Source: Candidatus Accumulibacter conexus
Lineage (GTDB): Bacteria; Pseudomonadota; Gammaproteobacteria; Burkholderiales; Rhodocyclaceae
Assembly (NCBI GenBank): GCA_017592775.1
Contig: JAGFNJ010000017.1
Location: 1 to 64,000, forward strand
Reading direction: 5' to 3'
Length of the DNA stretch: 64,000 nt
Shown here in pieces: positions 1 to 64,000 of this stretch; position 1 is the first letter of the stretch; each line of letters opens with the position of its first letter. A program made the position numbers and the translations under genes. Below the pieces are notes generated by a model, which had not been told where the DNA came from, searched no databases, and saw only the letters and a program-made list of their open reading frames with translations.

Positions 1-368
1 ATCTCGACGCCAAGGATTTGCCGGAAGAAAGCCGGTTTCGCCGGCTGAGCACCCACAGCAAGCAATTGCTCGACACGCTCAAGATGATCGCCTACCGTGC
101 CGAAACGGCGATGGCCAACGTCCTGGCGCCGCTTCTTGCCCGCCCGGACGAGGCCCGGAGCTTGCTACGCGCGATCTACACGACCGAAGCCGACTTGCTG
201 CCCGACCCGCAGGCCGGCACCCTGACCGTTCGCCTCCACCATCTGGCCAATGGCGTCTCGGACCGCGCCGTCCGCACACTCTGTGACGAGTTGAACGCGA
301 CCGAGACCGTCTTCCCACGCTCCAACCTCCGCTTGATCCTGCAACTCGGTACTTCGCAAAATCCGTGA
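1..368 (+). CDS. 3' end of a transposase-like gene (partial)
   Basis: The reading frame is open from the left edge of the window and stops at 366-368, so only the last ~121 residues are present and the TTG at 18 is unlikely to be the real start. The segment is helical and rich in Leu/Arg/Ala (for example MIAYRAETAMANVL), with no catalytic motif left in view. It resembles from memory the C-terminal region of transposase-like proteins common in Accumulibacter-type genomes, but I cannot name the IS family. No terminal inverted repeat could be identified downstream, so the right end of any element is not defined. An ordinary host gene remains possible. Confidence 0.45.
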   Translation, partial: LDAKDLPEESRFRRLSTHSKQLLDTLKMIAYRAETAMANVLAPLLARPDEARSLLRAIYTTEADLLPDPQAGTLTVRLHHLANGVSDRAVRTLCDELNATETVFPRSNLRLILQLGTSQNP

Positions 369-690
369 GATCAGGTTGTCTGTGGCTGCCACCCGGATCC
401 GGACCGGGATCGCCAAAGTTGACTGGCGCGCGCACCAATCATAGCCAGAAACAATTGATAGTATACCGACAATTGATTTGTGATATTTCAGCAGCGGTTC
501 TAAGCTAGGTCCATCGGGTCGTTGCGGCCGTTGCCCAGCCACCCGGTGAGTCGTGGCGCCGGATGGTGGCAACGATCGTCCGACCGCTGCCGGCGACCAC
601 CGCCGGCACCGTAGCGGTGATCGCGTTTGCCGCCAGGTTGCCCGGAGTATGGGCAGGCGCCGATCAACCTGTGTTGAAAGGATCAAGACG
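369..690. other. Intergenic region upstream of katA
   Basis: This 322-base stretch has no supported gene. It holds an AT-rich patch (about 440-490) unlike the surrounding DNA, with the 8-mer CAATTGAT twice in direct orientation (452-459 and 470-477, 18-bp period). The placement is suitable for a regulator binding site of katA, but spacing does not match the four-quarter OxyR pattern. The katA ribosome binding site AAAGGA lies about 8 bases before the ATG at 691. Confidence 0.4.
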
Positions 691-2145
691 ATGACCAGCA
701 AGAAACTCACCACGGCTGCAGGCGCGCCTGTAGTCGATAACCAGAACAGCATGACCGCCGGTCCGCGCGGCCCTGTCCTTCTCCAGGACATCTGGCTGCT
801 CGAGAAGCTGGCGCACTTCGACCGCGAGGTGATCCCTGAGCGCCGCATGCATGCCAAGGGCTCCGGCGCCTACGGCAATTTCACCGTGACCAGCGACATC
901 ACGCGCTACACGCGCGCCCGCATCTTCTCCGCCGTCGGCAAGAAGACCGAACTCTTCGCCCGCTTCACCACCGTCGCCGGTGAACGCGGCGCCGCCGACG
1001 CCGAGCGCGACATTCGCGGTTTCGCGGTGAAGTTCTACACCGAGGAGGGCAACTGGGACCTCGTGGGCAACAACACGCCCGTCTTCTTCCTGCGTGACCC
1101 GCTCAAGTTCCCGGATCTCAACCATGCGGTGAAGCGCGACCCGCGCAGCAACATGCGCAGCGCGACCAACAACTGGGATTTCTGGACCGCCCTGCCGGAA
1201 GCGTTGCACCAGGTGACGATCGTCATGAGCGACCGCGGCATCCCGGCCAGCTACCGCCACATGCACGGCTTCGGTTCGCACACCTTCAGCTTCATCAACG
1301 CTGCCGGCGAACGTTTCTGGGTCAAGTTCCACTTCCGCAGCCAGCAGGGAATCCGCAACCTGAGCGACGCCGAAGCCGAGGCGATCGTCGGCAAGGATCG
1401 CGAGAGCCATCAACGCGACCTGTTCGAGAGCATCGAGCGCGGTGACTTCCCGCGCTGGACGCTGTCCGTGCAGGTGATGCCGGAGAGGGAAGCGTCGTCC
1501 GTGCCCTACAACCCCTTCGATCTGACCAAGGTCTGGCCGCATGCGGACTACCCGCTGATCGAGGTCGGCATCATGGAACTGAACCGCAATCCGGAGAACT
1601 TCTTCGCCGAGGTCGAGCAGTCGGCATTCAATCCGGCGGCCGTCGTTCCCGGCATCGGTTTCTCGCCGGACAAGATGCTGCAGGCCCGACTGTTCTCGTA
1701 CGGCGACGCGCAGCGCTACCGGCTTGGCGTCAATCACCACCAGATCCCGGTGAATGCGCCGCGCTGCCCCTTCCACAGCTACCATCGCGATGGCGCCATG
1801 CGGGTCGACGGCAACCACGGCGGCACGCTCGGCTACGAGCCGAACAGCTTCGGCCAGTGGCAGGAGCAGCCCGACTTCCGCGAACCGCCGCTGTCGGTCG
1901 AAGGCGCCGCCGACCACTGGAACCACCGTGAGGATGGCGACTACTACTCGCAGCCCGGTCAGCTCTTCCGCCTGATGAGCAACGAGCAGCGGCACGTGCT
2001 GTTCGACAACACGGCCCGTGCCATGGGCGACGCGCCGGAAGCGATCAAACTGCGCCACATCCACAACTGCCTGCAGGCCGACCCGGCCTATGGCGAAGGC
2101 GTCGCGCGGGCGCTCGGCATCGCGCTCGGCAAGCTCGCCACCTGA
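691..2145 (+). CDS. katA: Catalase (monofunctional, small-subunit heme type)
   Basis: Cytoplasmic heme catalase that dismutates hydrogen peroxide to water and oxygen. The 484-residue product has the usual length of clade 3 small-subunit catalases. Visible landmarks are the distal-histidine segment ([12 protein letters not shown]), the NNTPVFF asparagine segment, and the proximal heme tyrosine in [14 protein letters not shown]. The ATG at 691 is preferred over upstream in-frame starts because it has an AAAGGA ribosome binding site and matches the family N-terminus ([14 protein letters not shown]). It stands alone between a transposon-like remnant and a convergent signalling operon. Peroxide-responsive control is expected but no clear OxyR site was found. 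Confidence 0.97.
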
Positions 2146-2151
2146 GTCCCG

Positions 2152-2194
2152 GCGACGCCGCGTCGCGGCTGGCGCGCGGCTTGGGCGGCGTCGC
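2152..2194 (+). terminator. Hairpin after katA
   Basis: A 10-base inverted repeat (GCGACGCCGC at 2152-2161 and GCGGCGTCGC at 2185-2194) begins 6 bases after the katA stop codon. The 23-base loop and absence of a T-run argue against a classical intrinsic terminator. It may slow polymerase or protect the mRNA 3' end. Confidence 0.3.
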
Positions 2195-2290
2195 TGCCGC
2201 CTGGCCCGCGATGCCGGCTCTCAAGAAACAAAATCGCAAACACTTGTTTGTTATGGAAAACCGGGCGCGGGATCCGTGGGCTTTGGATGC

Positions 2291-5200
2291 TCAGTGGCGC
2301 TCGAGGAAGGCCTCGAAGTCGGCCAGCGGCAGCGGCCGGCTGAACAGGTAGCCCTGGTAGGCATGGCAGCCGTGCCCCGTCAGGGCGTCGCGCTGGGCGA
2401 CCGTTTCGACCCCCTCGGCAATCACTTCCAGACCGAGGCTGTGCGCCAGAGCGACGATCGTGCGTGCAATCGCCTCGTCGTTGGCGTCGTTGAGCAGGTC
2501 GCGGACGAAGGACTGGTCGATCTTCAGCTGGTCGAGCGGCAGCCGCTTGAGATACGACAGAGACGAATAGCCGGTGCCGAAATCGTCGAGCGAGAAGCCG
2601 ACACCCCGGGCCTTCAGTGCCGTCATCTTGGCGATGATCTCCTGCACGTTGTCGAGCAGCATGCTCTCGGTGAGTTCGAGCTTGAGGTTGCGCGGGCTGG
2701 CACCGGCGGCGTCAAGCGCTGCCAGCACCTGATCGACGAAATTCGGCTGCCGCAACTGACGCGCGCTGACGTTGACCGAAAGCGAGAAGTCCGCCCGTCC
2801 CGCCCTGGCCGACCAGCGCGCGACCTGCGCGCAGGCGGTCTGCAGGACCCACTGGCCGAGGGGAAGGATGAGCCCGGTTTCCTCGGCGAGCGGGATGAAC
2901 TCGCCCGGCGAGACCAGCCCGCGCTGCGCGTGCTGCCAGCGCAGCAGCGCCTCGGCGCCGAGCAGCCGGCCGTCCCTGTCGATCTGCGGTTGATAACAGA
3001 GGAAGAACTCGCCGGCCTGCAGCGCCTGCCGCAAGTCCCGCTCGAGCGCGGCGCGAGCGCTGACCACCGCCTGCATCCGGGGATCGAAGAAGCGCAGGGT
3101 ATTGCGTCCCGTCGCCTTGGCCTCGTACATCGCCAGGTCGGCCCGCTTCATCAGTTCGTCGATGTCGTCCTGCTGCCCCTCGAAGAGGGTGATGCCGATA
3201 CTCGGCGTATTGTGGTACTCGTGCCCGCCGAGATCGTACGGCCGGTTGAGAACCGCGAGGATCTTTTCGCCGACGATCCGGCTCTGGCTTGCCGCATCCT
3301 CTTTTCGCGTCCCGAGATCCTCGAGCATTACGACGAACTCGTCGCCCCCCAGACGGGCAACGGTGTCGCGTTCGCGAACACAGTCGCTGAGCCGCCGGGC
3401 GACCTGCTGCAGCAGCAGGTCGCCCTTTTCGTGGCCGAGCGTGTCGTTGAGCGTCTTGAAGTTGTCGAGGTCAATGAACAGCAGGGCGCCCTGCCGCTCG
3501 CGACGGGCGCTTGCCGCCATGGCAATCCGCAGACGGTCATGCAACAGGCGCCTGTTCGGCAGGCCGGTCAGCGCATCGTAGAACGCCAGCTGCTTGATCT
3601 CCTCCTGCGTCGCCTTGCGCAGGGTGATGTCGGTGAGCATCGAGACATAGTGGGTGACCCTGCCCTGGTTGTCGCTCACCGCCGAGATCGTCAGCCACTC
3701 GGGATAGATCTCGTCGTTCTTCCGCCGGTTCCAGATCTCGCCCTGCCAGGCGCCGGTGCGCGCCAGGCTCTCGCGCATCGCGGCGTAGAAGAGCGCGTCG
3801 TGGCGACCCGAACGCAGCAGCCTGGGCGTCTGCCCGACTGCCTCCGCGGCGCTGTAGCCGGTGATGGCGGTAAACGCCTGGTTGACGCGCAGGATGATCC
3901 CGTCGGCGTCGGTGATGAACATCCCCTGCTCGGACTCGAAAGCGGCGGCGGCGATCCGTTCCCATTGCTCGGCCTGGCGGCGGTCGGTGCGGTCGTGCGA
4001 CACGACGACGATCCGTTCTGGTTGCCCCTGCTGGTCGCGGATCACCCGGCCGACCGAGTGCATGTGCCTGACACCGCCATCCCGCCGCAGCAACCGATAC
4101 TCGAGCTCCTGTCCGACACCGCTGCGCACCGTCTGGCGGAACGCCTCCTGCACCCTCGCCCGGTCGTCCGGATGGATGTCGGCGAACGAGTCGGTACCAG
4201 GCAGATCGCTGGTGTCGCCAAAGAACTGTCGATATGATGGGCTGTTGTACAGCCGCCGTCCCTGCAGGTCGAGGACGGCGATGTGCTCGCCGATGCTTTC
4301 GGAAATCAGCTGGAAGAACTCCTTCTGCTCGCGCAGCGACGCTTCCAGTTCCTTCCTCGCGGTGATGTCCTGCGCCGTTCCCAGGCTGCGCACTGCCCGG
4401 CCGTCGGCGGCGAACTCCACCTCAGCCCGTTGCGCCACCCAACGCACGCCACCGTCGATGATGATGCGCAGTTCGCTGTCGAACGGCTCACCGCGCAGTG
4501 CTGCCTCGATGTCCCGCTGCAGAATGAGCCGATCATCCGGGTGTACCCGCTTCATGAATCCGGCCAGGGTGCCCGTCGACCCCTCCGGCACGCCGAAGAT
4601 GCGGCAGGCCTCGGACGACGGACGAATCGTGTCGCTGGCCAGGTCGTAGACCCAACTGCCGACATGCGCGACCCGCTGCGCCCGCCGCAGTTCGGCTTCG
4701 TTCGCCAGCAGTTCGGCGCTGCGCTGCTCGAGGTCCTGGCCGAGACGTCGCACCTCGGCGATGCGCCGCTGGTACGAGCGGCAGAGGAAACTGATCAGCA
4801 GCAACGAAACGATCACCGCCGAAAGCTGGATCAGGCCATGCATCAGCGCCGGCGTCGGTGGCGGTGCCGGCGACCAGTGCCGCCAGTCGGCAAGCAGCAG
4901 AGCGCTGATCAGGACAGCGGTCAGGACGGCCAGAGCGAGTGCTGCCCGCGCACCGAGCAGCCAGCCGCCGGTCATGATCAGCAGCGGATAGAGGATCACC
5001 AGCGAGCCGCGCAAGCCACCGTAGAACAGAGTGATGCCGACGACGGCAAGCCACGTGCCCCAGACGAGAACGGCAAGCGACGCCCGCAACCGCCCGACCG
5101 CCAGCAACCGCAGCGTCGCCGCGGCGACGACGATCATCGCCGCCGGACCGAGCGCCCGCAGGGGCTGCTCCGGAATCAGCAGCAGGATCGTCGGCAGGAC

Positions 5201-5341
5201 GCCGCAGGCGGTGAGCAGGATCGCCCAGCCGGCAACCTTCAGGAAGGCGAGCGATGGCGCCCAGTACAGCGGCTGATCATCGTCGGCTGCGGCAGGGCCC
5301 GCTGACGCGCGCGCGCAATCCACTTCTTCAGCCATCACCAA
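2291..5341 (-). CDS. Membrane-anchored PAS-GGDEF-EAL cyclic di-GMP enzyme
   Basis: A 1016-residue inner-membrane protein for making and/or breaking cyclic di-GMP. The N-terminal ~190 residues hold several hydrophobic segments (MASE-like sensor). A coiled segment and three PAS/PAC modules follow (about 215-590), then GGDEF and EAL domains. The cyclase motif RLGGDEF is intact near residue 665 and is preceded by the inhibitory-site pattern RERD five residues upstream. The phosphodiesterase domain keeps the EAL signature (AEALLRW), DDFGTGYSSLSYLKRLP and the EGVET loop, so both activities look possible. It is the last gene of the signalling operon, 18 bases after the preceding gene, and is convergent with katA. 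Which activity dominates cannot be told from sequence. Confidence 0.93.
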   Translation of the reverse strand: MVMAEEVDCARASAGPAAADDDQPLYWAPSLAFLKVAGWAILLTACGVLPTILLLIPEQPLRALGPAAMIVVAAATLRLLAVGRLRASLAVLVWGTWLAVVGITLFYGGLRGSLVILYPLLIMTGGWLLGARAALALAVLTAVLISALLLADWRHWSPAPPPTPALMHGLIQLSAVIVSLLLISFLCRSYQRRIAEVRRLGQDLEQRSAELLANEAELRRAQRVAHVGSWVYDLASDTIRPSSEACRIFGVPEGSTGTLAGFMKRVHPDDRLILQRDIEAALRGEPFDSELRIIIDGGVRWVAQRAEVEFAADGRAVRSLGTAQDITARKELEASLREQKEFFQLISESIGEHIAVLDLQGRRLYNSPSYRQFFGDTSDLPGTDSFADIHPDDRARVQEAFRQTVRSGVGQELEYRLLRRDGGVRHMHSVGRVIRDQQGQPERIVVVSHDRTDRRQAEQWERIAAAAFESEQGMFITDADGIILRVNQAFTAITGYSAAEAVGQTPRLLRSGRHDALFYAAMRESLARTGAWQGEIWNRRKNDEIYPEWLTISAVSDNQGRVTHYVSMLTDITLRKATQEEIKQLAFYDALTGLPNRRLLHDRLRIAMAASARRERQGALLFIDLDNFKTLNDTLGHEKGDLLLQQVARRLSDCVRERDTVARLGGDEFVVMLEDLGTRKEDAASQSRIVGEKILAVLNRPYDLGGHEYHNTPSIGITLFEGQQDDIDELMKRADLAMYEAKATGRNTLRFFDPRMQAVVSARAALERDLRQALQAGEFFLCYQPQIDRDGRLLGAEALLRWQHAQRGLVSPGEFIPLAEETGLILPLGQWVLQTACAQVARWSARAGRADFSLSVNVSARQLRQPNFVDQVLAALDAAGASPRNLKLELTESMLLDNVQEIIAKMTALKARGVGFSLDDFGTGYSSLSYLKRLPLDQLKIDQSFVRDLLNDANDEAIARTIVALAHSLGLEVIAEGVETVAQRDALTGHGCHAYQGYLFSRPLPLADFEAFLERH

Positions 5342-5359
5342 GCCACTCCCCAGCCCAGG

Positions 5360-6676
5360 CTACGCACCGGCGGCTTCGGTGACCGTGCGGAAGAAGCGGT
5401 AGCAGTTGCGGCCGGCCTTCTTCGCGTAGTACATCGCCGTGTCGGCGTTCTTGAGCAACTGGCCGACGTCCTCGCCATGCTGCGGGTACACCGCGATACC
5501 GATGCTGACCGAGATGTCGAGCGCGTGCGGACCGATCAGGAAGGGCCGCTTGAGCGCCGCCAGCACCTTGCCGGCGACGAGAACGGCATCCATCGCCCGT
5601 TCGATCTGTGCCAGCAGGATGACGAACTCGTCACCACCGAGGCGCGCCACGGTATCCGTCTCGCGCGGCACGCAGGCTTTCAGGCGCAGCGCCACCTCCT
5701 TCAGCAACAGGTCGCCGACATCGTGCCCGAGCGTGTCGTTGACCGGCTTGAACTGATCGAGATCGAGGAACATCAGGGCGAGCGTCGCCCGATCCCGGCG
5801 CACCTGCGCCAGCGCCTGCGACAGGCGATCGCTGAGCAGTGCACGATTCGGCAGATCGGTGAGCTGATCATGATGGGCGAGGTGCTGGACGCGTTCCTCC
5901 GTTGCCTTGCGCTCCGAGATGTCCTGCTTGATGGCGACGAAGTGCTGGATGCGGCCGTTGATGTCAGTCACCGGCGAGATGGTCAGCGCTTCGTCATAGA
6001 GGCTGCCGTCCTTGCGACGGTTGACGACTTCGCCGCTCCAGACCCGACCGTCGAGAATCGTTTCCCACATCCGGTGGTAGAACTCCGCGTCCTGCTGGCC
6101 GGCATTGAGCATCTCGCTCGGTTTGTTTCCCACCGCCTCGACCAGGCTGATGCCGGTCATCCGGGTAAACGCCGGGTTGGCCCACACCACCGTCGCACTC
6201 ACGTCGGTGATGACGATGCCGTTGGCAGCCGAGTTCAGCGCCGCCTCGAACAGGCGCAGGCGCGACTCGAGTTTCTGGCGGACGACGGCATGCCGGATCG
6301 CCCGCCCGAGTGCGTCATGCTCGAACTGTCCCTTCACCAGATAGTCCTGTGCGCCGGCCTCCAGCGCCGCCGCCGCCAACTGATGGTCGTCGGCCCCGGT
6401 GAGGACGATGATCGGCACGTCTGGCACCACCGAGCGCATCATCCGCACCGTCGCAATCCCCGCCGAATCGGGCAGCGAGAGGTCGAGCAGGACGACATCC
6501 GGCCTGGCTGCCGTCGCCATCCGCACGCCATCGACCAGGGTCGACGCCCATCTCAGTGGTTCTCCGTCGCCCAGGCGGCGCAAACCGGCGCGGCGGATGT
6601 TCGCCTGGATCAGTCCAAAGTCGCCTGCGTCATCCTCGATCACCAGGATCGAGACTTGCGGCGTCGACTCGCTCAT
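5360..6676 (-). CDS. Response regulator with REC-PAS-GGDEF (diguanylate cyclase)
   Basis: A 438-residue soluble protein expected to make cyclic di-GMP when its receiver is phosphorylated. The receiver domain (about 8-130) has the acidic pocket IEDD, phospho-acceptor Asp near 65 (LLDLSLPD), the Thr switch in VLTGADD and the conserved Lys in YLVKG. A PAS/PAC module follows (about 145-260), then a GGDEF domain with intact RLGGDEF near 347 and an RETD inhibitory site five residues before it. Its start overlaps the stop of the upstream lone receiver gene by 4 bases, so the two are probably translationally coupled. Confidence 0.93.
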   Translation of the reverse strand: MSESTPQVSILVIEDDAGDFGLIQANIRRAGLRRLGDGEPLRWASTLVDGVRMATAARPDVVLLDLSLPDSAGIATVRMMRSVVPDVPIIVLTGADDHQLAAAALEAGAQDYLVKGQFEHDALGRAIRHAVVRQKLESRLRLFEAALNSAANGIVITDVSATVVWANPAFTRMTGISLVEAVGNKPSEMLNAGQQDAEFYHRMWETILDGRVWSGEVVNRRKDGSLYDEALTISPVTDINGRIQHFVAIKQDISERKATEERVQHLAHHDQLTDLPNRALLSDRLSQALAQVRRDRATLALMFLDLDQFKPVNDTLGHDVGDLLLKEVALRLKACVPRETDTVARLGGDEFVILLAQIERAMDAVLVAGKVLAALKRPFLIGPHALDISVSIGIAVYPQHGEDVGQLLKNADTAMYYAKKAGRNCYRFFRTVTEAAGA

Positions 6677-7203
6677 TTCCTCGTCTCCGTACCATCGACC
6701 GCCTCGGCGGTCCGCTTGCCATTGTGCGCCAGGAATGCCACTCGCGACCAGTGCTCGCCGAGCCGGCGGATCTCTTCGATGAACACGCCGACATCGGCCG
6801 TCTTGACGATGTAGCCGGCAGCGCCGAGACGACGGGCGGCAAGAATGTCGCGGTCGACTGCCGAGGTACTCAGGACGACGACCGGAATGCTGCGCAGCGA
6901 TGGATCATCCCTGACTTCGGCGAGGAACTCCCGGCCATCCATGCGCGGCATGTTGAGGTCGAGCAGGATCAGGTCGGGGCGTCTCGCCAGCAGGAAACGT
7001 CCGCCCTGGCGGCGCAGGTACTCGAGCGCTTCGCGCCCGTCGACGACGTGCTCAACCTCCGCCGCGACCTGGCTTTCACTCAACGCCACCCGCAGCAGAT
7101 GGGCATCGGCCGGTTCGTCCTCGACGAGCAGAATCAGCAGGCGACCAGCGCCACCACCACTCTCGCCCGGCGCCGTGATCGCCGTCGTCAAGGCGCCGCT
7201 CAT
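6673..7203 (-). CDS. Single-domain response regulator (Rcp1-like)
   Basis: A 176-residue stand-alone receiver protein. It shows the acidic pair (VEDEPADAHLL), phospho-acceptor Asp near 82 (LLDLNMPRMDG), the switch VLSTS and the conserved Lys in YIVK. The insertion and spacing resemble the Rcp1 group that pairs with phytochrome-like or CHASE histidine kinases. No output domain is attached, so it likely passes phosphate on or acts by protein contact. It sits between the CHASE kinase and the REC-PAS-GGDEF gene, with 4-base stop/start overlaps on both sides. Confidence 0.92.
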   Translation of the reverse strand: MSGALTTAITAPGESGGGAGRLLILLVEDEPADAHLLRVALSESQVAAEVEHVVDGREALEYLRRQGGRFLLARRPDLILLDLNMPRMDGREFLAEVRDDPSLRSIPVVVLSTSAVDRDILAARRLGAAGYIVKTADVGVFIEEIRRLGEHWSRVAFLAHNGKRTAEAVDGTETRK

Positions 7204-8846
7204 GCCGCCCTGCCGACGCCTGCCGGCTGCTCGGCCGCCGGCAGCTGCAGCGCCAGGCGGCAGCCGCCACCCGGCGCCTCCTCGATCCAGGCCTGGCCAC
7301 CGCAGCTCTCGGCAATGCGACGAACGATCGCCAGCCCCACTCCCGTGCCCTCACCACTCGACGACAGCCGCTCGAAAACGCGAAACACTCGCCCGCGATA
7401 CTCCTCCTCGACACCGGGGCCATTGTCGCTGACGCGATAGATGACCCACTCGCCCCTGCGCTCGCCGGACACGTCGATGCGCAGCGCCTGCGTACCGCGG
7501 CCATGTTGCAGTGCGTTCTCGACGGCGACGCGAAAAAGGTCACCGAGCCGCGGCAGGTCGATCAGTGCCGGCGGCAACTGGCCGATATTGAGCCGCGCCC
7601 CGGCCTCGGCAAGCGGCCCGGCAAGTTTCTTCAGCAAGGACTGCAGGACCGGTTCGACGGCACAGCACTCGATCTGGCCACGTGGCTGGTCGGCCGACAG
7701 GTACAGTTCGGCATCCCGCAGCAGTTCCTGCAATCGCCCCGCCTGCTGGCCAATGAAGTCGAGCGACAGTTGCACCTCGGGGTCGTCTACGTGCCCGGCG
7801 AGCTGGCTGCGCAGGCGGCCGGCATAGGCCGCGACGCGGCGGGCCGGCTCCTGCAGGTGGTGCGCCGTGACTTCGGCGAAGCGCTGCAGATCGGCAGTCC
7901 GTTGCGCAACCCGCAGCTCAAGGGTGCGTTCGTGCGCCCGCGAAGCCGCTATCAGCCTCGCCTGCCAAGCCGCCTGCCATGCCAGGACGAGGCAGAAGAG
8001 CAGGCCGGCAACCGCCTGCAGCAGCAGTCCGCGCCCTTCCGACCAGCCGGCGAGCGGCGCCACGCTCAGGCTCCATGGGGCATTGGCCACCACCAGTTCC
8101 TCCTCCACCGGATCGACCAGGGTCGCCCGCGAAGAAGCCGCCAGCAGCAGCTTCTCGCGCGTCTCCGGATCGCGGCGGAACAACTGATAGGCGTAACCCT
8201 GCTCTTCCAGACCGTCGAGGCCGCTCTGTCGAAGCACCACGCGCAACGGCATCCGCACCACGGCAAAACCCCAGAAGGCACGGCCGTGGGTCAGGTCGTC
8301 GACGAAGATCGGCAACAGGCCGGCAGCCTCGAGATCACCGGTCGTCAGGGTGAGCGGTCCGGCCAGCAGCAGCATGCCACTGTTGCGGCTCTGTCGCGCG
8401 GCTCTGCCGAGTTCCGGGTCGTGCAGCAGATCGACGCCGATCAGGCTCTCGTTGCCGGCCAGCGGAACGACCTGCCGCACCACCCCGGCCGGCGCCAGTT
8501 GCAGCGCGGACACGTCGGGAAAATGGCGCAGCAACCGTTCGCCCGTTGCCGCGAAAGCCGGGATGCCTTGCTTTCCCGGCTGCAGCATGGCTGCCAGGGC
8601 ATGGCTTGGCGCAAGCGCCCGCTCGACGCTCGTGCGGACGTCGTGCGCGCGTTCGGCGGCGACGCTGGCCGCCTGGCTCCGGGCTTCGCGCTGGCGCTGA
8701 TGCTCCTGGCGCCAGATCAGCCCGCCAACCAGCGTGCCCGCCAGCACGAAAGCCAGCAATCCGACGAGCCGCGGCCGACAGCGCAGGCTGCTGCCGGCGC
8801 CAGCCGTTGCGCGCTCGCCCACGAACGACGCAGCGGCCGACATCAC
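7200..8846 (-). CDS. CHASE-type membrane sensor histidine kinase
   Basis: A 548-residue sensor kinase. One membrane segment near 27-45 and a second near 283-303 enclose a ~240-residue extracytoplasmic region with CHASE-like features (a segment beginning VSALQLAPAG). A short linker leads to the dimerisation/phosphorylation helix with the candidate His in TAHHLQEPARRV (near 350). The ATPase domain shows an N-box (VAVENALQHGR), DNGPGV and GEGTGVGLAIVRR. The HHLQEPARRV form of the H-box is typical of kinases paired with Rcp1-like regulators, which fits the next gene. The ligand is unknown. Confidence 0.92.
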   Translation of the reverse strand: MMSAAASFVGERATAGAGSSLRCRPRLVGLLAFVLAGTLVGGLIWRQEHQRQREARSQAASVAAERAHDVRTSVERALAPSHALAAMLQPGKQGIPAFAATGERLLRHFPDVSALQLAPAGVVRQVVPLAGNESLIGVDLLHDPELGRAARQSRNSGMLLLAGPLTLTTGDLEAAGLLPIFVDDLTHGRAFWGFAVVRMPLRVVLRQSGLDGLEEQGYAYQLFRRDPETREKLLLAASSRATLVDPVEEELVVANAPWSLSVAPLAGWSEGRGLLLQAVAGLLFCLVLAWQAAWQARLIAASRAHERTLELRVAQRTADLQRFAEVTAHHLQEPARRVAAYAGRLRSQLAGHVDDPEVQLSLDFIGQQAGRLQELLRDAELYLSADQPRGQIECCAVEPVLQSLLKKLAGPLAEAGARLNIGQLPPALIDLPRLGDLFRVAVENALQHGRGTQALRIDVSGERRGEWVIYRVSDNGPGVEEEYRGRVFRVFERLSSSGEGTGVGLAIVRRIAESCGGQAWIEEAPGGGCRLALQLPAAEQPAGVGRAA

Positions 8847-10480
8847 GCAGCTTCCCCCGGCATCGGCAGCGCGACGCAGAATCGGCTGCCGCGACCGTCA
8901 CCGCCGGACTCCGCCCAGATACGTCCACCGTGGTGCTCGGCAATCTTGCGACAGAGCGCCAGACCGACGCCACTGCCCTCGAAAGTCGCACGGCTCTGCA
9001 GCCGCTGAAAGACCTGAAACAGGCGGCCCAGCTGTGCCGGCGCGATGCCGACACCGTTGTCGGCAACCACCAGAGACCATTCCCCACCGACGAGCCGGCT
9101 GCTCACCGTGACCTCCGGCTGTCGTCCCGGAACGCGAAACTTGACCGCATTGCCGATCAGGTTCTGCAACAGCCGCAGCATCTCGTCCGGGCGCACGCAG
9201 ACACGCGGCCACTCGCCGCCGATGGTGATCGTCGCAGCGGCCTCGGCAATCGTCGGTTGCAGGAACAGCAGCGCCTCATCGAGGATGGCGCGGCTTTCGA
9301 TCCATGCCCGTGGTTCACCCAGGCGACCGACCCGCGAGTATTCAAGCAGCGCCACCAGCATCCGGTCCAGGCGCTTGGCACCGTCGATGGCAAAGCCGAA
9401 GTAGGCGCTCTGTTCATCGTTCAACTGGTCGGCGAGACTGATGCCGAGCAGTTGCAGGTAGCTGGCGATCATCCGCAGGGGTTGCCGCAGGTCATGCGAG
9501 ATGGCGTAGCTGAACTGCTCGAGTTCGGCGTTCGAACGTCTGAGTTCCGCCTCGGCCTGCTTGCGCTCGGTAATGTCCTGCGTCGTCCCCAGGCTGCGCA
9601 AGGGCTTGCCGTCGGCGCCAAAGGTCAGGTCGGCACACTGGCGGACGTAGCGGACCGCGTTGCCGACCAGGATGCGATGTTCGTGGTCGAACGAGCCACC
9701 GAGCTGCAGGAAACGCTGCCACGCTGCCTCGAGCGCGGCACGGTCCTCGCTGCAGACGCGCGCCAGGTAGGCCTGGTAGCTGCCGACGGTGCCTTCGGGC
9801 AGGCCGAAGATGCGACAGCTTTCCGCCGACAGATGCATCTCGTCGGTGGCAAGCTCGTAGTTCCAGCTGCCGACGTGGGCCACCGACTGTGCCCTGATGA
9901 AGTTGGCCTGACTTTCGCGCAGCGCGGAGACGGCCGCGTCGAGCTGCCGGACCTTCAGTTCGAGGTCGTGCTGCAGTTGCTCCTGTTCGCGCATCAGGCG
10001 ATAGGTGCGCAGCGCCGAATGGACCTGGGCAAAGATCTGGTTGCCGTGCAGTTCCGACTTCAGTCGATAGCCATCGATCTCGTACTGGCTGATGACCTCG
10101 CGCTGTGGTGCATAACCCGGCTGGCCGGTGATCAGGACGATCTGCACGGTTCGGTTGGCCAGTTGGTCGCGGACATGCCGGACGAGGTCGAGTCCCGCGC
10201 GCTCCGACTCCATCACCACGTCAAGCAGGATCAGGGCGGTGTCCGGGTTGGCCGCAAGCAGCGCCTTCGCCTCCTCTGCCGAGAAGGCGTCCAGCAACTG
10301 CAGCCCGCGACCTTCGATGACCACCTCCTGCAAGGCGAGGCGGAGCACGGCGTGTACGTCCGCTTCGTCGTCCGCGACGAGGACCTTCCACGGGCGGCCG
10401 GCAGCAGGCGCCGGCTCACCGGCATCGCCCTGCAGCAGGGAGGGGAAGAGATCCGGATCGGCGCTCACCGGGCTGCGCAT
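8843..10480 (-). CDS. Receiver-PAS-histidine kinase
   Basis: A 545-residue soluble hybrid with an inverted layout. An N-terminal receiver (about 32-160, acceptor Asp near 87 in LLDVVM, TGQ switch) is followed by a coiled linker, a PAS/PAC module (about 200-305), the H-box SYAISHDLRQPLR (near 320) and an ATPase domain (NLIGNAVKFR, DNGVGI, GSGVGLALCRK). Such proteins usually receive phosphate from another kinase and change the activity of their own kinase domain. It is the first gene of the five-gene operon. The 256-base region upstream (10481-10736) must carry the promoter, but I cannot point to one. Confidence 0.92.
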   Translation of the reverse strand: MRSPVSADPDLFPSLLQGDAGEPAPAAGRPWKVLVADDEADVHAVLRLALQEVVIEGRGLQLLDAFSAEEAKALLAANPDTALILLDVVMESERAGLDLVRHVRDQLANRTVQIVLITGQPGYAPQREVISQYEIDGYRLKSELHGNQIFAQVHSALRTYRLMREQEQLQHDLELKVRQLDAAVSALRESQANFIRAQSVAHVGSWNYELATDEMHLSAESCRIFGLPEGTVGSYQAYLARVCSEDRAALEAAWQRFLQLGGSFDHEHRILVGNAVRYVRQCADLTFGADGKPLRSLGTTQDITERKQAEAELRRSNAELEQFSYAISHDLRQPLRMIASYLQLLGISLADQLNDEQSAYFGFAIDGAKRLDRMLVALLEYSRVGRLGEPRAWIESRAILDEALLFLQPTIAEAAATITIGGEWPRVCVRPDEMLRLLQNLIGNAVKFRVPGRQPEVTVSSRLVGGEWSLVVADNGVGIAPAQLGRLFQVFQRLQSRATFEGSGVGLALCRKIAEHHGGRIWAESGGDGRGSRFCVALPMPGEAA

Positions 10481-10736
10481 TCATTCATCTCCACGGGCAG
10501 CGCTGCGGCGCATGCGTCCGGACGCCGCGCGCGCGAGCGGACCCCGGCACTTCATCGCGACCATCAGCGTTCTCCATTCAGGCAACGGCCTCGAGGACTC
10601 GTTTCACGGCGACGATCCGGCAGGCGGTCTTCGCCGGCTGCCGTTCCATGTCCTCCGTAACGACACGACTGCCCTGCAACTTTAGACCCTTCCGCAGCGG
10701 CCATGCCGCTACCAGGGCAGGCACAGGCGCGCCAGC

Positions 10737-12530
10737 TCAGTTCTGTTCGATCGGTGGTGCCACCTTGAAGACCTCCGCCAGCGTCGTCACCCCGGCAGCC
10801 ACCTTCATCGCCCCCGAGATGCGCAAGGGCTTCATCCCTTCACGAAACGCCAGGTCGCGAATCCTGGCGATGTCCTTGTTCTCGCTGATCGCCTGCTTGA
10901 CCTCGGGCGACAGCATGAGGATCTCGTACAAGCCGACACGGCCGAGGTAACCCGTCATGCGGCAGTCGAGGCAACCCACGGGCCGGTAGAAGCGCGACGG
11001 ACGGTTCGACTTCCACGGCGCCACCAGCTGATCCCACATCGCCTCCTCGACCGGACTGGCCGGATGCACCTGCTTGCAATGCGGACAGAGGATGCGCACC
11101 AGACGCTGCGCCATCACTCCGAGCACTGTCGCGCCGAGCAGATAGGACGGGACACCGAGGTCGAGAAGGCGCGTGATCGCCGACGGAGCATCGTTGGTAT
11201 GCAGCGTCGACAGCACCAGGTGGCCGGTCAGAGCCGCCTGGATGGCCACCTCGGCGGTCTCCAGGTCACGGATTTCGCCGATCATGATGATGTCCGGATC
11301 CTGCCGCATCAGTGCGCGTACTCCCTGCGCGAAACCGAGGTCGATGACGTTCTGCACCTGCATCTGATTGAACGCCGGCTCGACCATCTCGATCGGATCC
11401 TCGATGGTACACACGTTGACTGCCGGCGTCGCCAGTTGCTTCAGGGTCGAATAGAGCGTCGTCGTCTTTCCCGACCCGGTCGGCCCGGTGACCAGGATGA
11501 TGCCGTTCGGCCTCTCGGCCATCGCCTTCCAGCGTCCCTGGTCGTCGTCGGAGAAGCCCAGTTCGGCGAAACCGCGCACCAGCACTTCGGGATCGAAGAT
11601 GCGCATCACCAGCTTCTCGCCAAAGGCCGTCGGCAGGGTGGACAGGCGCAGTTCAGCCTCCTGGCCGTCGGCGGTGCGCGTCTTGATGCGGCCGTCCTGC
11701 GGGCGCCGCTTCTCGACCACGTCCATGCGACCGAGGATCTTGACGCGATTGATCATCGCCGCCAGGACGCTCATCGGGATCTGGTACACCTGGTGCAACA
11801 CACCGTCGATGCGGAAGCGAACGATGCCGGCTTCGCGCCGGGGCTCGATGTGAATGTCGCTGGCACGTTGCTCGAAAGCGTACTGCCACAACCAGTCGAC
11901 GATGTTGACGATGTGCTGGTCGTTGGCATCGAACTGTCGATTGGTGCGACCAAGCTCGACCAGTTGTTCGAACGAGGACAGGTTGCCGGTCGGGCCGCCC
12001 AACTGTGCCGCCTTCTTGACCGACCGGGCCAGATTGTAGAACTCGACCAGATAGCGCGCGACATCGACCGGACTGGCCAGGACGCGACGCACCTCCTTCT
12101 TGCTGATCGAGCGGATCTCCTTCTCCCAGTCGCGCAGAAAGGGCTCGGTCGTCGCCACCAGCACTTCACGCGTCGTCACGGCAACCGGCAGGACGCCGAA
12201 ACGCGTCGCATAGGCACTCGACATGACCTCGGTCACGGCAGTGAAATCGACCTTCAGCGGATCGATGTGGTAATACTCGAGACCCACCCGCTGCGCCAGC
12301 CACTCGCCGAGATCGTCGAGGGTCAGCGGACGGTGCGGCTCCCGCTGCGATTTCCACTTCTGGTCGGCGATGATCACCAGCGGGTGCGCGACGACGCGCT
12401 TGAGGCGGCTCTCCTTCAGCAGCGTGTCGGCATCGGCCGCGCCGACCAGGCCGTCGGCGACCAGCCAGCCGAGAACCTCGGCCAGCGCCAGACGATGTTC
12501 ATGAACGGTATTGGCCGTTGCCTGCAGCAT
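10737..12530 (-). CDS. GspE/PilB-family secretion or pilus assembly ATPase
   Basis: A 597-residue ATPase of the type II secretion / type IV pilus family. The N-terminal third is MshE/GspE-like. The ATPase core has the Walker A motif GPTGSGKTTTLYSTL near 335-350, the Asp-box region TIEDPIE, Walker B-type IIMIGEIRD and the His-box TLHTND. A zinc-binding CxxC pair of the GspE kind is present (CPHC near 481, CLDC near 518). No other secretion or pilus genes are nearby, so its machine must be encoded elsewhere. The ATG at 12530 is chosen over a TTG 57 bases upstream because a good promoter lies between them (see 12558-12587). Confidence 0.93.
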   Translation of the reverse strand: MLQATANTVHEHRLALAEVLGWLVADGLVGAADADTLLKESRLKRVVAHPLVIIADQKWKSQREPHRPLTLDDLGEWLAQRVGLEYYHIDPLKVDFTAVTEVMSSAYATRFGVLPVAVTTREVLVATTEPFLRDWEKEIRSISKKEVRRVLASPVDVARYLVEFYNLARSVKKAAQLGGPTGNLSSFEQLVELGRTNRQFDANDQHIVNIVDWLWQYAFEQRASDIHIEPRREAGIVRFRIDGVLHQVYQIPMSVLAAMINRVKILGRMDVVEKRRPQDGRIKTRTADGQEAELRLSTLPTAFGEKLVMRIFDPEVLVRGFAELGFSDDDQGRWKAMAERPNGIILVTGPTGSGKTTTLYSTLKQLATPAVNVCTIEDPIEMVEPAFNQMQVQNVIDLGFAQGVRALMRQDPDIIMIGEIRDLETAEVAIQAALTGHLVLSTLHTNDAPSAITRLLDLGVPSYLLGATVLGVMAQRLVRILCPHCKQVHPASPVEEAMWDQLVAPWKSNRPSRFYRPVGCLDCRMTGYLGRVGLYEILMLSPEVKQAISENKDIARIRDLAFREGMKPLRISGAMKVAAGVTTLAEVFKVAPPIEQN

Positions 12531-12557
12531 GTGTCGTTTTCCGGGGAGGGGACGGTC

Positions 12558-12587
12558 ACTATACCGGAGAGCAGCATCGCGACTCAA
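12558..12587 (-). promoter_or_regulatory. Sigma-70 promoter of the GspE-like gene
   Basis: On the minus strand TTGAGT (12587-12582) is separated by 18 bases from TATAGT (12563-12558). Transcription would begin near 12551, giving a ~20-base leader before the ATG at 12530. Confidence 0.6.
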
Positions 12588-12656
12588 TGATGGCGCCGCG
12601 ACGGCGTATCATGCAACCTCGCCACGACCGCAGACGCAAGCGGCCCGCCGGACCGA

Positions 12657-12851
12657 GTGCCGGCCACCGTCAACCAGCACTTTGGATTCAAGCGCTGCGT
12701 GCAGGAGAAGATGCCGGCCGTCGATTGCAGCCAGGCGGCAGACCCGGCGCGCTGCCAGCGCCACCAGAAGGCACGCGAACAGTGCCGCGACAAGATTGGT
12801 CCCGAGCATCGCCAGTGCCTGCGCGACGCACTGGCGCCAGCCGCCAGATGA
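12657..12851 (+). CDS. Small Cys-patterned protein (about 64 aa)
   Basis: A short plus-strand frame starting at GTG 12657 (or ATG 12711). It encodes a hydrophilic helical protein with five cysteines at strikingly even spacing (C14, C24, C33, C43, C54; that is x9, x8, x9, x10), with DPARCQRH and EHRQCLRDAL segments. I recall similar Cys-spaced small proteins in other Betaproteobacteria (DPxRCEAR / GAEHRQCM patterns), which supports coding. There is no signal peptide and only a weak ribosome binding site, so the start is uncertain. An opposite-strand frame (12609-12890) has no recognisable features. Function unknown. Confidence 0.45.
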   Translation: MPATVNQHFGFKRCVQEKMPAVDCSQAADPARCQRHQKAREQCRDKIGPEHRQCLRDALAPAAR

Positions 12852-12890
12852 CGCGACCAGCCGCCGCCCGCAGACGCCGGGCGCGGTCAC

Positions 12891-13400
12891 TCAGGCGGCA
12901 GTCACGTTGGCGGCAATCGCCGCCCGCCATGCGGCCAGCTTGTGTGCGAAAGCCAGCGTGTACGCCGGGCTGGTCGACGGCAGCACCTGCGTCGCATAGC
13001 CCTGCTGCCGGAACCAGCCCGCGAAACGACCCGCGGTCTGGCCATTGAAGCAGATGCAGCGCAATTGCGGCGCCGCGTCGCGCAGAAGCGCGAAGTCGTT
13101 GGCGACCGCCGACTCGATGGCGGCATCGAGAGCACCGCGGCGCCGGCACTCGCGATAGACGTCCCAGAGCCCGATCCGGTGCTGCAACAGGCATCGCTGC
13201 TTGCCGGCATAGTCGAGGGCTGAGAGCGGCTCGTCGAGCAGCGCTTCGAGCAGGCGCCAGAACTGGTTCTGCGGGTGCGCATAGTAGTGCGCGGCGGCAA
13301 GCGATGCCGGCGAGGGAAAGCTCCCCAGGATCAGCGTCCTGACACCGGCGTCGATGATCGGCGGCAGGCCGGGCAGCAGCTCGGGCCTGCCGGCCACCAT
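12891..13400 (-). CDS. DNA-deoxyinosine glycosylase (UDG superfamily, family 6)
   Basis: A 169-residue base-excision repair enzyme predicted to remove hypoxanthine (deaminated adenine) from DNA. The N-terminal pocket motif LILGSFPSPASL and the YYAHPQNQFWRLL segment are typical of the hypoxanthine-DNA glycosylase family, and the C-terminal PSTSPAYT loop matches the DNA-insertion loop position. Its ATG overlaps the htpG stop codon by one base (TGATG), so it is probably made by translational coupling from the htpG transcript. Confidence 0.85.
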   Translation of the reverse strand: MVAGRPELLPGLPPIIDAGVRTLILGSFPSPASLAAAHYYAHPQNQFWRLLEALLDEPLSALDYAGKQRCLLQHRIGLWDVYRECRRRGALDAAIESAVANDFALLRDAAPQLRCICFNGQTAGRFAGWFRQQGYATQVLPSTSPAYTLAFAHKLAAWRAAIAANVTAA

Positions 13401-15319
13401 CAGCGACCGCCGGCGAGCGACAGGGCCAGCATCAGGTCGTTGATTCGCCTGACGAAACCAGCCGGATCATCGAGCGAACCGCCCTCCGCCAGCGTCGCCT
13501 GCTCGAGCAGCAGGTTGGCCCAGTCGTCGAAGCGCGTTTCCTCATATTTCAGCCGCTGCACCGCCGGGTGCTTCGGATTGATCTCGAGGATCGGCCTGCT
13601 CGCCGGCGCCTGCTGTCCGGCAGCCTTGAGAATGCGCTGCAGATTGCCACCGAGATCATGCTGGTCGGCGACCAGGCACGACGGCGAATCGGTCAGGCGA
13701 TGCGTGACGCGCACGTCCTTGACCTTCTCGCCGAGAGTTGCCTTCACCTTCTCGATCAGTTCCCTGTATTCGTCGGCAGCCTTTTCCGCCTCCTCCTTTT
13801 CCGCCACGTCCTCGAGCTTGCCGAGGTCGAGCCCGCCCTTGGCGACCGATTGCAGCGGCTTGCCATCGAACTCGGTGAGGTGGCCGGTCACCCACTCGTC
13901 GACGCGATCCGACAGCAGCAGCACCTCGATCCCCTTTTTGCGGAAGATCTCGAGATGCGGGCTGTTTTTCGCGGCGGTGAAGGTTTCCGCCGTGACGTAG
14001 TAGATCTTCTCCTGGCCATCCTTCATCCGCGCCACGTAGTCGGCCAGCGAGACGCTCTCCTCGGCGGTATCGGACTGCGTCGAGGCGAAACGCAGGAGTT
14101 TGGCGATCCGCTCCTTGTTCGCGAAGTCCTCCCCGGCCCCCTCCTTGAGGACGCGGCCGAACTCCTTCCAGAACTTGACGTACTTCTCTTTCGCTGCCTC
14201 TTCCTCGCCGTCGGCGAGGCTTTCGAGAAGCCCGAGAACGCGCTTGACGCAGCCGCCGCGAATCGATTCGATGTCGCGTGACTGCTGCAGGATCTCGCGC
14301 GAGACGTTCAGCGGCAGGTCGTTCGAGTCGACGACGCCACGCACGAAGCGCAGGTACAGCGGCATCAACTGCTCGGCGTCATCCATGATGAAGACGCGCC
14401 GGACATAGAGCTTGATGCCGTGGCGGGCAGTCCGCTCGAAGAGGTCGAACGGCGCCCGCGACGGGATGTACAGCAGTTGCGTGTATTCCTGCTTGCCTTC
14501 GACGCGCGCATGGACGTGCGCCAGGGGATCCTCGAAATCATGCGCGACGTGCTTGTAGAACTCGTTGTACTGCTCATCGGTGATATCCGACTTCGGGCGG
14601 CTCCAGAGCGCTGAAGCCTGATTCACCGTCTCGTCCTCGTCCGTCACCACCTGCGCCTTCTGCTCCTCGTCCCAGCGCTCCTTCTTCATCAGGATCGGCA
14701 GCGTGATGTGGTCCGAGTACTTGCGGACGATCTCGCGCAGCTTCCAGCTCGAGAGGAACTCATCCTCGCCCTCGCGCAGATGCAGGGTCACCTCGGTACC
14801 GCGTTGCGCGCGGTCGATCACTTCTACCGTGAAGTCGCCCTCGCCCGATGACTCCCAGCGCACCGCCTGGGTGGCTTCGAGACCGGCGCGACGCGAGACG
14901 ACGGTGACCCTGTCGGCGACGATGTACGAGGAGTAGAAACCGACACCGAACTGACCGATGAGGTGCGCGTCCTTGGCCTGGTCGCCGGTCAGCGCCGAGA
15001 AGAACTCGCGCGTCCCCGACTTGGCGATCGTTCCCAGGTGCTCGATCGCCTCCTCACGCGAGAGGCCGATGCCGTTGTCGGCAATGCTCAGGGTGCGCGC
15101 CGCCTTGTCGAAGGAGACACAAATCTTCAGGTCGCCATCGTCACCGTAGAGGGCGGCATTGTTCAGGGCTTCGAAGCGCAACCGGTCACAGGCGTCGGAA
15201 GCATTCGAGATCAGCTCGCGGAGAAAGATCTCCTTGTTGCTGTACAGCGAGTGGATCATCAGGTTGAGAAGCTGCCTGACTTCGGCCTGAAAGCCCAGTG
15301 TTTCCTTCTGTGCACCCAT
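13400..15319 (-). CDS. htpG: Chaperone HtpG (Hsp90)
   Basis: A 639-residue cytosolic Hsp90 homologue of normal length. The ATP-binding N-domain is complete ([39 protein letters not shown]), the middle domain has the [10 protein letters not shown] segment, and the C-terminal dimerisation region is intact. The ATG at 15319 has a GGAG ribosome binding site. The gene begins only 26 bases below the greB terminator, so a separate, probably heat-responsive, promoter must overlap the terminator region. I could not identify a sigma-32 element with confidence. Confidence 0.98.
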
Positions 15320-15344
15320 GCGAGAACTCCGTCAATGATGTTGG

Positions 15345-15374
15345 CGAAAAACGAAAAGGCGCAAACCTTGCGCC
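15345..15374 (-). terminator. Intrinsic terminator of greB
   Basis: On the minus strand a 7-base stem GGCGCAA / TTGCGCC (15374-15358, 3-base loop) is followed by a T-rich tract (TTTTCGTTTTT). It lies 80 bases beyond the greB stop and directly in front of htpG. Confidence 0.85.
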
Positions 15375-15453
15375 GTCGAGGATGGAGCAGCAAGTGGGGA
15401 CGATCGGTGCCATTTCAAGCCCCGCCCGCGCGCGACGATTCCTGCACGGCCTC

Positions 15454-16020
15454 TCAGGAGTCGCCGCCCGGGTAATCGACCGCCAGGACCTCGACCTCAC
15501 GCCAGCCGGCCGGACTCTGGAAACGCACGACATCGCCGGCGCGCGACTTGAGCAGCGCCCGCGCCAGCGGCGACACCCAACTGATGCGTCCACGCGCCAG
15601 ATCGGTCTCGTCCACGCCGACAATCTGGTAGGTGCTCTCCGCTCCTTGTTCGTCGCCGATGGTGACCGTCGCGCCGAAGAAGACCTGGTCGGTGTTCTCG
15701 CGCCGCGCCGGGTCGACGATCTCCGCCAGGTCGAGGCGCCGGGTCAGGAAGCGTATGCGCCGGTCGATCTCGCGCAGCCGCCGCTTGCCATAGATATAGT
15801 CGGCGTTCTCCGAGCGGTCGCCGTTGGCGGCTGCCCACTGCACGACGCCGACCACCTGTGGTCGCTCGACGCGCAGCAGTTGCTCGAGTTCAGCGCGGAT
15901 GCGCGCGTGCCCGGCGGGCGTGATGTAGTTGCGCGTACCCTGCGGCAACCGGAGAGCCGGATCAAGCGCCTCCTCCTCGTCCTCGTCGCCTGCCGCTTCC
16001 CTCACGAAAGCCTTGTTCAT
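15454..16020 (-). CDS. greB: Transcription elongation factor GreB
   Basis: A 188-residue factor that rescues backtracked RNA polymerase by stimulating transcript cleavage. The N-terminal coiled coil carries the tip acidic motif (NGDRSENADYIYGKRRLREI), the diagnostic GreB/GreA segment, and the C-terminal FKBP-like domain ends with the SPLARALL helix and GDVVRF strand. YIYGKRRLREIDRR favours GreB over GreA. An acidic leader (DEDEEEALDP) precedes the core. Confidence 0.96.
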   Translation of the reverse strand: MNKAFVREAAGDEDEEEALDPALRLPQGTRNYITPAGHARIRAELEQLLRVERPQVVGVVQWAAANGDRSENADYIYGKRRLREIDRRIRFLTRRLDLAEIVDPARRENTDQVFFGATVTIGDEQGAESTYQIVGVDETDLARGRISWVSPLARALLKSRAGDVVRFQSPAGWREVEVLAVDYPGGDS

Positions 16021-16108
16021 CGCCTGTCACCCAAGCACCTGCCGCTCGCCGTCGCTGCACGAACCCTGTCGCTGGGCCTGGCAAGCGGGCGGCGCTGTCC
16101 GTCAGCAG

Positions 16109-16146
16109 GGAAAAAAGAAACGGCGCAGGCCCTGCAACCTGCGCCG
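16109..16146 (-). terminator. Intrinsic terminator downstream of the 106-aa gene
   Basis: On the minus strand CGGCGCAGG / CCTGCGCCG (9-base stem, 8-base loop, 16146-16121) is followed by TTTCTTTTTT. It ends the transcript of the gene at 16168-16488 before greB. Confidence 0.85.
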
Positions 16147-16167
16147 CACTGCCAGCCTGCGGGGCGC

Positions 16168-16488
16168 TCAGTAGCCGATGTTGAACGCCTCGACATCGAT
16201 GCGGACGGTATCGCGACCGAGCGCCAGCGCGGTGTAGCGGGCAAAGCGGGTCGCCCAGTCCTTGCCTTCGATGAAACGCTGTTCGCCCCCATAACGGGCG
16301 ACATTGAGGATCTTGTCGATGATCAGCACCTTGCCCATCGGGTTGCTGGGCTCGCATTCGAGATCGGCGAACTCCTTGTCGAACCAGCGACGCGCCTCTT
16401 CCGGAGAGCCTGCCGCAAGTTCGGTGTGAGAGAACTTGTACTCGTACTCTCGCTCCCGCCCAAACGAAACGGTAATGTGATAGACCAT
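16168..16488 (-). CDS. Conserved hypothetical protein, 106 aa
   Basis: A soluble, mixed-charge 106-residue protein (MVYHITVSFGRERE at the start, FNIGY at the end) with a strong AAGGAGG ribosome binding site and its own terminator, so it is convincingly expressed. I do not recognise a domain and see no cysteine cluster, signal peptide or membrane segment. It is divergent from azlC (66 bases between starts) and followed by greB. Confidence 0.75.
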   Translation of the reverse strand: MVYHITVSFGREREYEYKFSHTELAAGSPEEARRWFDKEFADLECEPSNPMGKVLIIDKILNVARYGGEQRFIEGKDWATRFARYTALALGRDTVRIDVEAFNIGY

Positions 16489-16554
16489 CTGCCTCCTTCC
16501 GGCTCTCTCTCAGGGTTACAATTTCATCCTCTATTCTATTCGCAAAAGCGCCCC

Positions 16555-17253
16555 ATGCCGCAAGTCCCAGGCGAGCGCGCAGAGTTTATTGACGGCCTGC
16601 GCGCCTTCCTTCCGATGAGCATGAGCATCCTCCCCTTTGGCCTCGTCTGCGGCGCCGCTGCCAGCAATGCGGGCCTGACGACCGGGCAATCGCTGGCCAT
16701 GAGCTGGGTCATCTTCGCCGGCTCGGCACAGATTGCCAGCACGCAGCTCTTCGCCGGCGGCGCGCCGCTGCTGGTCATTCTCGCGACCGCGACGATCATC
16801 AACCTGCGCTTCCTGATGTACGGCGCCTCCCTATCGCAGCACTTCGGCGGCCTCAGCCGACGCTGGCAGGCAGCAATTGCCTATCTGCTGACCGATCAGG
16901 CCTTTGCCCTGACCGTCGTCCGGCGAAGCGCCCGCCCCGAACAGCCGCATCTGCACTGGTTCTACCTCGGGCTCGCCGGAGCGACCTGGGTCTGCTGGCA
17001 ACTGGCGACGATCGCCGGCATCCTGCTCGGCAGCCTGGTGCCGCCGAGCTGGTCGCTCGACTTCATCGTGCCGCTGACCTTCATCGCCATGCTCGTGCCC
17101 CTGCTCGCCACGCGCGCACTCGTGTTCGCCGCAGCGACCGGCGGCAGCGCCGCAGTCCTGCTGGCGCTGCCGCTGCAACTGAACCTGATCGCCGCAGCGC
17201 TGCTCGGCGTCGCCGCCGGCATGGCGGCAGAGAAGCTCGGGGGCGGCCGCTGA
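16555..17253 (+). CDS. azlC: AzlC-family branched-chain amino acid exporter, large subunit
   Basis: A 232-residue inner-membrane protein with six to eight hydrophobic segments, the large subunit of an AzlCD-type exporter. The conserved features FIDGLRAFLPMSMSILPFG, SWVIFAGSAQIAS and TIINLRFLMYGASLSQHF are present. The ATG at 16555 follows a TACAAT -10 element at 16517-16522, leaving a ~25-base leader. The azlD gene follows at once, as usual for this pair. The substrate is inferred from the family only. Confidence 0.92.
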   Translation: MPQVPGERAEFIDGLRAFLPMSMSILPFGLVCGAAASNAGLTTGQSLAMSWVIFAGSAQIASTQLFAGGAPLLVILATATIINLRFLMYGASLSQHFGGLSRRWQAAIAYLLTDQAFALTVVRRSARPEQPHLHWFYLGLAGATWVCWQLATIAGILLGSLVPPSWSLDFIVPLTFIAMLVPLLATRALVFAAATGGSAAVLLALPLQLNLIAAALLGVAAGMAAEKLGGGR

Positions 17254-17297
17254 GCGCAAGCGCTTTCGCCCCGGGCAGCGAACTCTTCGCCTGGTCG

Positions 17298-17600
17298 ATG
17301 ATCATCGGCATCGGCGTCATCACCTTCGTCCTGCGCTTTGCGCCGCTCGCCCTGCTCGCGCGCCTGGAACTCGCCGGCTGGCTGCAACAGGGCTTGCGCT
17401 ACGTGCCGGCGGCGGTGATGGCGGCGATCATCGCGCCGCCGTTGTTTTTTGCCGTTGGCGCGCCTAACATTGTCCCCGACCCGCCGCGCATGGCGGCCGC
17501 CACTCTGGCGGCACTCATTGCCTGGCGGACCCGCAGCACCCTGTTAACCGTCGTTCTCGGCATGCTCGCCCTGTGGGCGCTGCAGGCCTTGCTCGGCTAG
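17298..17600 (+). CDS. azlD: AzlD-family branched-chain amino acid exporter, small subunit
   Basis: A ~100-residue membrane protein with three to four helices, containing the AzlD features GVITFVLRFAPLALL and RYVPAAVMAAIIAPPLFF. The first ATG in frame is 17298, but the frame is open back to the azlC stop, and family members usually have a few more residues before the first helix. A non-ATG start overlapping the azlC stop (CTGA at 17250) is therefore possible. It acts with AzlC as one transporter. Confidence 0.88.
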   Translation: MIIGIGVITFVLRFAPLALLARLELAGWLQQGLRYVPAAVMAAIIAPPLFFAVGAPNIVPDPPRMAAATLAALIAWRTRSTLLTVVLGMLALWALQALLG

Positions 17601-17630
17601 CCACACACCATCAGAGGGATATCGCCGACC

Positions 17631-17840
17631 ATGCTGACCGAAGAACAGATCGCCGAAACCCGCGCCAGCCTGCGCGAACTCCAGGTCGAGCATCACGATC
17701 TGGATCAGGTCATCGACCACCTGATGCTCAACCCGCCAGCGGATGACCTGCTGGTCCGCCGACTCAAGAAACGCAAGCTGCTGCTCAAGGACCGCATCGT
17801 CGCCCTCGAGCATCTGCTGCAGCCGGACGCCCTCGCCTGA
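17631..17840 (+). CDS. YdcH/DUF465 family small protein
   Basis: A 69-residue helical protein with the DUF465 pattern: EHHDLDQVIDHL in the first helix and VRRLKKRKLLLKDRIVALE in the second. It forms a helical hairpin of unknown function, common in Proteobacteria. It follows azlD by 30 bases and may be cotranscribed. Confidence 0.88.
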   Translation: MLTEEQIAETRASLRELQVEHHDLDQVIDHLMLNPPADDLLVRRLKKRKLLLKDRIVALEHLLQPDALA

Positions 17841-17882
17841 GCCTCTGCGCCGGCACCCTCCGCGACCAGCCTCAGGCACGAC

Positions 17883-18752
17883 ATGGAACTCAGCGTCGCC
17901 GGCTACCGCTGCCGTGTGGCCACCGGTGGCCGGCCCTGGCGGCCCGCCGAGTCGCCTTCGCCGCCGCTGCTCCTGATCCATGGCGCCGCCAACGACGGCG
18001 ACGCCTGGCTGCAGGTGGCCGCCGGCCTGGCAGCCGCCGGCTGCTGCGTGCTGGCCCCCGATCTGCCGGGTCACGGCCTCTCGGGCGGCCCGCCGCTGGC
18101 GAGCATCGAGGCGCTCGCCGACTGGCTGCCGGCACTGCTCGATGCGGCCGGCATCGACCGCGCGCTGCTGGTGGGGCACTCGATGGGCTCACTCGTCGCC
18201 CTCGAGGGCGCCGCCCGCCATCCGCAACGTTGCAGCGGGCTGGCGCTGCTCGGCACGTCGGTGCCGATGCCGGTCGCCGACACGCTGCTCGGCCGCGCGG
18301 CGAGCGCCCCCGACAGCGTCTACCGGATGATGACCGAGTATTCGCTGACGCCGCGCTTCCAGCTATATGGCGGCGGCGGCCACGGCATCTGGGGGCCGGG
18401 GGTGAACCTGGCGATCATGCGCCGCAGCCCGCGCGGCGTCCTCGCCATCGACCTCGCCAACTGCAACGACCATCTGCACGGGCTGGCCGCGGCAGCGCGG
18501 GTGAGCTGCCCGACGCTGCTGCTGGCTGCCCGCCGCGACCGCATGACGCCGCGGCGCAACCTGCCGCCGCTGCAGGCCGCCCTGCCCCAGGCGCGGTACG
18601 TCGAGATCGCCGATTGCGGGCATGCGATGATGACCGAACAGCCACAGGCGGTCATCGACGCGCTGCTGCGCTTCCTGCCGCTGGTTGCCGACGCCGCGAC
18701 TACTGCGTCGCCGGCTGCGAGCGCGCCAGGACGATCACCGCCGCGAGGATGA
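17883..18752 (+). CDS. Alpha/beta-fold hydrolase
   Basis: A 289-residue alpha/beta hydrolase. It has the oxyanion segment LLIHGAANDG, the nucleophile elbow GHSMGS (Ser near 100) and a C-terminal catalytic His in IADCGHAMM (near 247). The acidic member is probably in the AARRDRM segment. The substrate is unknown. The 3' end overlaps the convergent DMT-transporter gene by 53 bases, and the final ~17 residues are low-complexity (PAASAPGRSPPRG). Confidence 0.88.
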   Translation: MELSVAGYRCRVATGGRPWRPAESPSPPLLLIHGAANDGDAWLQVAAGLAAAGCCVLAPDLPGHGLSGGPPLASIEALADWLPALLDAAGIDRALLVGHSMGSLVALEGAARHPQRCSGLALLGTSVPMPVADTLLGRAASAPDSVYRMMTEYSLTPRFQLYGGGGHGIWGPGVNLAIMRRSPRGVLAIDLANCNDHLHGLAAAARVSCPTLLLAARRDRMTPRRNLPPLQAALPQARYVEIADCGHAMMTEQPQAVIDALLRFLPLVADAATTASPAASAPGRSPPRG

Positions 18753-19686
18753 TCGCACCGCCGGCGAGTTGCCAGCCGCCGACCTGCTCGCCGAGGAAGA
18801 CCGCCGCCAGAATGACGGTGACCAGCGGTTCGAGGGTTGACAGCGTCGCCGCATCGGCGGCGCCGAGACGCGCCATGCCGGCGAAGAAGGTGATCATCGC
18901 GACCACCGTCGACAACAGGGCGATGCCGCCAATCGCCGCCCAGGCAACCGGTGAAGCCGGCAGGGCAGCACCCTGCGAAAAGGCCATCAGGCCGAAGACG
19001 GCTGCCGCGGCAAGCATGATCACCGTCGACGAAGGCATCGCTCCGGCCAGCGGCGTGACCCGTTCGCCAACCAGGATGTAGATCGAGTAGATCATCGCCG
19101 CGGCGACGCCGAGCAGGATGCCGAGCGGGCTACCGGCGAGGCTGCCGCCGATCGCCAGCCCGCTGCCGAGCAGCGCCGCCGCCACGGCGAGCAGGCGCAG
19201 CAGCGACAGCCGGCGGCGGGTGAGGATGGCGGCGAGGACGGTGACGATCGCCGGATAGAGGTAGAGCAGAAGCGCCGTCAGCCCCGCCGTTGCGTGCTGC
19301 AGGGCGGCAAAATAGCAGAACGACTGCCCGACGTAACCGAGGCTGCCCATCGCCACCAGCAGCAGCAGGGTGCGGCCGTGCGGCCAGCGCATGCCACGCA
19401 GGCGCATCAGCACGGCCATCAGGACGCCGGCGAGGGCAAAGCGCAGGAACAGCATGCTCGGCAGGTCGACGCCCTCGGCGTACGCCAGCTTGGCGAGAAT
19501 CGGCATGGCACCGAAGCCGGCCGCCGAGGCGACGATGCAGGCACAGCCGACGAGGCGCGTGTGCGCCGCAGCAGCCGCAGGCGCGAGCGGCACGGCGGCT
19601 GCCGCAGCCGCCGCCGGGGCAGCGTCTGCCCGGCCGCTGCCGGCACCTGCCGGCGACGCCAAGCCCGGGTCAGCCACGGCTGCCAT
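18700..19686 (-). CDS. EamA/DMT-family transporter
   Basis: A 328-residue inner-membrane protein with ten predicted helices arranged as two EamA repeats (ASAAGFGAMPILAKLAY near 52; STVVAMITFFAGMARLGAA in the second). A long Ala/Pro-rich N-terminal tail (about residues 1-42) precedes the first helix and is probably unstructured. It belongs to the drug/metabolite transporter superfamily, substrate unknown. Its start overlaps the end of the upstream potassium-channel gene by 17 bases. Confidence 0.9.
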   Translation of the reverse strand: MAAVADPGLASPAGAGSGRADAAPAAAAAAAVPLAPAAAAAHTRLVGCACIVASAAGFGAMPILAKLAYAEGVDLPSMLFLRFALAGVLMAVLMRLRGMRWPHGRTLLLLVAMGSLGYVGQSFCYFAALQHATAGLTALLLYLYPAIVTVLAAILTRRRLSLLRLLAVAAALLGSGLAIGGSLAGSPLGILLGVAAAMIYSIYILVGERVTPLAGAMPSSTVIMLAAAAVFGLMAFSQGAALPASPVAWAAIGGIALLSTVVAMITFFAGMARLGAADAATLSTLEPLVTVILAAVFLGEQVGGWQLAGGAIILAAVIVLARSQPATQ

Positions 19687-21391
19687 CCTGCTGCGATTGG
19701 CGCGCCAGCCCCAGCGCCTGCCACAACCAGCCCGGAGCGTCGTGACCGGTCAGCACGTAGTCGAGCACGTTGCGGTTGTCGAGGGCGAGGTTCTGGGCCA
19801 CCTTGGCGGCCCGCGTGCCGGCAAAGAGGAGATCGTCGCCCGGCTGCAGCAGCAGGTCGTCGGCCGGCAGCTCGTGGTCACGTCCGTCGCGAACGAGCAG
19901 CAGCGGCAGCAGTGGCAGCGCTTCCTGATGGGCCGCCGGATCGCGACGCAGGATGCCGAGCGCGATCGCTCCCTGCTCGATCATCAGCAGGCGGTGCGCC
20001 GCCGGTGCCTCGGCGGCGTTCAGGCGAACGCCCCAGACCAGCGGCACGCGTCCGCCGCAGAGGCTTTCGAGCTGTCCGCTGACAACCGCCGCGCGCTCCT
20101 CCGGCCAGGCGCGAACGAGGCGCAGAAAGCGGCTCAGCAGTGGCGAAGTGATCAGCGCGAGACACTCGCGGGCGACGATGCGCGAAGGGACCATCGTGAA
20201 ATCGGCGTCGTAGGCGTCGAACAGCACCTGATTCGCAACCCGGTTCTGGCGCACGACGACGAACAGATCCGGGTTGAGCTCCTTCGCCGTGATGGCGATC
20301 GACAGGTTGTTGGTGTCGTTGTCGCCGGCGGCGACGATGCCCACCGCGCTCTCGATTCCCGCCACGCGCAGTGGCTCGGCTTCGGTACCCAGTCCGACGA
20401 CGTGCCTGACGGCAATCGGCAGTTCGGCGTCGGGCGAGATGACCGTCAGGCTGACTCCCTGGCGCTCCAGGTTGCGCACCACCGCCTGCCCGAAACGGCC
20501 ATAGCCGCAGACCACCCAGTCACCGGCCGGCGGATCGTGCCGCACCGGCAGTTCCTGCCCTGCCAGACCGGTCAGGATGTCGACCAGGCGGTACCAGTTC
20601 GGCGAGTGGATCGCTTCGGCCAGATGGTCGGCGAATTTCTCGAAATGATTGACCACGTAGTGCGTGCCGAAGGACATCATGTTGCGCTCGACCGACGGAC
20701 TGGCGACGCGGGCAACGACCATCAAAAGCGGGTTGATGAGCCGGCTGGCGATCGCCACCGCCAGGTTGACGGCGTCGTCGTCGGTCATCGCCAGCACGCC
20801 GCGGCAACTGCGGTGCTGCAGGCCGGCGAGCAGCAGGTTCTGCGGCTGCGCCGCGTCGGCGCCGAGGACGAGAATGTCGGCGGCGAAGTCCTCGAGTTCG
20901 AGTTCCTGGATGCGCGCCTCGCTGCGCTCGATGGCGACGACGCGAACATTGTCGCGGTCGAGCGCGCGCGCGATCAGCAGACCGGTCTCGCCACAGCCGC
21001 AGAGAATGTAGAACGGCTCGCCGAGATGCCGCACGCGGCGCACGAAACGACCGCTCAGCAGGACCTGCTGGAATCCCCGGTCCTGCACCAGAGTCAGCAG
21101 GCTGATGATCGAGTACGACCAGCCGATCACCGAGAGGAAGATGACCACCGTCACCCACATCCGCTGCGCCTCGGAAAAGGCTCCCGGCAGTTCGCCGAAA
21201 CCGATCGTGCTCGCCGTGTAGCTGACGAAGTAGAAGGCGTGGAAGAAGCTCATCGGCGGTGCCGGCCGGCCCTCGGCGTCGACCCCGGGAATCAGCGTCA
21301 GACCGAGTGTTGATACGGCATAGATGACGATCAGCACGATCAGCGGCGCGCGCATCCGCCGCAGGGCGAGGAAGAAGACGCTGGCGTTCAT
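19670..21391 (-). CDS. Potassium channel with two RCK (TrkA-N) domains
   Basis: A 573-residue channel protein. Two membrane helices (about 14-35 and 76-100) flank a pore loop with the selectivity-filter-like TIGFG at 62-66. Two Rossmann RCK domains follow (CGCGETG at 131-137, CGYGRFG near 290), the second with a TrkA-C-like tail (LLLQPGDDLLFAG). The filter is TIGFG rather than the classical TVGYG, as in several bacterial channels. Nucleotide gating by NAD(H) or other ligands is inferred from the family. Confidence 0.9.
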   Translation of the reverse strand: MNASVFFLALRRMRAPLIVLIVIYAVSTLGLTLIPGVDAEGRPAPPMSFFHAFYFVSYTASTIGFGELPGAFSEAQRMWVTVVIFLSVIGWSYSIISLLTLVQDRGFQQVLLSGRFVRRVRHLGEPFYILCGCGETGLLIARALDRDNVRVVAIERSEARIQELELEDFAADILVLGADAAQPQNLLLAGLQHRSCRGVLAMTDDDAVNLAVAIASRLINPLLMVVARVASPSVERNMMSFGTHYVVNHFEKFADHLAEAIHSPNWYRLVDILTGLAGQELPVRHDPPAGDWVVCGYGRFGQAVVRNLERQGVSLTVISPDAELPIAVRHVVGLGTEAEPLRVAGIESAVGIVAAGDNDTNNLSIAITAKELNPDLFVVVRQNRVANQVLFDAYDADFTMVPSRIVARECLALITSPLLSRFLRLVRAWPEERAAVVSGQLESLCGGRVPLVWGVRLNAAEAPAAHRLLMIEQGAIALGILRRDPAAHQEALPLLPLLLVRDGRDHELPADDLLLQPGDDLLFAGTRAAKVAQNLALDNRNVLDYVLTGHDAPGWLWQALGLARQSQQDGSRG

Positions 21392-21412
21392 CTGGTCTGC
21401 GGCGCGCGCGCG

Positions 21413-21796
21413 TCAGCGCCGCAGCATCACCGTTTCGATGATCAGCAGGATGACCGAGACGACGTTGGCGAACAGCGCGCCGCCGCTCAGCGAGACGACG
21501 CTGGTGGTGACGTCGGCGGACATCCCCTCGCCGGTCACATGCACGGCGATCGCCCAGACGACGGCCGCTGCCACCAGTTGCAGGTCGGCCACCAGGCTGG
21601 TCGACAGGTGTACCGCGCCGATCTGCGTCCGGTCGCCGAACTTCAGCACCGTCGCGATCAGGTTGACGACGATCGCCGCGAACAGCTCGTAGATGTGGTG
21701 ATGCCGCGGCTCGTCGATGTCGCCGATGAAGAAGCCGAAGTTCAGTGTCGCCGCCAGCACGATGAAGAAACCGAAAACCACCTTCTCGAGGTTCAT
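21413..21796 (-). CDS. Small membrane protein, DUF6394-like
   Basis: A 127-residue protein with four hydrophobic helices (N-terminus MNLEKVVFGFFIVLAATLNF; later FGDRTQIGAVHLSTSLVADL). I recall near-identical proteins encoded beside potassium-channel genes in other Proteobacteria and believe the family is DUF6394, but the number is from memory. It lies 21 bases upstream of the RCK channel gene and is likely cotranscribed, which suggests a role with the channel. Confidence 0.7.
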   Translation of the reverse strand: MNLEKVVFGFFIVLAATLNFGFFIGDIDEPRHHHIYELFAAIVVNLIATVLKFGDRTQIGAVHLSTSLVADLQLVAAAVVWAIAVHVTGEGMSADVTTSVVSLSGGALFANVVSVILLIIETVMLRR

Positions 21797-22035
21797 GGAC
21801 CGCCTTTCGCTGTCGCAACACGCCGCCGCGCCAACCGCAGCCGCATGAGGGCGAAGGATACTCGCCCACAGGGGTCATGAAAACACTCACTCAGGCGCGC
21901 GGGCCTCGGCGAGCGGCAAGGCCGCGTCGCGCCCGGCGCTGCGACGGTGCAGCGCGACTCGCGCGGCGGCCGGCGCCGCAACCGTGCGGCGCGCCCCGGA
22001 GGACAAGGACGACCGCTGCGGGGGCAGTGGGCGGC

Positions 22036-22479
22036 CTAATCCGCTCGCGGGCGCTGTTCGTTCAGCTTTTTGATCAACTGCTGCAGCACCGCCACCAGCG
22101 CGGCGCCGCTCATGCCCACCATCAGGACGCCATTGACCGCTTCCAGCGGCCCGAGAAGTTTCCAGGCCTTGCTCATGACGATGTCGCCATAGCCCAGCGA
22201 GGCGAAGTTCACCCCCGAGTGGTAGACCGCCTCGTAGAACTCGGAGAACTCGCCCAGCGCCAGGAACAGGCAGCCCCACAGAGTGATCTGGAGGAGGTTG
22301 CCGGCGGTCAGGATCAGCATCACGAGAAGAAGTGGACCGATCTGGACGCGCGTCCCGCTGGCGGCGATCCGGTCCGAGGCACGCAGGTAGTAGCGAATGC
22401 TCCAGAAAGTGAACATCACCTGCAGGATCAGGCAGAGCAGCATGGCCGGCAGGCCAACGATCAGGTTCGGCAGCATCAT
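22036..22479 (-). CDS. Two-helix potassium channel-like protein
   Basis: A 147-residue protein with an N-terminal membrane segment, a second hydrophobic pair and a pore loop containing GYGD at 96-99 (NFASLGYGDIVM), followed by a last helix and a short basic tail. This is the Ion_trans_2 type of channel with no ligand-binding domain. The selectivity filter is LGYGD. A gap of 239 bases separates it from the DUF6394-like gene, and it lies 14 bases downstream of the DUF2955 gene. Confidence 0.85.
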   Translation of the reverse strand: MMLPNLIVGLPAMLLCLILQVMFTFWSIRYYLRASDRIAASGTRVQIGPLLLVMLILTAGNLLQITLWGCLFLALGEFSEFYEAVYHSGVNFASLGYGDIVMSKAWKLLGPLEAVNGVLMVGMSGAALVAVLQQLIKKLNEQRPRAD

Positions 22480-22493
22480 TCATTCCTCCTTGG

Positions 22494-23522
22494 TCAGCCG
22501 TGGTCGAAGAACAGCGACTGACGGCGCGCGGCGCGCCAGCGTTCGAGCGCCCAGACCATCGCCCAGGCGTACAGCGAAACCCCGACGAAAAGCCCGACGC
22601 GCACCGCCGACGCCTGCAGGACGGCGGTGCCATTGGCGCTGTCCTCGATCGCCGGCCCGACCAGGATGATCGTCGTGACGAGCGCGTTGTTCCAGAAAGC
22701 CGGCGGGAACGCGGTCGGCACGACGCGATAGAGGCGCGCGCCGATCCACAGCGCGGCGCCCGTCATCCACAGCACCAGCATCCACAGGTTGGCCCACAGC
22801 GACAGGCCCACCCAGACGACCAGCGCGATGCCGGCCGCGGCCAGCGTCGACCCCACCAGTTCGACGCCGGCCTTGCGCGTGTCGGTCGAACCCGCCTGCT
22901 GACCGAGTTGGGCGCTCTTCATGATCGTCGCCAGGTAGGACGACGGATCGGTCAACGCCAGCACGAAGGCCGGCAGCACCACCAGCATGCCGCGCAGCGC
23001 GACCCAGCTCGCCGTCTCGCGGTCGACTGCGGGTGCCGCCTTGCTTGCGGCCGGGCGCGGCGGATCGGGGAAGAACGCGTGCGAGACACCGCCGACCAGG
23101 CTGCCGACGGCGACGCCGGCTCCCAGCGTCACGGCGATGGCGGTCACCAGGGCCTGCTCGGCGACGCCGGCGACCGGAATCATCGTGAAGGCGACCACGA
23201 GCACCATGGTCAGCGGATTGCCGGTGCGGATGCCGGCGAAGAACAGTACGTAGAGGATGACGCCGGTCAGCAGGACGCCGGCGAGCGCGTAGTTCTCGAG
23301 CAGCGGCACCATCAGCACGCCCACCGACACCAGCGCGGCGAGCACGGCGGCGATCGCCGCGCCTTTGGCCAGCGGCAGCGGCGGGCCCGGTTTGGCCAAC
23401 ACGAGGACCGCCATCAGGCAAACGACATAGGGCAACGGCAGCGCCGCACCGTAGGCAACCAGGACGGCGAGGCCGAGACCCACCGCCAGCCGCAGCACCG
23501 CCTTGTCTGCCGGGGCGATCAT
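22494..23522 (-). CDS. DUF2955 / FusC-like membrane protein of an efflux system
   Basis: A 342-residue membrane protein with about ten hydrophobic segments in two groups separated by a hydrophilic loop (about 165-185). It resembles the DUF2955 family, part of the aromatic-acid exporter/fusaric-acid resistance group, which works with a periplasmic HlyD-type adaptor and an outer-membrane factor. Both partners are encoded immediately upstream. The substrate is unknown. The adaptor gene is frameshifted, so the pump may not assemble. Confidence 0.82.
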   Translation of the reverse strand: MIAPADKAVLRLAVGLGLAVLVAYGAALPLPYVVCLMAVLVLAKPGPPLPLAKGAAIAAVLAALVSVGVLMVPLLENYALAGVLLTGVILYVLFFAGIRTGNPLTMVLVVAFTMIPVAGVAEQALVTAIAVTLGAGVAVGSLVGGVSHAFFPDPPRPAASKAAPAVDRETASWVALRGMLVVLPAFVLALTDPSSYLATIMKSAQLGQQAGSTDTRKAGVELVGSTLAAAGIALVVWVGLSLWANLWMLVLWMTGAALWIGARLYRVVPTAFPPAFWNNALVTTIILVGPAIEDSANGTAVLQASAVRVGLFVGVSLYAWAMVWALERWRAARRQSLFFDHG

Positions 23523-23529
23523 CGGCCGC

Positions 23530-24715
23530 TCAGTAGAGGTAGGAGAGCAGGGCCATCAGCCGGATGTAGGCCGCGCCGAGCAGGTTCATGACGAAATTCT
23601 CACCGGTGTAGACCATCACCTCGGCCTGGCCGCCGGGGCGGACCCGGCCCAGCCGCTCCGCTTCGGCGGCGTCGAACTCGATCGCCACCGGGAAGCGCTG
23701 CGCCTGGCGCAGCCAGTCACGGCTGTTCTGGATCGTCGGCAGCGTCCCCGGCGGTGCCTGCTGCTGGCCGGAACTGACGCCGCCGCCGAGACTGCGAACG
23801 CGGCCCTTGAGCACTTCGCCGGGGAGCACGTCGAGGACGATCGCCACCGCGTCGCCGGCATCGATGTTGCCGAGGTTGTTCTCGGTCATGTCGGCGCTGA
23901 TCCACAGGTCGTGGTTGGCGATCAGCGTCATCGCCGGCGCACCCGCCTGGGCGAAGTGGCCAACATCGGTGCGCAGGTCGGTGACCGTGCCACGGGCGGG
24001 CGCGACGACCTTCGTGCGCGCCAGGTCGAGTTCGGCCTTTTCGACCGCCGAGCGCGCGCTGCGCAACTGGGCGTTGGCGTCGCCGGCTTCGCCGGCCGCT
24101 TCCACGGCCTTTTGCAGGTCGGCTTCGGCGGCCTTCGCCCGGCTGCGCGCCTCGACCCCGGTCGCCTGTGCGACCTCGAGCCGGCGAACCGATATCGCGC
24201 CGGAATCCTCGGCGTAAAGCGCCTCGTGCCGTGCGGCATCCTTTTATCGCGCCGGAATCCTCGGCGTAAAGCGCCTCGTGCCGTGCGGCATCCTTTTCGG
24301 CCTTGATCTGGTTGGCCTGCGCCGCCTGCAGCGAGGCGCGCGCCGCTGCCACGGTCGCCACCGAGGCATTGACCGAACTGCGCACCGATTCGAAGTCGGA
24401 GCGGCTGCGCTGCAGCGCGATCCGGTATTGCTCCGCATCGATGTCGAACAGCGGCTGGCCGGGCTGCACCTCGTCGTTGTTGCGCACGTGCACCGCCAGC
24501 ACCTTGCCCGCCACCTCGGCGGCCACCGGCACGACGAAAGCCTGCACGCGTGCCTGCGTGGTATGCGGCGTCAGCCGGTCGGCGACGAAGTACCACAGCA
24601 GGCTGCCGGCGATCAGCGCCAGCACGACGCGCGCGCCGACCCGCGTCGCCTTCCCCGGCTGCGCTGCGGCGCCGGTCACGGCCGACGGGTCCTGGCTGAG
24701 CGATTCCTGGGTCAT
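23530..24715 (-). pseudogene. HlyD-family periplasmic adaptor, frameshifted by a 52-bp duplication
   Basis: The adaptor of a tripartite efflux pump. The N-terminal part (membrane helix, QPGQPLFDIDAEQYRIALQ lipoyl-type segment, coiled coil to LYAEDSGAI) is in one frame from ATG 24715. The C-terminal part (TKVVAPARGTVTDLRTDVG, GGQAEVMVYTGENF) is in another frame ending at 23530. Between them lies a perfect 52-base tandem duplication. Removing one copy (52 = 3x17+1) restores a single 377-residue frame. As it stands, translation would leave the correct frame after about 158 residues. This is either a real inactivating event or an assembly artefact. Confidence 0.88.
24193..24296. repeat. Perfect 52-bp tandem duplication
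   Basis: Bases 24193-24244 and 24245-24296 are identical over 52 bases (each copy starts TATCGCGCCGG and ends GGCATCCTTT). It breaks the HlyD-type gene. Confidence 0.97.
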
Positions 24716-26277
24716 CGTTTTTCCCTCTCCGGTGTCATCGGTGGCGGGGCGGCGTCGGGCGGCGGCAGCGGCACCGCCAGCAGGTCGCGCCAGTCGCTGC
24801 GCTCGGCCATCGTCTCGCGCGTCGCATCGTCGACCAGCGGCCGCCGGCGCGCCTGTTGCCAGCCACCGCCCATCGCCTTGTACAGCGTGACCAGGCTCTG
24901 CGCGACGTTGCCGAGGTTGTTCACCAGCCGTTCCTGCTGGTTGAAGAGTGCCCGTTGCGAATCGAGCACGCGCTCGAAGCCGGCCATCCCTTCGCGGTAC
25001 TGGAGGGTGGCGATATCGAGCGAACGCCGCGCCGCCTTGACCGCCTCCTCGAGCAGCGGCACCTGTGCGCGGTTGGCGACGAAGCCGACGGCGGCGTCAT
25101 CGACTTCGCGCGCCGCCTGCAGCACCGTCCCCTGGTACTGTTCGTAAAGCTGCTGGAAGCGGGCATCCTGCACCAGCACCTCGTTGCTCAGGCGGCCGTG
25201 GTCGAAAACGTTCCACACCAGGCTGGGGCCGATCGCCCAGTCGAACTTGCGCGCCGCCCCGGGCAGCGAGGTCGACGAGACGCCGAGCGAGCCGAGCAGC
25301 GCGATCGACGGGTAGAGGTCGGCGACGCTGACGCCGATCACCGCCGACTGCGCCGCCAATTGCATCTCGGCCGCGCGCACGTCGGGGCGACGACGCAGCA
25401 TGTCGGCGGGCATGTCGGCGACGATGCCGAGCCCGGTCTGCGGGATGCGTTGCCGGCCCGGTACCATTTCGGGCAGCGGCCCGGGCGGGCGGGCGAGCAG
25501 CACGGCGAGTGCGTTCTGCGTCTGGCGCAGGCTGCCCTCCAGTTGCGGGATCGAGGCCAGCGTGCTCAGGTACTGCGACTTCGCCTGCTGCACGTCGAGT
25601 TCGGAATCGTTGCCGTGCTTGAACAGCCGTTCGGTGATCTCCAGGCTGCGCTTCTGCAGCGCGGCGTTCTCGTGCGCGATCGTCAGGCGCAGTTCGAGGG
25701 TGCGGATGGCGCAATAGAAAGAGGCCGTCTGCGCCGCCACCAACACCTGCACGTCGTCGTACTGGGCGATGCTGGCGAAGTAGGCGGCGTCCGCGGCTTC
25801 GATGCCGCGCCGGAACTTGCCCCAGAAATCGATTTCCCAGCCGACACCCAAACCGATGCTGTACGCCGTCAGCGCGCTGTCCGGCCCGCTGCTCGCCTCG
25901 GTTCCCGCGCGCAACACCTGGCCGGTGACCTGCTGCTGTTGCGGATAGAGCAGGCTGCCGGCGATCGCCAGTTGCGCGCGCGCTTCCAGGATGCGCATGC
26001 CGGCCGTGCGCGCGTTCGGGTTGGCCCGCTGCGCCTCGGCGACCAGCGCGTCGAGCACCGGGTCGTCGAAGTTGCGCCACCACTCGTCAGCCGCCGCGCG
26101 TGGCCGTTCGCGCCTTTCCGCCGCCAGCGTCGCCAGCGAGCCGCCCGACCAGTCGGCCAGCGCCGCCACCTCGGGCCGCACGAAGTCCGGCCCGACCGCG
26201 GCGCAGCCGCCGAGCAACAGTGCCGCCGCGAGGGCAGGCAGGCACGCGCCGGCTGCGCCGCCGATGCATCGCCGCAT
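24712..26277 (-). CDS. Outer-membrane efflux lipoprotein (OprM/NodT family)
   Basis: A 521-residue outer-membrane channel subunit of a tripartite pump. It starts with a lipoprotein signal peptide (lipobox LLGGC near 21-25) and contains two outer-membrane-efflux repeats typical of NodT/OprM proteins (GVGWEIDFWGKFRRGIEAAD in the first; GPSLVWNVFDHGRLSNEV in the second). The stop overlaps the adaptor start by 4 bases. Together with the adaptor and DUF2955 protein it forms one efflux operon. Confidence 0.92.
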   Translation of the reverse strand: MRRCIGGAAGACLPALAAALLLGGCAAVGPDFVRPEVAALADWSGGSLATLAAERRERPRAAADEWWRNFDDPVLDALVAEAQRANPNARTAGMRILEARAQLAIAGSLLYPQQQQVTGQVLRAGTEASSGPDSALTAYSIGLGVGWEIDFWGKFRRGIEAADAAYFASIAQYDDVQVLVAAQTASFYCAIRTLELRLTIAHENAALQKRSLEITERLFKHGNDSELDVQQAKSQYLSTLASIPQLEGSLRQTQNALAVLLARPPGPLPEMVPGRQRIPQTGLGIVADMPADMLRRRPDVRAAEMQLAAQSAVIGVSVADLYPSIALLGSLGVSSTSLPGAARKFDWAIGPSLVWNVFDHGRLSNEVLVQDARFQQLYEQYQGTVLQAAREVDDAAVGFVANRAQVPLLEEAVKAARRSLDIATLQYREGMAGFERVLDSQRALFNQQERLVNNLGNVAQSLVTLYKAMGGGWQQARRRPLVDDATRETMAERSDWRDLLAVPLPPPDAAPPPMTPEREKR

Positions 26278-26281
26278 CGGC

Positions 26282-27415
26282 TCAGGCGGCGGTGGAGGAT
26301 GAATCGCCGCTGGCCTGTGGTCGTGTCCGTTCCGGGTTGTCGGCCACCCAGCGCATGAAGATCTGGTAGCCCACCGCCAGTGCCGTCGCGCCGATGAACA
26401 TGCCGAGGATGCCGGTCGTCGCCATGCCGCCGAGGGCGCCGATCAGGATCACCGGCATCGGCGCATCGACGCCGCGGCCGAGCATGATCGGCTTCAGCAC
26501 GTTGTCGGCCATGCCGCCGACGAAGAGCAGCACGCTGAAGGCGGCAGCCGAAACGGTGGTGTAATCGCCGCCTGTCCACATCCAGCCGATCACCGGCAGC
26601 GTGATCAGCAGCGCCGGCAACTGCGCGACGCCGAGAACGAGGACGATCGCCGCCAGCACGCCGGCGAACGGGACACCAGCGATCATCAGCACGACGCCGA
26701 TGATCAGCGCCTGGATGCAGGCGATGCCGATGACACCGGAGGCGACGGCGCGCACCGTCGCCGTCGACAGTTCGGTGAACTCCTTGCCGCGGGCGAGCCC
26801 GGCGATGCGTTCGAATATCTCCAGCATCGCCCGTGCTCCCGACTCGCCCCAGGCCATCATGATGCCGGCAACGATGAACGAGAAGATGAACATCAACAGG
26901 CTGCCACCCAGCCCGGCGACCATGCCCAGCGCCTTTGACGCCAGTTCGCCGAGCTTGGGCTGCATGCTCTTGACGACCGCCGGCAGGTCTTCGTGCGCCT
27001 GCGACCAGAGCGCATGCACCTTCTTCCCGACGACCGGTACCGAGGCCACCCTGTCAGACGGCGCCGGCACCTGCAGCGTGTTGTCGCGCACACCCTTGAC
27101 CACGTCGTGGACCGAGTCGGCGAACTGGCTGCCGAGCAGGACCGTCGGCGTAACGATGACGGCGACGGCAAGCAGCACGATCAGCGTCGACGCCAGCCCC
27201 TGCTTGCCGCCGATCCGGGCGGCGAGCATCTGGTGCAACGGGTAGATCGTGATCGCCAGGATCAGCGCCCACAACATCATTGTCAGGAACGGCGAGAAGA
27301 TCTGGTAGCACAGCAACACCAGCGCCAGCACCAGCCCGGCGCGGATGAAGACGTCGAGCAGGCGACGTGACAGACGGTCTTCCAGTTCGTGGTCAGGCTC
27401 GCGGGGTTCGGTCAT
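26282..27415 (-). CDS. AI-2E (PerM) family membrane protein
   Basis: A 377-residue inner-membrane protein of the AI-2E/PerM family, with N-terminal helix pair, a soluble middle segment (about 105-180) and a C-terminal helix bundle. The ATG at 27415 has an AAGGAG ribosome binding site, which decides the start over an upstream in-frame codon. The family includes exporters and antiporters of varied function, so autoinducer-2 transport should not be assumed. It ends 4 bases before the OprM-type gene and heads the efflux transcript. Confidence 0.88.
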   Translation of the reverse strand: MTEPREPDHELEDRLSRRLLDVFIRAGLVLALVLLCYQIFSPFLTMMLWALILAITIYPLHQMLAARIGGKQGLASTLIVLLAVAVIVTPTVLLGSQFADSVHDVVKGVRDNTLQVPAPSDRVASVPVVGKKVHALWSQAHEDLPAVVKSMQPKLGELASKALGMVAGLGGSLLMFIFSFIVAGIMMAWGESGARAMLEIFERIAGLARGKEFTELSTATVRAVASGVIGIACIQALIIGVVLMIAGVPFAGVLAAIVLVLGVAQLPALLITLPVIGWMWTGGDYTTVSAAAFSVLLFVGGMADNVLKPIMLGRGVDAPMPVILIGALGGMATTGILGMFIGATALAVGYQIFMRWVADNPERTRPQASGDSSSTAA

Positions 27416-27923
27416 CGGGAATCTCCTTCTCGGCGGGAGTGTACGGGGCCGGCAGCAACGCCGGCGGCACGCCGCAACTGGGCGAGCGCCACACAATGTG
27501 GCACAGCGAAGCGCCGCGCGTCAATTCGCAGCGGCGGGGTGGCGCGGGCGGGGCGACTGCGGTCGACGATCCAAACCGGCCCGACTTCGTGTCAGGCGGA
27601 GCTGAAGTCCGGCCCGCTGATCGCGCGTGCGACCGCGGCAAGGATGCGAAAGCCCACGTCCGCGGCGCGCGCCGCACAGGGTGCAAACCCAACCGCCCTG
27701 CGGGCAGTATGGTTGACGCCGCGCGCAGCCGTCAACCGCTGGTCCTTGGCGGGAACGCGCCAGCATTTGCAGAAAAGCCCTGCGAAACGGCACCCCGAGC
27801 ACAGCCTGGTGCCCGGAGAGTGGCCGCGAAGGCAGGGCACGGAATCCGAACAGCCTGTCGCCGCGCACGCGCACCAGAGAGCACCTATACTTCGCTTCTC
27901 GTCCGGCCAGATCGGAAACCCGC
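27416..27923. other. Intergenic region between divergent genes
   Basis: No gene is supported in these 508 bases. A TATACT -10-like element at 27886-27891 would place a start site about 26 bases before the plus-strand metalloprotease gene, though no -35 is obvious. A 7-base inverted repeat GGTTGAC / GTCAACC (27711-27717 and 27731-27737, 13-base gap) is a possible operator. Several long but unconvincing frames reflect high GC only. Confidence 0.4.
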
Positions 27924-28559
27924 ATGATCGCTTCCCTGTCATTGGCAGCCTCGACCGCGCCGTCGTTCCCGACCCGCCCGGTGCAGGTGCGCACCGGTGC
28001 CGGCGTGGCTGCGGCCGATGGCGCGACCGATGCCGCGCCGGCAGGCGAATCGGCTACCGACCGGCCGCCGGCTGCTGCCGCCAGCGCGCAGGAGAAAAGC
28101 CAGCTCTCCGAAGCCGACCGCCAGCGCCTGCAGAGCCTGCAGCGGAGCGACCGCCAGGTGCGCGCGCACGAGATGGCGCACGTCGCCGCTGGTGGCAGCC
28201 TGGTGCGCAGCGGCGCCAGCTTCAGCTACGCCACCGGTCCCGACGGCCAGCGCTATGCGGTCGGCGGCGAGGTCGCCATCGACACCTCGCCCGGACGCAG
28301 TCCCGAGGAGACCCTCGACAAGGCGTCGCGGATCCGGGCTGCGGCAATGGCCCCGGCGGACCCCTCGCCGCAGGATCGGCAGGTCGCGGCACTGGCGACA
28401 CGCATGGCGATGCAGGCGAGCATGGAACTGGCGCTGCGGCGCGGCGACACGGTGACGGCCGACAGCCGGGGAGCGAGCGGCGCGACGGTGGCGGCCTATG
28501 CGGACGTCGCGGCGGCGGCTGGCGAAACGCCGGCAGCGGCCATCGACCTCTTCGCCTGA
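27924..28559 (+). CDS. Putative metalloprotease of the CJM1_0395/SprA-like family
   Basis: A 211-residue protein whose core matches the putative metalloprotease family: KSQLSEADRQRLQSLQRSDRQVR followed by HEMAH at 82-86 (HExxH zinc motif), then GGSLVRSGASFSYATGPDGQRYAVGGEV. The N-terminal ~55 residues are Ala/Pro-rich and probably disordered. There is no convincing signal peptide. The substrate is unknown. The OsmC-family gene follows by 16 bases. Confidence 0.82.
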   Translation: MIASLSLAASTAPSFPTRPVQVRTGAGVAAADGATDAAPAGESATDRPPAAAASAQEKSQLSEADRQRLQSLQRSDRQVRAHEMAHVAAGGSLVRSGASFSYATGPDGQRYAVGGEVAIDTSPGRSPEETLDKASRIRAAAMAPADPSPQDRQVAALATRMAMQASMELALRRGDTVTADSRGASGATVAAYADVAAAAGETPAAAIDLFA

Positions 28560-28575
28560 GCACCGGGAACCAGCC

Positions 28576-29055
28576 ATGGCCGAGCATGCCGCCGAAGTCC
28601 TCTGGTTGCGTGGCGAGCAGCCCTTCGTCGACAACCGCTACAGCCGCCGCCACCTGTTGCGCTTCGACGGTGGCGTCGAGGTGCCGGCGTCGTCATCGCC
28701 GCATGTCGTGCCGCTGCCGTTCTCGGATGCGGCGGCGGTAGATCCGGAAGAGGCCTTCGTCGCCTCGCTCGCGAGTTGCCACCTGCTGTGGTTCCTGGCG
28801 ATCGCCGCCGGCCGCGGCTATCGGGTCGACCGCTACAGCGACCGGCCAACCGGGGTCATGGCGCGCAATGGTGAAGGCAAGCTGGCGATGACACGGGTCA
28901 CCCTGCGGCCCGAGGTGTGCTTCTCGGGTGATCTCCTGCCGACCGACGATGAAATCCGGCGGATGCATCACGCGGCGCACGACGAATGCTTCATCGCCAG
29001 TTCGGTGCGCTCGGAAGTCCGCTGCGAACCGGTGCTCGAACCGCCGCGCGGCTGA
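28576..29055 (+). CDS. OsmC-family protein
   Basis: A 159-residue OsmC-like protein, a fold used for thiol-dependent reduction of organic hydroperoxides. It has the family segments DPEEAFVASLASCHLLWFL with the first redox Cys, and VTLRPEVCFSGDLLPTDDEI with the second. The ATG at 28576 lies 16 bases after the upstream stop. A second OsmC-like gene lies at 37838-38257, but the two are not close copies. Confidence 0.88.
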   Translation: MAEHAAEVLWLRGEQPFVDNRYSRRHLLRFDGGVEVPASSSPHVVPLPFSDAAAVDPEEAFVASLASCHLLWFLAIAAGRGYRVDRYSDRPTGVMARNGEGKLAMTRVTLRPEVCFSGDLLPTDDEIRRMHHAAHDECFIASSVRSEVRCEPVLEPPRG

Positions 29056-29086
29056 CGCCCGCGGTCGGGCGGCGACCGGCCGGCAT

Positions 29087-30019
29087 CTACGCGTGTTCGG
29101 CGACCGGCGTCAGCCAACCGGCGCGCGCCTGGTCGCGGCCGTGGACACAGTCGAAGTAGCGTCGCTGCAGTTCGCGCGTCAGCGGACCGGGGCGTCCGTC
29201 GCCAACGCGCCGCCGGTCGACCTCGACCACCGGCGTGATCTCGGCGGCGGTACCGGTGAGCAGGACTTCGTCGGCGCAGTACAGTTCGTCGCGCGTGATG
29301 CGCCGCGCCACCACCGGCAGGCCCATGTCGCCGGCGATGTCGATGACGCTGCGGCGGGTGATGCCGTCGAGTGCCGAGCTGACTTCCGGTTCGAGCAACG
29401 TTCCCCGCCGGACGACGAACAGGTTCTCGCTGGCGCCCTCGGCGACGAAGCCGGCGGTGTCGAGCAGCAGCGCTTCGTCGTAGCCGTCGGCGCGCGCTTC
29501 GCGGCTGGCGAGGATCGAGTTGGTGTACGTCGACACCGACTTCGCCCGGCACATCTGGACATTGACGTGATGCCGCGCGAAAGACGAGATCTTGACGCGG
29601 ATGCCGTCGTCCAGCGCCCGCTCGCCGAGGTAGGCGCGCCACGGCCAGGCGGCGATCATCGCATGCACGCGCGCGCCGACCGGGTCGAGGCCGACCTTCT
29701 CGGCGCCGAGGAAGAGCAGCGGGCGGATGTAGCCGGCATCGAGGCGATTGCGGGCGACGATCCGGCGACAGGCATCGGCGAGCGTCGCGCGGTCGAAATC
29801 GTTCGCCAGCCCGAGGATGTGCGCCGATTCGCATAGCCGCCGCAGGTGCTCGTCGAGCCTGAATATCGACGGCCCGCGGGCCGTCGCATAGGCGCGAATC
29901 CCCTCGAAGACGCCGAGGCCATAATGCAGCGTATGCGTCAGCACGTGCACCCGCGCCTCGCGCCAGGGAACGAACACACCGTCCAGCCAGATCCAGCCAT
30001 CCGGATCTTCGCCGCTCAT
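29087..30019 (-). CDS. ilvE: Branched-chain amino acid aminotransferase
   Basis: A 310-residue PLP-dependent fold-IV aminotransferase, catalysing the last step of leucine, isoleucine and valine synthesis. The N-terminal HTLHYGLGVFEGIRAY, the region of the catalytic Lys in RAKSVSTYTNSILA, the EGASENLFVV segment and the LTGTAAEITPV phosphate-binding segment are all present. The start at 30019 has a GGGAGAAGG ribosome binding site. It is monocistronic in appearance. Confidence 0.94.
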   Translation of the reverse strand: MSGEDPDGWIWLDGVFVPWREARVHVLTHTLHYGLGVFEGIRAYATARGPSIFRLDEHLRRLCESAHILGLANDFDRATLADACRRIVARNRLDAGYIRPLLFLGAEKVGLDPVGARVHAMIAAWPWRAYLGERALDDGIRVKISSFARHHVNVQMCRAKSVSTYTNSILASREARADGYDEALLLDTAGFVAEGASENLFVVRRGTLLEPEVSSALDGITRRSVIDIAGDMGLPVVARRITRDELYCADEVLLTGTAAEITPVVEVDRRRVGDGRPGPLTRELQRRYFDCVHGRDQARAGWLTPVAEHA

Positions 30020-30208
30020 TGCCTTCTCCCGCGTTGTCTGTCGAGAGCGCAGCATCGCTGCGACCGCCAACGGTGACAAACGAAAAGACTGCAGGCGACG
30101 ATGAGCGGAATTCATCCGCGCGGCGGCGGCCGTTTGGCGCCGGTGGCGTCGCGCCGCGGCCTCCAGGTCGCCCGCGCCCGCCGCTGCGCGATGATGCCGC
30201 CCGGCCGA

Positions 30209-31114
30209 CTACGCTGCGCCCGTGCCGCTGCCCGGCGACGCCGGCTGTGCCGCCGCCAGCAGCCAGTCGACGAAAGCCATCACCCTGGGCCTCGACGGCG
30301 CAGCGGGCGAGAGCAGCACGTGGTAGCCGCGGTCAAGCGCTTCCACCGCGAAGGTCTGGATCAGGCTGCCGGCCGCCAGGTGCGGCTCGACCAGCCGGCG
30401 CGGGCACAGGGCAACGCCGTGGCCGGCCGCCGCGGCTTCGATCATCATCACGGCGTCGTCGAAGCGGATGCCGCCCGCGGGCTCGTGCCAGTCGATGCCG
30501 GCGGCCTCCAGCCAAGGGCACCAGGGGAGAAGCGGGTGGTGCAGCAGGGTGGCGCGGACGAGATGCCCGGGCTCGTCGAGGCCGCCGACGCTGGCCGGGT
30601 AAGCAGGACTGCACACCGTCACCAGCACCTCGTCCGACATCTTGAAGCTTGTCAGGCCAGGCCACTGGCCGTCGCCGTAGCGCACGCCGATGTCCACCTC
30701 GCCCGAGCGGATGGTTCCGAGCTGGGTCGACGTGGACAGAATCAGGTCGACCGCCGGGTACTGGCGCTGAAAGTCGGCGAGGCGGTTGACCAGCCACTTG
30801 CTGCCGATCGCCGGCGCGACGCTGACGCGCAACTCGTGCCGCGCGCCGTGCGCGATGGCGCGCGTCGCCCGTTCGATGTCGGCGAGCGCGGCACGGACGC
30901 CGCTCAGGTAGGCCTCGCCCGGCGGCGTCAGGACGATGTTGCGGTTGAGGCGCAGGAAGAGGCGGACACCCAGATCGTCCTCGAGCTGCTTGATGCGATG
31001 ACTGATCGCCGACTGGGTGACACAGAGTTCGTCGGCCGCCTTGACGAAGGACTGCTGCCGCGCCGCCGCCTCGAATGCCTCGAGGGCGTGCATCGGCGGC
31101 AGACGGAAGGCCAT
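30209..31114 (-). CDS. LysR-type regulator, GcvA-like
   Basis: A 301-residue transcription factor. The N-terminal helix-turn-helix is clear (ALEAFEAAARQQSFVKAADELCVTQSAISHRIKQLE, split across residues ~9-45), and the substrate-binding domain resembles GcvA-type regulators (GVRYGDGQWPGL, GIRFDDAVMMIEAA). The start (31114) lies 5 bases after the stop of the cytochrome-assembly-like gene, so it is in a transcriptional unit with it. There is no adjacent divergent target gene, so its regulon is unknown. Confidence 0.9.
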   Translation of the reverse strand: MAFRLPPMHALEAFEAAARQQSFVKAADELCVTQSAISHRIKQLEDDLGVRLFLRLNRNIVLTPPGEAYLSGVRAALADIERATRAIAHGARHELRVSVAPAIGSKWLVNRLADFQRQYPAVDLILSTSTQLGTIRSGEVDIGVRYGDGQWPGLTSFKMSDEVLVTVCSPAYPASVGGLDEPGHLVRATLLHHPLLPWCPWLEAAGIDWHEPAGGIRFDDAVMMIEAAAAGHGVALCPRRLVEPHLAAGSLIQTFAVEALDRGYHVLLSPAAPSRPRVMAFVDWLLAAAQPASPGSGTGAA

Positions 31115-31119
31115 CGTTC

Positions 31120-31959
31120 TCAGAGGCGACCGAGCACGACTTCGGCGACGAAACGGCTGCCGATGTAGGCCAGCAGCAGAACCATGAAACCGGCCAGGGT
31201 CCAGCGCAACGCGATGCGCCCGCGCCAGCCGTAGACGCGACGACCGACCAGCAGCGCGGCGAAGATTCCCCACGAGGCGAAGGCAAAGAGCGTCTTGTGG
31301 TCGAGCACCGCCGCCTTGCCGAAGATCTCCTCCGAGAACCAGACGCCGCTGACCAGGGCGACGGTCAGCAGGCAGAAGGCGACCGTGATCATGCGAAACA
31401 GCAGCGCCTCCATGGTCAGGATCGGCGGCAGGCTGCTGAGGCTGCGGGTCATCGAGCGCTGGTGCAGCTTGCGTTCGGCAAAGCCCATGAAGACGGCGTG
31501 CAGCGCCGACAGGGTGAACAGGCTGTAGGCCAGCATCGCCGCCAGGAAATGGACCATGAAGCCCCAACCGCCGGCATGGCCGATGACGCGCAACTGCGGG
31601 AAGATGGCCGGCGCCGCCGCTCCGGCTGCGGCCAGCGGCAGGACCATCGGCTGCAGGCCGTCCATGCGCGAGCGGAAGCTCTCCAGCCAGTAGATCAGTA
31701 CCGCCAGCCAGAGCATCAGCGACAGCGCGTAGCTGAACGAGAAGCGCATGCCGCCGCCAGCGAAGACACCCTGGTACAGTCCGAAGCCCTGGATCAGCAG
31801 CGCGACGACGATCGCCGCCCGTTCCCACGGCTGCATCGGCAGCGTCACCAGCGAGCGCTCCTTCTCGCGCCAGCGTGTGTGCCAGAAGTGAAACCCGAGG
31901 GCCGCGTAGAGCAGTGACGAAACGACGTGCGGCAGCAGGTGCAGTAGAATGTCGGGCAT
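31120..31959 (-). CDS. CcsA/YpjD-family inner-membrane cytochrome-assembly-like protein
   Basis: A 279-residue protein with eight predicted helices and the CcsA-type WGFMVHFLAAMLAYSLFTLSA and LDHKTLFAFASWGIF segments containing conserved histidines. The family includes heme-handling proteins of cytochrome c maturation. The short YpjD subgroup, usually encoded beside ffh as here, has no proven role. It is divergent from ffh with 30 bases between the start codons. Confidence 0.88.
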   Translation of the reverse strand: MPDILLHLLPHVVSSLLYAALGFHFWHTRWREKERSLVTLPMQPWERAAIVVALLIQGFGLYQGVFAGGGMRFSFSYALSLMLWLAVLIYWLESFRSRMDGLQPMVLPLAAAGAAAPAIFPQLRVIGHAGGWGFMVHFLAAMLAYSLFTLSALHAVFMGFAERKLHQRSMTRSLSSLPPILTMEALLFRMITVAFCLLTVALVSGVWFSEEIFGKAAVLDHKTLFAFASWGIFAALLVGRRVYGWRGRIALRWTLAGFMVLLLAYIGSRFVAEVVLGRL

Positions 31960-31989
31960 TTTTCGAGTTTACACCAAGCCGGAATCCAG

Positions 31990-33345
31990 ATGCTCGACAA
32001 CCTGACCCAACGCCTTTCCCGCGTCATGAAGACGCTGCGCGGTGAAGCACGCCTGACCGAGTCCAACATCGCCGATGCCTTGCGCGAGGTCCGCCTCGCG
32101 CTGCTCGAAGCCGACGTCGCCCTGCCCGCAGTCAAGCACCTGATCGCCGCGGTGAAGGAGAAGGCCGTCGGCGAGGAAGTCATCGGCTCGCTGAGCCCGG
32201 GGCAGGCGCTGGTCGGCGTCGTGCACCGCGAGTTGACGCAACTGATGGGCGAGGCGCACACGGGCCTCAACCTGGCGACGCAGCCGCCGGCGATCGTCCT
32301 CATGGCCGGCCTGCAGGGATCGGGCAAGACGACCACCGTCGGCAAGCTGGCAAAACTGCTGCGCGAGACGCAGAAGAAGAGGGTTCTGGTCGTCTCCTGC
32401 GACGTCTATCGACCAGCCGCCATCGAGCAGTTGGAGACCGTCGCCGCACAGGCCGGCGTCGATTCCTTTCCGTCGACCACCAGCGAGAAGCCGGTCGACA
32501 TCGCGCGCAACGCGGTCGACTGGGCCAGACGCCACTACTACGACGTGCTGCTGGTCGACACCGCCGGCCGCCTGTCGATCGACGAGGCGATGATGAAGGA
32601 GATCGCCGAGCTGCATGCGGTGATCCGGCCGATCGAGACGCTCTTCGTCGTCGACGCGATGCAGGGCCAGGACGCGATCAACACCGCCCGCGCCTTCAAC
32701 GAAGCCCTGCCGCTGACCGGCGTCATCCTGACCAAGCTCGACGGTGATGCGCGCGGCGGTGCCGCGCTGTCGGTCCGCCATGTCACCGGGCGGCCGATCA
32801 AGTACGCCGGCGTCGGCGAGAAGCTGACCGGCATCGAGGCCTTCCATCCCGAACGGATGGCCTCGCGCATCCTCGGCATGGGCGACGTGCTGTCGCTGAT
32901 CGAGGAAGCCAAGAAGGGAATCGACGAAGACAAGGCGATCGAGTTCGCGCGCAAGCTGAAGTCGGGCAAGACCTTTGATCTCAACGACTTCAAGGACCAG
33001 ATCAGCCAGATGCGCAAGATGGGCGGGCTGTCGTCGATGCTCGAGAAACTGCCGGCGCAGTTCTCGCAGGCAGCCGGTCAGTTGCCTGCCGGTGGTGAGG
33101 AGAAGGCGGTGGCACGCGTCGAGGGAATCATCAACTCGATGACGCCCGCCGAGCGCAGCCACCCCGAACTGCTCAAGGCCGCCCGCAAGCGGCGCGTGGC
33201 GCTGGGTGCCGGCGTGCAGGTGCAGGAGGTCAACCGCCTGCTGAAGCAGTTCGAGCAGACGCAGAAGATGATGAAGCAGTTCTCGCGCGGCGGCATGGCA
33301 CAACTCATGCGCGGCCTCAAGAGCATGTTGCCGGGGATGCGCTGA
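31990..33345 (+). CDS. ffh: Signal recognition particle protein Ffh
   Basis: A 451-residue SRP GTPase that targets inner-membrane proteins to the translocon together with 4.5S RNA and FtsY. The N-domain, G-domain (GLQGSGKTTTVGKLA, DTAGRLSID, TKLDGDARGG) and the Met-rich M-domain ending with MRGLKSMLPGM are all intact. The length is normal. No 4.5S RNA gene was seen in the window. Confidence 0.98.
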   Translation: MLDNLTQRLSRVMKTLRGEARLTESNIADALREVRLALLEADVALPAVKHLIAAVKEKAVGEEVIGSLSPGQALVGVVHRELTQLMGEAHTGLNLATQPPAIVLMAGLQGSGKTTTVGKLAKLLRETQKKRVLVVSCDVYRPAAIEQLETVAAQAGVDSFPSTTSEKPVDIARNAVDWARRHYYDVLLVDTAGRLSIDEAMMKEIAELHAVIRPIETLFVVDAMQGQDAINTARAFNEALPLTGVILTKLDGDARGGAALSVRHVTGRPIKYAGVGEKLTGIEAFHPERMASRILGMGDVLSLIEEAKKGIDEDKAIEFARKLKSGKTFDLNDFKDQISQMRKMGGLSSMLEKLPAQFSQAAGQLPAGGEEKAVARVEGIINSMTPAERSHPELLKAARKRRVALGAGVQVQEVNRLLKQFEQTQKMMKQFSRGGMAQLMRGLKSMLPGMR

Positions 33346-33372
33346 CGGCGCAGGAAGCGGCAGGATGCGGTG

Positions 33373-33975
33373 TCAGCGCATGGCCAGGTTGCGCTTGCTG
33401 TAGGACCAGTGGTTCTGCCAGGCGGCGCGTACCATGTTCGGGTACTGCGGCTGGCCAAGGCTGCCGTTGTAGCGGCCGAGCGCCCGGTAGAGGTCGCCCC
33501 GTTCGATGTCGAGATAGTGGCGCAGGATGGTGCAGCCGTAACGCAGGTTGGTGCGCAGGTGGAAGAGATTGTCCTCGCTGCCGCCGACGAGCCGGACCCA
33601 GAACGGCATCACCTGCATGAAACCGCGCGCGCCGGCCGTCGACACGGCATACTTCTTGAAGCCGCTCTCGACCTGGATCAGACCGAGCACCAGTTGCGGA
33701 TCGAGCCCGGCGCGCGTCGCCTCGTAATGCACGGCGCGCAGGAAGTCCAGGCGTGCATCGCGGTCCGGAATGCGTTTCTCGAGACGCTGCGACATCTCGC
33801 TCAGCCAGCCGATGGCCTCCGTCGAATCCGTGAACGAACTGCGTGGCGGGGCGCGATCGGACACCGTGCGCGAGAGTGCGGCCCGCACGCTCGCAGAAAG
33901 CGGCTCATACTTCTGCGCTCCGGCCTGCACCGCGAGCGGCAGCAGCAGGGCAGCGAGAGCGATCAGGGAGCGCAC
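33373..33975 (-). CDS. Periplasmic lytic transglycosylase
   Basis: A 200-residue Slt/MltE-like muramidase with an N-terminal signal peptide (cleavage after about AVQAGA) and a C-terminal SLT domain with the catalytic Glu in [14 protein letters not shown], followed by [12 protein letters not shown] and [10 protein letters not shown]. It cleaves peptidoglycan to 1,6-anhydro products. The start overlaps proS by 13 bases, implying cotranscription with it. Confidence 0.92.
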
Positions 33976-35687
33976 AGGCGGTCCTTCAGGAAGCGGCCGA
34001 TCTCGGCCATGGCGACCATCTGCGGCTCGGCGTCGACGCGTCCCTTGTACTCGAAGCGGCCTTCGGCAAGACCGCGCTCGCCGACCACCACCCGGTGCGG
34101 CACGCCGATCAGCTCCATTTCGGCGAACATCACACCCGGTCTTTCGTTGCGGTCATCGAGCAGGACGTCGACGCCGGCGTCGACCAGTTCGGCGTAGAGC
34201 GCATCGGCAGCCGCCTTGACGGCAGCGCTCTTGCCATATCCCATCGGCACGATGCACACCGTGAAGGGCGCGATCGCCGCCGGGAAGACGATGCCGCGGT
34301 CGTCGTGACCCTGTTCGATCGCGGCGCCGACTATGCGGGTGACGCCGATGCCATAGCAGCCCATTTCCATGATGCGGCTCTGCCCCCCTTCGTCGAGGAA
34401 GCTGCATTTCAGCGCCTCGGCGTACTTCGTTCGCAACTGGAAGATGTGGCCGACCTCGATGCCGCGACAGAGTTCCAGCTGGCCCCGACCATCGGGCGAC
34501 GGATCGCCGGCGACGACGTTGCGCAGATCACCGACCAGCGTCGGCTCCGGCAGATCGCGCGCGAAATTGACTCCGGTGAGGTGAAACCCTGCCTCGTTGG
34601 CACCACAGACGAAGTCGCTCATCACTGCCACGCTGCGGTCGGCATGGACCGCAATGCCGCTACTGCCGACCGGACCGATGTAGCCAGGCTGGCAGCCGAG
34701 CGCAGCGGCGATCTCGTCGTCGCGCGCGAAGCGGAATTCACCCAGGAGCTTCTGTGCCTTCAGCTCGTTCAGGCTGTGGTCACCGCGCAGCAGGATCAGT
34801 GCGAAACCGCCGGCGCCGCCCTCCCCGCCGGCCAGCACGATCGCGATCGCCTTCACCGTCGCGCTCAGCGCAACCCCCAGCAGCTCGGCCACGTCTTCGC
34901 AGCGGGTGCGACCGGGCGTCGCCACCTTCTGCATGCTGGCGCCGGCGGGCGGGCGACCGCCCGCCGGCGCCAGCGCCTCCGCCAGTTCGACGTTGGCTGC
35001 GTAATCGGATGCCGGACAATAGGCCAGCGCGTCCTCGCCCGAGTCGGCAAGAACGTGGAACTCGTGCGAACCGGTGCCGCCAATCGAGCCGGTGTCGGCC
35101 GCCACTGCCCGGAACTTCAGGCCCAGACGATCGAAGATGCGCGTGTAGGTCGCGAACATGTTGCGATACTCACGCTGCAGGTCGTCGAAGCTGGCGTGAA
35201 AGGAGTAGCCGTCCTTCATCAGGAATTCCCGCCCGCGCATGACGCCGAAGCGGGGCCGGATCTCGTCGCGGAACTTGACCTGGATCTGGTAGAAGTGGAG
35301 GGGCAACTGGCGGTAGCTCCTCACCTCGCGACGAACGACATCGGTGATGACCTCCTCGTGCGTCGGGCCGATGACGAAATCCCGCTGGTGGCGATCCTTG
35401 CAGCGCAGAAGCTCGGGACCGTACTTCTCCCAGCGCCCGGATTCCTGCCACAGCTCGCCCGGCTGCACCGCCGGCATCGACAGCTCGATGGCGCCGGCGC
35501 GATTCATCTCGTCGCGAACGATCGCCTCGACCTTGCGCACGACGCGCAAGCCGACCGGCATCCAGGTGTAGATGCCACCCGCCAGCCGCTTGATCATGCC
35601 GGCGCGCAGCATCAGCTTGTGGCTGACCACCTCGGCGTCAGCGGGCGCCTCCTTGAGCGTTGACAGAAAGAACCGGGAAGTGCGCAT
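33963..35687 (-). CDS. proS: Prolyl-tRNA synthetase (with editing insertion)
   Basis: A 574-residue class II synthetase of the bacterial type with a YbaK-like editing insertion (about 225-400) between motifs 2 and 3. Class II motifs are visible: [15 protein letters not shown] near motif 1, [27 protein letters not shown] around motif 2 (split here for length), and [17 protein letters not shown] at motif 3. The C-terminal anticodon-binding domain is complete. Confidence 0.97.
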
Positions 35688-35933
35688 CGGGATCGACAGT
35701 GGATGAAAAGCGCGATTCTACTGGACAGACGCTCGAATGGGTGACCCCGCAAGCCGGAACCGCACGCCGCGGCACGCGGCAACCGGGATGTCCCGCACAG
35801 CGATGGCCGCGAGGCTGCCCACGCCTGGCCGTGGCGTGCGTTTCCCCCGGCTGCCTTCTTCTGTCGCGACGCTTTGCAAGACCCCGCAAATGTGGAAGAA
35901 TGCACTCAACGATTTGATTTGCAGGTGTCGGAA

Positions 35934-36479
35934 ATGCTTGACCGTGAAGGCTACCGCCCGAACGTCGGCATCATTCTTTGCAACGCCAGAAACGAGGTCT
36001 TCTGGGGCAAGCGGATACGAGAACATTCATGGCAGTTCCCGCAGGGCGGCATCAAGCGGGGTGAGACGCCCGAGCAGGCAATGTACCGGGAACTGCATGA
36101 AGAGATCGGCCTGTTGCCTGAGCACGTACTTGTTCTGGGACGGACCAAGGACTGGTTGCGCTACGACGTGCCCACCCACTGGGTCAGAAGGGAGTGGCGT
36201 GGCAGCTATCGTGGCCAGAAGCAGATCTGGTTCCTGCTGCGCCTGGTCGGTCGCGACTGCGACGTGTCGCTGCGTGCCTGCGATCATCCCGAGTTCGACG
36301 CCTGGCGCTGGAACAGCTACTGGGTTTCGCTCGACGCGGTGATCGAGTTCAAGCGCCGGGTGTACGAGCAGGCGCTGAACGAACTGGCCCGTTTCCTCAA
36401 CGCCGATGGACGCCGCGCCCAGCGTGCAGCCGCGTCGTTCCGCTCGCCGCCGCCCGCTGGCCTGCCCGGCAAGGAATGA
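35934..36479 (+). CDS. rppH: RNA pyrophosphohydrolase RppH
   Basis: A 181-residue Nudix hydrolase that converts 5'-triphosphate RNA to monophosphate and so starts mRNA decay. The Nudix box is intact ([20 protein letters not shown] followed by IGL), with the RppH-type N-terminus [17 protein letters not shown] and the SWQFPQGG segment. The ATG at 35934 is chosen because conservation begins there. The ribosome binding site is weak. The next gene overlaps by 4 bases. Confidence 0.96.
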
Positions 36480-37060
36480 CGGTGCCCGCATCCGTTCTCG
36501 CGCGCAGTGCCCACAGTGCGGTTGCCGGGCGGCTCCCCTTCGCCTGCCGCACGCACTGGCTGCTCGCTGTGCTCCTGGCCTTGCCACTGTCTGGCGGGGC
36601 GGAAAGCTACGACCCCGATGGTGAGCAAAGGCCTGCCCCGGAGCCGGAAGTCGAGTTGCCGGCCTTTCCCCGGACGGAGAACCTGCTTCCGTTCACCGTC
36701 AGCGCGACGACCAACAACCAGTTCCTGATCGACAGCAGTTCGCTCAGCGTCGGCAGCGATGGCGTCACCCGCTACACGCTGGTGATCGTCAGCCCCTCCG
36801 GGGCGCGCAACGTCAGCTACGAAGGGATGAAATGCACGACTGGCGAACGTCGGCTCTACGCGCTCGGCCGCACCGACGAGACTTGGGCCCGGGCACGCAA
36901 CGACCGCTGGACACGGATCACGAACAGCACGCTCAACCGGCATCACGCGGCTCTCTTCTCCGAGTATTTCTGTCCGATCACGGTCGTACAGCAGACCCCC
37001 GAACAAATGATCGACACCTTGCGGCGCGGCGGCCACAGCGCGCTGCGCATCAGACCATAG
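36476..37060 (+). CDS. CNP1-like exported protein
   Basis: A 194-residue protein with a hydrophobic signal sequence (about 28-42, before AESYDP). The body is of the CNP1-like type found in Betaproteobacteria ([39 protein letters not shown]). Function is not established. Its ATG overlaps the rppH stop (ATGA) after AAGGA in the end of rppH, indicating coupling. Confidence 0.85.
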
Positions 37061-37217
37061 TTGGCCGCGGGCAGCGCCGCGAGCGTGGCCGGCGAAACGG
37101 AAGGCGGAACATGCAGCCCGTAGCTCGTCCCACCCTTTCCTCTGCCGGCAGCCGGCGAGGCATCCTTCGTCAGCCGGCGGCGCGACCCACGGCGGCAACG
37201 GCACGTCCGGGGCAGGA

Positions 37218-37841
37218 ATGATCAGCGATCGTTTCATCATCGAATTCGACAGGGCCTTGCGCACGCTGTGCGCACCGGCTTCGACCGTGCGCGAAGTTCC
37301 CGGCAGCAGCGAGGCGGAATCTCCCATGTCGGCAGCCGAGAAGACCCATGCGGCAGCCCTGATGCGCGTCAACCACGTCGGCGAGATCTGTGCGCAGGCG
37401 CTGTATCAGGGTCAGGCGCTGACGTCGCGCCAGGCTGACGTTCGTCAGGCGCTCGCGCTGGCAGCGCGCGAAGAAACCGAACATCTGGCGTGGACCGAAC
37501 GTCGCCTGGCTGAACTGGGTAGCCGCACCAGCCTGCTCAATCCGGTCTGGTACCTCGGCGCACTGGTGATCGGCGTCGTCGCCGGCAAGCTGGGAGACGA
37601 CTGGAGCCTCGGCTTCCTGGCCGAGACCGAGCGCCAGGTCGAGGCGCACCTGGACGGTCACCTCAGCGAACTGCCCGACCAGGACGCGCGGTCGCGGGCG
37701 ATCGTCGCACAGATGCGGCGCGACGAGATCGCGCACGCCGAGACGGCAGTGCGGCTTGGCGCGCGCGAACTCCCGGCGGCGGCAGTCAAGGCGATGCAGT
37801 TGGCGGCGCGGACGATGACGCGAACCGCCTACTACATCTAG
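37218..37841 (+). CDS. coq7: Coq7-type ubiquinone biosynthesis hydroxylase
   Basis: A 207-residue di-iron monooxygenase for the C6-hydroxylation in ubiquinone synthesis. The carboxylate and His ligands are visible in [37 protein letters not shown] and [11 protein letters not shown]. Use of Coq7 instead of the flavoprotein UbiF is typical of many Betaproteobacteria. It is convergent with an OsmC-like gene, with a 4-base overlap at the stop codons. Confidence 0.95.
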
Positions 37842-38257
37842 GTTTCGATGATCTCGAAATCGTGGGTGATGGCAGCCGTCTTGCCAAGCATGATCGACGC
37901 CGAGCAGTACTTCTCCTTCGACAGCTCGATCGCCCGCGCTACCGCCTCCGGCTTCAACTGCTTGCCGCTGACGCGAAAGTGGAAATGGATGCTGGTGAAC
38001 ACCCGTGGTTCGCTCTCGGCCCGCTCCGCGCGCAAGCTGACCTCGCACCCGGCGACGGCCTGGCGCCCCTTCTTCAAAATCAGCACGACGTCGTAGGCGG
38101 TGCAACCACCGGTGCCGGCGAGCAGCAACTCCATCGGCCGCGGTGCCAGGTTGCGCCCGCCTGCCTCGGGAGCACCGTCCATCACCAGCGCATGATTGCT
38201 GCCCGTCTCGGCCAGAAACGACATCCCGCTGCCGGTCCACTTCACCGTACACTCCAT
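37838..38257 (-). CDS. OsmC-family peroxide-reductase-like protein
   Basis: A 139-residue OsmC-type protein with one redox Cys in [15 protein letters not shown] and a second in [15 protein letters not shown]. The start at 38257 has AAGGAG seven bases upstream, and [19 protein letters not shown] matches the family start. A TACAAT -10-like element lies at 38304-38299 on the minus strand. It probably reduces small or organic hydroperoxides, but the YhfA subgroup is uncharacterised. Confidence 0.9.
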
Positions 38258-38516
38258 TTGCCACTCCTTGTCTTCTGAACCTGTCACCTGCGGGCCTGAT
38301 TGTAGCCGCAAGTCCGGCACCACGACCCACCGGGGTATGCTGCGCCGCAACATGCCAAGCAAGAGAAGATCCCACAACCGAAACTTCAGACGTTGCACAT
38401 AGTGAAAGGCCTCTCACGGTAAATGATCAAACTGATGAATATTAAAAGGCTTTTACAATTGCCATACACCACGCCGGAATCCCGAAAAAAACTATGGCGC
38501 AACGCACAAAAAATAG

Positions 38517-38545
38517 TTGACCTTTACTCTCGGCGCAGCCATAAT
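38517..38545 (+). promoter_or_regulatory. Promoter of the candidate sRNA
   Basis: TTGACC (38517-38522), 17-base spacer, CATAAT (38540-38545): five of six matches in each box, in an AT-rich patch. The predicted start is A38552. Confidence 0.7.
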
Positions 38546-38551
38546 GTGTTC

Positions 38552-38657
38552 AACGTAATCACTTGCAGCGGGGCTCTCCCTTCTACTCACCTTGTCTCCT
38601 CCACCCTCCTCCTTTGGTGTGGATTTAGCGCGACTCCCAGGAGTCGCGCTTTTTTTT
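38552..38657 (+). ncRNA. Candidate ~105-nt small RNA with looped anti-Shine-Dalgarno motif
   Basis: A strong promoter (38517-38545) and a strong intrinsic terminator (38627-38657) enclose ~105 nt with no convincing reading frame. The middle is almost purely C/U on the plus strand (about 38575-38615) and carries two anti-Shine-Dalgarno runs, TCTCCTCC (38595-38602) and CTCCTCC (38606-38612). The second falls in the loop of a small hairpin (CACC 38602-38605 / GGTG 38616-38619). The U8 tail suits Hfq. By analogy with alphaproteobacterial CUCCUCC-loop RNAs it may bind ribosome sites of many mRNAs. An rplM leader is the alternative, but rplM has its own promoter downstream. Confidence 0.65.
38627..38657 (+). 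terminator. Strong intrinsic terminator of the sRNA
   Basis: A perfect 11-base stem AGCGCGACTCC / GGAGTCGCGCT with a 2-base loop (CA) runs into eight T residues (38650-38657). Confidence 0.95.
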
Positions 38658-38762
38658 GCCCTCTTTCCATCTCCTGATCACCGCAACTTCCGGCAGCATC
38701 CGGGCTCAACTGCGGGGCCTGGTCCAAGGGGCATGCAGTCGCCTGATGAGGCGAATGAGCAA

Positions 38763-38792
38763 TTGACACGTATCCCGGACTTGCAATAACAT
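38763..38792 (+). promoter_or_regulatory. Promoter of rplM-rpsI
   Basis: TTGACA (38763-38768) is separated by 18 bases from TAACAT (38787-38792). Transcription would start near 38799, about 34 bases before the rplM ATG, with AAAGGA as ribosome binding site (38817-38822). Confidence 0.6.
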
Positions 38793-38832
38793 GCTGGGCT
38801 TTCCGTGATCAGGCAAAAGGACGGCGTTTTTG

Positions 38833-39261
38833 ATGAAGACTTTCTCCGCCAAGCCGCATGAAGTAACGCGAGAGTGGCTCCTGGTTGATGCTACCGACAA
38901 GGTGCTCGGTCGACTGGCCACCGAGATCGCGCGCCGCCTGCGCGGCAAGCACAAGCCCGAATTCACCCCGCACGTTGATACCGGCGACTACATCGTCGTC
39001 ACCAACGTCGAGAAGTTGCGCGTCACCGGCAACAAGGCCGAGGACAAGAAGTACTACCGGCACTCGGGCTACCCAGGCGGCCTCTATGAAACGAACTTCG
39101 CCAAGATGCAGCAACGGTTCCCGGAGCGTATCCTGCAACAGGCCGTGAAGGGCATGTTGCCGAAGGGCCCGCTCGGTTACGCGATGCTCAAGAAAATGAA
39201 GTGCTACGCAGGCGCAACCCACCCGCACGCTGCTCAGCAGCCAAAGGTTGTCGAACTCTAA
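38833..39261 (+). CDS. rplM: 50S ribosomal protein L13
   Basis: A 142-residue ribosomal protein of standard length. It begins [20 protein letters not shown] and includes [21 protein letters not shown] and the [20 protein letters not shown] segment. The first gene of the usual rplM-rpsI pair. ATG 38833 is used rather than the TTG directly in front of it. Confidence 0.99.
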
Positions 39262-39270
39262 GGGCTCATG

Positions 39271-39663
39271 ATGGCAGACAATTATTTCTATGGCACCGGG
39301 CGGCGGAAGAGCGCGGTAGCGCGGGTCTTCATGAAGCGCGGAAGCGGCAAGTTCGTGGTCAACGGCAAGCCGGTGGACGATTTCTTCTCGCGCGTCACGG
39401 GCCGCATGATCGTCCGGCAGCCACTCCATCTGATCGAGCAGCCGAACGACTTCGACATTCTGGTCAACGTCTCGGGGGGCGGCGAGTCCGGACAGGCGGG
39501 GGCCGTGCGCCATGGCATCACGCGCGCGCTGATCGCCTACGATGTCGCGCTCAAGCCCGTGCTCTCCAAGGCAGGCTTTGTCGCTCGCGACGCACGTGAA
39601 GTCGAGCGCAAGAAGGTCGGTTTCCACAAGGCACGTCGCCGCAAGCAGTTCTCGAAGCGCTGA
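39271..39663 (+). CDS. rpsI: 30S ribosomal protein S9
   Basis: A 130-residue ribosomal protein with [17 protein letters not shown] at the start and the basic tail [12 protein letters not shown] that reaches the P-site. Two adjacent ATGs (39268 and 39271) are possible. The second has the better distance (6 bases) from AAGGG, which overlaps the rplM stop. Cotranscribed with rplM. Confidence 0.99.
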
Positions 39664-39680
39664 GCGAGTTCAGTTACGCA

Positions 39681-39708
39681 ACGAAAGCCGCCCAAGGGCG
39701 GCTTTCGT
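39681..39708 (+). terminator. Terminator after rplM-rpsI
   Basis: A perfect 13-base stem ACGAAAGCCGCCC / GGGCGGCTTTCGT with a 2-base loop, 17 bases after the rpsI stop. The T residues lie inside the descending arm, so it could work in both directions. Confidence 0.85.
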
Positions 39709-39756
39709 GTGTTCGGGCTTGCCAAGCCACCATTCAACGCAGTCGCGGAGGCCAGG

Positions 39757-40785
39757 ATGATCAGAGTCGGCATCGTCGGCGGCACCGGCTACACCGGTGT
39801 AGAGTTGTTGCGCCTGCTGGCGCGGCACCCGGAAGTTCAGATTGCCAGCATCACGTCGCGCGGCGACGCCGGCACCGATGTCACGCAGATGTTTCCCAAC
39901 CTGCGCGGCCGATTGCGGCTTCGTTTCGAGGATCCGGCGACGGCCAACCTGAAGAGCTGCGACGCCGTCTTCTTCGCCACCCCGAACGGGGTGGCGATGG
40001 AGCAGGCACCGCCCCTGCTCGATGCCGGAGTGCGGGTCATCGATCTCGCTGCCGACTATCGCATCAGCGATGTCGCCGACTGGAGCCGCTGGTACGGGAT
40101 GCAGCATGCGAGCCCGGAGTGGGTCGGCAAGGCCGTCTACGGACTGCCGGAAATGAACCGTGCAGCCATCCGCAATGCGCGCCTGGTAGCCAACCCCGGT
40201 TGCTATCCGACCGCCGTCCAACTCGGCTTCATGCCGCTTCTCGAGCGCGGGCTGGTCGAACTCCACCATCTCGTCGCGGATGCCAAGTCCGGCGTTTCCG
40301 GCGCCGGTCGCAAGGCCGAGGTGGCAACCCTTTTTGCCGAAGCGTCAGACAACTTCAAGGCCTACGCCGTTCCCGGACACCGGCACCTGCCGGAGATCCG
40401 CCAGGGCCTGTCGGCAATGGCCGGCGAGCCGGTCGGGCTCACTTTCGTACCGCACCTGACGCCGATGATTCGCGGCATCCATGCCACGCTCTACGCCCGC
40501 ATCAGGAGCGAAGCCGACTTGCAGGCGCTGTTCGCCGAGCGCTACCGCGACGAGCCTTTTGTCGACGTCCTGCCCGCGGGCTCGCACCCCGACACGCGCT
40601 CGGTGCGCGCCGCCAACACCTGCCGCATCGCCGTCCACCGGCCGCAGGGCGGTGAGGTCGTCGTCGTTCTCGCGGTGATCGACAATCTCGTCAAGGGTGC
40701 CGCCGGCCAGGCGGTCCAGAATCTGAACATCATGTTCGGCCTGCCCGAAACGGAGGGTCTGCAGCAGATCGCCGTGCTCCCGTGA
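39757..40785 (+). CDS. argC: N-acetyl-gamma-glutamyl-phosphate reductase
   Basis: A 342-residue NADPH-dependent reductase of arginine synthesis. It has the nucleotide-binding [17 protein letters not shown] at the start and the catalytic Cys149 in NPGCYPTA, with the [10 protein letters not shown] and PGHRHLPEI segments downstream. The start at 39757 has GGAGG five bases upstream. It corresponds to the longer type 1 ArgC. Confidence 0.97.
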
Positions 40786-41155
40786 ACGTGCTCGGCGTGG
40801 CGCGGCATCGCCAATTCCGCCGGTGCCGGCCCGCAGCGGCCGCTACGCGCGCTCTGTCCCGGCAAGAACGCCGCCCGTCAAAGGTGCTATGATTCGCCGC
40901 CAGCAACGGACGGCGTGCCGCGCTGCCGCTCCCTGCGGCGGCCTCCGCAGGCCTGCTGCCGGCGGAGGCTTCGCCAGGGCACTGGAACTGGATGGCCGAC
41001 ATCTGGTCCGAAGCCCTGCGGACGACAACGCGCGCCCCCTGTCCGCCAGACCTTGACGGCCACGATGGCGGCGCAATTGTGCCCGGTCATGAACTCGCCG
41101 TGGCGACCGCTGTCCACTGGCGGAGAAACAGTGAACACATTTCGGAGAAATCTTG
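40786..41155. other. Intergenic region before erpA
   Basis: No gene is supported in these 370 bases. An extended -10 element (TGCTATGAT, 40885-40893) without a clear -35 is the best promoter candidate and would give erpA a leader of about 255 bases. A second, weaker candidate is TTGACG near 41054. The erpA ribosome binding site GGAG is at 41143-41146. Confidence 0.4.
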
Positions 41156-41506
41156 ATGAATGTAGCGACGGAAATGCCCATGCCTTTCGTTTTTACCGAC
41201 AGCGCGGCCGGCAAGGTCAAGGAACTGATCGAAGAAGAGGGCAACCCGGACCTCAAGTTGCGCGTCTTCGTCACCGGCGGCGGCTGCTCGGGCTTCCAGT
41301 ATGGCTTCACCTTTGACGAGGTGGCGAACGACGATGACACGGCCCTGCAGAAGAACGGCGTCACGCTGCTGGTCGACCCGATGAGTTATCAGTACCTGGT
41401 CGGTGCCGAAATCGATTACACGGAGGGACTGGAGGGCTCGCAGTTCGTGATCAAGAACCCGAACGCTTCATCCACCTGCGGCTGCGGCTCTTCGTTCTCA
41501 GTCTAG
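41156..41506 (+). CDS. erpA: Iron-sulfur cluster insertion protein ErpA
   Basis: A 116-residue A-type carrier that delivers Fe-S clusters to apoproteins. The three cluster cysteines are in [11 protein letters not shown] and [11 protein letters not shown], and the [13 protein letters not shown] start is typical of ErpA. The ATG at 41156 is preferred over the preceding TTG. Its location near a large group of Fe-S and heme proteins fits its job but is probably chance. Confidence 0.96.
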
Positions 41507-41514
41507 GGTAGCCG

Positions 41515-41546
41515 GCGGCGAGGGCTGCGGACAGCCACCTCGCCGC
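41515..41546 (+). terminator. Strong hairpin after erpA
   Basis: Outer arms GCGGCGAG (41515-41522) and CTCGCCGC (41539-41546) enclose GGCTG / CAGCC with a CGGA tetraloop, 9 bases after the erpA stop. There is no T-run, so termination may be partial. Confidence 0.45.
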
Positions 41547-41645
41547 ACCCGCGATACTTGGGCGCCGCCGCCTTGGCGACGCGCTGACCGATACCACGGC
41601 GTCGCGGTACGTCTGATCGCCGCTGCGGCGCAGTCGCGTTCTTCG

Positions 41646-42581
41646 TCACCCCCGGTGCAACAGGCTTGCCAGCGTCGCCAGCAGTGCCGCCGCACAGACG
41701 CCATGGGCGACCGCCAGCCACAGGCTGAAGCCCGCGAGGACCGTCAGGATGCCGAGCGCCACCGTCACGGCGAGCAGCAACAGCAGCAGCGCTGCCGCCC
41801 GCCGCCGATGCTCGGAACCGGACAGCGCCTGCACTCCCGCCGTGCCCAGAAGCAGCAACGTCGCGACGGCCGCGTAGCGGTGCAGCAGGTGCAGGTTGAC
41901 ACCCGCCGGGTCGCCTGGCTGGGGCGCCGCCTGCAGCACGGCAAGCGTCTGCAGCGCCGGCCAGCCTGCCGCCACGGGCCACCAGTTGCCGTCACAGTCG
42001 GGGAAGGTGGGGCACGCTGACGCCATGTACCCGGCGCCGATCAGCGCGCCGAGGATGACCGTCAGCGTCAGGCACGCCGCTCCCAGACGCAGCAGCACGG
42101 TTGGCGCACCGGGCCGCTGCAGCATCATCACCGGCGGCTCGCTGGCGAGCGCCACCCGCCAGGAGAAGCTGACCAGCCCGAGGCCGCCGAGGATGTTCAG
42201 CAGATTCACCAGCGTCAGCCGCGGATCGGAACTCCAGATGCCGAGCGCCGACAGCGCCAGCATCAGCAGCAGCAGCAGCGTTGCCGGCAACGCCGGCGGG
42301 CGCAGCGCCGGTCGCCGCCAGCACTGCCAGACGAGAAAGCAGGCGAGCAGCAGCGACAGTGAAGCAGCGGCTCGGTGCAGCAGGCGCGCCATCCCGTAGT
42401 CAGGTGCCGCCGGCGGCAGCGCCAGCAGCCGCGCGTAGCACGCAGGCCAGTCGGTGCAACCGAGGCCGGCGCCGTCGAGCCGCAGATAGGCGCTGACGAG
42501 AACGACCAGCAGGGACAACGCAGTCAGCAGACGCGCCAGCGCCCGGACTCGCCGCAGACGAAGGCCCTGACCGAGGTTCAC
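41646..42581 (-). CDS. COX15/CtaA-family heme A synthase, short betaproteobacterial type
   Basis: A 311-residue eight-helix membrane protein. It has the feature AYLRLDGAGLGCTDWPACYARL of the CtaA group with a paired-Cys loop, heme-ligand His in ARLLHRAAAS and NLHLLHRYAAV, and a second Cys pair (ASACPTFPDCDGNW). It starts at GTG 42581, which overlaps the stop of the upstream ctaA gene (GTGA). It probably oxidises heme O to heme A or modifies heme for the nearby oxidase, but having two such genes in tandem is unusual and the work split is unknown. Confidence 0.85.
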   Translation of the reverse strand: MNLGQGLRLRRVRALARLLTALSLLVVLVSAYLRLDGAGLGCTDWPACYARLLALPPAAPDYGMARLLHRAAASLSLLLACFLVWQCWRRPALRPPALPATLLLLLMLALSALGIWSSDPRLTLVNLLNILGGLGLVSFSWRVALASEPPVMMLQRPGAPTVLLRLGAACLTLTVILGALIGAGYMASACPTFPDCDGNWWPVAAGWPALQTLAVLQAAPQPGDPAGVNLHLLHRYAAVATLLLLGTAGVQALSGSEHRRRAAALLLLLLAVTVALGILTVLAGFSLWLAVAHGVCAAALLATLASLLHRG

Positions 42582-43630
42582 CGGGCGCGGCCGGACGCGT
42601 ACTGTGGCAGGCGCAGTTCGTGGTTCAGCCAGAGCAGCAGCCCGAGAACGACCATCGCCCCCCCCTGATGTGCCGCCCCCAGTGCTACCGGCACAGCCAA
42701 CAGCAGCGTCGCGATGCCGAGGCCGATCTGGGCGAACGCCACCACCAGCAGCAGTGCCGCCGCCAGCCGCGCCCTGTTCGACACCGCCGCCCGGCGGGTC
42801 TTCCACCATAGCCACGGCACGAGCAACGCCAACAGCCAGGCGCCCAGGCGATGGTCGAACTGCACCAGCGCCATGTTGTTGAAGAAGTTGAGGTACCAGG
42901 GATCGATGATGAAGCTCTCCGGCGGCAACACATGCCCGTTCATCAGCGGGAAGGTGTTGTAAGTCTTGCCGGCGCGAATGCCAGCGACGAAACCGCCACT
43001 GACGACCATGTAACCGACCAGGACCGTCAGCCAGAAGCCGCCGCGCTGCAGGCTTCGTACGGCCGCATCGTGCGTCGTCCCGCGGCGCGGGGAAAGGAGA
43101 TCCAGCGCCACCCAGAACATGGCGATGAAGATCAGGAAGGCCAGCGACAGATGCGCGGTCAGCCGATAGTGGCTGACGCGCGGATCATCGACCAAGCCGC
43201 TCTTCACCATGTACCAGCCCATCGCCCCCTGCAGTCCGCCGAGAACGAAGATGCCGATCAGCTTCGGCACCAGCGCCGGCTCGAGCTTGCCGCGCAGCCA
43301 GAAGTAAAGCAGGGGCAGCAGGAAGACGACACCGATCAAGCGGCCAAGGACGCGGTGCACGTACTCCCAGAAGAAGATGCCCTTGAACTCGTCGAGCGTC
43401 ATCTTGTGGTTTACCAACCGGTATTCCGGCGTCTGCCTGTACTTCTCGAAAGTCGCTTCCCACTCCGCCTGATCGAGGGGCGGAATGACACCGACGATCG
43501 GCTGCCACTCGACGATCGACAGGCCGGAATGGGTCAGGCGGGTGACGCCACCGACGACCAGGATGGCAAAGACCATGGCGCTGCAGAGCAGCAGCCAGAG
43601 CGCAACGTGTCGACGGGCGACTGTATCCAT
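42578..43630 (-). CDS. ctaA: COX15/CtaA-family heme A synthase, long alphaproteobacterial/mitochondrial type
   Basis: A 350-residue membrane protein with the COX15-type start GGVTRLTHSGLSIVEWQPI, FFWEYVHRVLGRLIG and FDHRLGAWLLALL. These carry the conserved Glu and four heme-ligand histidines. It lacks the Cys pairs seen in the neighbouring gene. The start at 43630 matches the conserved MDTVARRHVALW. A TATAAT element on the minus strand (43676-43671) gives a likely start site near 43664. It is divergent from the heme-copper enzyme genes that need its product. Confidence 0.93.
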   Translation of the reverse strand: MDTVARRHVALWLLLCSAMVFAILVVGGVTRLTHSGLSIVEWQPIVGVIPPLDQAEWEATFEKYRQTPEYRLVNHKMTLDEFKGIFFWEYVHRVLGRLIGVVFLLPLLYFWLRGKLEPALVPKLIGIFVLGGLQGAMGWYMVKSGLVDDPRVSHYRLTAHLSLAFLIFIAMFWVALDLLSPRRGTTHDAAVRSLQRGGFWLTVLVGYMVVSGGFVAGIRAGKTYNTFPLMNGHVLPPESFIIDPWYLNFFNNMALVQFDHRLGAWLLALLVPWLWWKTRRAAVSNRARLAAALLLVVAFAQIGLGIATLLLAVPVALGAAHQGGAMVVLGLLLWLNHELRLPQYASGRAR

Positions 43631-43790
43631 GACAGGGCAACCGACTTCCGGAACGGGAAAGAAGGCGCGAATTATATGCCCATCGAGAGGCCCGGTGTGC
43701 AGCCGCCCGGCTGCGACCATCGGCCGCAACCGCAGCAGCGAAATGCCGATGGTTGCTGGCTTCGACGGGGATTGCAGGCCGCCGCGGTTC

Positions 43791-43833
43791 TTGACATGCA
43801 TCAAATCAATTGACTGCCGCCTACGGGTATTCT
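43791..43833 (+). promoter_or_regulatory. FNR/Dnr-type box and -10 element upstream of the heme-copper operon
   Basis: The palindrome TTGAC-ATGC-ATCAA (43791-43804) matches the FNR/CRP-family pattern TTGAT-N4-ATCAA with one change. TATTCT at 43828-43833 lies 30 bases from its centre, placing the box at about -42, as in class II FNR promoters. The start site would be near 43840, ~86 bases before the small-subunit ATG. An ATCAATTGA sequence overlaps the right side. Confidence 0.65.
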
Positions 43834-43925
43834 TCCGCCAATTGTGCCCGGCAGGGCCAAGATTTTCGACGTTATCTGCAATCTGGCCGCGCCGCGAGCG
43901 CATCTCAGCGATGGAGGGTACAACT

Positions 43926-44075
43926 ATGGCCGACAACAACGATGGCGACATTCCGTTCATGCAGAGGCTGCTGGACAACCATTTCCTGCTTCTGTTCCTC
44001 GGCGTGGCGTCACCCGGGCTGCTCTACATCCTCTGGGGGATCATCGACATCATGAACACGCCACTCGCCAGGTAG
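43926..44075 (+). CDS. Small single-helix subunit of the heme-copper enzyme (49 aa)
   Basis: A 49-residue protein with a hydrophilic start (MADNNDGDIPFMQRLLDNH) and a single membrane helix (about 20-41). Its GGAGGG ribosome binding site is strong and it begins the operon ahead of subunits II and I with short gaps, so it is very likely a small structural or assembly subunit of the same complex. Thermus-type ba3 enzymes also have a one-helix third subunit, but I cannot show homology. Confidence 0.8.
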   Translation: MADNNDGDIPFMQRLLDNHFLLLFLGVASPGLLYILWGIIDIMNTPLAR

Positions 44076-44105
44076 GTCGTTCAGCCACATCAGGGAGATT
44101 CCAAT

Positions 44106-44645
44106 ATGAGTGCAATTCTGCCGCCATCCGAGCGGCTCTGGTGGAAGCAGCCCATCGACAAGGTCGAATGGGCGTGGATCGCGATCGCCTTTGTCTGGGG
44201 CATGATCATGTTCGCGATGATGATTTACTGGCACATCTACGGCAAGCAGAACCTGTCGAACGAGGCCTACAAGACCACCCCCGAGCTGTTCGCCGCCAAG
44301 GCCGAGAAGTTCATCGCCGAGAACACGATCCGCACCGAGACCGAGCGCAACATTCCGGTGGTCAAGGTTCCGGCCGGTGGCGACGGCTACCTGATTGCCC
44401 GCCTGTGGGACTGGTACCCGATTCTCGAACTGGAGAAGGGCCAGACCTACAAGATCCATCTGTCGTCCCTCGACTACAACCACGGCTTCTCGCTGCAACC
44501 GGTCAACATCAACATCCAGGTGATCCCGGGCTACGAGCACGTCGTCAAGATGACCCCGACGAAGGAAGGCACCTACGCCATCGTCTGCAACGAATACTGC
44601 GGCATCGGCCACCACTCGATGCTCGGCCGTATCTACGTGAAATAA
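44106..44645 (+). CDS. Heme-copper enzyme subunit II with CuA site
   Basis: A 179-residue subunit with one N-terminal membrane helix (about 20-42) and a periplasmic cupredoxin domain, the short ba3-like design rather than the longer two-helix aa3 form. CuA ligands are all visible: H126 (DYNHGFS), C161, C165, H169 and M172 (CNEYCGIGHHSM). It should accept electrons from a soluble cytochrome c or cupredoxin and pass them to subunit I, encoded 14 bases downstream. Confidence 0.93.
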   Translation: MSAILPPSERLWWKQPIDKVEWAWIAIAFVWGMIMFAMMIYWHIYGKQNLSNEAYKTTPELFAAKAEKFIAENTIRTETERNIPVVKVPAGGDGYLIARLWDWYPILELEKGQTYKIHLSSLDYNHGFSLQPVNINIQVIPGYEHVVKMTPTKEGTYAIVCNEYCGIGHHSMLGRIYVK

Positions 44646-44659
44646 GGGGGAACAACTAG

Positions 44660-46354
44660 ATGGCAACGACTTACCGTACCTGTCCCGTCTCCGGGCTGCA
44701 GTTCGAGGACCAGGCCGAGAAGCTGATGCGCTGGAACGCCGTCGCCGGCGTCCTCTGGCTGCTGGTCGGCGGCATCACGGCACTGCTCGTGATCCTCACC
44801 CGCTGGCCAGCGATCAAGCTGCTGCCGGCCGACCAGTTCTACCTGATCCTGACCGCCCACGGCATCGACATGCTGATCCTGTGGATCCTGTTCTTCGAGA
44901 TGGCCGTGCTCTACTTCGCCTCATCGACACTGCTCAGGTGCCGGCTGGCGACGCCGAAGATCGCCTGGCTCGGTTTCTGGCTGATGGTCGTCGGTGGCAT
45001 CATGACCAACGTCGCGATCTTCCAGGGCGAATCGAGCGTCATGTTCACCTCCTACGTCCCGATGCAGGCGGCATGGCACTTCTACCTCGGCATCATCCTG
45101 GTCGCCGTCGGCGCCCTCCTCGGCACGGCCGTGTTCTTCGGCACGCTGGTCGTCGCCAAGCGCGACAAGACCTACCAGGGCTCACTGCCTCTGGTCACCT
45201 TCGGCGCGCTGACCGCGGCGATCATCGCCACCTTCACCATCCTGGCGGGTGCCGGCATTCTCGTCCCAACCTTCTTCTGGTCGATCGGCCTGATCAAGGA
45301 AATCGACGCCCAGCTGTACCGCATGGTGTGGTGGGGCCTTGGGCACTCGTCGCAGCAGATCAACGTGGCGGCACACGTCTCCGTCTGGTACCTGACGGCC
45401 GCCGTGATCTTCGGCGCCAAGCCGCTGTCCGAGAAAGTGTCGCGCTTTGCCTTCCTGCTCTACATCCTCTTCCTGCAGCTCGCCAGTGCCCACCACCTGC
45501 TCTCCGACCCCGGCATGAGCGCCGAGTGGAAGGTGCTCAACACCTCCTACTTCATGTACTTCGCGGTGATGGCGTCGATGATCCACGGTTTCACGGTTCC
45601 CGGCGCGATCGAAGCGGCACAGCGGCGCAAGGGCTACACCAACGGTCTGTTCGAATGGTTGCGCAAGGCGCCATGGGGCAACCCGGTGTTCTCGGGCATG
45701 TTCATCTCGCTCGTCAGCTTCGGCTTCCTCGGCGGCATCTCCGGCGTCGTCCTCGGTACCGAGCAGATCAACATGCTGATGCACAACACCTTCTACGTTC
45801 CGGGCCACTTCCATACCACGGTCGTCACCGGCACGACACTGGCCTTCATGGCGATCACCTACCTGTTGGTACCGGTCCTTTTCCGGCGCGAGATGATCCT
45901 GCCGAAACTCTGCCAGATCCAGCCCTACCTGTTCGGCATCAGCATGTCGGTCCTCGGCCTGGTGATGATGGGCGCCGGTACCCTCGGCGTCTCGCGCCGC
46001 CACTGGGACATGGCCTTCTCCGGCGCACCGTTCCAGTATGAGTGGCCGGGTGCTGCCTACCTGATGATGGGGCTGACCGGGATCTTCGGTGTCATCGCCG
46101 TGATCGGTGGCGGCCTGTGGATTCTCCTCGTGGTCGGTTCGCTGCTCTTCGGCAAGAAGCTCGACGGTGGCAAGGTCTCCGACAAGCCGACGCCGATCCC
46201 GGCAGCGACCCAGGCGGCTTCGGCCGTGGCACACGGCAGCGATCACGTCGGCGTCCCGGGCACCGTCGTCCTCGCGCTGCTGCTCTTCGTCTCCTTCGTG
46301 TTGTACTATTTCGTCAACTGGAAGTACCTGTCGGAAGTCTGGCTGTTGAGCTGA
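44660..46354 (+). CDS. B-family heme-copper oxidoreductase subunit I lacking the active-site Tyr (possible NO reductase)
   Basis: A 564-residue catalytic subunit with about 13 membrane helices. Low-spin heme ligands are H67 (TAHGID) and H385, and the high-spin heme ligand is H383 (HNTFYVPGHFH, the B-family/ba3 form). CuB ligands are H229 and H278-H279 (ASAHHL). In oxygen reductases the first CuB His is followed four residues later by the cross-linked Tyr. Here the motif is WGLGHSSQQIN, with Gln233 at that place and no nearby Tyr. That loss is the hallmark of NO-reducing members derived from the B family (eNOR-like groups). CuA subunit II, ctaA, ctaB and sco surround it. Assignment as NO reductase is inference; annotation pipelines would call it cytochrome c oxidase. 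Confidence 0.9.
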   Translation: MATTYRTCPVSGLQFEDQAEKLMRWNAVAGVLWLLVGGITALLVILTRWPAIKLLPADQFYLILTAHGIDMLILWILFFEMAVLYFASSTLLRCRLATPKIAWLGFWLMVVGGIMTNVAIFQGESSVMFTSYVPMQAAWHFYLGIILVAVGALLGTAVFFGTLVVAKRDKTYQGSLPLVTFGALTAAIIATFTILAGAGILVPTFFWSIGLIKEIDAQLYRMVWWGLGHSSQQINVAAHVSVWYLTAAVIFGAKPLSEKVSRFAFLLYILFLQLASAHHLLSDPGMSAEWKVLNTSYFMYFAVMASMIHGFTVPGAIEAAQRRKGYTNGLFEWLRKAPWGNPVFSGMFISLVSFGFLGGISGVVLGTEQINMLMHNTFYVPGHFHTTVVTGTTLAFMAITYLLVPVLFRREMILPKLCQIQPYLFGISMSVLGLVMMGAGTLGVSRRHWDMAFSGAPFQYEWPGAAYLMMGLTGIFGVIAVIGGGLWILLVVGSLLFGKKLDGGKVSDKPTPIPAATQAASAVAHGSDHVGVPGTVVLALLLFVSFVLYYFVNWKYLSEVWLLS

Positions 46355-46366
46355 TCCGGCAACCAT

Positions 46367-46423
46367 CCCCGCGCCACCGGCGCGGGGACCTGCCTCAATC
46401 GGGCTTGGCCAACAGGCCCGATT
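46367..46423 (+). terminator. Tandem hairpins between subunit I and ctaB
   Basis: CCCCGCGCC / GGCGCGGGG (46367-46387, 3-base loop) is followed by AATCGGGC / GCCCGATT (46397-46423). Neither has a T-run. They probably stabilise the upstream mRNA or reduce read-through to ctaB. Confidence 0.45.
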
Positions 46424-46484
46424 CAAGCAGGGGCTCCATCCCACCACCCGTTCATTCACCTGATCGCCACGCTTATCGACGCCC

Positions 46485-47381
46485 ATGCAATCGACACTCC
46501 CATCGAACAGCACTCCCGGTCTTTCCATCCGTGCCATTCTGGGCGTCTTCAAGCTGCGCATCGGCGTCGTCATCACCTTCACCGCCCTTGCCGGACTGGC
46601 GGTCAGCACCGGTCCCTCGCTGACCCCGCTGCAGTTGCTGGTCCTGGCCCTGTCGGTGCTGGTCTCGTCGGCCAGCGCGGGCGCCTTCAACCAGTATTAC
46701 GAACACGACACCGATCACCTGATGGCGCGCACCAGCAAGCGCCCATTCGTCACCGGTCAGCTCCGCCACGGTCCCGTCTGGCTGCTGCTGATCGCCGCGC
46801 TGATGGCCCTGTCGGTCGGTGCCGCGTGGATCGCGCTCAATGCCTGGTCGGCGCTGTTCGTCTTCCTCGGCGCCTTCTTCTACGCCATCGTCTATACCGT
46901 CTGGCTCAAGCGCCGCACCTGGCTGAACATCGTCTTCGGCGGACTTGCCGGCAGTTGGGCAGTGCTCGCCGGTGCGACCGCTGCCGATCCGCAACTCGGC
47001 GCCGTGCCGCTGGCACTGGCACTGGTCCTCTTCCTGTGGACACCGCCACACTTCTGGAGCCTCGCCATCGCCTTCCGTGACGACTACGCCGCCGCCGGAG
47101 TGCCGATGCTGCCGGTGGTCGTCGGCGATCAGCGGGCCGCGAACACGATCTTCGCCAGCACGCTGGCACTGGTTGCCGCCAGCCTGCTGCCGCTGGCCTT
47201 CGGCCTCGGCCCGATCTACTTCGCCGGTGCGGCGATCGGTGGCTTCCTGTTCATCCAGAAAGCGTGGCTGCTGACGCGGCAGCCGAACCGCAAGACGGCG
47301 ATGGTCTGCTTCCACGCGTCGCTGATGCAATTGACCTTGGTCCTTTGCGCCGCCATCGTCGACACGCAGTTGCGGTTCTGA
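46485..47381 (+). CDS. ctaB: Protoheme IX farnesyltransferase (heme O synthase)
   Basis: A 298-residue UbiA-family prenyltransferase that farnesylates heme B to heme O, the precursor for the CtaA proteins. The first Asp-rich motif is NQYYEHDTDHLMARTSKRP and the second lies in FRDDYAAAGVPMLPVV. Nine helices are predicted. Its presence shows that the neighbouring enzyme uses an O- or A-type heme. Confidence 0.96.
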   Translation: MQSTLPSNSTPGLSIRAILGVFKLRIGVVITFTALAGLAVSTGPSLTPLQLLVLALSVLVSSASAGAFNQYYEHDTDHLMARTSKRPFVTGQLRHGPVWLLLIAALMALSVGAAWIALNAWSALFVFLGAFFYAIVYTVWLKRRTWLNIVFGGLAGSWAVLAGATAADPQLGAVPLALALVLFLWTPPHFWSLAIAFRDDYAAAGVPMLPVVVGDQRAANTIFASTLALVAASLLPLAFGLGPIYFAGAAIGGFLFIQKAWLLTRQPNRKTAMVCFHASLMQLTLVLCAAIVDTQLRF

Positions 47382-47401
47382 CTCGTGACGGGCGACATGC
47401 G

Positions 47402-48340
47402 GTGATTCGACCAAGCTTCCGGGTCCGGCGAACCGCTCTGCCGACAGTCCGACTGCCGTTGCTCCGGGCAGCACTGCTCGGTTTCATCGCCGCCCTGCTT
47501 CTGCTGGCCGCGAACCCGCTGCGCGCCGATGAAACGGCCGGCGACAAGCCCAAACTCACCGCCCGGCCGCAAGGCGCCAACAGCGGCCTGGCGCTGACCA
47601 CGCTCGACGAGAAGGCTGCCTTCACGCTGTCGCAGGCGGCGATCGGCAAGACGGTCGGCGATTTCGTCCTCCTTGACCGCCAGGGAAGACCGGTCGAGCT
47701 GTCGCGCTATCGCGGCAAGCCGCTCGTCGTCACCTTCATCTACACCGCCTGCTTCCAGGTCTGCCCGACGATCACGCGCAACCTGCAGAAAGCTGTCGAC
47801 ACGACGGTCAGCGTCATGGGCGCCGATCGCTTCAACGTCATCAGCATCGGTTTCAACCAGCCCTTCGACTCGCCGGCCGCACTGGCGGACTTCTCCCGGC
47901 AGTACGGCATCCGCCTGCCGAACTGGGAATTCCTCAGCCCTGCCCCGGCGATCGTCGGCGACCTGACGGCCAATTTCGGTTTCAGCTACGTCGCCACGCC
48001 GGCAGGCTTCGACCATATCAACCAGGTGACGCTGGTAGACGCCGACGGGCGGATCGTCCGCCAGGTCTACGGCGAGAAGTTCACCGCCGAAGACCTCGCC
48101 GAACCGCTCAAGCTGCTGATCACCGGCTCGGCGATCCCGCCCGAGGTCGGCACGCTGCAGGAGATCATGGAACGTGTGCGCATCCTCTGCTCGATCTACG
48201 ATCCGATCACCGGCCGCTACCGGACCAACTATTCACTCTACTTCCAGTTTGCCGGCTTCATCACCTTCGTCGGCTTCATGATCTATCTGTCAATCAATTT
48301 CTGGAAGAACCGGCGCCGCAGCGAAGGCAGGGCGCAGTAG
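47402..48340 (+). CDS. SCO1/SenC-family copper chaperone with C-terminal membrane anchor
   Basis: A thioredoxin-fold copper-delivery protein for CuA assembly. It has a signal/anchor helix (about 22-38), the copper motif CFQVC (C117, C121) and the third ligand His in GFDHINQV (near 206). Unlike ordinary Sco proteins it carries ~90 further residues ending in a second membrane helix (about 280-300, FVGFMIYLSINFW), so it is anchored at both ends. No ATG exists in frame. GTG 47402 is the best start (312 aa), with a poor ribosome binding site; TTG 47459 is possible. Confidence 0.9.
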   Translation: MIRPSFRVRRTALPTVRLPLLRAALLGFIAALLLLAANPLRADETAGDKPKLTARPQGANSGLALTTLDEKAAFTLSQAAIGKTVGDFVLLDRQGRPVELSRYRGKPLVVTFIYTACFQVCPTITRNLQKAVDTTVSVMGADRFNVISIGFNQPFDSPAALADFSRQYGIRLPNWEFLSPAPAIVGDLTANFGFSYVATPAGFDHINQVTLVDADGRIVRQVYGEKFTAEDLAEPLKLLITGSAIPPEVGTLQEIMERVRILCSIYDPITGRYRTNYSLYFQFAGFITFVGFMIYLSINFWKNRRRSEGRAQ

Positions 48341-48344
48341 CGCG

Positions 48345-48827
48345 ATGCAGCGCTTCACCATCTCGCTCGAGGCACCGCTGGCCGAGGCCTTCGACGAACT
48401 GATCCGCAGCAAGGGCTACCGCTCACGCTCGGAGGCGATCCGCGACCTGCTACGGCAGCAACTCGGTGCGCATCAGCTGCAGCGTGACGAAGCGCCCCAT
48501 TGCATCGCCGCCCTCTCCTACATCTACAACCACCACCAGCGCGAACTGGCGGAGCGCCTGACGGCACTGCAGCATCAGCACCACGACCTGACGCTGTCGG
48601 CCATGCACGCCCACCTCGACCACGACAACTGCATCGAAACGGTGTTCCTGCGCGGGCCGACGATGGCCGTTCGCGAGTTTGCCGACGCGCTGCTGGCCGA
48701 GCGCGGTGTTCGCCACGGCCAGCTCAACCTGGTACCGGCAGACATCGGGCACGAGCCGCATCAGCACCAGTCCGCGTCCGGCGCGGGCGGCATCCTGACA
48801 CACGTCCATAGCACCCCGAAGACCTGA
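48345..48827 (+). CDS. nikR: NikR-family nickel-responsive regulator
   Basis: A 160-residue ribbon-helix-helix regulator. The N-terminal DNA-binding part is MQRFTISLEAPLAEAFDELI with RSKGYRSRSEAIRDLLR, and the ACT-like domain carries the metal site residues in SAMHAHLDHDNCIETVFLRG. It begins 4 bases after the sco stop, so it is in the same unit. No nickel enzyme or transporter is nearby, so here it may sense another metal or control the surrounding operon. The tail is His-rich (GHEPHQHQ). Confidence 0.9.
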   Translation: MQRFTISLEAPLAEAFDELIRSKGYRSRSEAIRDLLRQQLGAHQLQRDEAPHCIAALSYIYNHHQRELAERLTALQHQHHDLTLSAMHAHLDHDNCIETVFLRGPTMAVREFADALLAERGVRHGQLNLVPADIGHEPHQHQSASGAGGILTHVHSTPKT

Positions 48828-48843
48828 CAGCCCGATCGTCGAT

Positions 48844-48885
48844 TTGACCCGCGTCAATTCGCCGCGCAAGGGCGACCAATATAAT
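48844..48885 (+). promoter_or_regulatory. FNR/Dnr-type box with consensus -10
   Basis: A perfect palindrome TTGAC-CCGC-GTCAA (48844-48857) is centred 29.5 bases before TATAAT (48880-48885). With the start site near 48892, the box is at -41.5, the exact class II FNR/CRP position. It lies 17 bases after nikR and in front of the cytochrome b fusion operon. Which family member binds (FNR, Anr, Dnr, NnrR) cannot be told. Confidence 0.75.
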
Positions 48886-48927
48886 CAATGGCTAATAATT
48901 ACCGGCGGCACACCTCCTGATCCTTCC

Positions 48928-50499
48928 GTGAGTTTCCACACCACTTTGCGCAAGGGCGCGAGCAGCGTCTTCCTGCGCATCGAAGAGGCTCTCGACGGAC
49001 CTTTTGGCGGCGCCGACAACCCGCTGCGCCATCTCGGCGCCCTCGGCCTCTATCTGCTCTGGATCATCGTCGGCAGCGGCCTCTATCTGTACACCGTGCT
49101 CGATACCGGCATCGACGCCGTGTACAACTCGATCGGCTACCTCTCCGTCGAGCAGTGGTACCTTGGCGGGGTCCTGCGCAGCCTGCATCGCTACGCGTCC
49201 GACGGCTTCATGCTGGTGATGACGCTGCACCTGATCCGTGAATGGTGCTACGGGCGCTACTACGGCTTCCGCCTCTATTCGTGGATCACCGGTGTGCCGC
49301 TGCTCTGGCTGGCCTACATCAGCGGCATCGGCGGCTACTGGATCGTCTGGGATCAACTCGCGCAGCTCTCCGCCACCGCCACGGCCGAGTTGCTCGACTG
49401 GCTGCCGATCTTCAGCGAGCCTTCGGCCCGCAACTTCCTCACCCCCGACTCGATCAGCGATCGTTTCTTCACCATGCTGGTCTTCATCCACATCGGCGTG
49501 CCGCTGCTGCTGATCCTCGGCCTCTGGGCGCACGTGCATCGCATCAGCCATGTCGACTACCTGCCGACGCGGCGGGTGATGCTGGCGACGCTGCTGGCGC
49601 TGATCGTCCTCTCGCTGCTGCAGCCGGCGCTCAGCAACCCGCCGGCCAACCTGGCAGTGATTCCCGGCGACCTCGACTTCGACTGGTTCATCCTCTTCAT
49701 CCATCCGCTGACCGACCTCACTTCGCCAGCGATCGTCTGGCTGCTGCTCTTCGCCCTCACCGCCCTGCTGGTCGCCCTGCCATTGCTGCCACATCCGCCG
49801 CCGGAACCGGTGGCGGTGGTCGACGCGGCCAACTGCACCGGCTGCGATCGCTGCCTTGCCGACTGCCCCTACGCGGCGATCAGCATGCAGCCGCACCCGC
49901 TGCGCCCGGGCTTCAAGCTCGCCGTCGTCGACAGTGACCTGTGTGCAGCCTGCGGCATCTGTGCCGGCTCGTGCCCTTCCTCGACACCCTTCCGCCGCCG
50001 CGAGACGCTGGTCACCGGCATCGACATGCCGCAGCAACCGGTCCATGCGCTGCGCGAGCAACTCGAACAGACACTGACGGGGCTCTCGGGCCCGCGCCGG
50101 GTCGTCGTCTTCGCCTGCGCCCGTGGGGCCGACGCCAGCGGGCTGGCGGCCGCCGATACGGTGGTCATGCCGCTGCTGTGCGCCGGCATGCTGCCGCCGT
50201 CCTTCGTCGAGTACGCGCTGCGCGGCGGCGCCGACGGCGTGCTGCTGAACACCTGCCGCCCGGGGGGCTGTGACTTCCGGCTCGGCGATCGCTGGACGCG
50301 CGAGCGCCTCGCGGGCGAGCGTGAACCGCACCTGCGGCGAACGGTCCCCGCTGCCCGCCTGCAGCTCTCTGCCGCCGCCGCCGGCGACGAAAGCACCCTC
50401 AGCGCTGCCCTGGACGATCTCAGAACCCGCCTCGACAACGAGGCTCTGGCTGGCGAGCCACTTCCACCCTATCTGCGGAGAGCCTCAAACCATGCTTAA
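48928..50499 (+). CDS. Cytochrome b - 2[4Fe-4S] ferredoxin - MvhD fusion
   Basis: A ~523-residue three-part fusion. Residues 1-290 are a cytochrome b/b6 N-terminal bundle with two bis-His heme pairs at the classical 14-residue spacing (H87/H101, H188/H202). Residues 300-350 hold two [4Fe-4S] motifs (CTGCDRCLADCP, CAACGICAGSCP). Residues 390-460 resemble the MvhD/FlpD electron-transfer domain (C397, C418, C443, C448 in CARGAD, PLLCAGM, NTCRPGGCDF). It should move electrons between quinones and a soluble iron-sulfur partner. The upstream TTG at 48844 lies inside the FNR box, so GTG 48928 is chosen; its ribosome binding site is poor. Confidence 0.88.
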   Translation: MSFHTTLRKGASSVFLRIEEALDGPFGGADNPLRHLGALGLYLLWIIVGSGLYLYTVLDTGIDAVYNSIGYLSVEQWYLGGVLRSLHRYASDGFMLVMTLHLIREWCYGRYYGFRLYSWITGVPLLWLAYISGIGGYWIVWDQLAQLSATATAELLDWLPIFSEPSARNFLTPDSISDRFFTMLVFIHIGVPLLLILGLWAHVHRISHVDYLPTRRVMLATLLALIVLSLLQPALSNPPANLAVIPGDLDFDWFILFIHPLTDLTSPAIVWLLLFALTALLVALPLLPHPPPEPVAVVDAANCTGCDRCLADCPYAAISMQPHPLRPGFKLAVVDSDLCAACGICAGSCPSSTPFRRRETLVTGIDMPQQPVHALREQLEQTLTGLSGPRRVVVFACARGADASGLAAADTVVMPLLCAGMLPPSFVEYALRGGADGVLLNTCRPGGCDFRLGDRWTRERLAGEREPHLRRTVPAARLQLSAAAAGDESTLSAALDDLRTRLDNEALAGEPLPPYLRRASNHA

Positions 50500-50989
50500 A
50501 CCCGCCGCCATCATCGGCCAGGTGATCCTCTACGGAGCCTTTGCCGCCTTCATCGGCTACTTCGCCACCTCGCCAAAATACCACCAGGTTGCCGACGACG
50601 TGGCGCTGATCAAGTTGTCGATCAGCCACCTTGGCGAGCGTGAATGCCGCAAGCGAACTGCCGAGGAACTGGCGAAGATGCCGCCCAACATGCGCGCGCC
50701 GCTGGACTGCCCGCGCGAGCGCTCGGACATCAGGCTGGAAGTGGATCTCGACGGTCAGCCCATCCTGCAGACCGTGATGCACCCGACCGGCCTCTACAAG
50801 GATGGCGTATCGACGATCTACAAGCGTTTCGAGGTGAAGGCCGGCAGTCATCGGCTCGCGGTCCGGATGAACGACAACCTCGTCAAACCGGGATTCAACT
50901 TCGTCAAGGAAGAGCAGATCAGCCTCAAGCCCCATCAGGTGATGGTGATCGACTTCAACCCCGACCGGGGTGGCCTGTTCTTCAGGTGA
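50492..50989 (+). CDS. Membrane-anchored protein linking two cytochrome b fusions (165 aa)
   Basis: A 165-residue protein with one N-terminal membrane helix (about 7-26) and a soluble beta-rich domain outside the membrane. It has two Cys (RECRKR and LDCPRERSD) and no heme or Fe-S motif. The start overlaps the upstream stop by 8 bases with GGAGAG as ribosome binding site. Sandwiched between two cytochrome b fusions, it is probably a subunit or assembly factor of that complex. I do not recognise the family. Confidence 0.8.
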   Translation: MLKPAAIIGQVILYGAFAAFIGYFATSPKYHQVADDVALIKLSISHLGERECRKRTAEELAKMPPNMRAPLDCPRERSDIRLEVDLDGQPILQTVMHPTGLYKDGVSTIYKRFEVKAGSHRLAVRMNDNLVKPGFNFVKEEQISLKPHQVMVIDFNPDRGGLFFR

Positions 50990-51051
50990 TCGCCCGTCAC
51001 GGCGAACGGCCACCCACAGACGCTTCCCCAATTTCCTGAGCTGACATCGAC

Positions 51052-52965
51052 ATGGTCAAGTTCCTGCAACAAATCCTGCGCTGGCTGTTCATGCGCGTCG
51101 AGAACATCTTCAACGTCGCTTTCGGCGACAAGATGAACCCCTTCTACCATCTGGGCACGATCAGCTTCTGGCAGTTCTGGCTGCTGCTCGTCTCCGGTCT
51201 GTACCTCTACATCTTCGCCGACACCGGCGTCCATGACGCCTTCGAGTCGGTCGAGAGCATCACCCACGACCAGTGGTGGGCCGGCGGCATCCTGCGCAGC
51301 ATCCACCGCTACGCCACCGACGGCATGATCCTGACGATGCTGCTGCACATGCTGCGGCACTTTGCCTACGACCGCTATCGCGGCTTTCGCTCGTTCTCCT
51401 GGCTGACCGGAGTCGCCCTGCTGTGGCTGATCTACATCGCCGGCGTCAATGGCTTCATGCTCGTCTGGGACAAGCTGGCACAGTTCGTCGTCATCGCCAC
51501 CGCCGAGTGGTTCGATGTCCTGCCGATGTTCAACGGCACGCTGATCCGCAATTTCCTCTACCTCGAGAGCGTCAACAGCCGGCTGTTCACGCTGCTCGCC
51601 TTCATCCACATCGGTGCGCCGCTGATCGTCGCCTTCATCATGTGGGTGCATGTGCAGCGCGTGCCGCGGGCGCACATCAACCCGCCGCGGCCGATCGCCA
51701 TCGCCGTGACGCTGATGTTCCTGGTGCTGTCGCTGGTCAAACCGATCCTCAGCCAGGGTGGCGAGGCCGACATGTCGGTGGTGCCGACGAACATCGACTT
51801 CGACTGGTTCGAGCTGCCGGTTCTGGCGCTGGTCTACGTGACCAACCCCATGCACCTCTGGTACTGGGTTCTCGGGCTGACCGCCCTCCTCCTCCTGGTG
51901 CCGTGGCTGCCGCCGAAGAAGCGCGGCTCGGCGCAGGCGCTGACCTCGGTCACCTTCCATCCCGACCGGCGGGCGGTCAGCGCCCGCTTCGACGAGACGC
52001 TGCTCGACGCCGGACTGCGCCAGGACATCGACCTGCCGTACGAATGCCGCAACGGCGGTTGCGGCGTCTGCAAGTGCACCGTCCTGCACGGCAGGGTCGA
52101 TCCCGGCCTCTACCAGCCGAGCGCGCTGTCGGCCGCGGAGCTGGCGCAGGGCAAGGTCCTGATGTGCTGCGCCACTGCGCTCGAGGACGCCGAAATCGAG
52201 TACCAGGCGAGCGCGGCGCCGAAAGCCTTCCGCGAATACACGGCGAAGGTCGTCCACCTGCACCGGCTGACGCACGATGTCATGCAGGTGCTGCTGCGAC
52301 TGCCCGACGGCGAGCAGATCAGCTTCAAGGCCGGCCAGTACGTCAACATCATTCTGGATGATGGTCAGCGACGCGCCTTCTCCTTCGCCAACCCGCCGCA
52401 CCAGCCCGACTTCGTCGAACTGCAGATCCGCCTGATGCCCGGCGGCCGCTTCACGACGCACGTCTTCGAAGCGATGAAGGAAGGCGACGAAGTCCGCTTC
52501 GAGGGACCGATCGGCGACTTCAGCCTGCGCGAGTCGGAGCGGCCGATCGTCTTCGTCGCCGGCGCCACCGGCTTCGCGCCAGTCAAGAGCATGGTCGAGG
52601 ATGCCTTCAAGCGCGGATTGAAACGCGAGATCCACCTCTACTGGGGGGTGAAGACCCTCAAGGACCTCTACCTGCCCGAGTTGCCGGCCCGCTGGGCGCG
52701 CGAGCACGCCAACTTCCACTTCATCCCCGTGCTCTCCGAGCCGGCTGCCGAAGACCAGTGGAGCGGCCGTACCGGTCTGGTGCACGAGGCGATTCTCGCC
52801 GACTTCCCCGAGCTGAAGCAGCACGAGATCTACGCCTGCGGCTCGGTGCGCATGGTCGAGGCGATCTTCCCCTTCCTCAAGCAGCATGGAGCCGAGGACG
52901 GCGCCTGCTTCTCGGATGCTTTCAGTGTGTCGGCACGCTCGATGGCGTTTCAGCCCCGGAAGTAG
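51052..52965 (+). CDS. Cytochrome b - [2Fe-2S] - FAD/NAD reductase fusion
   Basis: A 637-residue fusion. Residues 1-290 form a cytochrome b/b6 bundle with heme pairs H85/H99 and H186/H200. Residues 300-390 are a plant-type [2Fe-2S] ferredoxin (C332, C337, C340, then C372/C373). Residues 395-637 are a ferredoxin-reductase module with the FAD motif RAFSFAN, the NAD(P) motif GATGFAP and CGSVRM near the end. It can join the quinone pool to NAD(P)H in one polypeptide. A fusion of this kind was reported in the first Accumulibacter metagenome and proposed to reoxidise quinol anaerobically with NAD(P)+, using the proton gradient. The direction is not visible from sequence. Confidence 0.9.
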   Translation: MVKFLQQILRWLFMRVENIFNVAFGDKMNPFYHLGTISFWQFWLLLVSGLYLYIFADTGVHDAFESVESITHDQWWAGGILRSIHRYATDGMILTMLLHMLRHFAYDRYRGFRSFSWLTGVALLWLIYIAGVNGFMLVWDKLAQFVVIATAEWFDVLPMFNGTLIRNFLYLESVNSRLFTLLAFIHIGAPLIVAFIMWVHVQRVPRAHINPPRPIAIAVTLMFLVLSLVKPILSQGGEADMSVVPTNIDFDWFELPVLALVYVTNPMHLWYWVLGLTALLLLVPWLPPKKRGSAQALTSVTFHPDRRAVSARFDETLLDAGLRQDIDLPYECRNGGCGVCKCTVLHGRVDPGLYQPSALSAAELAQGKVLMCCATALEDAEIEYQASAAPKAFREYTAKVVHLHRLTHDVMQVLLRLPDGEQISFKAGQYVNIILDDGQRRAFSFANPPHQPDFVELQIRLMPGGRFTTHVFEAMKEGDEVRFEGPIGDFSLRESERPIVFVAGATGFAPVKSMVEDAFKRGLKREIHLYWGVKTLKDLYLPELPARWAREHANFHFIPVLSEPAAEDQWSGRTGLVHEAILADFPELKQHEIYACGSVRMVEAIFPFLKQHGAEDGACFSDAFSVSARSMAFQPRK

Positions 52966-53331
52966 CGAGACGATCGGCAACACGGCCGCCCTCGCGCAGG
53001 CAGGGCGGGGACCCTGCCGGCCCTCGTAAACAGAGAGACCCGCGGCGCGCCGTCAGGGGCGTTCGGGCCAACGCGGACAGTACGGCAGCTCGCCGCTGTT
53101 CCGAGGCCCGCCACGACACCAGGCGAGGCGAGTTCCCGGCACGCCGGCACGCTGCTGACGCGACGGCTGCTCATGACCTTGCGAGTCTTGTGATGCGTAC
53201 CCGCCCTGGTATCGTCTTCCTCCACGGACAGGCAGTGCGCTTCGAGGAAGCGGCCCGAGGCCATTTTCTGCCAGATGCGGTCACCGCGTCTTACAATGTG
53301 CGGAAAGTTTCCAACGACAGGGAGGCCACAC
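52966..53331. other. Intergenic region before the cytochrome c gene
   Basis: No gene is supported in these 366 bases. TACAAT at 53292-53297 is a likely -10 for the cytochrome c gene (start near 53304), with no good -35. I see no FNR-type box here. The ribosome binding site GGGAGG lies just before the ATG at 53332. Confidence 0.4.
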
Positions 53332-53961
53332 ATGAAGAAAGCGAATCTTGTCCGGCACCGCAGTCGCCTGCCACTTGCCGTACTGCTCCTCGGCCTGTTT
53401 CCCTTGGTGAGCCAAGCGGCCGACCGGAGCGGCAAGGAAGTGGTCGATACAGTCTGCATCGCCTGCCACGGACCGGGCAAGGACGGCGCCCCGAAGATCG
53501 GCGACCGGGCCGAATGGGCCAAGCGAGCCTCCAAAGGGTTGGACAAGCTCAATGAAAACGCCATCACCGGCGTGCGCCGGATGCCCGCTCATGGCGGCCA
53601 AGCGACTCTCACCGACCTCGAGATGACACGCGGCGTCGCCTACCTGGTCAGCGGTGGAGCAGCAACCGATCCACAGAAGCCGTACACGCCTGCCCGAATC
53701 CGTAGCGGTGAACAGGTCGTCAAGGAACGCTGTCAGGAATGCCACGCCGACGGCAAGAACGGCGCTCCCAAGATCGGTGACATCGACGCCTGGAAGCCTC
53801 GCCTGCAGAACGGCGTCGCCCCTCTGGTCAACTCTGCCATTGGTGGCCACAAGGGCATGCCGGCACGAGGCGGCATGGCGAGCCTGAGCGACGCCGAAAT
53901 CCGTGCTGCCGTCAATTACATGGTCGGCCAGACCGCGGGCGCTGCAGTGAAGCAGCACTGA
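53332..53961 (+). CDS. Periplasmic diheme cytochrome c
   Basis: A 209-residue exported protein with a signal peptide (cleaved after about SQAA, residue 30) and two similar class I cytochrome c domains of the c5 type. Heme motifs are CIACH (C42, C45, H46) and CQECH (C134, C137, H138). Probable Met ligands lie in RRMPAHGG and KGMPARGG. The repeated DGAPKIGD segment after each heme shows that the gene arose by internal duplication. It is a plausible electron donor to the CuA subunit upstream. Confidence 0.93.
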   Translation: MKKANLVRHRSRLPLAVLLLGLFPLVSQAADRSGKEVVDTVCIACHGPGKDGAPKIGDRAEWAKRASKGLDKLNENAITGVRRMPAHGGQATLTDLEMTRGVAYLVSGGAATDPQKPYTPARIRSGEQVVKERCQECHADGKNGAPKIGDIDAWKPRLQNGVAPLVNSAIGGHKGMPARGGMASLSDAEIRAAVNYMVGQTAGAAVKQH

Positions 53962-54038
53962 GCACGGAAAGAGGGCGCGGACGGGCTGGTCAGAAGCGAC
54001 AGCGAGGACCACAATCGCGCCTGCCGCGTGCAGTGCTC

Positions 54039-54620
54039 TCAGTCCCCGGCCAGCCGCAACAGAATCGGTTCCAGCGTCGCTTCGTCGAGCCGCCCCAGGC
54101 GGCTCCCCTCGAGCCGCCCGTCGCGGTCGATGACTATTGTGGTGGGCAGTCCGCGCACCTGCAGGGCGGGCGTCTGGCTGCCGGCCGCGTCGCCGACCAG
54201 CAGCGGGTAGGCCACCGGCGTCCGGCGGACGAAGGCCTGCATCTTCTCCACGTCGTCGATGCCGATGCCGACGAACTGCACGCCGCGTGCCGCGTACTTC
54301 TCCTGCAGGCGCGAGAAGGCCGGCATTTCCTCGACGCACGGCGCGCACCAACTGGCCCAGTAATTGACCACCAGCACCTTGCCGCGCCACTGCGCCATCG
54401 CCTGCGGCTTGCCGGCAAGATCGGGCAGCGTCAGCGCCATGATCGCTTCGACCGTCGCCTGCCCCTGCTCCGGCGGCAGTTTCGACGCCGCGATCAGTCC
54501 GGGCGGAATCGCGCCCGGCAACTGTGCCGGCTGCAGCAGACGGTAACCGAGCCAGCCGATCGTCGCCAGCGTCGCCACGCCGGCCGCCAGCGCCAGCACG
54601 AGCGCGGTCTCCCGTTTCAT
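54039..54620 (-). CDS. TlpA-type membrane-anchored thioredoxin
   Basis: A 193-residue periplasmic thiol-disulfide protein with an N-terminal membrane anchor (about 5-26) and a thioredoxin fold carrying WCAPC at 91-95 and a cis-Pro in RGLPTTIVI. Its ATG overlaps the stop of the upstream heme-copper-like gene by 4 bases. The pairing suggests a role in metal-site or cytochrome maturation for that protein. Confidence 0.92.
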   Translation of the reverse strand: MKRETALVLALAAGVATLATIGWLGYRLLQPAQLPGAIPPGLIAASKLPPEQGQATVEAIMALTLPDLAGKPQAMAQWRGKVLVVNYWASWCAPCVEEMPAFSRLQEKYAARGVQFVGIGIDDVEKMQAFVRRTPVAYPLLVGDAAGSQTPALQVRGLPTTIVIDRDGRLEGSRLGRLDEATLEPILLRLAGD

Positions 54621-55981
54621 CGCTGGCGGCCGCCAGACATCGCCTTCAGACAGACGAGGACGAACATCAGGCCGCCGATGACGGCGATCAGTCCGCCGAG
54701 TCCCATCATTCCCATGCCGATCTTCTGCGGCAGCGTCGTCAGGAACTGGTCGGCGCCGGCAACCTTGCGCTGCACGCCGTAGCCGCCCGACCAGGCGAGA
54801 CCGAGGACATGGATCAGTTGCCCGGCACCATAGACATAGGGCTGCCAGATCGCCATCGCTCCCTCGGCACGAGCGAAGCCGAGCACCGGCAGCAGGACAT
54901 AGGCGAGCCCCATGAACGCCAGCGTCACACCGACCGTCGACCCGTGATAATGCGCCGGGATGACGACATTGACGCCGTGGATCGCGTAGCCAAGCGCGCC
55001 GCCAAGGGCAAAGAGGACGAACGAGGCGACGAAGGCCGACTTCGCCGGATCGGCCGCCGCGCCGCGCACGCGCCACAGCGCCAGCGCTCCTGCCAGCAGC
55101 AGCGGCAACATGTAGGGATGGCCCCAGATCATCAGCTTGGCGAACAGTTCGACATGCGGCAGCGAGCCGACCGGTACCAGCAGGTAGATGGCGACCACGG
55201 CCAGCAGCGGCAGCGCCGCGACGACGAACATCAGCGATTGCGCGCGCGGCGAGGCCGGCGCCGGTCTGCCGAGCGCAGCGGCGATCCACAACCAGGCGAC
55301 GACCATCAGCAGCGAATGCTGGAACTGCAGCGTGTGCCCGCCGCCCCAGAAGATCACCTCGTAATAGATCTGCCCCTCGACCCACGGCACCAGCCACCAC
55401 GAGACGAAGAACGCCGCCAACGAGAGCAGCGCCGCCAGCGCGCCCAGGAAGGAACCGAGACGCAGCGGGTCGGCGAGGAACGGCCGCGGCCAGGAGGTCA
55501 GCAGCGCACGCACGACGGCCAGCGTCGTCCCGGCGCCGAAAATCCACAGCGAGGCAAAGAACAGCGGCTGCTCGAGAACCGGGATGTAGTTGTTGAGCAC
55601 CGGTTCCGCGCCGGGAAAGAACGGCGACACCGTCATCAGCGCGGTGCCCAGCGCCGCCAGCGCGAAACCGCTCCAGCCGAGCCAGGCCAGCCCCGGCCGG
55701 CCGACCACCGACCAGATGACGACGGCGAAGGCCATGAACCAGACGGCCACCGACAGGTCGACATGCACCACCAGCGCAGCGCGAAAGAGGTCCTTGAGCG
55801 GAAACACGTCCTGGATCCCAGGCGTTCGCGACAATACCAACAATACCGCCAGCAAACCGGATCCGATCAGCGCCATCACCCCCAGCCACAGCCAGGCACG
55901 CGCCAGCGCCACCGGCGTGCCGGCGACTGGTAGCGGCGCGGCCACCGTTGCTGCGGGAAGTGCTACCGCTTTTTCATCCAT
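54617..55981 (-). CDS. Divergent heme-copper oxidase subunit I-like protein with incomplete CuB site
   Basis: A 454-residue membrane protein with 12 predicted helices. Heme ligands are in place: H73 (VVHVDLSV) in helix II and H344/H346 in helix X (NVVIPAHYHGSTVG). Helix VI has H216 in FWGGGHTLQFQH, with Phe at the +4 place where oxidases have Tyr. The usual His-His pair of helix VII is missing; only H276 and H288 (IWGHPYM) are near. No subunit II is encoded beside it, only a TlpA thioredoxin. It is probably annotated as cbb3-type oxidase in databases, but ordinary oxygen reduction is doubtful. Confidence 0.85.
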   Translation of the reverse strand: MDEKAVALPAATVAAPLPVAGTPVALARAWLWLGVMALIGSGLLAVLLVLSRTPGIQDVFPLKDLFRAALVVHVDLSVAVWFMAFAVVIWSVVGRPGLAWLGWSGFALAALGTALMTVSPFFPGAEPVLNNYIPVLEQPLFFASLWIFGAGTTLAVVRALLTSWPRPFLADPLRLGSFLGALAALLSLAAFFVSWWLVPWVEGQIYYEVIFWGGGHTLQFQHSLLMVVAWLWIAAALGRPAPASPRAQSLMFVVAALPLLAVVAIYLLVPVGSLPHVELFAKLMIWGHPYMLPLLLAGALALWRVRGAAADPAKSAFVASFVLFALGGALGYAIHGVNVVIPAHYHGSTVGVTLAFMGLAYVLLPVLGFARAEGAMAIWQPYVYGAGQLIHVLGLAWSGGYGVQRKVAGADQFLTTLPQKIGMGMMGLGGLIAVIGGLMFVLVCLKAMSGGRQR

Positions 55982-56323
55982 GACTGCCTCGGCCGGGAAA
56001 AGCGGCAGAGTATACGGTGCGCAGGCCACCATCGCCAAGCCGCAGCCGGCAGCTCACGGCAACTCCCGAAAAGCCACGGCACTGCTGGCGCGCCCCCTTC
56101 CCGGAAAGGCTTTCGCGCCCGGCGCCAGCCACCGCCGCCAGCGGATGGCGAGACGTGCGCGGGGCTGCTGTCGACGCCGCTTCGAGAACTATTTCCGCGC
56201 CAACGGCAAGGCGATCGCGAAAATGGGTTTGTCGCGGTGATGTCGCGTCGGCAGCCGCGAACGCCGCACCGCCCGTGTTCTGCCGTTTTCCGACGCGCTA
56301 CCCCTGCAGCCGAAAGTCCGATC
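55982..56323. other. Intergenic region
   Basis: Beyond the minus-strand promoter at 56009-56038, I see no gene or clear signal in these 342 bases. The frames that cross it are biased by high GC and do not resemble proteins. Confidence 0.4.
56009..56038 (-). promoter_or_regulatory. Promoter of the divergent heme-copper-like gene
   Basis: On the minus strand TTGGCG (56038-56033) is followed after 18 bases by TATACT (56014-56009). Transcription would start near 56002, leaving a ~20-base leader before the ATG at 55981, with GAGG as ribosome binding site. Confidence 0.55.
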
Positions 56324-56518
56324 ATGAAAAGCCTGAGCATCCTCTTCATCGCCGCCTTCGTCGCGGTCTTCGCCACCGTCGCCGGTCGCCTGCCGACAAT
56401 CGACGCGGCCAACTTCTCGCTGGTTGCCGCCAAGTCGGCGATCGTTGCCGGCGTACCGGCGCTCCTCGTCTGGGGCCTCATCGGCCTGCTCGACACCCTC
56501 CGCCCACGCGCCTTGTGA
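56324..56518 (+). CDS. Small membrane protein, 64 aa
   Basis: A 64-residue protein with two hydrophobic helices (about 4-20 and 33-56) joined by a short polar turn (RLPTIDAAN), beginning MKSLSILFIAAFVAVFATVAG. The composition and two-helix shape look genuine. There is no strong ribosome binding site and no known family. It lies alone between the respiratory cluster and a DMT transporter gene. Confidence 0.5.
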   Translation: MKSLSILFIAAFVAVFATVAGRLPTIDAANFSLVAAKSAIVAGVPALLVWGLIGLLDTLRPRAL

Positions 56519-56580
56519 ACGCCCACGGGCAGCGCCCGGCGCACCCTTGCCGGCGAGGGCGTTGCTCTGCCGTCGTCGGC

Positions 56581-57480
56581 CTAGCCGCGTCCCGCCAGCA
56601 GGACGCCGGCGAGGACGAGGGCGGCACCGGCGAGTTGCGCCGCCGATAGCGGCTCGTCGAGGACGAGCCAGCCGAAGAAAATGGTCAGCATCGGCCCCAG
56701 CGTGCCGATCAGCACCATCCGCTCCGGACCGATGCGGCGGACAGCCGCCGACTGCATGAAGGCCGGCACGACGGTCGACACGATCGCCATCGCGACGCCG
56801 TAGAGCAGCACCGGCAGCGGCTGCAGCAGCGCCGACAGCGGCCGCGTGGCGAGGAAGTGCAGTTGCGTCGCCAGCGTCGATACCAGCATCGCCAGCGCGG
56901 TGAAGCGCGCGGCGCCGAGGCGGGCGATCGCCGGACCACTGCCGGCGACGTAGATCGCGTAGCACAGCGACGAGGCGAGGATGAAGGCGGCACCGACGAG
57001 GACGTCATCGGTCTCCCCGGCGACGTGCAGGTCGTGCGCAAAGGCGAGCGCGATCCCCGCATAGGACAGCAACAGTGAGGCGATCTCGCGCCGCCCGAGC
57101 CGCTTGCCCATCCAGAGTACGGCGATGAGCAGGGTCAGCGTCGGATAGGTGAACAGGATCAGCCGCTCGAGGCCGGCCGAGATGTACTGCAGCCCGAGGA
57201 AGTCGAGCATGCTCGCACCGTAGTAGCCGAGCAGGCCAAGCAGCAACACCGCCAGCCAGTCCTGCCGCCGCAGCGGCGGCGCCGACCGGCTGACGACGAA
57301 GCCCACCCAGAGGAAGGCCGGCAGCGAAAAGATCATGCGCAGCGAGAGCAGCGTCACTGCGTCGACCGGGGCAGCCGCGTAGGCCAGCTTGACGAAGATC
57401 GCCTTCAGCGAAAAGCCGAGCGCCGCCAGCATCGCGAGGACGACGCCGACGCGTTCGGCGGACCAGTTCTTCCAGGGCAT
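56581..57480 (-). CDS. EamA/DMT-family transporter
   Basis: A 299-residue inner-membrane protein with ten helices in two EamA repeats (AALGFSLKAIFVKLAYAAA near the start; MAIVSTVVPAFMQSAAVRRIG in the second half). The start at 57480 is chosen because the first helix follows directly. Only moderately like the DMT protein at 18700-19686, so not a recent duplicate. The substrate is unknown. Confidence 0.9.
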   Translation of the reverse strand: MPWKNWSAERVGVVLAMLAALGFSLKAIFVKLAYAAAPVDAVTLLSLRMIFSLPAFLWVGFVVSRSAPPLRRQDWLAVLLLGLLGYYGASMLDFLGLQYISAGLERLILFTYPTLTLLIAVLWMGKRLGRREIASLLLSYAGIALAFAHDLHVAGETDDVLVGAAFILASSLCYAIYVAGSGPAIARLGAARFTALAMLVSTLATQLHFLATRPLSALLQPLPVLLYGVAMAIVSTVVPAFMQSAAVRRIGPERMVLIGTLGPMLTIFFGWLVLDEPLSAAQLAGAALVLAGVLLAGRG

Positions 57481-57680
57481 GCAGGGCAGTCGGAGCGGGC
57501 AAAGACGAATGATGCCGCCTGCGCCCGCCAGCGACAACCCGCAGCCTCGTGTGGCGTGCCGACCGCCGCCCCCACGCCGGCGAGGACCCCGGTCGATCTG
57601 CGCCGCGGCCATGCGCGGGAACGGTACCGCTGGCCGCCGGCGAGTGCTAGCATCTGCTTGCTTCACCCGGACGGAGCAGC

Positions 57681-58913
57681 ATGAACGGCATCGATCGCAC
57701 GCCGCGCCAACCCGCAGCCAGCAGCCGCCGGCGCAACGCCGGGCCGGCCGCTGTACTGCCGGGTCGCGTTCCCGGCTGGCTGGCTTCCCTCGCGCTCCTC
57801 CTGCTGCTCCTGCTGAGCGCATGCGCCAGCCCTGGCCCGCCACCGCCCTCACCGCCGCCGGTGCTGGTCGCCGACAGCACCTGGTGGCAGGTCGACCGCG
57901 ACATCGCCGCTGCCGCACGCGCAGCGACCGTACCGGCAGGCGAACATGCCGGCGCCGCGATGGCAAAGTGGCGCCAGCGCGTGCAGCACTACTGCGAAAC
58001 CGACTTCATCCCGTGGTTCACCAGCTACGGAACACAGCAATGGCTGGCGATCAAGGTCGCGTGGTACCGCCTCGGGAGTGAGGCGACGACGGATCCGGCG
58101 GCCGGCAGGCTCGCAGCCTACCTGCAGGAGCAGTACCAGGAGCGCGTCCTCGACCCGGTCGTTCGCGAGGTCGATCCGGCGGTGGTCCGGGAAACGGCGA
58201 CCCGCATCTACCAGCGCACCCTCGGCGCAGCGCTGACCGGCATCCGGCAGCGCCACGCCGTTCCCGCCGACCAGTTCGACCGCCGCCTGCAACGGATTCC
58301 GGCAATCTCGCTGGCGCCGCCGCCGGCGCATGACGCGTCGCTCCACCAGTTCATCCATGCCGACCCGCTGGCCGCGCTGCCGGCCTACGGCGCCCTGCTC
58401 GGCAGGATTCGCGCCGCTGCTGCCGGCAGTGGCGGCGGCGCCGATGATTCCCGGCTGTCACCGGCGGCCCGTCGTGCCAGCGAGCAGGCGCTGGCGCGCC
58501 TCACCGCCAGCGGCGCCGCCAGCGCCGCGGCGGCGATCATCGGCGGCGTGCCGGGGGCGGTCATCTCGCTCGGCGCGTTCGGCGTCGGACTGGCCGCGCA
58601 CGAGAAGCAGCGGCCGGAAATCGAGACCCAGTTGCGCGCCAACCTCGACGCCGCGCTCGCGGAAACCTGGCACAGCCTGATCGAGAATCGCGCCAGCAGC
58701 GTCATGGCGGCGGTTCATTACCTGGCGACGCGGATCGACGACGCCCTCACGCCAGCACGGTCGCAGCCCGTCGAACTCGCTCCCGGGCCGCAGGAAATCC
58801 CCTTGCCGGCAGCGCCAGGCCTCGACGTCGAAAACCTGCACGAAGACGCAAGCCGGGACGAGGACGAGGACGAGGACAGCGACGAGGAAGACGAAACGGA
58901 GGGCGAGCAGTGA
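57681..58913 (+). CDS. Lipoprotein with acidic C-terminal tail, unknown family
   Basis: A 410-residue predicted lipoprotein. After an arginine-rich leader and hydrophobic stretch it has the lipobox LLSAC (Cys near 47), followed by a Pro-rich linker. The body is mostly helical (YCETDFIPWFTSYGTQQW; LQEQYQERVLDPVVREVD), with a Gly/Ala-rich hydrophobic segment (about 275-310) that could insert in a membrane. The last ~25 residues are almost purely Asp/Glu. I do not recognise a domain. The acidic tail could bind divalent cations or polycations. Confidence 0.75.
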   Translation: MNGIDRTPRQPAASSRRRNAGPAAVLPGRVPGWLASLALLLLLLLSACASPGPPPPSPPPVLVADSTWWQVDRDIAAAARAATVPAGEHAGAAMAKWRQRVQHYCETDFIPWFTSYGTQQWLAIKVAWYRLGSEATTDPAAGRLAAYLQEQYQERVLDPVVREVDPAVVRETATRIYQRTLGAALTGIRQRHAVPADQFDRRLQRIPAISLAPPPAHDASLHQFIHADPLAALPAYGALLGRIRAAAAGSGGGADDSRLSPAARRASEQALARLTASGAASAAAAIIGGVPGAVISLGAFGVGLAAHEKQRPEIETQLRANLDAALAETWHSLIENRASSVMAAVHYLATRIDDALTPARSQPVELAPGPQEIPLPAAPGLDVENLHEDASRDEDEDEDSDEEDETEGEQ

Positions 58914-59143
58914 GCCGCTGACGACCGCCGGCGCAGCGCGCCGGCACCCGGCGGCGGGCGGCACCCGTGATCGGCCAGCGGCACGCTGGCGCCGCACTGC
59001 GTCGCATCCTCGCCCGGGTCACAATCACCGGCCGCAACCGCGCCGCCACTTTCTTCTTCTACTCGCTCCCTCGTTTCAGGAGCGCGCCGAGCGATCGCGC
59101 AGAGGCTGCGCCGCAGGAACTGCCGGACTCCCTTCAGGGCCTT

Positions 59144-59299
59144 TCATGCGGCAAGCTGTTCGAGCAGCATGATGCGGCCAGGATGGGCAGTCTTCTCATG
59201 GTACCGACGATCTCCCGTGATCATGAGTGCTTCGTTTGTTTTCGAGCGCGGTGGCGTGGATTTGATCGCGACGCTGGCGTCGATCACATAGCCGGTCAT
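59144..59299 (-). pseudogene. PIN-domain toxin with internal deletion
   Basis: The 51-codon frame joins a PIN N-terminus ([13 protein letters not shown]) directly to a PIN C-terminus (LMITGDRRYHEKTAHPGRI and LLEQLA). About 80 residues of the normal ~130-residue fold are missing between them, including catalytic acidic residues. The ATG at 59299 overlaps the stop of the upstream antitoxin-like gene (ATGA), so the old bicistronic arrangement is still visible. The toxin must be inactive. Confidence 0.75.
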
Positions 59300-59490
59300 C
59301 GTTCCGGGATGCCTTGGACACCGTCGGATTCGGCCCGGATATCGTCGCGCATCGGCAGGATCTCTTCGCTGAAAACAGGCGACGCCTGTTGCCGGCGCGC
59401 GAGGATACGCATGAACGCAGCGTCGCTTTGCGCCTTGCGCCGAGCCTGTGCGACCGCTTCCCGCAACAGGCGGGTCACGATGGCGGACAT
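59296..59490 (-). CDS. Probable antitoxin partner of the deleted PIN toxin
   Basis: A 64-residue charged helical protein ([20 protein letters not shown], then [22 protein letters not shown]) that directly precedes the PIN remnant with a 4-base overlap. The position and composition fit a VapB-like antitoxin, but no DNA-binding ribbon-helix-helix or AbrB start is visible, so it may also be truncated. AAGGAGGG lies immediately before the ATG. A palindromic extended -10 (TGCTAGCA core, 59542-59551) upstream could serve as promoter and operator. Confidence 0.5.
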
Positions 59491-59711
59491 CCCTCCTTGC
59501 CGTCACCCCGATGACGATACTGAACATGTGCGGGCGAAGACATGCTAGCATCACGCCCTCTCGACGCGCCACCCATCAGTCTTGGCGCTTGTCCGACCTG
59601 GCCCGGCATCCCCGCCTTGGCTTGCCCACACCTACCGAATCGTTTGCCCAGACTGGTTCGTGCATTGACCATTCGTCACGCACGCGGGGCAAACGTCTGG
59701 AGTCTTCACGC

Positions 59712-61028
59712 TTGAAATTCACTGAACTGGGTCTCGTACCCGAGATCCTTCGCGCCATCGCCGAGCAAGGATACGAAACACCCACCCCGATCCAGGCCCA
59801 GGCCATCCCCGTCGTCCTTGCAGGAAGCGACCTGATGGCCTGCGCGCAGACCGGCACCGGCAAGACCGCCGGCTTCACCCTGCCGATCCTCCATCGCCTG
59901 GCCCAGGCCAGAAGCACCGGGCCGGGCAAGATCCGCGTCCTGATCCTGACACCGACGCGCGAACTCGCGGCACAGGTCGAGGAAAGCGTCGCCACCTATG
60001 GCGCGCACCTGTCGTTCAAGTCGCTCGTGGTCTTCGGCGGCGTCAGCATCAATCCGCAGATTTCAGCACTCCGCAAGGGCGTCGACATTCTCGTCGCGAC
60101 ACCGGGCCGACTGCTCGATCACGCGCAGCAACGCACCGTCGATCTTTCGGGGATCGAAGTGCTGGTGCTCGACGAGGCGGACCGCATGCTCGACATGGGC
60201 TTCATCCACGACATCAAGCGCATCCTCGCGCTGGTGCCGAAGAAGCGCCAGACGCTGCTCTTCTCGGCGACCTTCCCGGACGAGATCCGCGAACTCGCCA
60301 GCAACTTCCTCAGCGCGCCCAGGTACGTCGAATCCGAACGCCGCAACACCGCCCCGGAACTCGTGACGCAGTACGTCTACAAGGTCGATCGCGAACGCAA
60401 GCGCGACCTGCTGGTCGAGCTGATCCGCGACAAGGGCTGGCATCAGGTGCTCGTGTTCACGCGCACCAAATGGGGTGCCAACGGTCTGGCCGAGAAGCTG
60501 CTCAAGGCCGGCATCGAGGCAGCCGCGATTCACGGCAACAAGAGCCAGAATGCCCGCACGCGCGCGCTTGCCAGTTTCAAGACCGGCAAGCTGCACGTGC
60601 TCGTCGCGACCGACATCGCGGCGCGCGGCATCGACATCGACGAACTGCCGCACGTCGTCAACTACGAGTTGCCCAACGTTCCGGAGGACTACGTTCACCG
60701 TATCGGTCGCACCGGTCGCGCGGGAATGGAAGGACAGGCCGTATCGCTGGTCTGCGTCGACGAGAAGAACCTGCTGAACGACATCGAACGTCTGCTCAAG
60801 AAGCGGATCGACGTACTCGAACATCCCGGCTTCGACCCCGACCCGTCGATTCGCGCCGAGCCGATCCAGGCGCGGTCGGCTGGCGCCGGTGGCGGCCAGC
60901 GGCCGCCGGGCGCTCGTCCCGGCGGCGGAGCACCCCGCGGCAATTCGTCGCGCGCTCCGGCCGCACACCCGGGCGGCGGCGCCAGACCGAGCCCTGCTGC
61001 GCACCGCAGCGGCAGTCGTCACCGCTGA
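59712..61028 (+). CDS. rhlE: DEAD-box RNA helicase, RhlE type
   Basis: A 438-residue ATP-dependent RNA helicase. Motifs in order: Q-motif [20 protein letters not shown] (near 45-52), Ia PTRELA, II DEAD in [42 protein letters not shown]. The C-terminus is a Gly/Pro/Arg-rich RNA-binding tail. TTG 59712 is the chosen start, since the conserved RhlE N-terminus ([20 protein letters not shown]) begins there and GGAG lies nine bases upstream. Upstream in-frame sequence is not conserved. Confidence 0.95.
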
Positions 61029-61052
61029 TCGGCGAAAGACTCTGTAGCAAAC

Positions 61053-61085
61053 GGGGGGATGGCTTCGCGGCCACTCCCCCTTTTT
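61053..61085 (+). terminator. Intrinsic terminator of rhlE
   Basis: A stem of GGGGGA / TCCCCC plus inner TGGC / GCCA (one bulged C) is followed by TTTTT (61081-61085), 24 bases after the rhlE stop. Confidence 0.8.
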
Positions 61086-61122
61086 CTCGGCTGCCGGTTG
61101 ACACCGCGCGGAGTCGACAGGA

Positions 61123-61443
61123 ATGCTGTCATGCCCGGATCGATCCCGCCCCCGCGAACGATACCGCCACGAAGGCAGCAAAGCGCACAGGCACCCCTTC
61201 GTGCTGCGGTTTCCTTGTCGATCGGGGAATCGTGATCTGGAAACGGTACTTGCATACCGGAAGTTCCAGATCGTCGTACCACACGCCATTCGCCAAGCGC
61301 TGGGCATCGAACCGGGCCAACGCTTGCACGCGTTTCGCTACGGCGACCGTGTCGAACTGGTTCGCTTCAGGCCGCTGGCGCAGGCGCGGGGCTTCCTGGC
61401 AGGCTTGGACAGCCGCATCGACCGCGAAGCGGACAGGGTGTGA
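61123..61443 (+). CDS. AbrB/SpoVT-type antitoxin, N-terminus uncertain
   Basis: The recognisable part is the last ~63 residues: an AbrB/SpoVT swapped-hairpin domain (KFQIVVPHAIRQALGIEPGQ and RLHAFRYGDRVELV), as found in VapB-type antitoxins. The ~40 residues encoded before it (from ATG 61123) do not look like the family and the usual start is missing, so the true start is unclear or lost. The stop overlaps the next gene's GTG start (GTGTGA), the normal arrangement for an antitoxin-PIN pair. Confidence 0.6.
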   Translation: MLSCPDRSRPRERYRHEGSKAHRHPFVLRFPCRSGNRDLETVLAYRKFQIVVPHAIRQALGIEPGQRLHAFRYGDRVELVRFRPLAQARGFLAGLDSRIDREADRV

Positions 61444-61862
61444 ACGTCGTCGACTCGAGCGGATGGCTCCAGTACTTCGGTGACGGCCCCAATGCGGCGC
61501 ACTTTGCTGGCCCGCTGGCCAAGGCTGGCGACCTGATCGGTCCGGCCATCTCGGTGTTCGAGGTCTTCCAGCCCGTCCGGCCGCGTAGTCGGCTTTCGGT
61601 GGTCAGGGCGTTGATCGTGGCCGGCAAGCTGCGCATCACCGCCAGCGCCATTGCCGGTGCGGCACAGCGTGGCCTTGACCGCGCGCAGATGCTCGCCGTG
61701 CTGCTCGCCCTGACGCCTACCGACTTCCACAAGAGCATGACGACCTACGTGGATCACACGATCCGGCAGGAGGTGTACCGGCCGCTTGTGTCAGCCGGCA
61801 GGGTCTCCGTGAAACTGACGGTAGATGACGAACTGCTGATCGTCTCATTCAAGGAACTGTGA
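61440..61862 (+). CDS. Chimera: PIN toxin N-terminus fused to MqsR toxin
   Basis: A 140-residue frame. Residues 1-47 are a VapC-type PIN start (MNVVDSSGWLQYFGDGPNA, ISVFEVF). Residues ~48-140 are MqsR, an RNA interferase, from its first helix (RLSVVRALIVAGKLRIT) to its end (LIVSFKEL). The usual MqsR start is replaced by the PIN piece, and most of the PIN domain is gone. Compared with E. coli MqsR, the residues matching Lys56 (FHKSMTTY), Gln68 (RQEVYRP) and Lys96 are kept, but Tyr81 is Ser. Activity is doubtful. It overlaps the antitoxin genes on both sides. Confidence 0.75.
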   Translation: MNVVDSSGWLQYFGDGPNAAHFAGPLAKAGDLIGPAISVFEVFQPVRPRSRLSVVRALIVAGKLRITASAIAGAAQRGLDRAQMLAVLLALTPTDFHKSMTTYVDHTIRQEVYRPLVSAGRVSVKLTVDDELLIVSFKEL

Positions 61863-61864
61863 CC

Positions 61865-62422
61865 ATGAAGTGCCCAGCCGGCGGAGGAGCCGAGCTGCTG
61901 CACGACACCAGCGACGTGCCCCATACCTACAAGGGCCAAACGACCACCTTTTCCGCCCTGAGCGCCGACTTCTGCCCGGCGTGTGGCGAAATCCTGCTCG
62001 ACTCGGCGGAGGCGGATCGTTACGGGGCGTCGGCTTGCGCGTTCAACAAGCGGGGCAACGCAGCGACCGTGGATTCGCGGTACATCGCCGAGGTGCGCAA
62101 GAAGCTCGCGCTCGACCAGCGCGAGGCCGGAGAGATCTTTGCTGGTGACGTCAATGCCTTCTCGCGCTGCGAAAACGGCAAGACCGGGCCGCCCTTGGCA
62201 CTCGTCAAACTGCTCAAGCTGCTCGATCGCCATCCTGAACTGCTGGACGAGGTCAGGAGCGCGCAGCGGGTGGCGGATGGGTCGTCGCGCGGCGTGGGAA
62301 GTCTCCCACGCACCCCTTCCAGAGTCGAAGGACGCGGGAGATGGCCGAGGTCAGCGCAGCCCGGTTGGGCTGATCTTGCGCAGCCCAGCAGCCCGACCGG
62401 CAGCGCGGTTACCGGCCCATGA
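61865..62422 (+). CDS. mqsA: MqsA-type antitoxin with altered zinc site and extended tail
   Basis: Residues 1-131 match MqsA: an N-terminal zinc domain and a helix-turn-helix domain (VRKKLALDQREAGEIF, DVNAFSRCENGKTGPP). The first zinc motif is CPAGG rather than CPVCG, so one of four Cys ligands is Gly, while CPACGE is intact. The Asn and Arg of the recognition helix remain. After LLDEVRS, where normal proteins end, a ~50-residue unrelated tail follows (to 62422), likely from a lost stop. The start is three bases after the MqsR-chimera stop. Probably decaying. Confidence 0.75.
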   Translation: MKCPAGGGAELLHDTSDVPHTYKGQTTTFSALSADFCPACGEILLDSAEADRYGASACAFNKRGNAATVDSRYIAEVRKKLALDQREAGEIFAGDVNAFSRCENGKTGPPLALVKLLKLLDRHPELLDEVRSAQRVADGSSRGVGSLPRTPSRVEGRGRWPRSAQPGWADLAQPSSPTGSAVTGP

Positions 62423-62425
62423 TCT

Positions 62426-62450
62426 GTTGGGCTTCGTCCCTCGGCCCAAC
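62426..62450. repeat. Inverted repeat GTTGGGC / GCCCAAC
   Basis: Seven-base arms (62426-62432 and 62444-62450) around an 11-base loop. The GTTGGGCTTCGT...GCCCAAC form resembles short interspersed hairpins frequent in intergenic DNA of this lineage. Similar broken arms occur at about 62360-62395. Confidence 0.45.
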
Positions 62451-62544
62451 GCCACCATCGGCCAACCGGCCGAGGTATGCCACAATCACGGCTACCATAC
62501 ATCATGGTCCCACTTTGATGCTGAACCCTGGACCTCGAAAACCG

Positions 62545-62781
62545 ATGGAAGCCTTGCGCCTGATAGCCAAACCAAACAACCACCAACTGGTTATCGACCT
62601 GCCTCCCAGCATGAACGATTGCCTGCTGGAGGTGATCGTGCTGCCGGCCCAAGCCGATCAGCTCCCCGCGATGTCAGGGCGACGGCGTAGACCGTCCCCC
62701 ATGCTTGCCGGGACCGTAGGTCTCAAAGATGATTTGCTGGCTGCCGCGGTCCCGGAAACTGACTGGGATGCGCTGCAGTGA
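62545..62781 (+). CDS. Antitoxin of a VapBC-type module
   Basis: A 78-residue protein of the kind paired with short PIN toxins: MEALRLIAKPNNHQLVIDLP at the start, a basic RRRRPSPMLAGT segment and the acidic C-terminal ETDWDALQ that usually fills the toxin's active site. ATG 62545 is chosen as it begins the conserved region. The stop overlaps the toxin start (GTGA). Confidence 0.75.
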   Translation: MEALRLIAKPNNHQLVIDLPPSMNDCLLEVIVLPAQADQLPAMSGRRRRPSPMLAGTVGLKDDLLAAAVPETDWDALQ

Positions 62782-63173
62782 TTGTCCTTGACACCCATGT
62801 CTGGGTGCGCTGGCTTGATCCGACAGCCAATCCTCTGCCACCGACCTTGATCGACAGGATCGAAGCCGCAGAGACGCTGGCGATCAGCGCCATCACCTGC
62901 TGGGAAGTCGCTTGGCTGCATCGGCGAGAGCGGATTACCCTCCAACTCCCTCTGTCAGACTGGATCGAACAGGGACTCGGCGGTTCCGAAGTCGTATGCC
63001 TGCCGATTGAACGGAAGATTGCCATTCGCGCAGCGCTGTTGCCCGAGCACCATCGTGACCCGGCTGACCGCCTGATCATCGCCACCGCCCTCGAGTATGG
63101 CGCCCACCTCGCCAGCCTTGACGAGCGGTTCGCAGACTACACTGAGCTGGCAGCCAAGCTCATCCAGCGGTGA
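62778..63173 (+). CDS. PIN-domain toxin (VapC type)
   Basis: A complete 131-residue PIN-domain ribonuclease. The acidic active-site residues are seen in MIVLDTHVWVRWL (Asp), CWEVAWL (Glu), HHRDPADRLIIATA (two Asp) and LASLDERF. It starts with GTG overlapping the antitoxin stop. This is the only apparently intact toxin-antitoxin pair among the several in this end of the window. Confidence 0.88.
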   Translation: MIVLDTHVWVRWLDPTANPLPPTLIDRIEAAETLAISAITCWEVAWLHRRERITLQLPLSDWIEQGLGGSEVVCLPIERKIAIRAALLPEHHRDPADRLIIATALEYGAHLASLDERFADYTELAAKLIQR

Positions 63174-63183
63174 GCGCCAAAGC

Positions 63184-63525
63184 GGCGCAGAAGCCTTTGG
63201 TGGTGGCGTCGGGGTCTTCTCGCGCTACGAAAGCGAGACGCGGATCGTGGTGCACGGTCGCCGCTGCCAGCGCGCGGTGCTGCTGCTCGATGACTTGCTG
63301 CGCCTGCCACTGTTCGAGATGGTGCCCCCCGGCGAGGCGGAGGGCCGCGCCGCTTACGCCGCCTGCGTGACCTTTGGCAAGGGCAGCGGACACCCGGCAG
63401 ACTTGAATTTCGGCGTTCTGTTCGGCCATGCGCTGGCCAAGGTCCGCGACCTGCCTTTGCTCTTCAGGGGGAACGACTTCTCCCAGACCGATATCGTCCC
63501 GGCATGGCGGCCGGAACAATGCGGC
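63184..63525 (+). pseudogene. VapC remnant joined to an MqsA fragment
   Basis: In one frame, GAEAFGGGVGVFSRYES looks like the MqsA helix-turn-helix (consensus FGGGVNAFSRYE), and it continues directly into the C-terminal two thirds of a VapC toxin: RAVLLLDDLLRLPLFEMVPP, GKGSGHPADLNFGVLFGHAL, LLFRGNDFSQTDIVPAW. There is no start codon with a ribosome site and no VapC N-terminus with the first Asp. It is a scrambled remnant. Confidence 0.65.
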
Positions 63526-63580
63526 GGGACGTCCGGGCGGATCGCCAAACCTGGCAAGGTTGAAGACCTGCTCGCCCGTC

Positions 63581-64000
63581 TCAATGCCCGAATGGCTGGC
63601 GCAAGCGCGCCTGATCCGCCAGGTCCTTCTGCCGTTGCAGCACGCGCCTCTCGAAGCTCGCCTGGTTTTTCGTGCAGACCAGCGCATGCGTGCTGCCGCG
63701 ACGGTCGGTCTCGTGGCTGACATCGCATTGGTCGCGGCGGATCGAATACTCGACGTGGTTTCGATGCTGTCGCGCGGCCCTGAAAACCCAGACGGAGCGC
63801 TCTGGATCAGCGAGAAACGCCGAGAGTTCGCGGCAGTGAGCACAACGGCAATCGACACGGCTGTCGCGAGCGAAGTCGACTGGCGGGACGAGCGGTTCGG
63901 CGATTCGTCTGGCGAGGTGATCCAGACAATGGGCGCGTAGCCGCCGCGTCGGCGGCCAGTCGCTCGCTGGCCAGCCCTGCTCGCTCAGCAGGCAGGCGGC
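63581..64000 (-). CDS. 3' part of an unidentified gene (partial)
   Basis: On the minus strand a frame is open from the right edge to the TGA at 63583-63581, giving the last 139 residues. It reads as real protein: balanced composition, a Cys cluster (VDCRCAHCRELSAFLADP), then RRGSTHALVCTKNQASFERR and a charged helical end (LQRQKDLADQARL). I recall similar C-terminal tails on large uncharacterised proteins, some annotated as 2OG-Fe(II) oxygenases, but cannot confirm. The gene extends beyond the window. Plus-strand frames over the same bases look like shadows. Confidence 0.6.
   Translation of the reverse strand, partial: AACLLSEQGWPASDWPPTRRLRAHCLDHLARRIAEPLVPPVDFARDSRVDCRCAHCRELSAFLADPERSVWVFRAARQHRNHVEYSIRRDQCDVSHETDRRGSTHALVCTKNQASFERRVLQRQKDLADQARLRQPFGH

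Follow-up and report, generated by a model that had tools for sequence, protein, structure and literature searches.

Within the 64-kb stretch of Candidatus Accumulibacter DNA analysed here (the window), we identified a heme-copper operon that, with a probability of roughly four in five, encodes a nitric oxide reductase of the eNOR type that has been wrongly annotated as a ba3 cytochrome c oxidase. The ligand residues, the glutamine in the place of the active-site tyrosine, the phylogenetic grouping, the operon, the upstream boxes and the link to NirS are all read directly from the DNA. The enzyme is not of a new kind but belongs to the known eNOR family of heme-copper NO reductases, which is reportedly due to Hemp and Gennis (2008) and of which Murali et al. 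(2024) are said to have studied the Rhodothermus marinus member. Our literature search found no report of eNOR in Accumulibacter. We further observed that the operon heads a conserved cassette of two cytochrome b fusions and a second heme-copper protein, which is a new observation. A preliminary description of this DNA had placed a 49-residue one-helix subunit and a CuA subunit II beside subunit I, with ctaA, ctaB and sco nearby; the corresponding open reading frames are present, and the three assembly genes all have Pfam matches (Table 1).

Table 1. Positions in the window of the eNOR-type operon, its key codons and the adjoining genes.
Feature	Coordinates	Strand	Remarks
ctaA (heme A synthase), divergent	42578..43600	-	PF02628, 373.5 bits
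FNR/Dnr-type box TTGACATGCATCAA	43791..43804	+	ends ~120 bp 5' of small-subunit gene
Single-helix small subunit, 49 aa	43926..44075	+	homolog in 75/80 named loci
CuA subunit II, 179 aa	44106..44645	+	CuA ligands conserved
Catalytic subunit I, eNOR type, 564 aa	44660..46354	+	PF00115, 215.6 bits
His67 codon, low-spin heme ligand	44858..44860	+	invariant in alignments
Codons H229 (CuB ligand) to Q233 (in place of cross-linking Tyr)	45344..45358	+	
H278-H279 codons, CuB ligands	45491..45496	+	
H309 codon	45584..45586	+	invariant in aligned Q-type enzymes; ba3 has K-channel T312 there
H383-F384-H385 codons, high-spin and low-spin heme ligands	45806..45814	+	
ctaB (UbiA-type heme O synthase)	46485..47381	+	PF01040, 176.4 bits
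SCO/SenC copper chaperone ORF	47264..48340	+	PF02630, 52.7 bits for 47426-48340; true start further inside
NikR-type ribbon-helix-helix regulator	48345..48827	+	PF08753 and PF01402
Cytochrome b fused to 4Fe-4S and MvhD/FlpD-like domains	48844..50499	+	match in 48/51 loci
Conserved 165-aa protein, without Pfam match	50492..50989	+	48/51 loci
Cytochrome b fused to 2Fe-2S ferredoxin, FAD and NAD(P) domains	51052..52965	+	match in 48/51 loci
Diheme cytochrome c	53275..53961	+	PF13442, two stretches
Second, degenerate heme-copper subunit I-like protein	54617..56038	-	without CuB His-His pair of helix VII

The translation of subunit I bears out what had been said of its active site: all heme and CuB histidines (H67, H229, H278, H279, H383 and H385) and the B-family signature HNTFYVPGHFH are present, and Gln233 (GHSSQQ), four residues past H229, replaces the tyrosine. 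We take the roles of these ligands to be those of the heme-copper superfamily, with H67 and H385 presumably binding the low-spin heme and H383 the high-spin heme. The six histidines are invariant in two alignments of 13 and 32 rows, and a distant Thermus copy has lysine in place of H385. Glutamine occupies position 233 in 124 of 124 homologous loci (homologs above 400 bits, including 80 named loci and some cases of one gene fetched repeatedly), and the dN/dS of subunit I against six relatives is 0.02-0.13, which together rule out a chance substitution, a pseudogene or a sequencing slip. A substitute tyrosine of the cbb3 kind, which would lie three residues after the second histidine of the HH pair, as in the genome's own cbb3 protein, was not found by alignment: subunit I has S282 at that position, and 12 aligned relatives have A, V or S. 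Among 81 aligned subunits II (the window's and those of 80 of the 83 loci tried), the CuA ligands H126 and C161 are conserved in all 81 and C165, H169 and M172 in 80, and E21 is likewise found in 81 of 81. By sequence comparison the K-channel positions E21 of subunit II, S257, Y244, S306 and T312 are kept, with T312 of ba3 replaced by H309, which points to a conserved proton channel as in eNOR whose conduction is predicted.

According to PMC8756737, glutamine in place of the cross-linking tyrosine is the mark of eNOR, and the enzyme is therefore filed as eNOR, a choice between eNOR and sNOR that had been left open before. Membership in the other families was rejected on the same residue: a cross-linked tyrosine is expected in ba3-type B-family O2 reductases, asparagine in sNOR and bNOR, glutamate in cNOR and qNOR (as in the HLWVE of Accumulibacter's own cNOR/qNOR) and aspartate in gNOR. 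The 11 B-family comparison proteins (seven plasmid records and four from Pseudomonadota genomes) all have tyrosine there; of 59 matching plasmid records ten were fetched, seven of them Tyr-type and three Gln-type, and the B-family matches of the phylum sample in G349, G138, G314 and G362 are Tyr-type and were scored as eNOR-negative. In a tree that lacks the characterised R. marinus enzyme and Asn-type sNOR/bNOR, a branch with 97/98 support, recovered in 98% of 200 bootstrap replicates, separates the 23 Gln-type rows from all others. The Gln-type enzymes of Thermomicrobium (49% identity) and of a Thermus plasmid (48%) sit among them and stand in for the R. marinus enzyme. Biochemical characterisation of one eNOR is described in PMC11388526. 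Of the distant matches kept out of the tree, two (L190 and L191) represent another divergent heme-copper lineage and one (L192) aligned poorly. Subunit I lies apart from the Tyr-type B-family proteins, and the separate grouping, the glutamine and the intact CuB and CuA ligands all favour the proposal of the preliminary description that this is a candidate NO reductase and not an oxidase, with which the K-channel positions, the NirS linkage and co-occurrence and the FNR/Dnr-type boxes also agree.

With the eNOR family the enzyme shares the glutamine, three CuB histidines, a cupredoxin subunit II carrying CuA, a single predicted proton channel and a history of mislabelling as an oxidase; it differs in standing within a wider cassette that includes the two cytochrome b fusions and the second heme-copper protein. 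Subunit I matches the Thermus thermophilus ba3 oxidase (1ehk, ~197 bits) and 7deg (~212 bits), which we take to be the Aquifex-type B-family oxidase, and its predicted structure, with a mean pLDDT of only 71.4, shares their fold (TM 0.72-0.75). Both oxidases have a CuA subunit, and the K-channel positions S257, Y244, S306 and T312 are common to ba3/B-family oxidases and our enzyme, whereas Tyr237, Thr312 and Tyr244 of ba3 correspond to Gln233, His309 and Val240. The B-family core and CuA subunit are also found in sNOR (NorSY of nitrifiers) and in bNOR/CuANOR of Bacillus, and the latter has a small (46-aa) membrane peptide and an adjoining SenC/SCO gene as well (PMC3475470), but these enzymes have asparagine and not glutamine (PMC8756737, Table A4 for sNOR and CuANOR, and PMC3475470).

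In the mechanism that we propose, a periplasmic c-type cytochrome, the probable donor, would pass electrons to CuA of subunit II, from which they would move to the low-spin heme (H67/H385) and on to the site formed by the heme (H383) and CuB (H229, H278, H279), where two NO from NirS would be joined to N2O. Gln233 would stand in place of the tyrosine, which in oxygen reductases donates both an electron and a proton when O2 is split. Protons would be drawn from the cytoplasm along a K-channel-like path comprising E21 of subunit II, S257, Y244, S306, H309 and T312, and because of this cytoplasmic origin NO reduction by the Accumulibacter enzyme may be electrogenic. From ctaB and ctaA, we infer a heme of type o or a.

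Accumulibacter is the key phosphorus-removing organism of wastewater plants. Published surveys of it search for norB, norC or norZ and conclude that the reduction of NO is absent or forms a bottleneck (PMC12766714; PMC10949500; PMC6446978), with norB in 44 MAGs, norC in 6 and the term 'common bottleneck' in the first of these. PMC6446978 lists a ba3 oxidase for all Accumulibacter genomes, and this universal gene would appear to be the eNOR gene of our locus. All 28 Accumulibacter genomes contain an eNOR homolog, which in G008, G014 and G026 is split over several pieces; NirS was detected in 27 of the 28 and canonical cNOR/qNOR in 10, with none of the latter in the window's own genome. With eNOR counted, 6 of the 18 genomes lacking a canonical NOR have a NirS-NOR-NosZ set on paper; in these counts the eNOR gene is in pieces in G008 and G014, and NosZ in G017. 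Across the phylum sample, a cd1-type NirS match occurs in 25 of 30 eNOR genomes versus 24 of 368 others. The co-occurrence counts ignore kinship, and in the genome searches just the top few candidates of each genome were scored. Counting against the NO reductase reading, the other five eNOR genomes (G120, G124, G156, G163 and G228) lack both NirS, at the threshold used, and NirK, and the single-contig Accumulibacter genome G005 has the enzyme but lacks NirS. NirS lies within 10 kb of eNOR in 10 of the 80 named loci, leaving aside matches of ~25% identity in L091 and L116. If the enzyme is an eNOR, N2O formation from NO is possible in principle in Accumulibacter species with or without cNOR/qNOR, and models that describe N2O emission or the uptake of phosphate under anoxic conditions would have to be revised. 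The 'missing NOR' of Accumulibacter thereby becomes testable, in an abundant and enrichable host for asking whether NO reduction conserves energy.

A variant compatible with our main reading, which we consider possible though clearly the less probable form of it, is that NO is reduced for detoxification only, without energy conservation. Consistent with this, 13 of the 28 Accumulibacter genomes have eNOR without NosZ, the single-contig genome G005 has eNOR without NirS, and genes of the NO-stress type (Rrf2, DUF542 and cytochrome P460) lie near the Thermus copy; the conserved K-channel positions, the invariant E21 of subunit II and the CuA and cytochrome c-type wiring argue against it.

An extension of the main reading, also compatible with it, treats the whole cassette as one machine: eNOR would receive electrons from NAD(P)H or ferredoxin by way of the two cytochrome b fusions, with the second heme-copper protein as a partner that would bind or relay NO or act as an electron relay. 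We regard it as a speculative and rather unlikely proposal that eNOR is part of such a hitherto undescribed NO-respiring assembly in Accumulibacter and many other Proteobacteria. In its favour, gene order is similar across the named loci, and cassette genes recur in 43-48 of the 51 loci with at least 9.5 kb downstream, counts in which the two cytochrome b fusions can cross-hit because they are related. The second heme-copper protein, with a homolog near eNOR in 43 of the 51 loci, is found in 29 of 30 eNOR genomes versus 29 of 368 others. Against it, the protein also occurs in genomes without eNOR, and several genomes of Accumulibacter (L040, L041 and L056) have a fragmented cassette. The NikR-type regulator was found in only 4 of 87 loci searched, all from Accumulibacter and representing at most three distinct genomes, and the diheme cytochrome c is rarely part of the cassette elsewhere. 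Neighbour clusters without a Pfam match (two of four checked) were set aside. The second heme-copper protein keeps the histidines of both hemes and has lost two CuB ligands, the His-His of helix VII; its profile matched no solved structure by sequence and nothing among the plasmids, and its predicted model matches heme-copper structures.

The box upstream of the operon is the sole match to TTGATN4ATCAA with at most one mismatch in the window, and a TTGAYN4RTCAA box (at most one mismatch, within 300 bp upstream) is present at 53 of 77 loci versus 4.3% of 3080 random 300-bp pieces; a divergent Crp/Fnr regulator gene lies 1.7-2.7 kb upstream in 10 of the 80 named loci. The boxes, the NirS linkage and the co-occurrence support an NO role, and the boxes would also suit a microaerobic oxidase. 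Published transcript data (PMC6446978) are mixed: the 'ba3' transcript of strain UW-1 is abundant during the anaerobic stages and falls once aeration begins; in UW-LDO-IC it is nearly flat, clusters with aa3 as FNR-repressed and higher at high O2, and shares that cluster with nirS-2. That the enzyme is a high-affinity O2 reductase working without the tyrosine, with NO reduction at most a side reaction, would fit this grouping with aa3, a fold and sequence closest to ba3 oxidases, and the Nitrosomonas europaea sNOR, which is up under O2 limitation and was proposed to be a high-affinity oxidase (PMC6967387), but we consider it improbable given the glutamine in all 124 loci, the lack of a cbb3-type substitute by alignment, the association with NirS and the aa3-type and cbb3-type proteins that the window's genome already encodes.

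Subunit I (564 aa) is by sequence a B-family heme-copper protein (PF00115, 215.6 bits). Among solved structures it scores best by sequence against 7deg, at 212 bits, followed by Thermus ba3 at about 197 bits, and these two were also the best matches to its predicted fold, with TM scores of 0.72-0.75 for a model whose mean pLDDT is only 71.4. The three operon genes were found where the preliminary description had placed them (table), and the six heme and CuB histidines that it listed are all present, with Gln233 occupying the position of ba3 Tyr237. The window sits on contig C12 of the host genome (4.87 Mb, 102 contigs), and its nearest named relatives belong to Candidatus Accumulibacter (Ca. 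A. necessarius, locus L040, 99% identity).

Features of the eNOR region and its surroundings
Feature	Position	Strand	Remark
Second COX15/CtaA-like protein	41646-42815	-	104 bits only
TTGAYN4RTCAA box	43791-43804		exact
Small subunit	43926-44075	+	49 aa
CuA subunit II	44106-44645	+	
Subunit I	44660-46354	+	Gln233
NikR-type nickel regulator	48345-48827	+	
Two cytochrome b fusion proteins	48844-52965		
Second heme-copper subunit I-like protein	54617-56038	-	both heme His sets kept

Every one of the 124 loci whose homolog scores above 400 bits has glutamine at position 233, a count that contains repeats of the same gene and takes in the 80 named loci. By contrast, tyrosine occupies the equivalent position in 11 of 11 B-family comparison proteins, four from Pseudomonadota genomes and seven borne on plasmids of haloarchaea, Deinococcus, Geobacillus and Methylobacterium (drawn from 10 records fetched out of 59 matched), and glutamate occupies it in the cNOR/qNOR of sister genomes (HLWVE). 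The dN/dS of subunit I against six relatives is 0.02-0.13. In a tree excluding the second heme-copper protein and aa3, the 23 Gln-type rows formed one side of a branch with support of 97/98, recovered in 98% of 200 bootstrap trees, and the 11 Tyr-type rows grouped at 80/92, among sequences that do not include the Rhodothermus enzyme or the Asn-type NORs. When the two excluded proteins were added, support was 99/96 for the Tyr-type group, 100/99 for Gln-type rows plus the second protein and 82/90 for Gln-type rows by themselves; the position of the second protein is unsure because its branch spans 2.99 changes per site. The Gln-type group includes plasmid enzymes of Thermomicrobium roseum (49% identity) and Thermus thermophilus (48%). 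The latter (L159, 5983-7668) reads GHFK where the others have GHFH, so that the second histidine of the motif aligns to lysine. Another divergent heme-copper paralog occurs in L190 and L191, loci of two genomes from the same taxonomic order, and has tyrosine aligned to one CuB histidine (SLYHMF) and to a histidine of the HxH motif (VPGYFHF).

PMC8756737 recognises eNOR by glutamine at this site (Asn in sNOR and CuANOR, Asp in gNOR, Glu in cNOR/qNOR), and because it defines the family in this way the window enzyme is, judged by its sequence, an eNOR. It places putative eNORs in Alpha-, Beta-, Gamma- and Deltaproteobacteria, frequently misannotated as cytochrome c oxidase; PMC11388526 notes that biochemical characterisation of eNOR has been achieved, and PMC8114936 and PMC10734462 report it in Zetaproteobacteria and Gallionellaceae. 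We consider it probable (roughly 0.8) that the enzyme works as an NO reductase and, given that function, lean towards an electrogenic role over pure detoxification.

The CuA assignment of subunit II held: across the 81 subunits aligned (the window and 80 of 83 loci tried), the ligands are kept in 80 or in all 81. Glu21 of this subunit is conserved in all 81, at the position of Glu15, the entry of the ba3 K-channel. Among the ba3 residues of this channel, S261, Y248, S309 and T315 align with S257, Y244, S306 and T312 of subunit I, whereas T312 is replaced by His309, invariant in both subunit I alignments (A1, 13 rows; A2, 32 rows), and Y244 by Val240. Judged by sequence, a K-like path is thus kept in altered form. 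Of the accessory genes that the preliminary description had noted, ctaB lies 3' of the operon and ctaA is divergent in the window, which suggests heme o or a in the enzyme. A second COX15/CtaA-like protein adjoins ctaA.

All 28 Accumulibacter genomes carry the enzyme gene, in pieces in three (G008, G014, G026), and 27 carry full NirS (at least 478 bits; G005 is the exception). Canonical NOR, with HLWVE read in each case, was found in only 10 (G004, G006, G007, G009, G011, G012, G015, G020, G022, G023), and 17 of the 18 genomes without it have NirS. NosZ is present in 15 genomes, in G007 and G017 only as pieces below the family cut-off, and six combine NirS and NosZ without canonical NOR (G000, G002, G008, G013, G014, G017). 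Four PF00115 matches were found in each of three genomes, the window's own and the single-contig G005 and G013; by score, length and place they are an aa3-type oxidase, a cbb3-type oxidase, the eNOR-type enzyme and the second heme-copper protein. PMC6446978 credits every Accumulibacter genome with the terminal oxidase 'ba3 (cbaA, cbaB)', and only a few with norZ, though NO is toxic; because each genome has a sole B-family match, we infer that this cbaAB is the window's gene pair. The same paper describes the 'ba3' transcript of UW-1 as high in anaerobic stages and falling once aeration begins, and that of UW-LDO-IC as little changed, grouped with aa3 and nirS-2 in a cluster repressed by FNR. 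NOR is a 'common bottleneck' in PMC12766714 and is split into cNor and qNor only in PMC10949500; PMC9238405 reports norBC in 2 MAGs. The enzyme is of a known kind; in Accumulibacter, for which reports describe NO reduction as patchy or missing, its gene is universal and misread. We found no report of eNOR in Accumulibacter in the open-licence literature, and Murali et al. 2024 may list the genus.

Across an even phylum sample, Gln-type enzymes occur in 30 of 398 genomes after subtraction of four Tyr-type matches. Cytochrome cd1 matches (E <= 1e-115) were found in 25 of these 30 versus 24 of the 368 others (Fisher p 2e-21, uncorrected for kinship), and a stricter count by hand (at least 430 bits) gave 18/30 versus 19/368; no NirK was found in the 30. 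In several genomes (e.g. G393, G132, G084, G045, G112, G049) NirS and the Gln-type gene share a contig and are no more than 15 kb apart, and NirS lies in the 10-kb flanks of 10 of 80 named loci (at least 58% identity).

TTGAYN4RTCAA-type boxes are binding sites for FNR, Anr or Dnr. When up to one mismatch is allowed, 53 of 77 loci have such a box in the 300 bp that precede the small-subunit gene, and in 24 it is exact; among 3080 random pieces of 300 bp drawn from these loci the corresponding rates are 4.3% and 1.5%. The 77 loci are related and hence not independent. A Crp/Fnr-type regulator homolog is present in 17 of 80 named loci (Pfam check in L098); in 10 of the 17 it is divergent from subunit I and lies 1.7-2.7 kb upstream. 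The boxes fit control by anoxia or NO, and also a microaerobic oxidase.

The commonest gene order among named loci, with variants, is small subunit, CuA subunit, subunit I, (ctaB), SCO, cytochrome b/4Fe-4S/MvhD-like protein, 165-aa protein, second heme-copper protein and cytochrome b/2Fe-2S/FAD/NAD(P) protein. Among the 51 loci whose downstream DNA extends for 9.5 kb or more, SCO was found in 51, cytochrome b/4Fe-4S and the 165-aa protein in 48 each, the second heme-copper protein in 43 and ctaB in 41; in Accumulibacter loci L040, L041 and L056 the downstream genes are absent from the fetched DNA. The second heme-copper protein, a recurrent eNOR neighbour across Beta- and Gammaproteobacteria, lacks the helix VII CuB His-His pair (AIYLL there) and has Phe at the Tyr position; in the window it lies farther away on the opposite strand. 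The two cytochrome b fusions are conserved beside eNOR in 48 of the 51 loci. A cytochrome b/b6 fused to flavin domains has featured in discussions of anaerobic metabolism in Accumulibacter as the 'novel cytochrome' of the genus. PMC2289847 refers to a novel cytochrome only in passing; if the flavin-fused cassette gene encodes the protein so discussed, that protein belongs to an eNOR neighbourhood. Only a few Accumulibacter genomes have a NikR-type nickel regulator inserted within the cassette.
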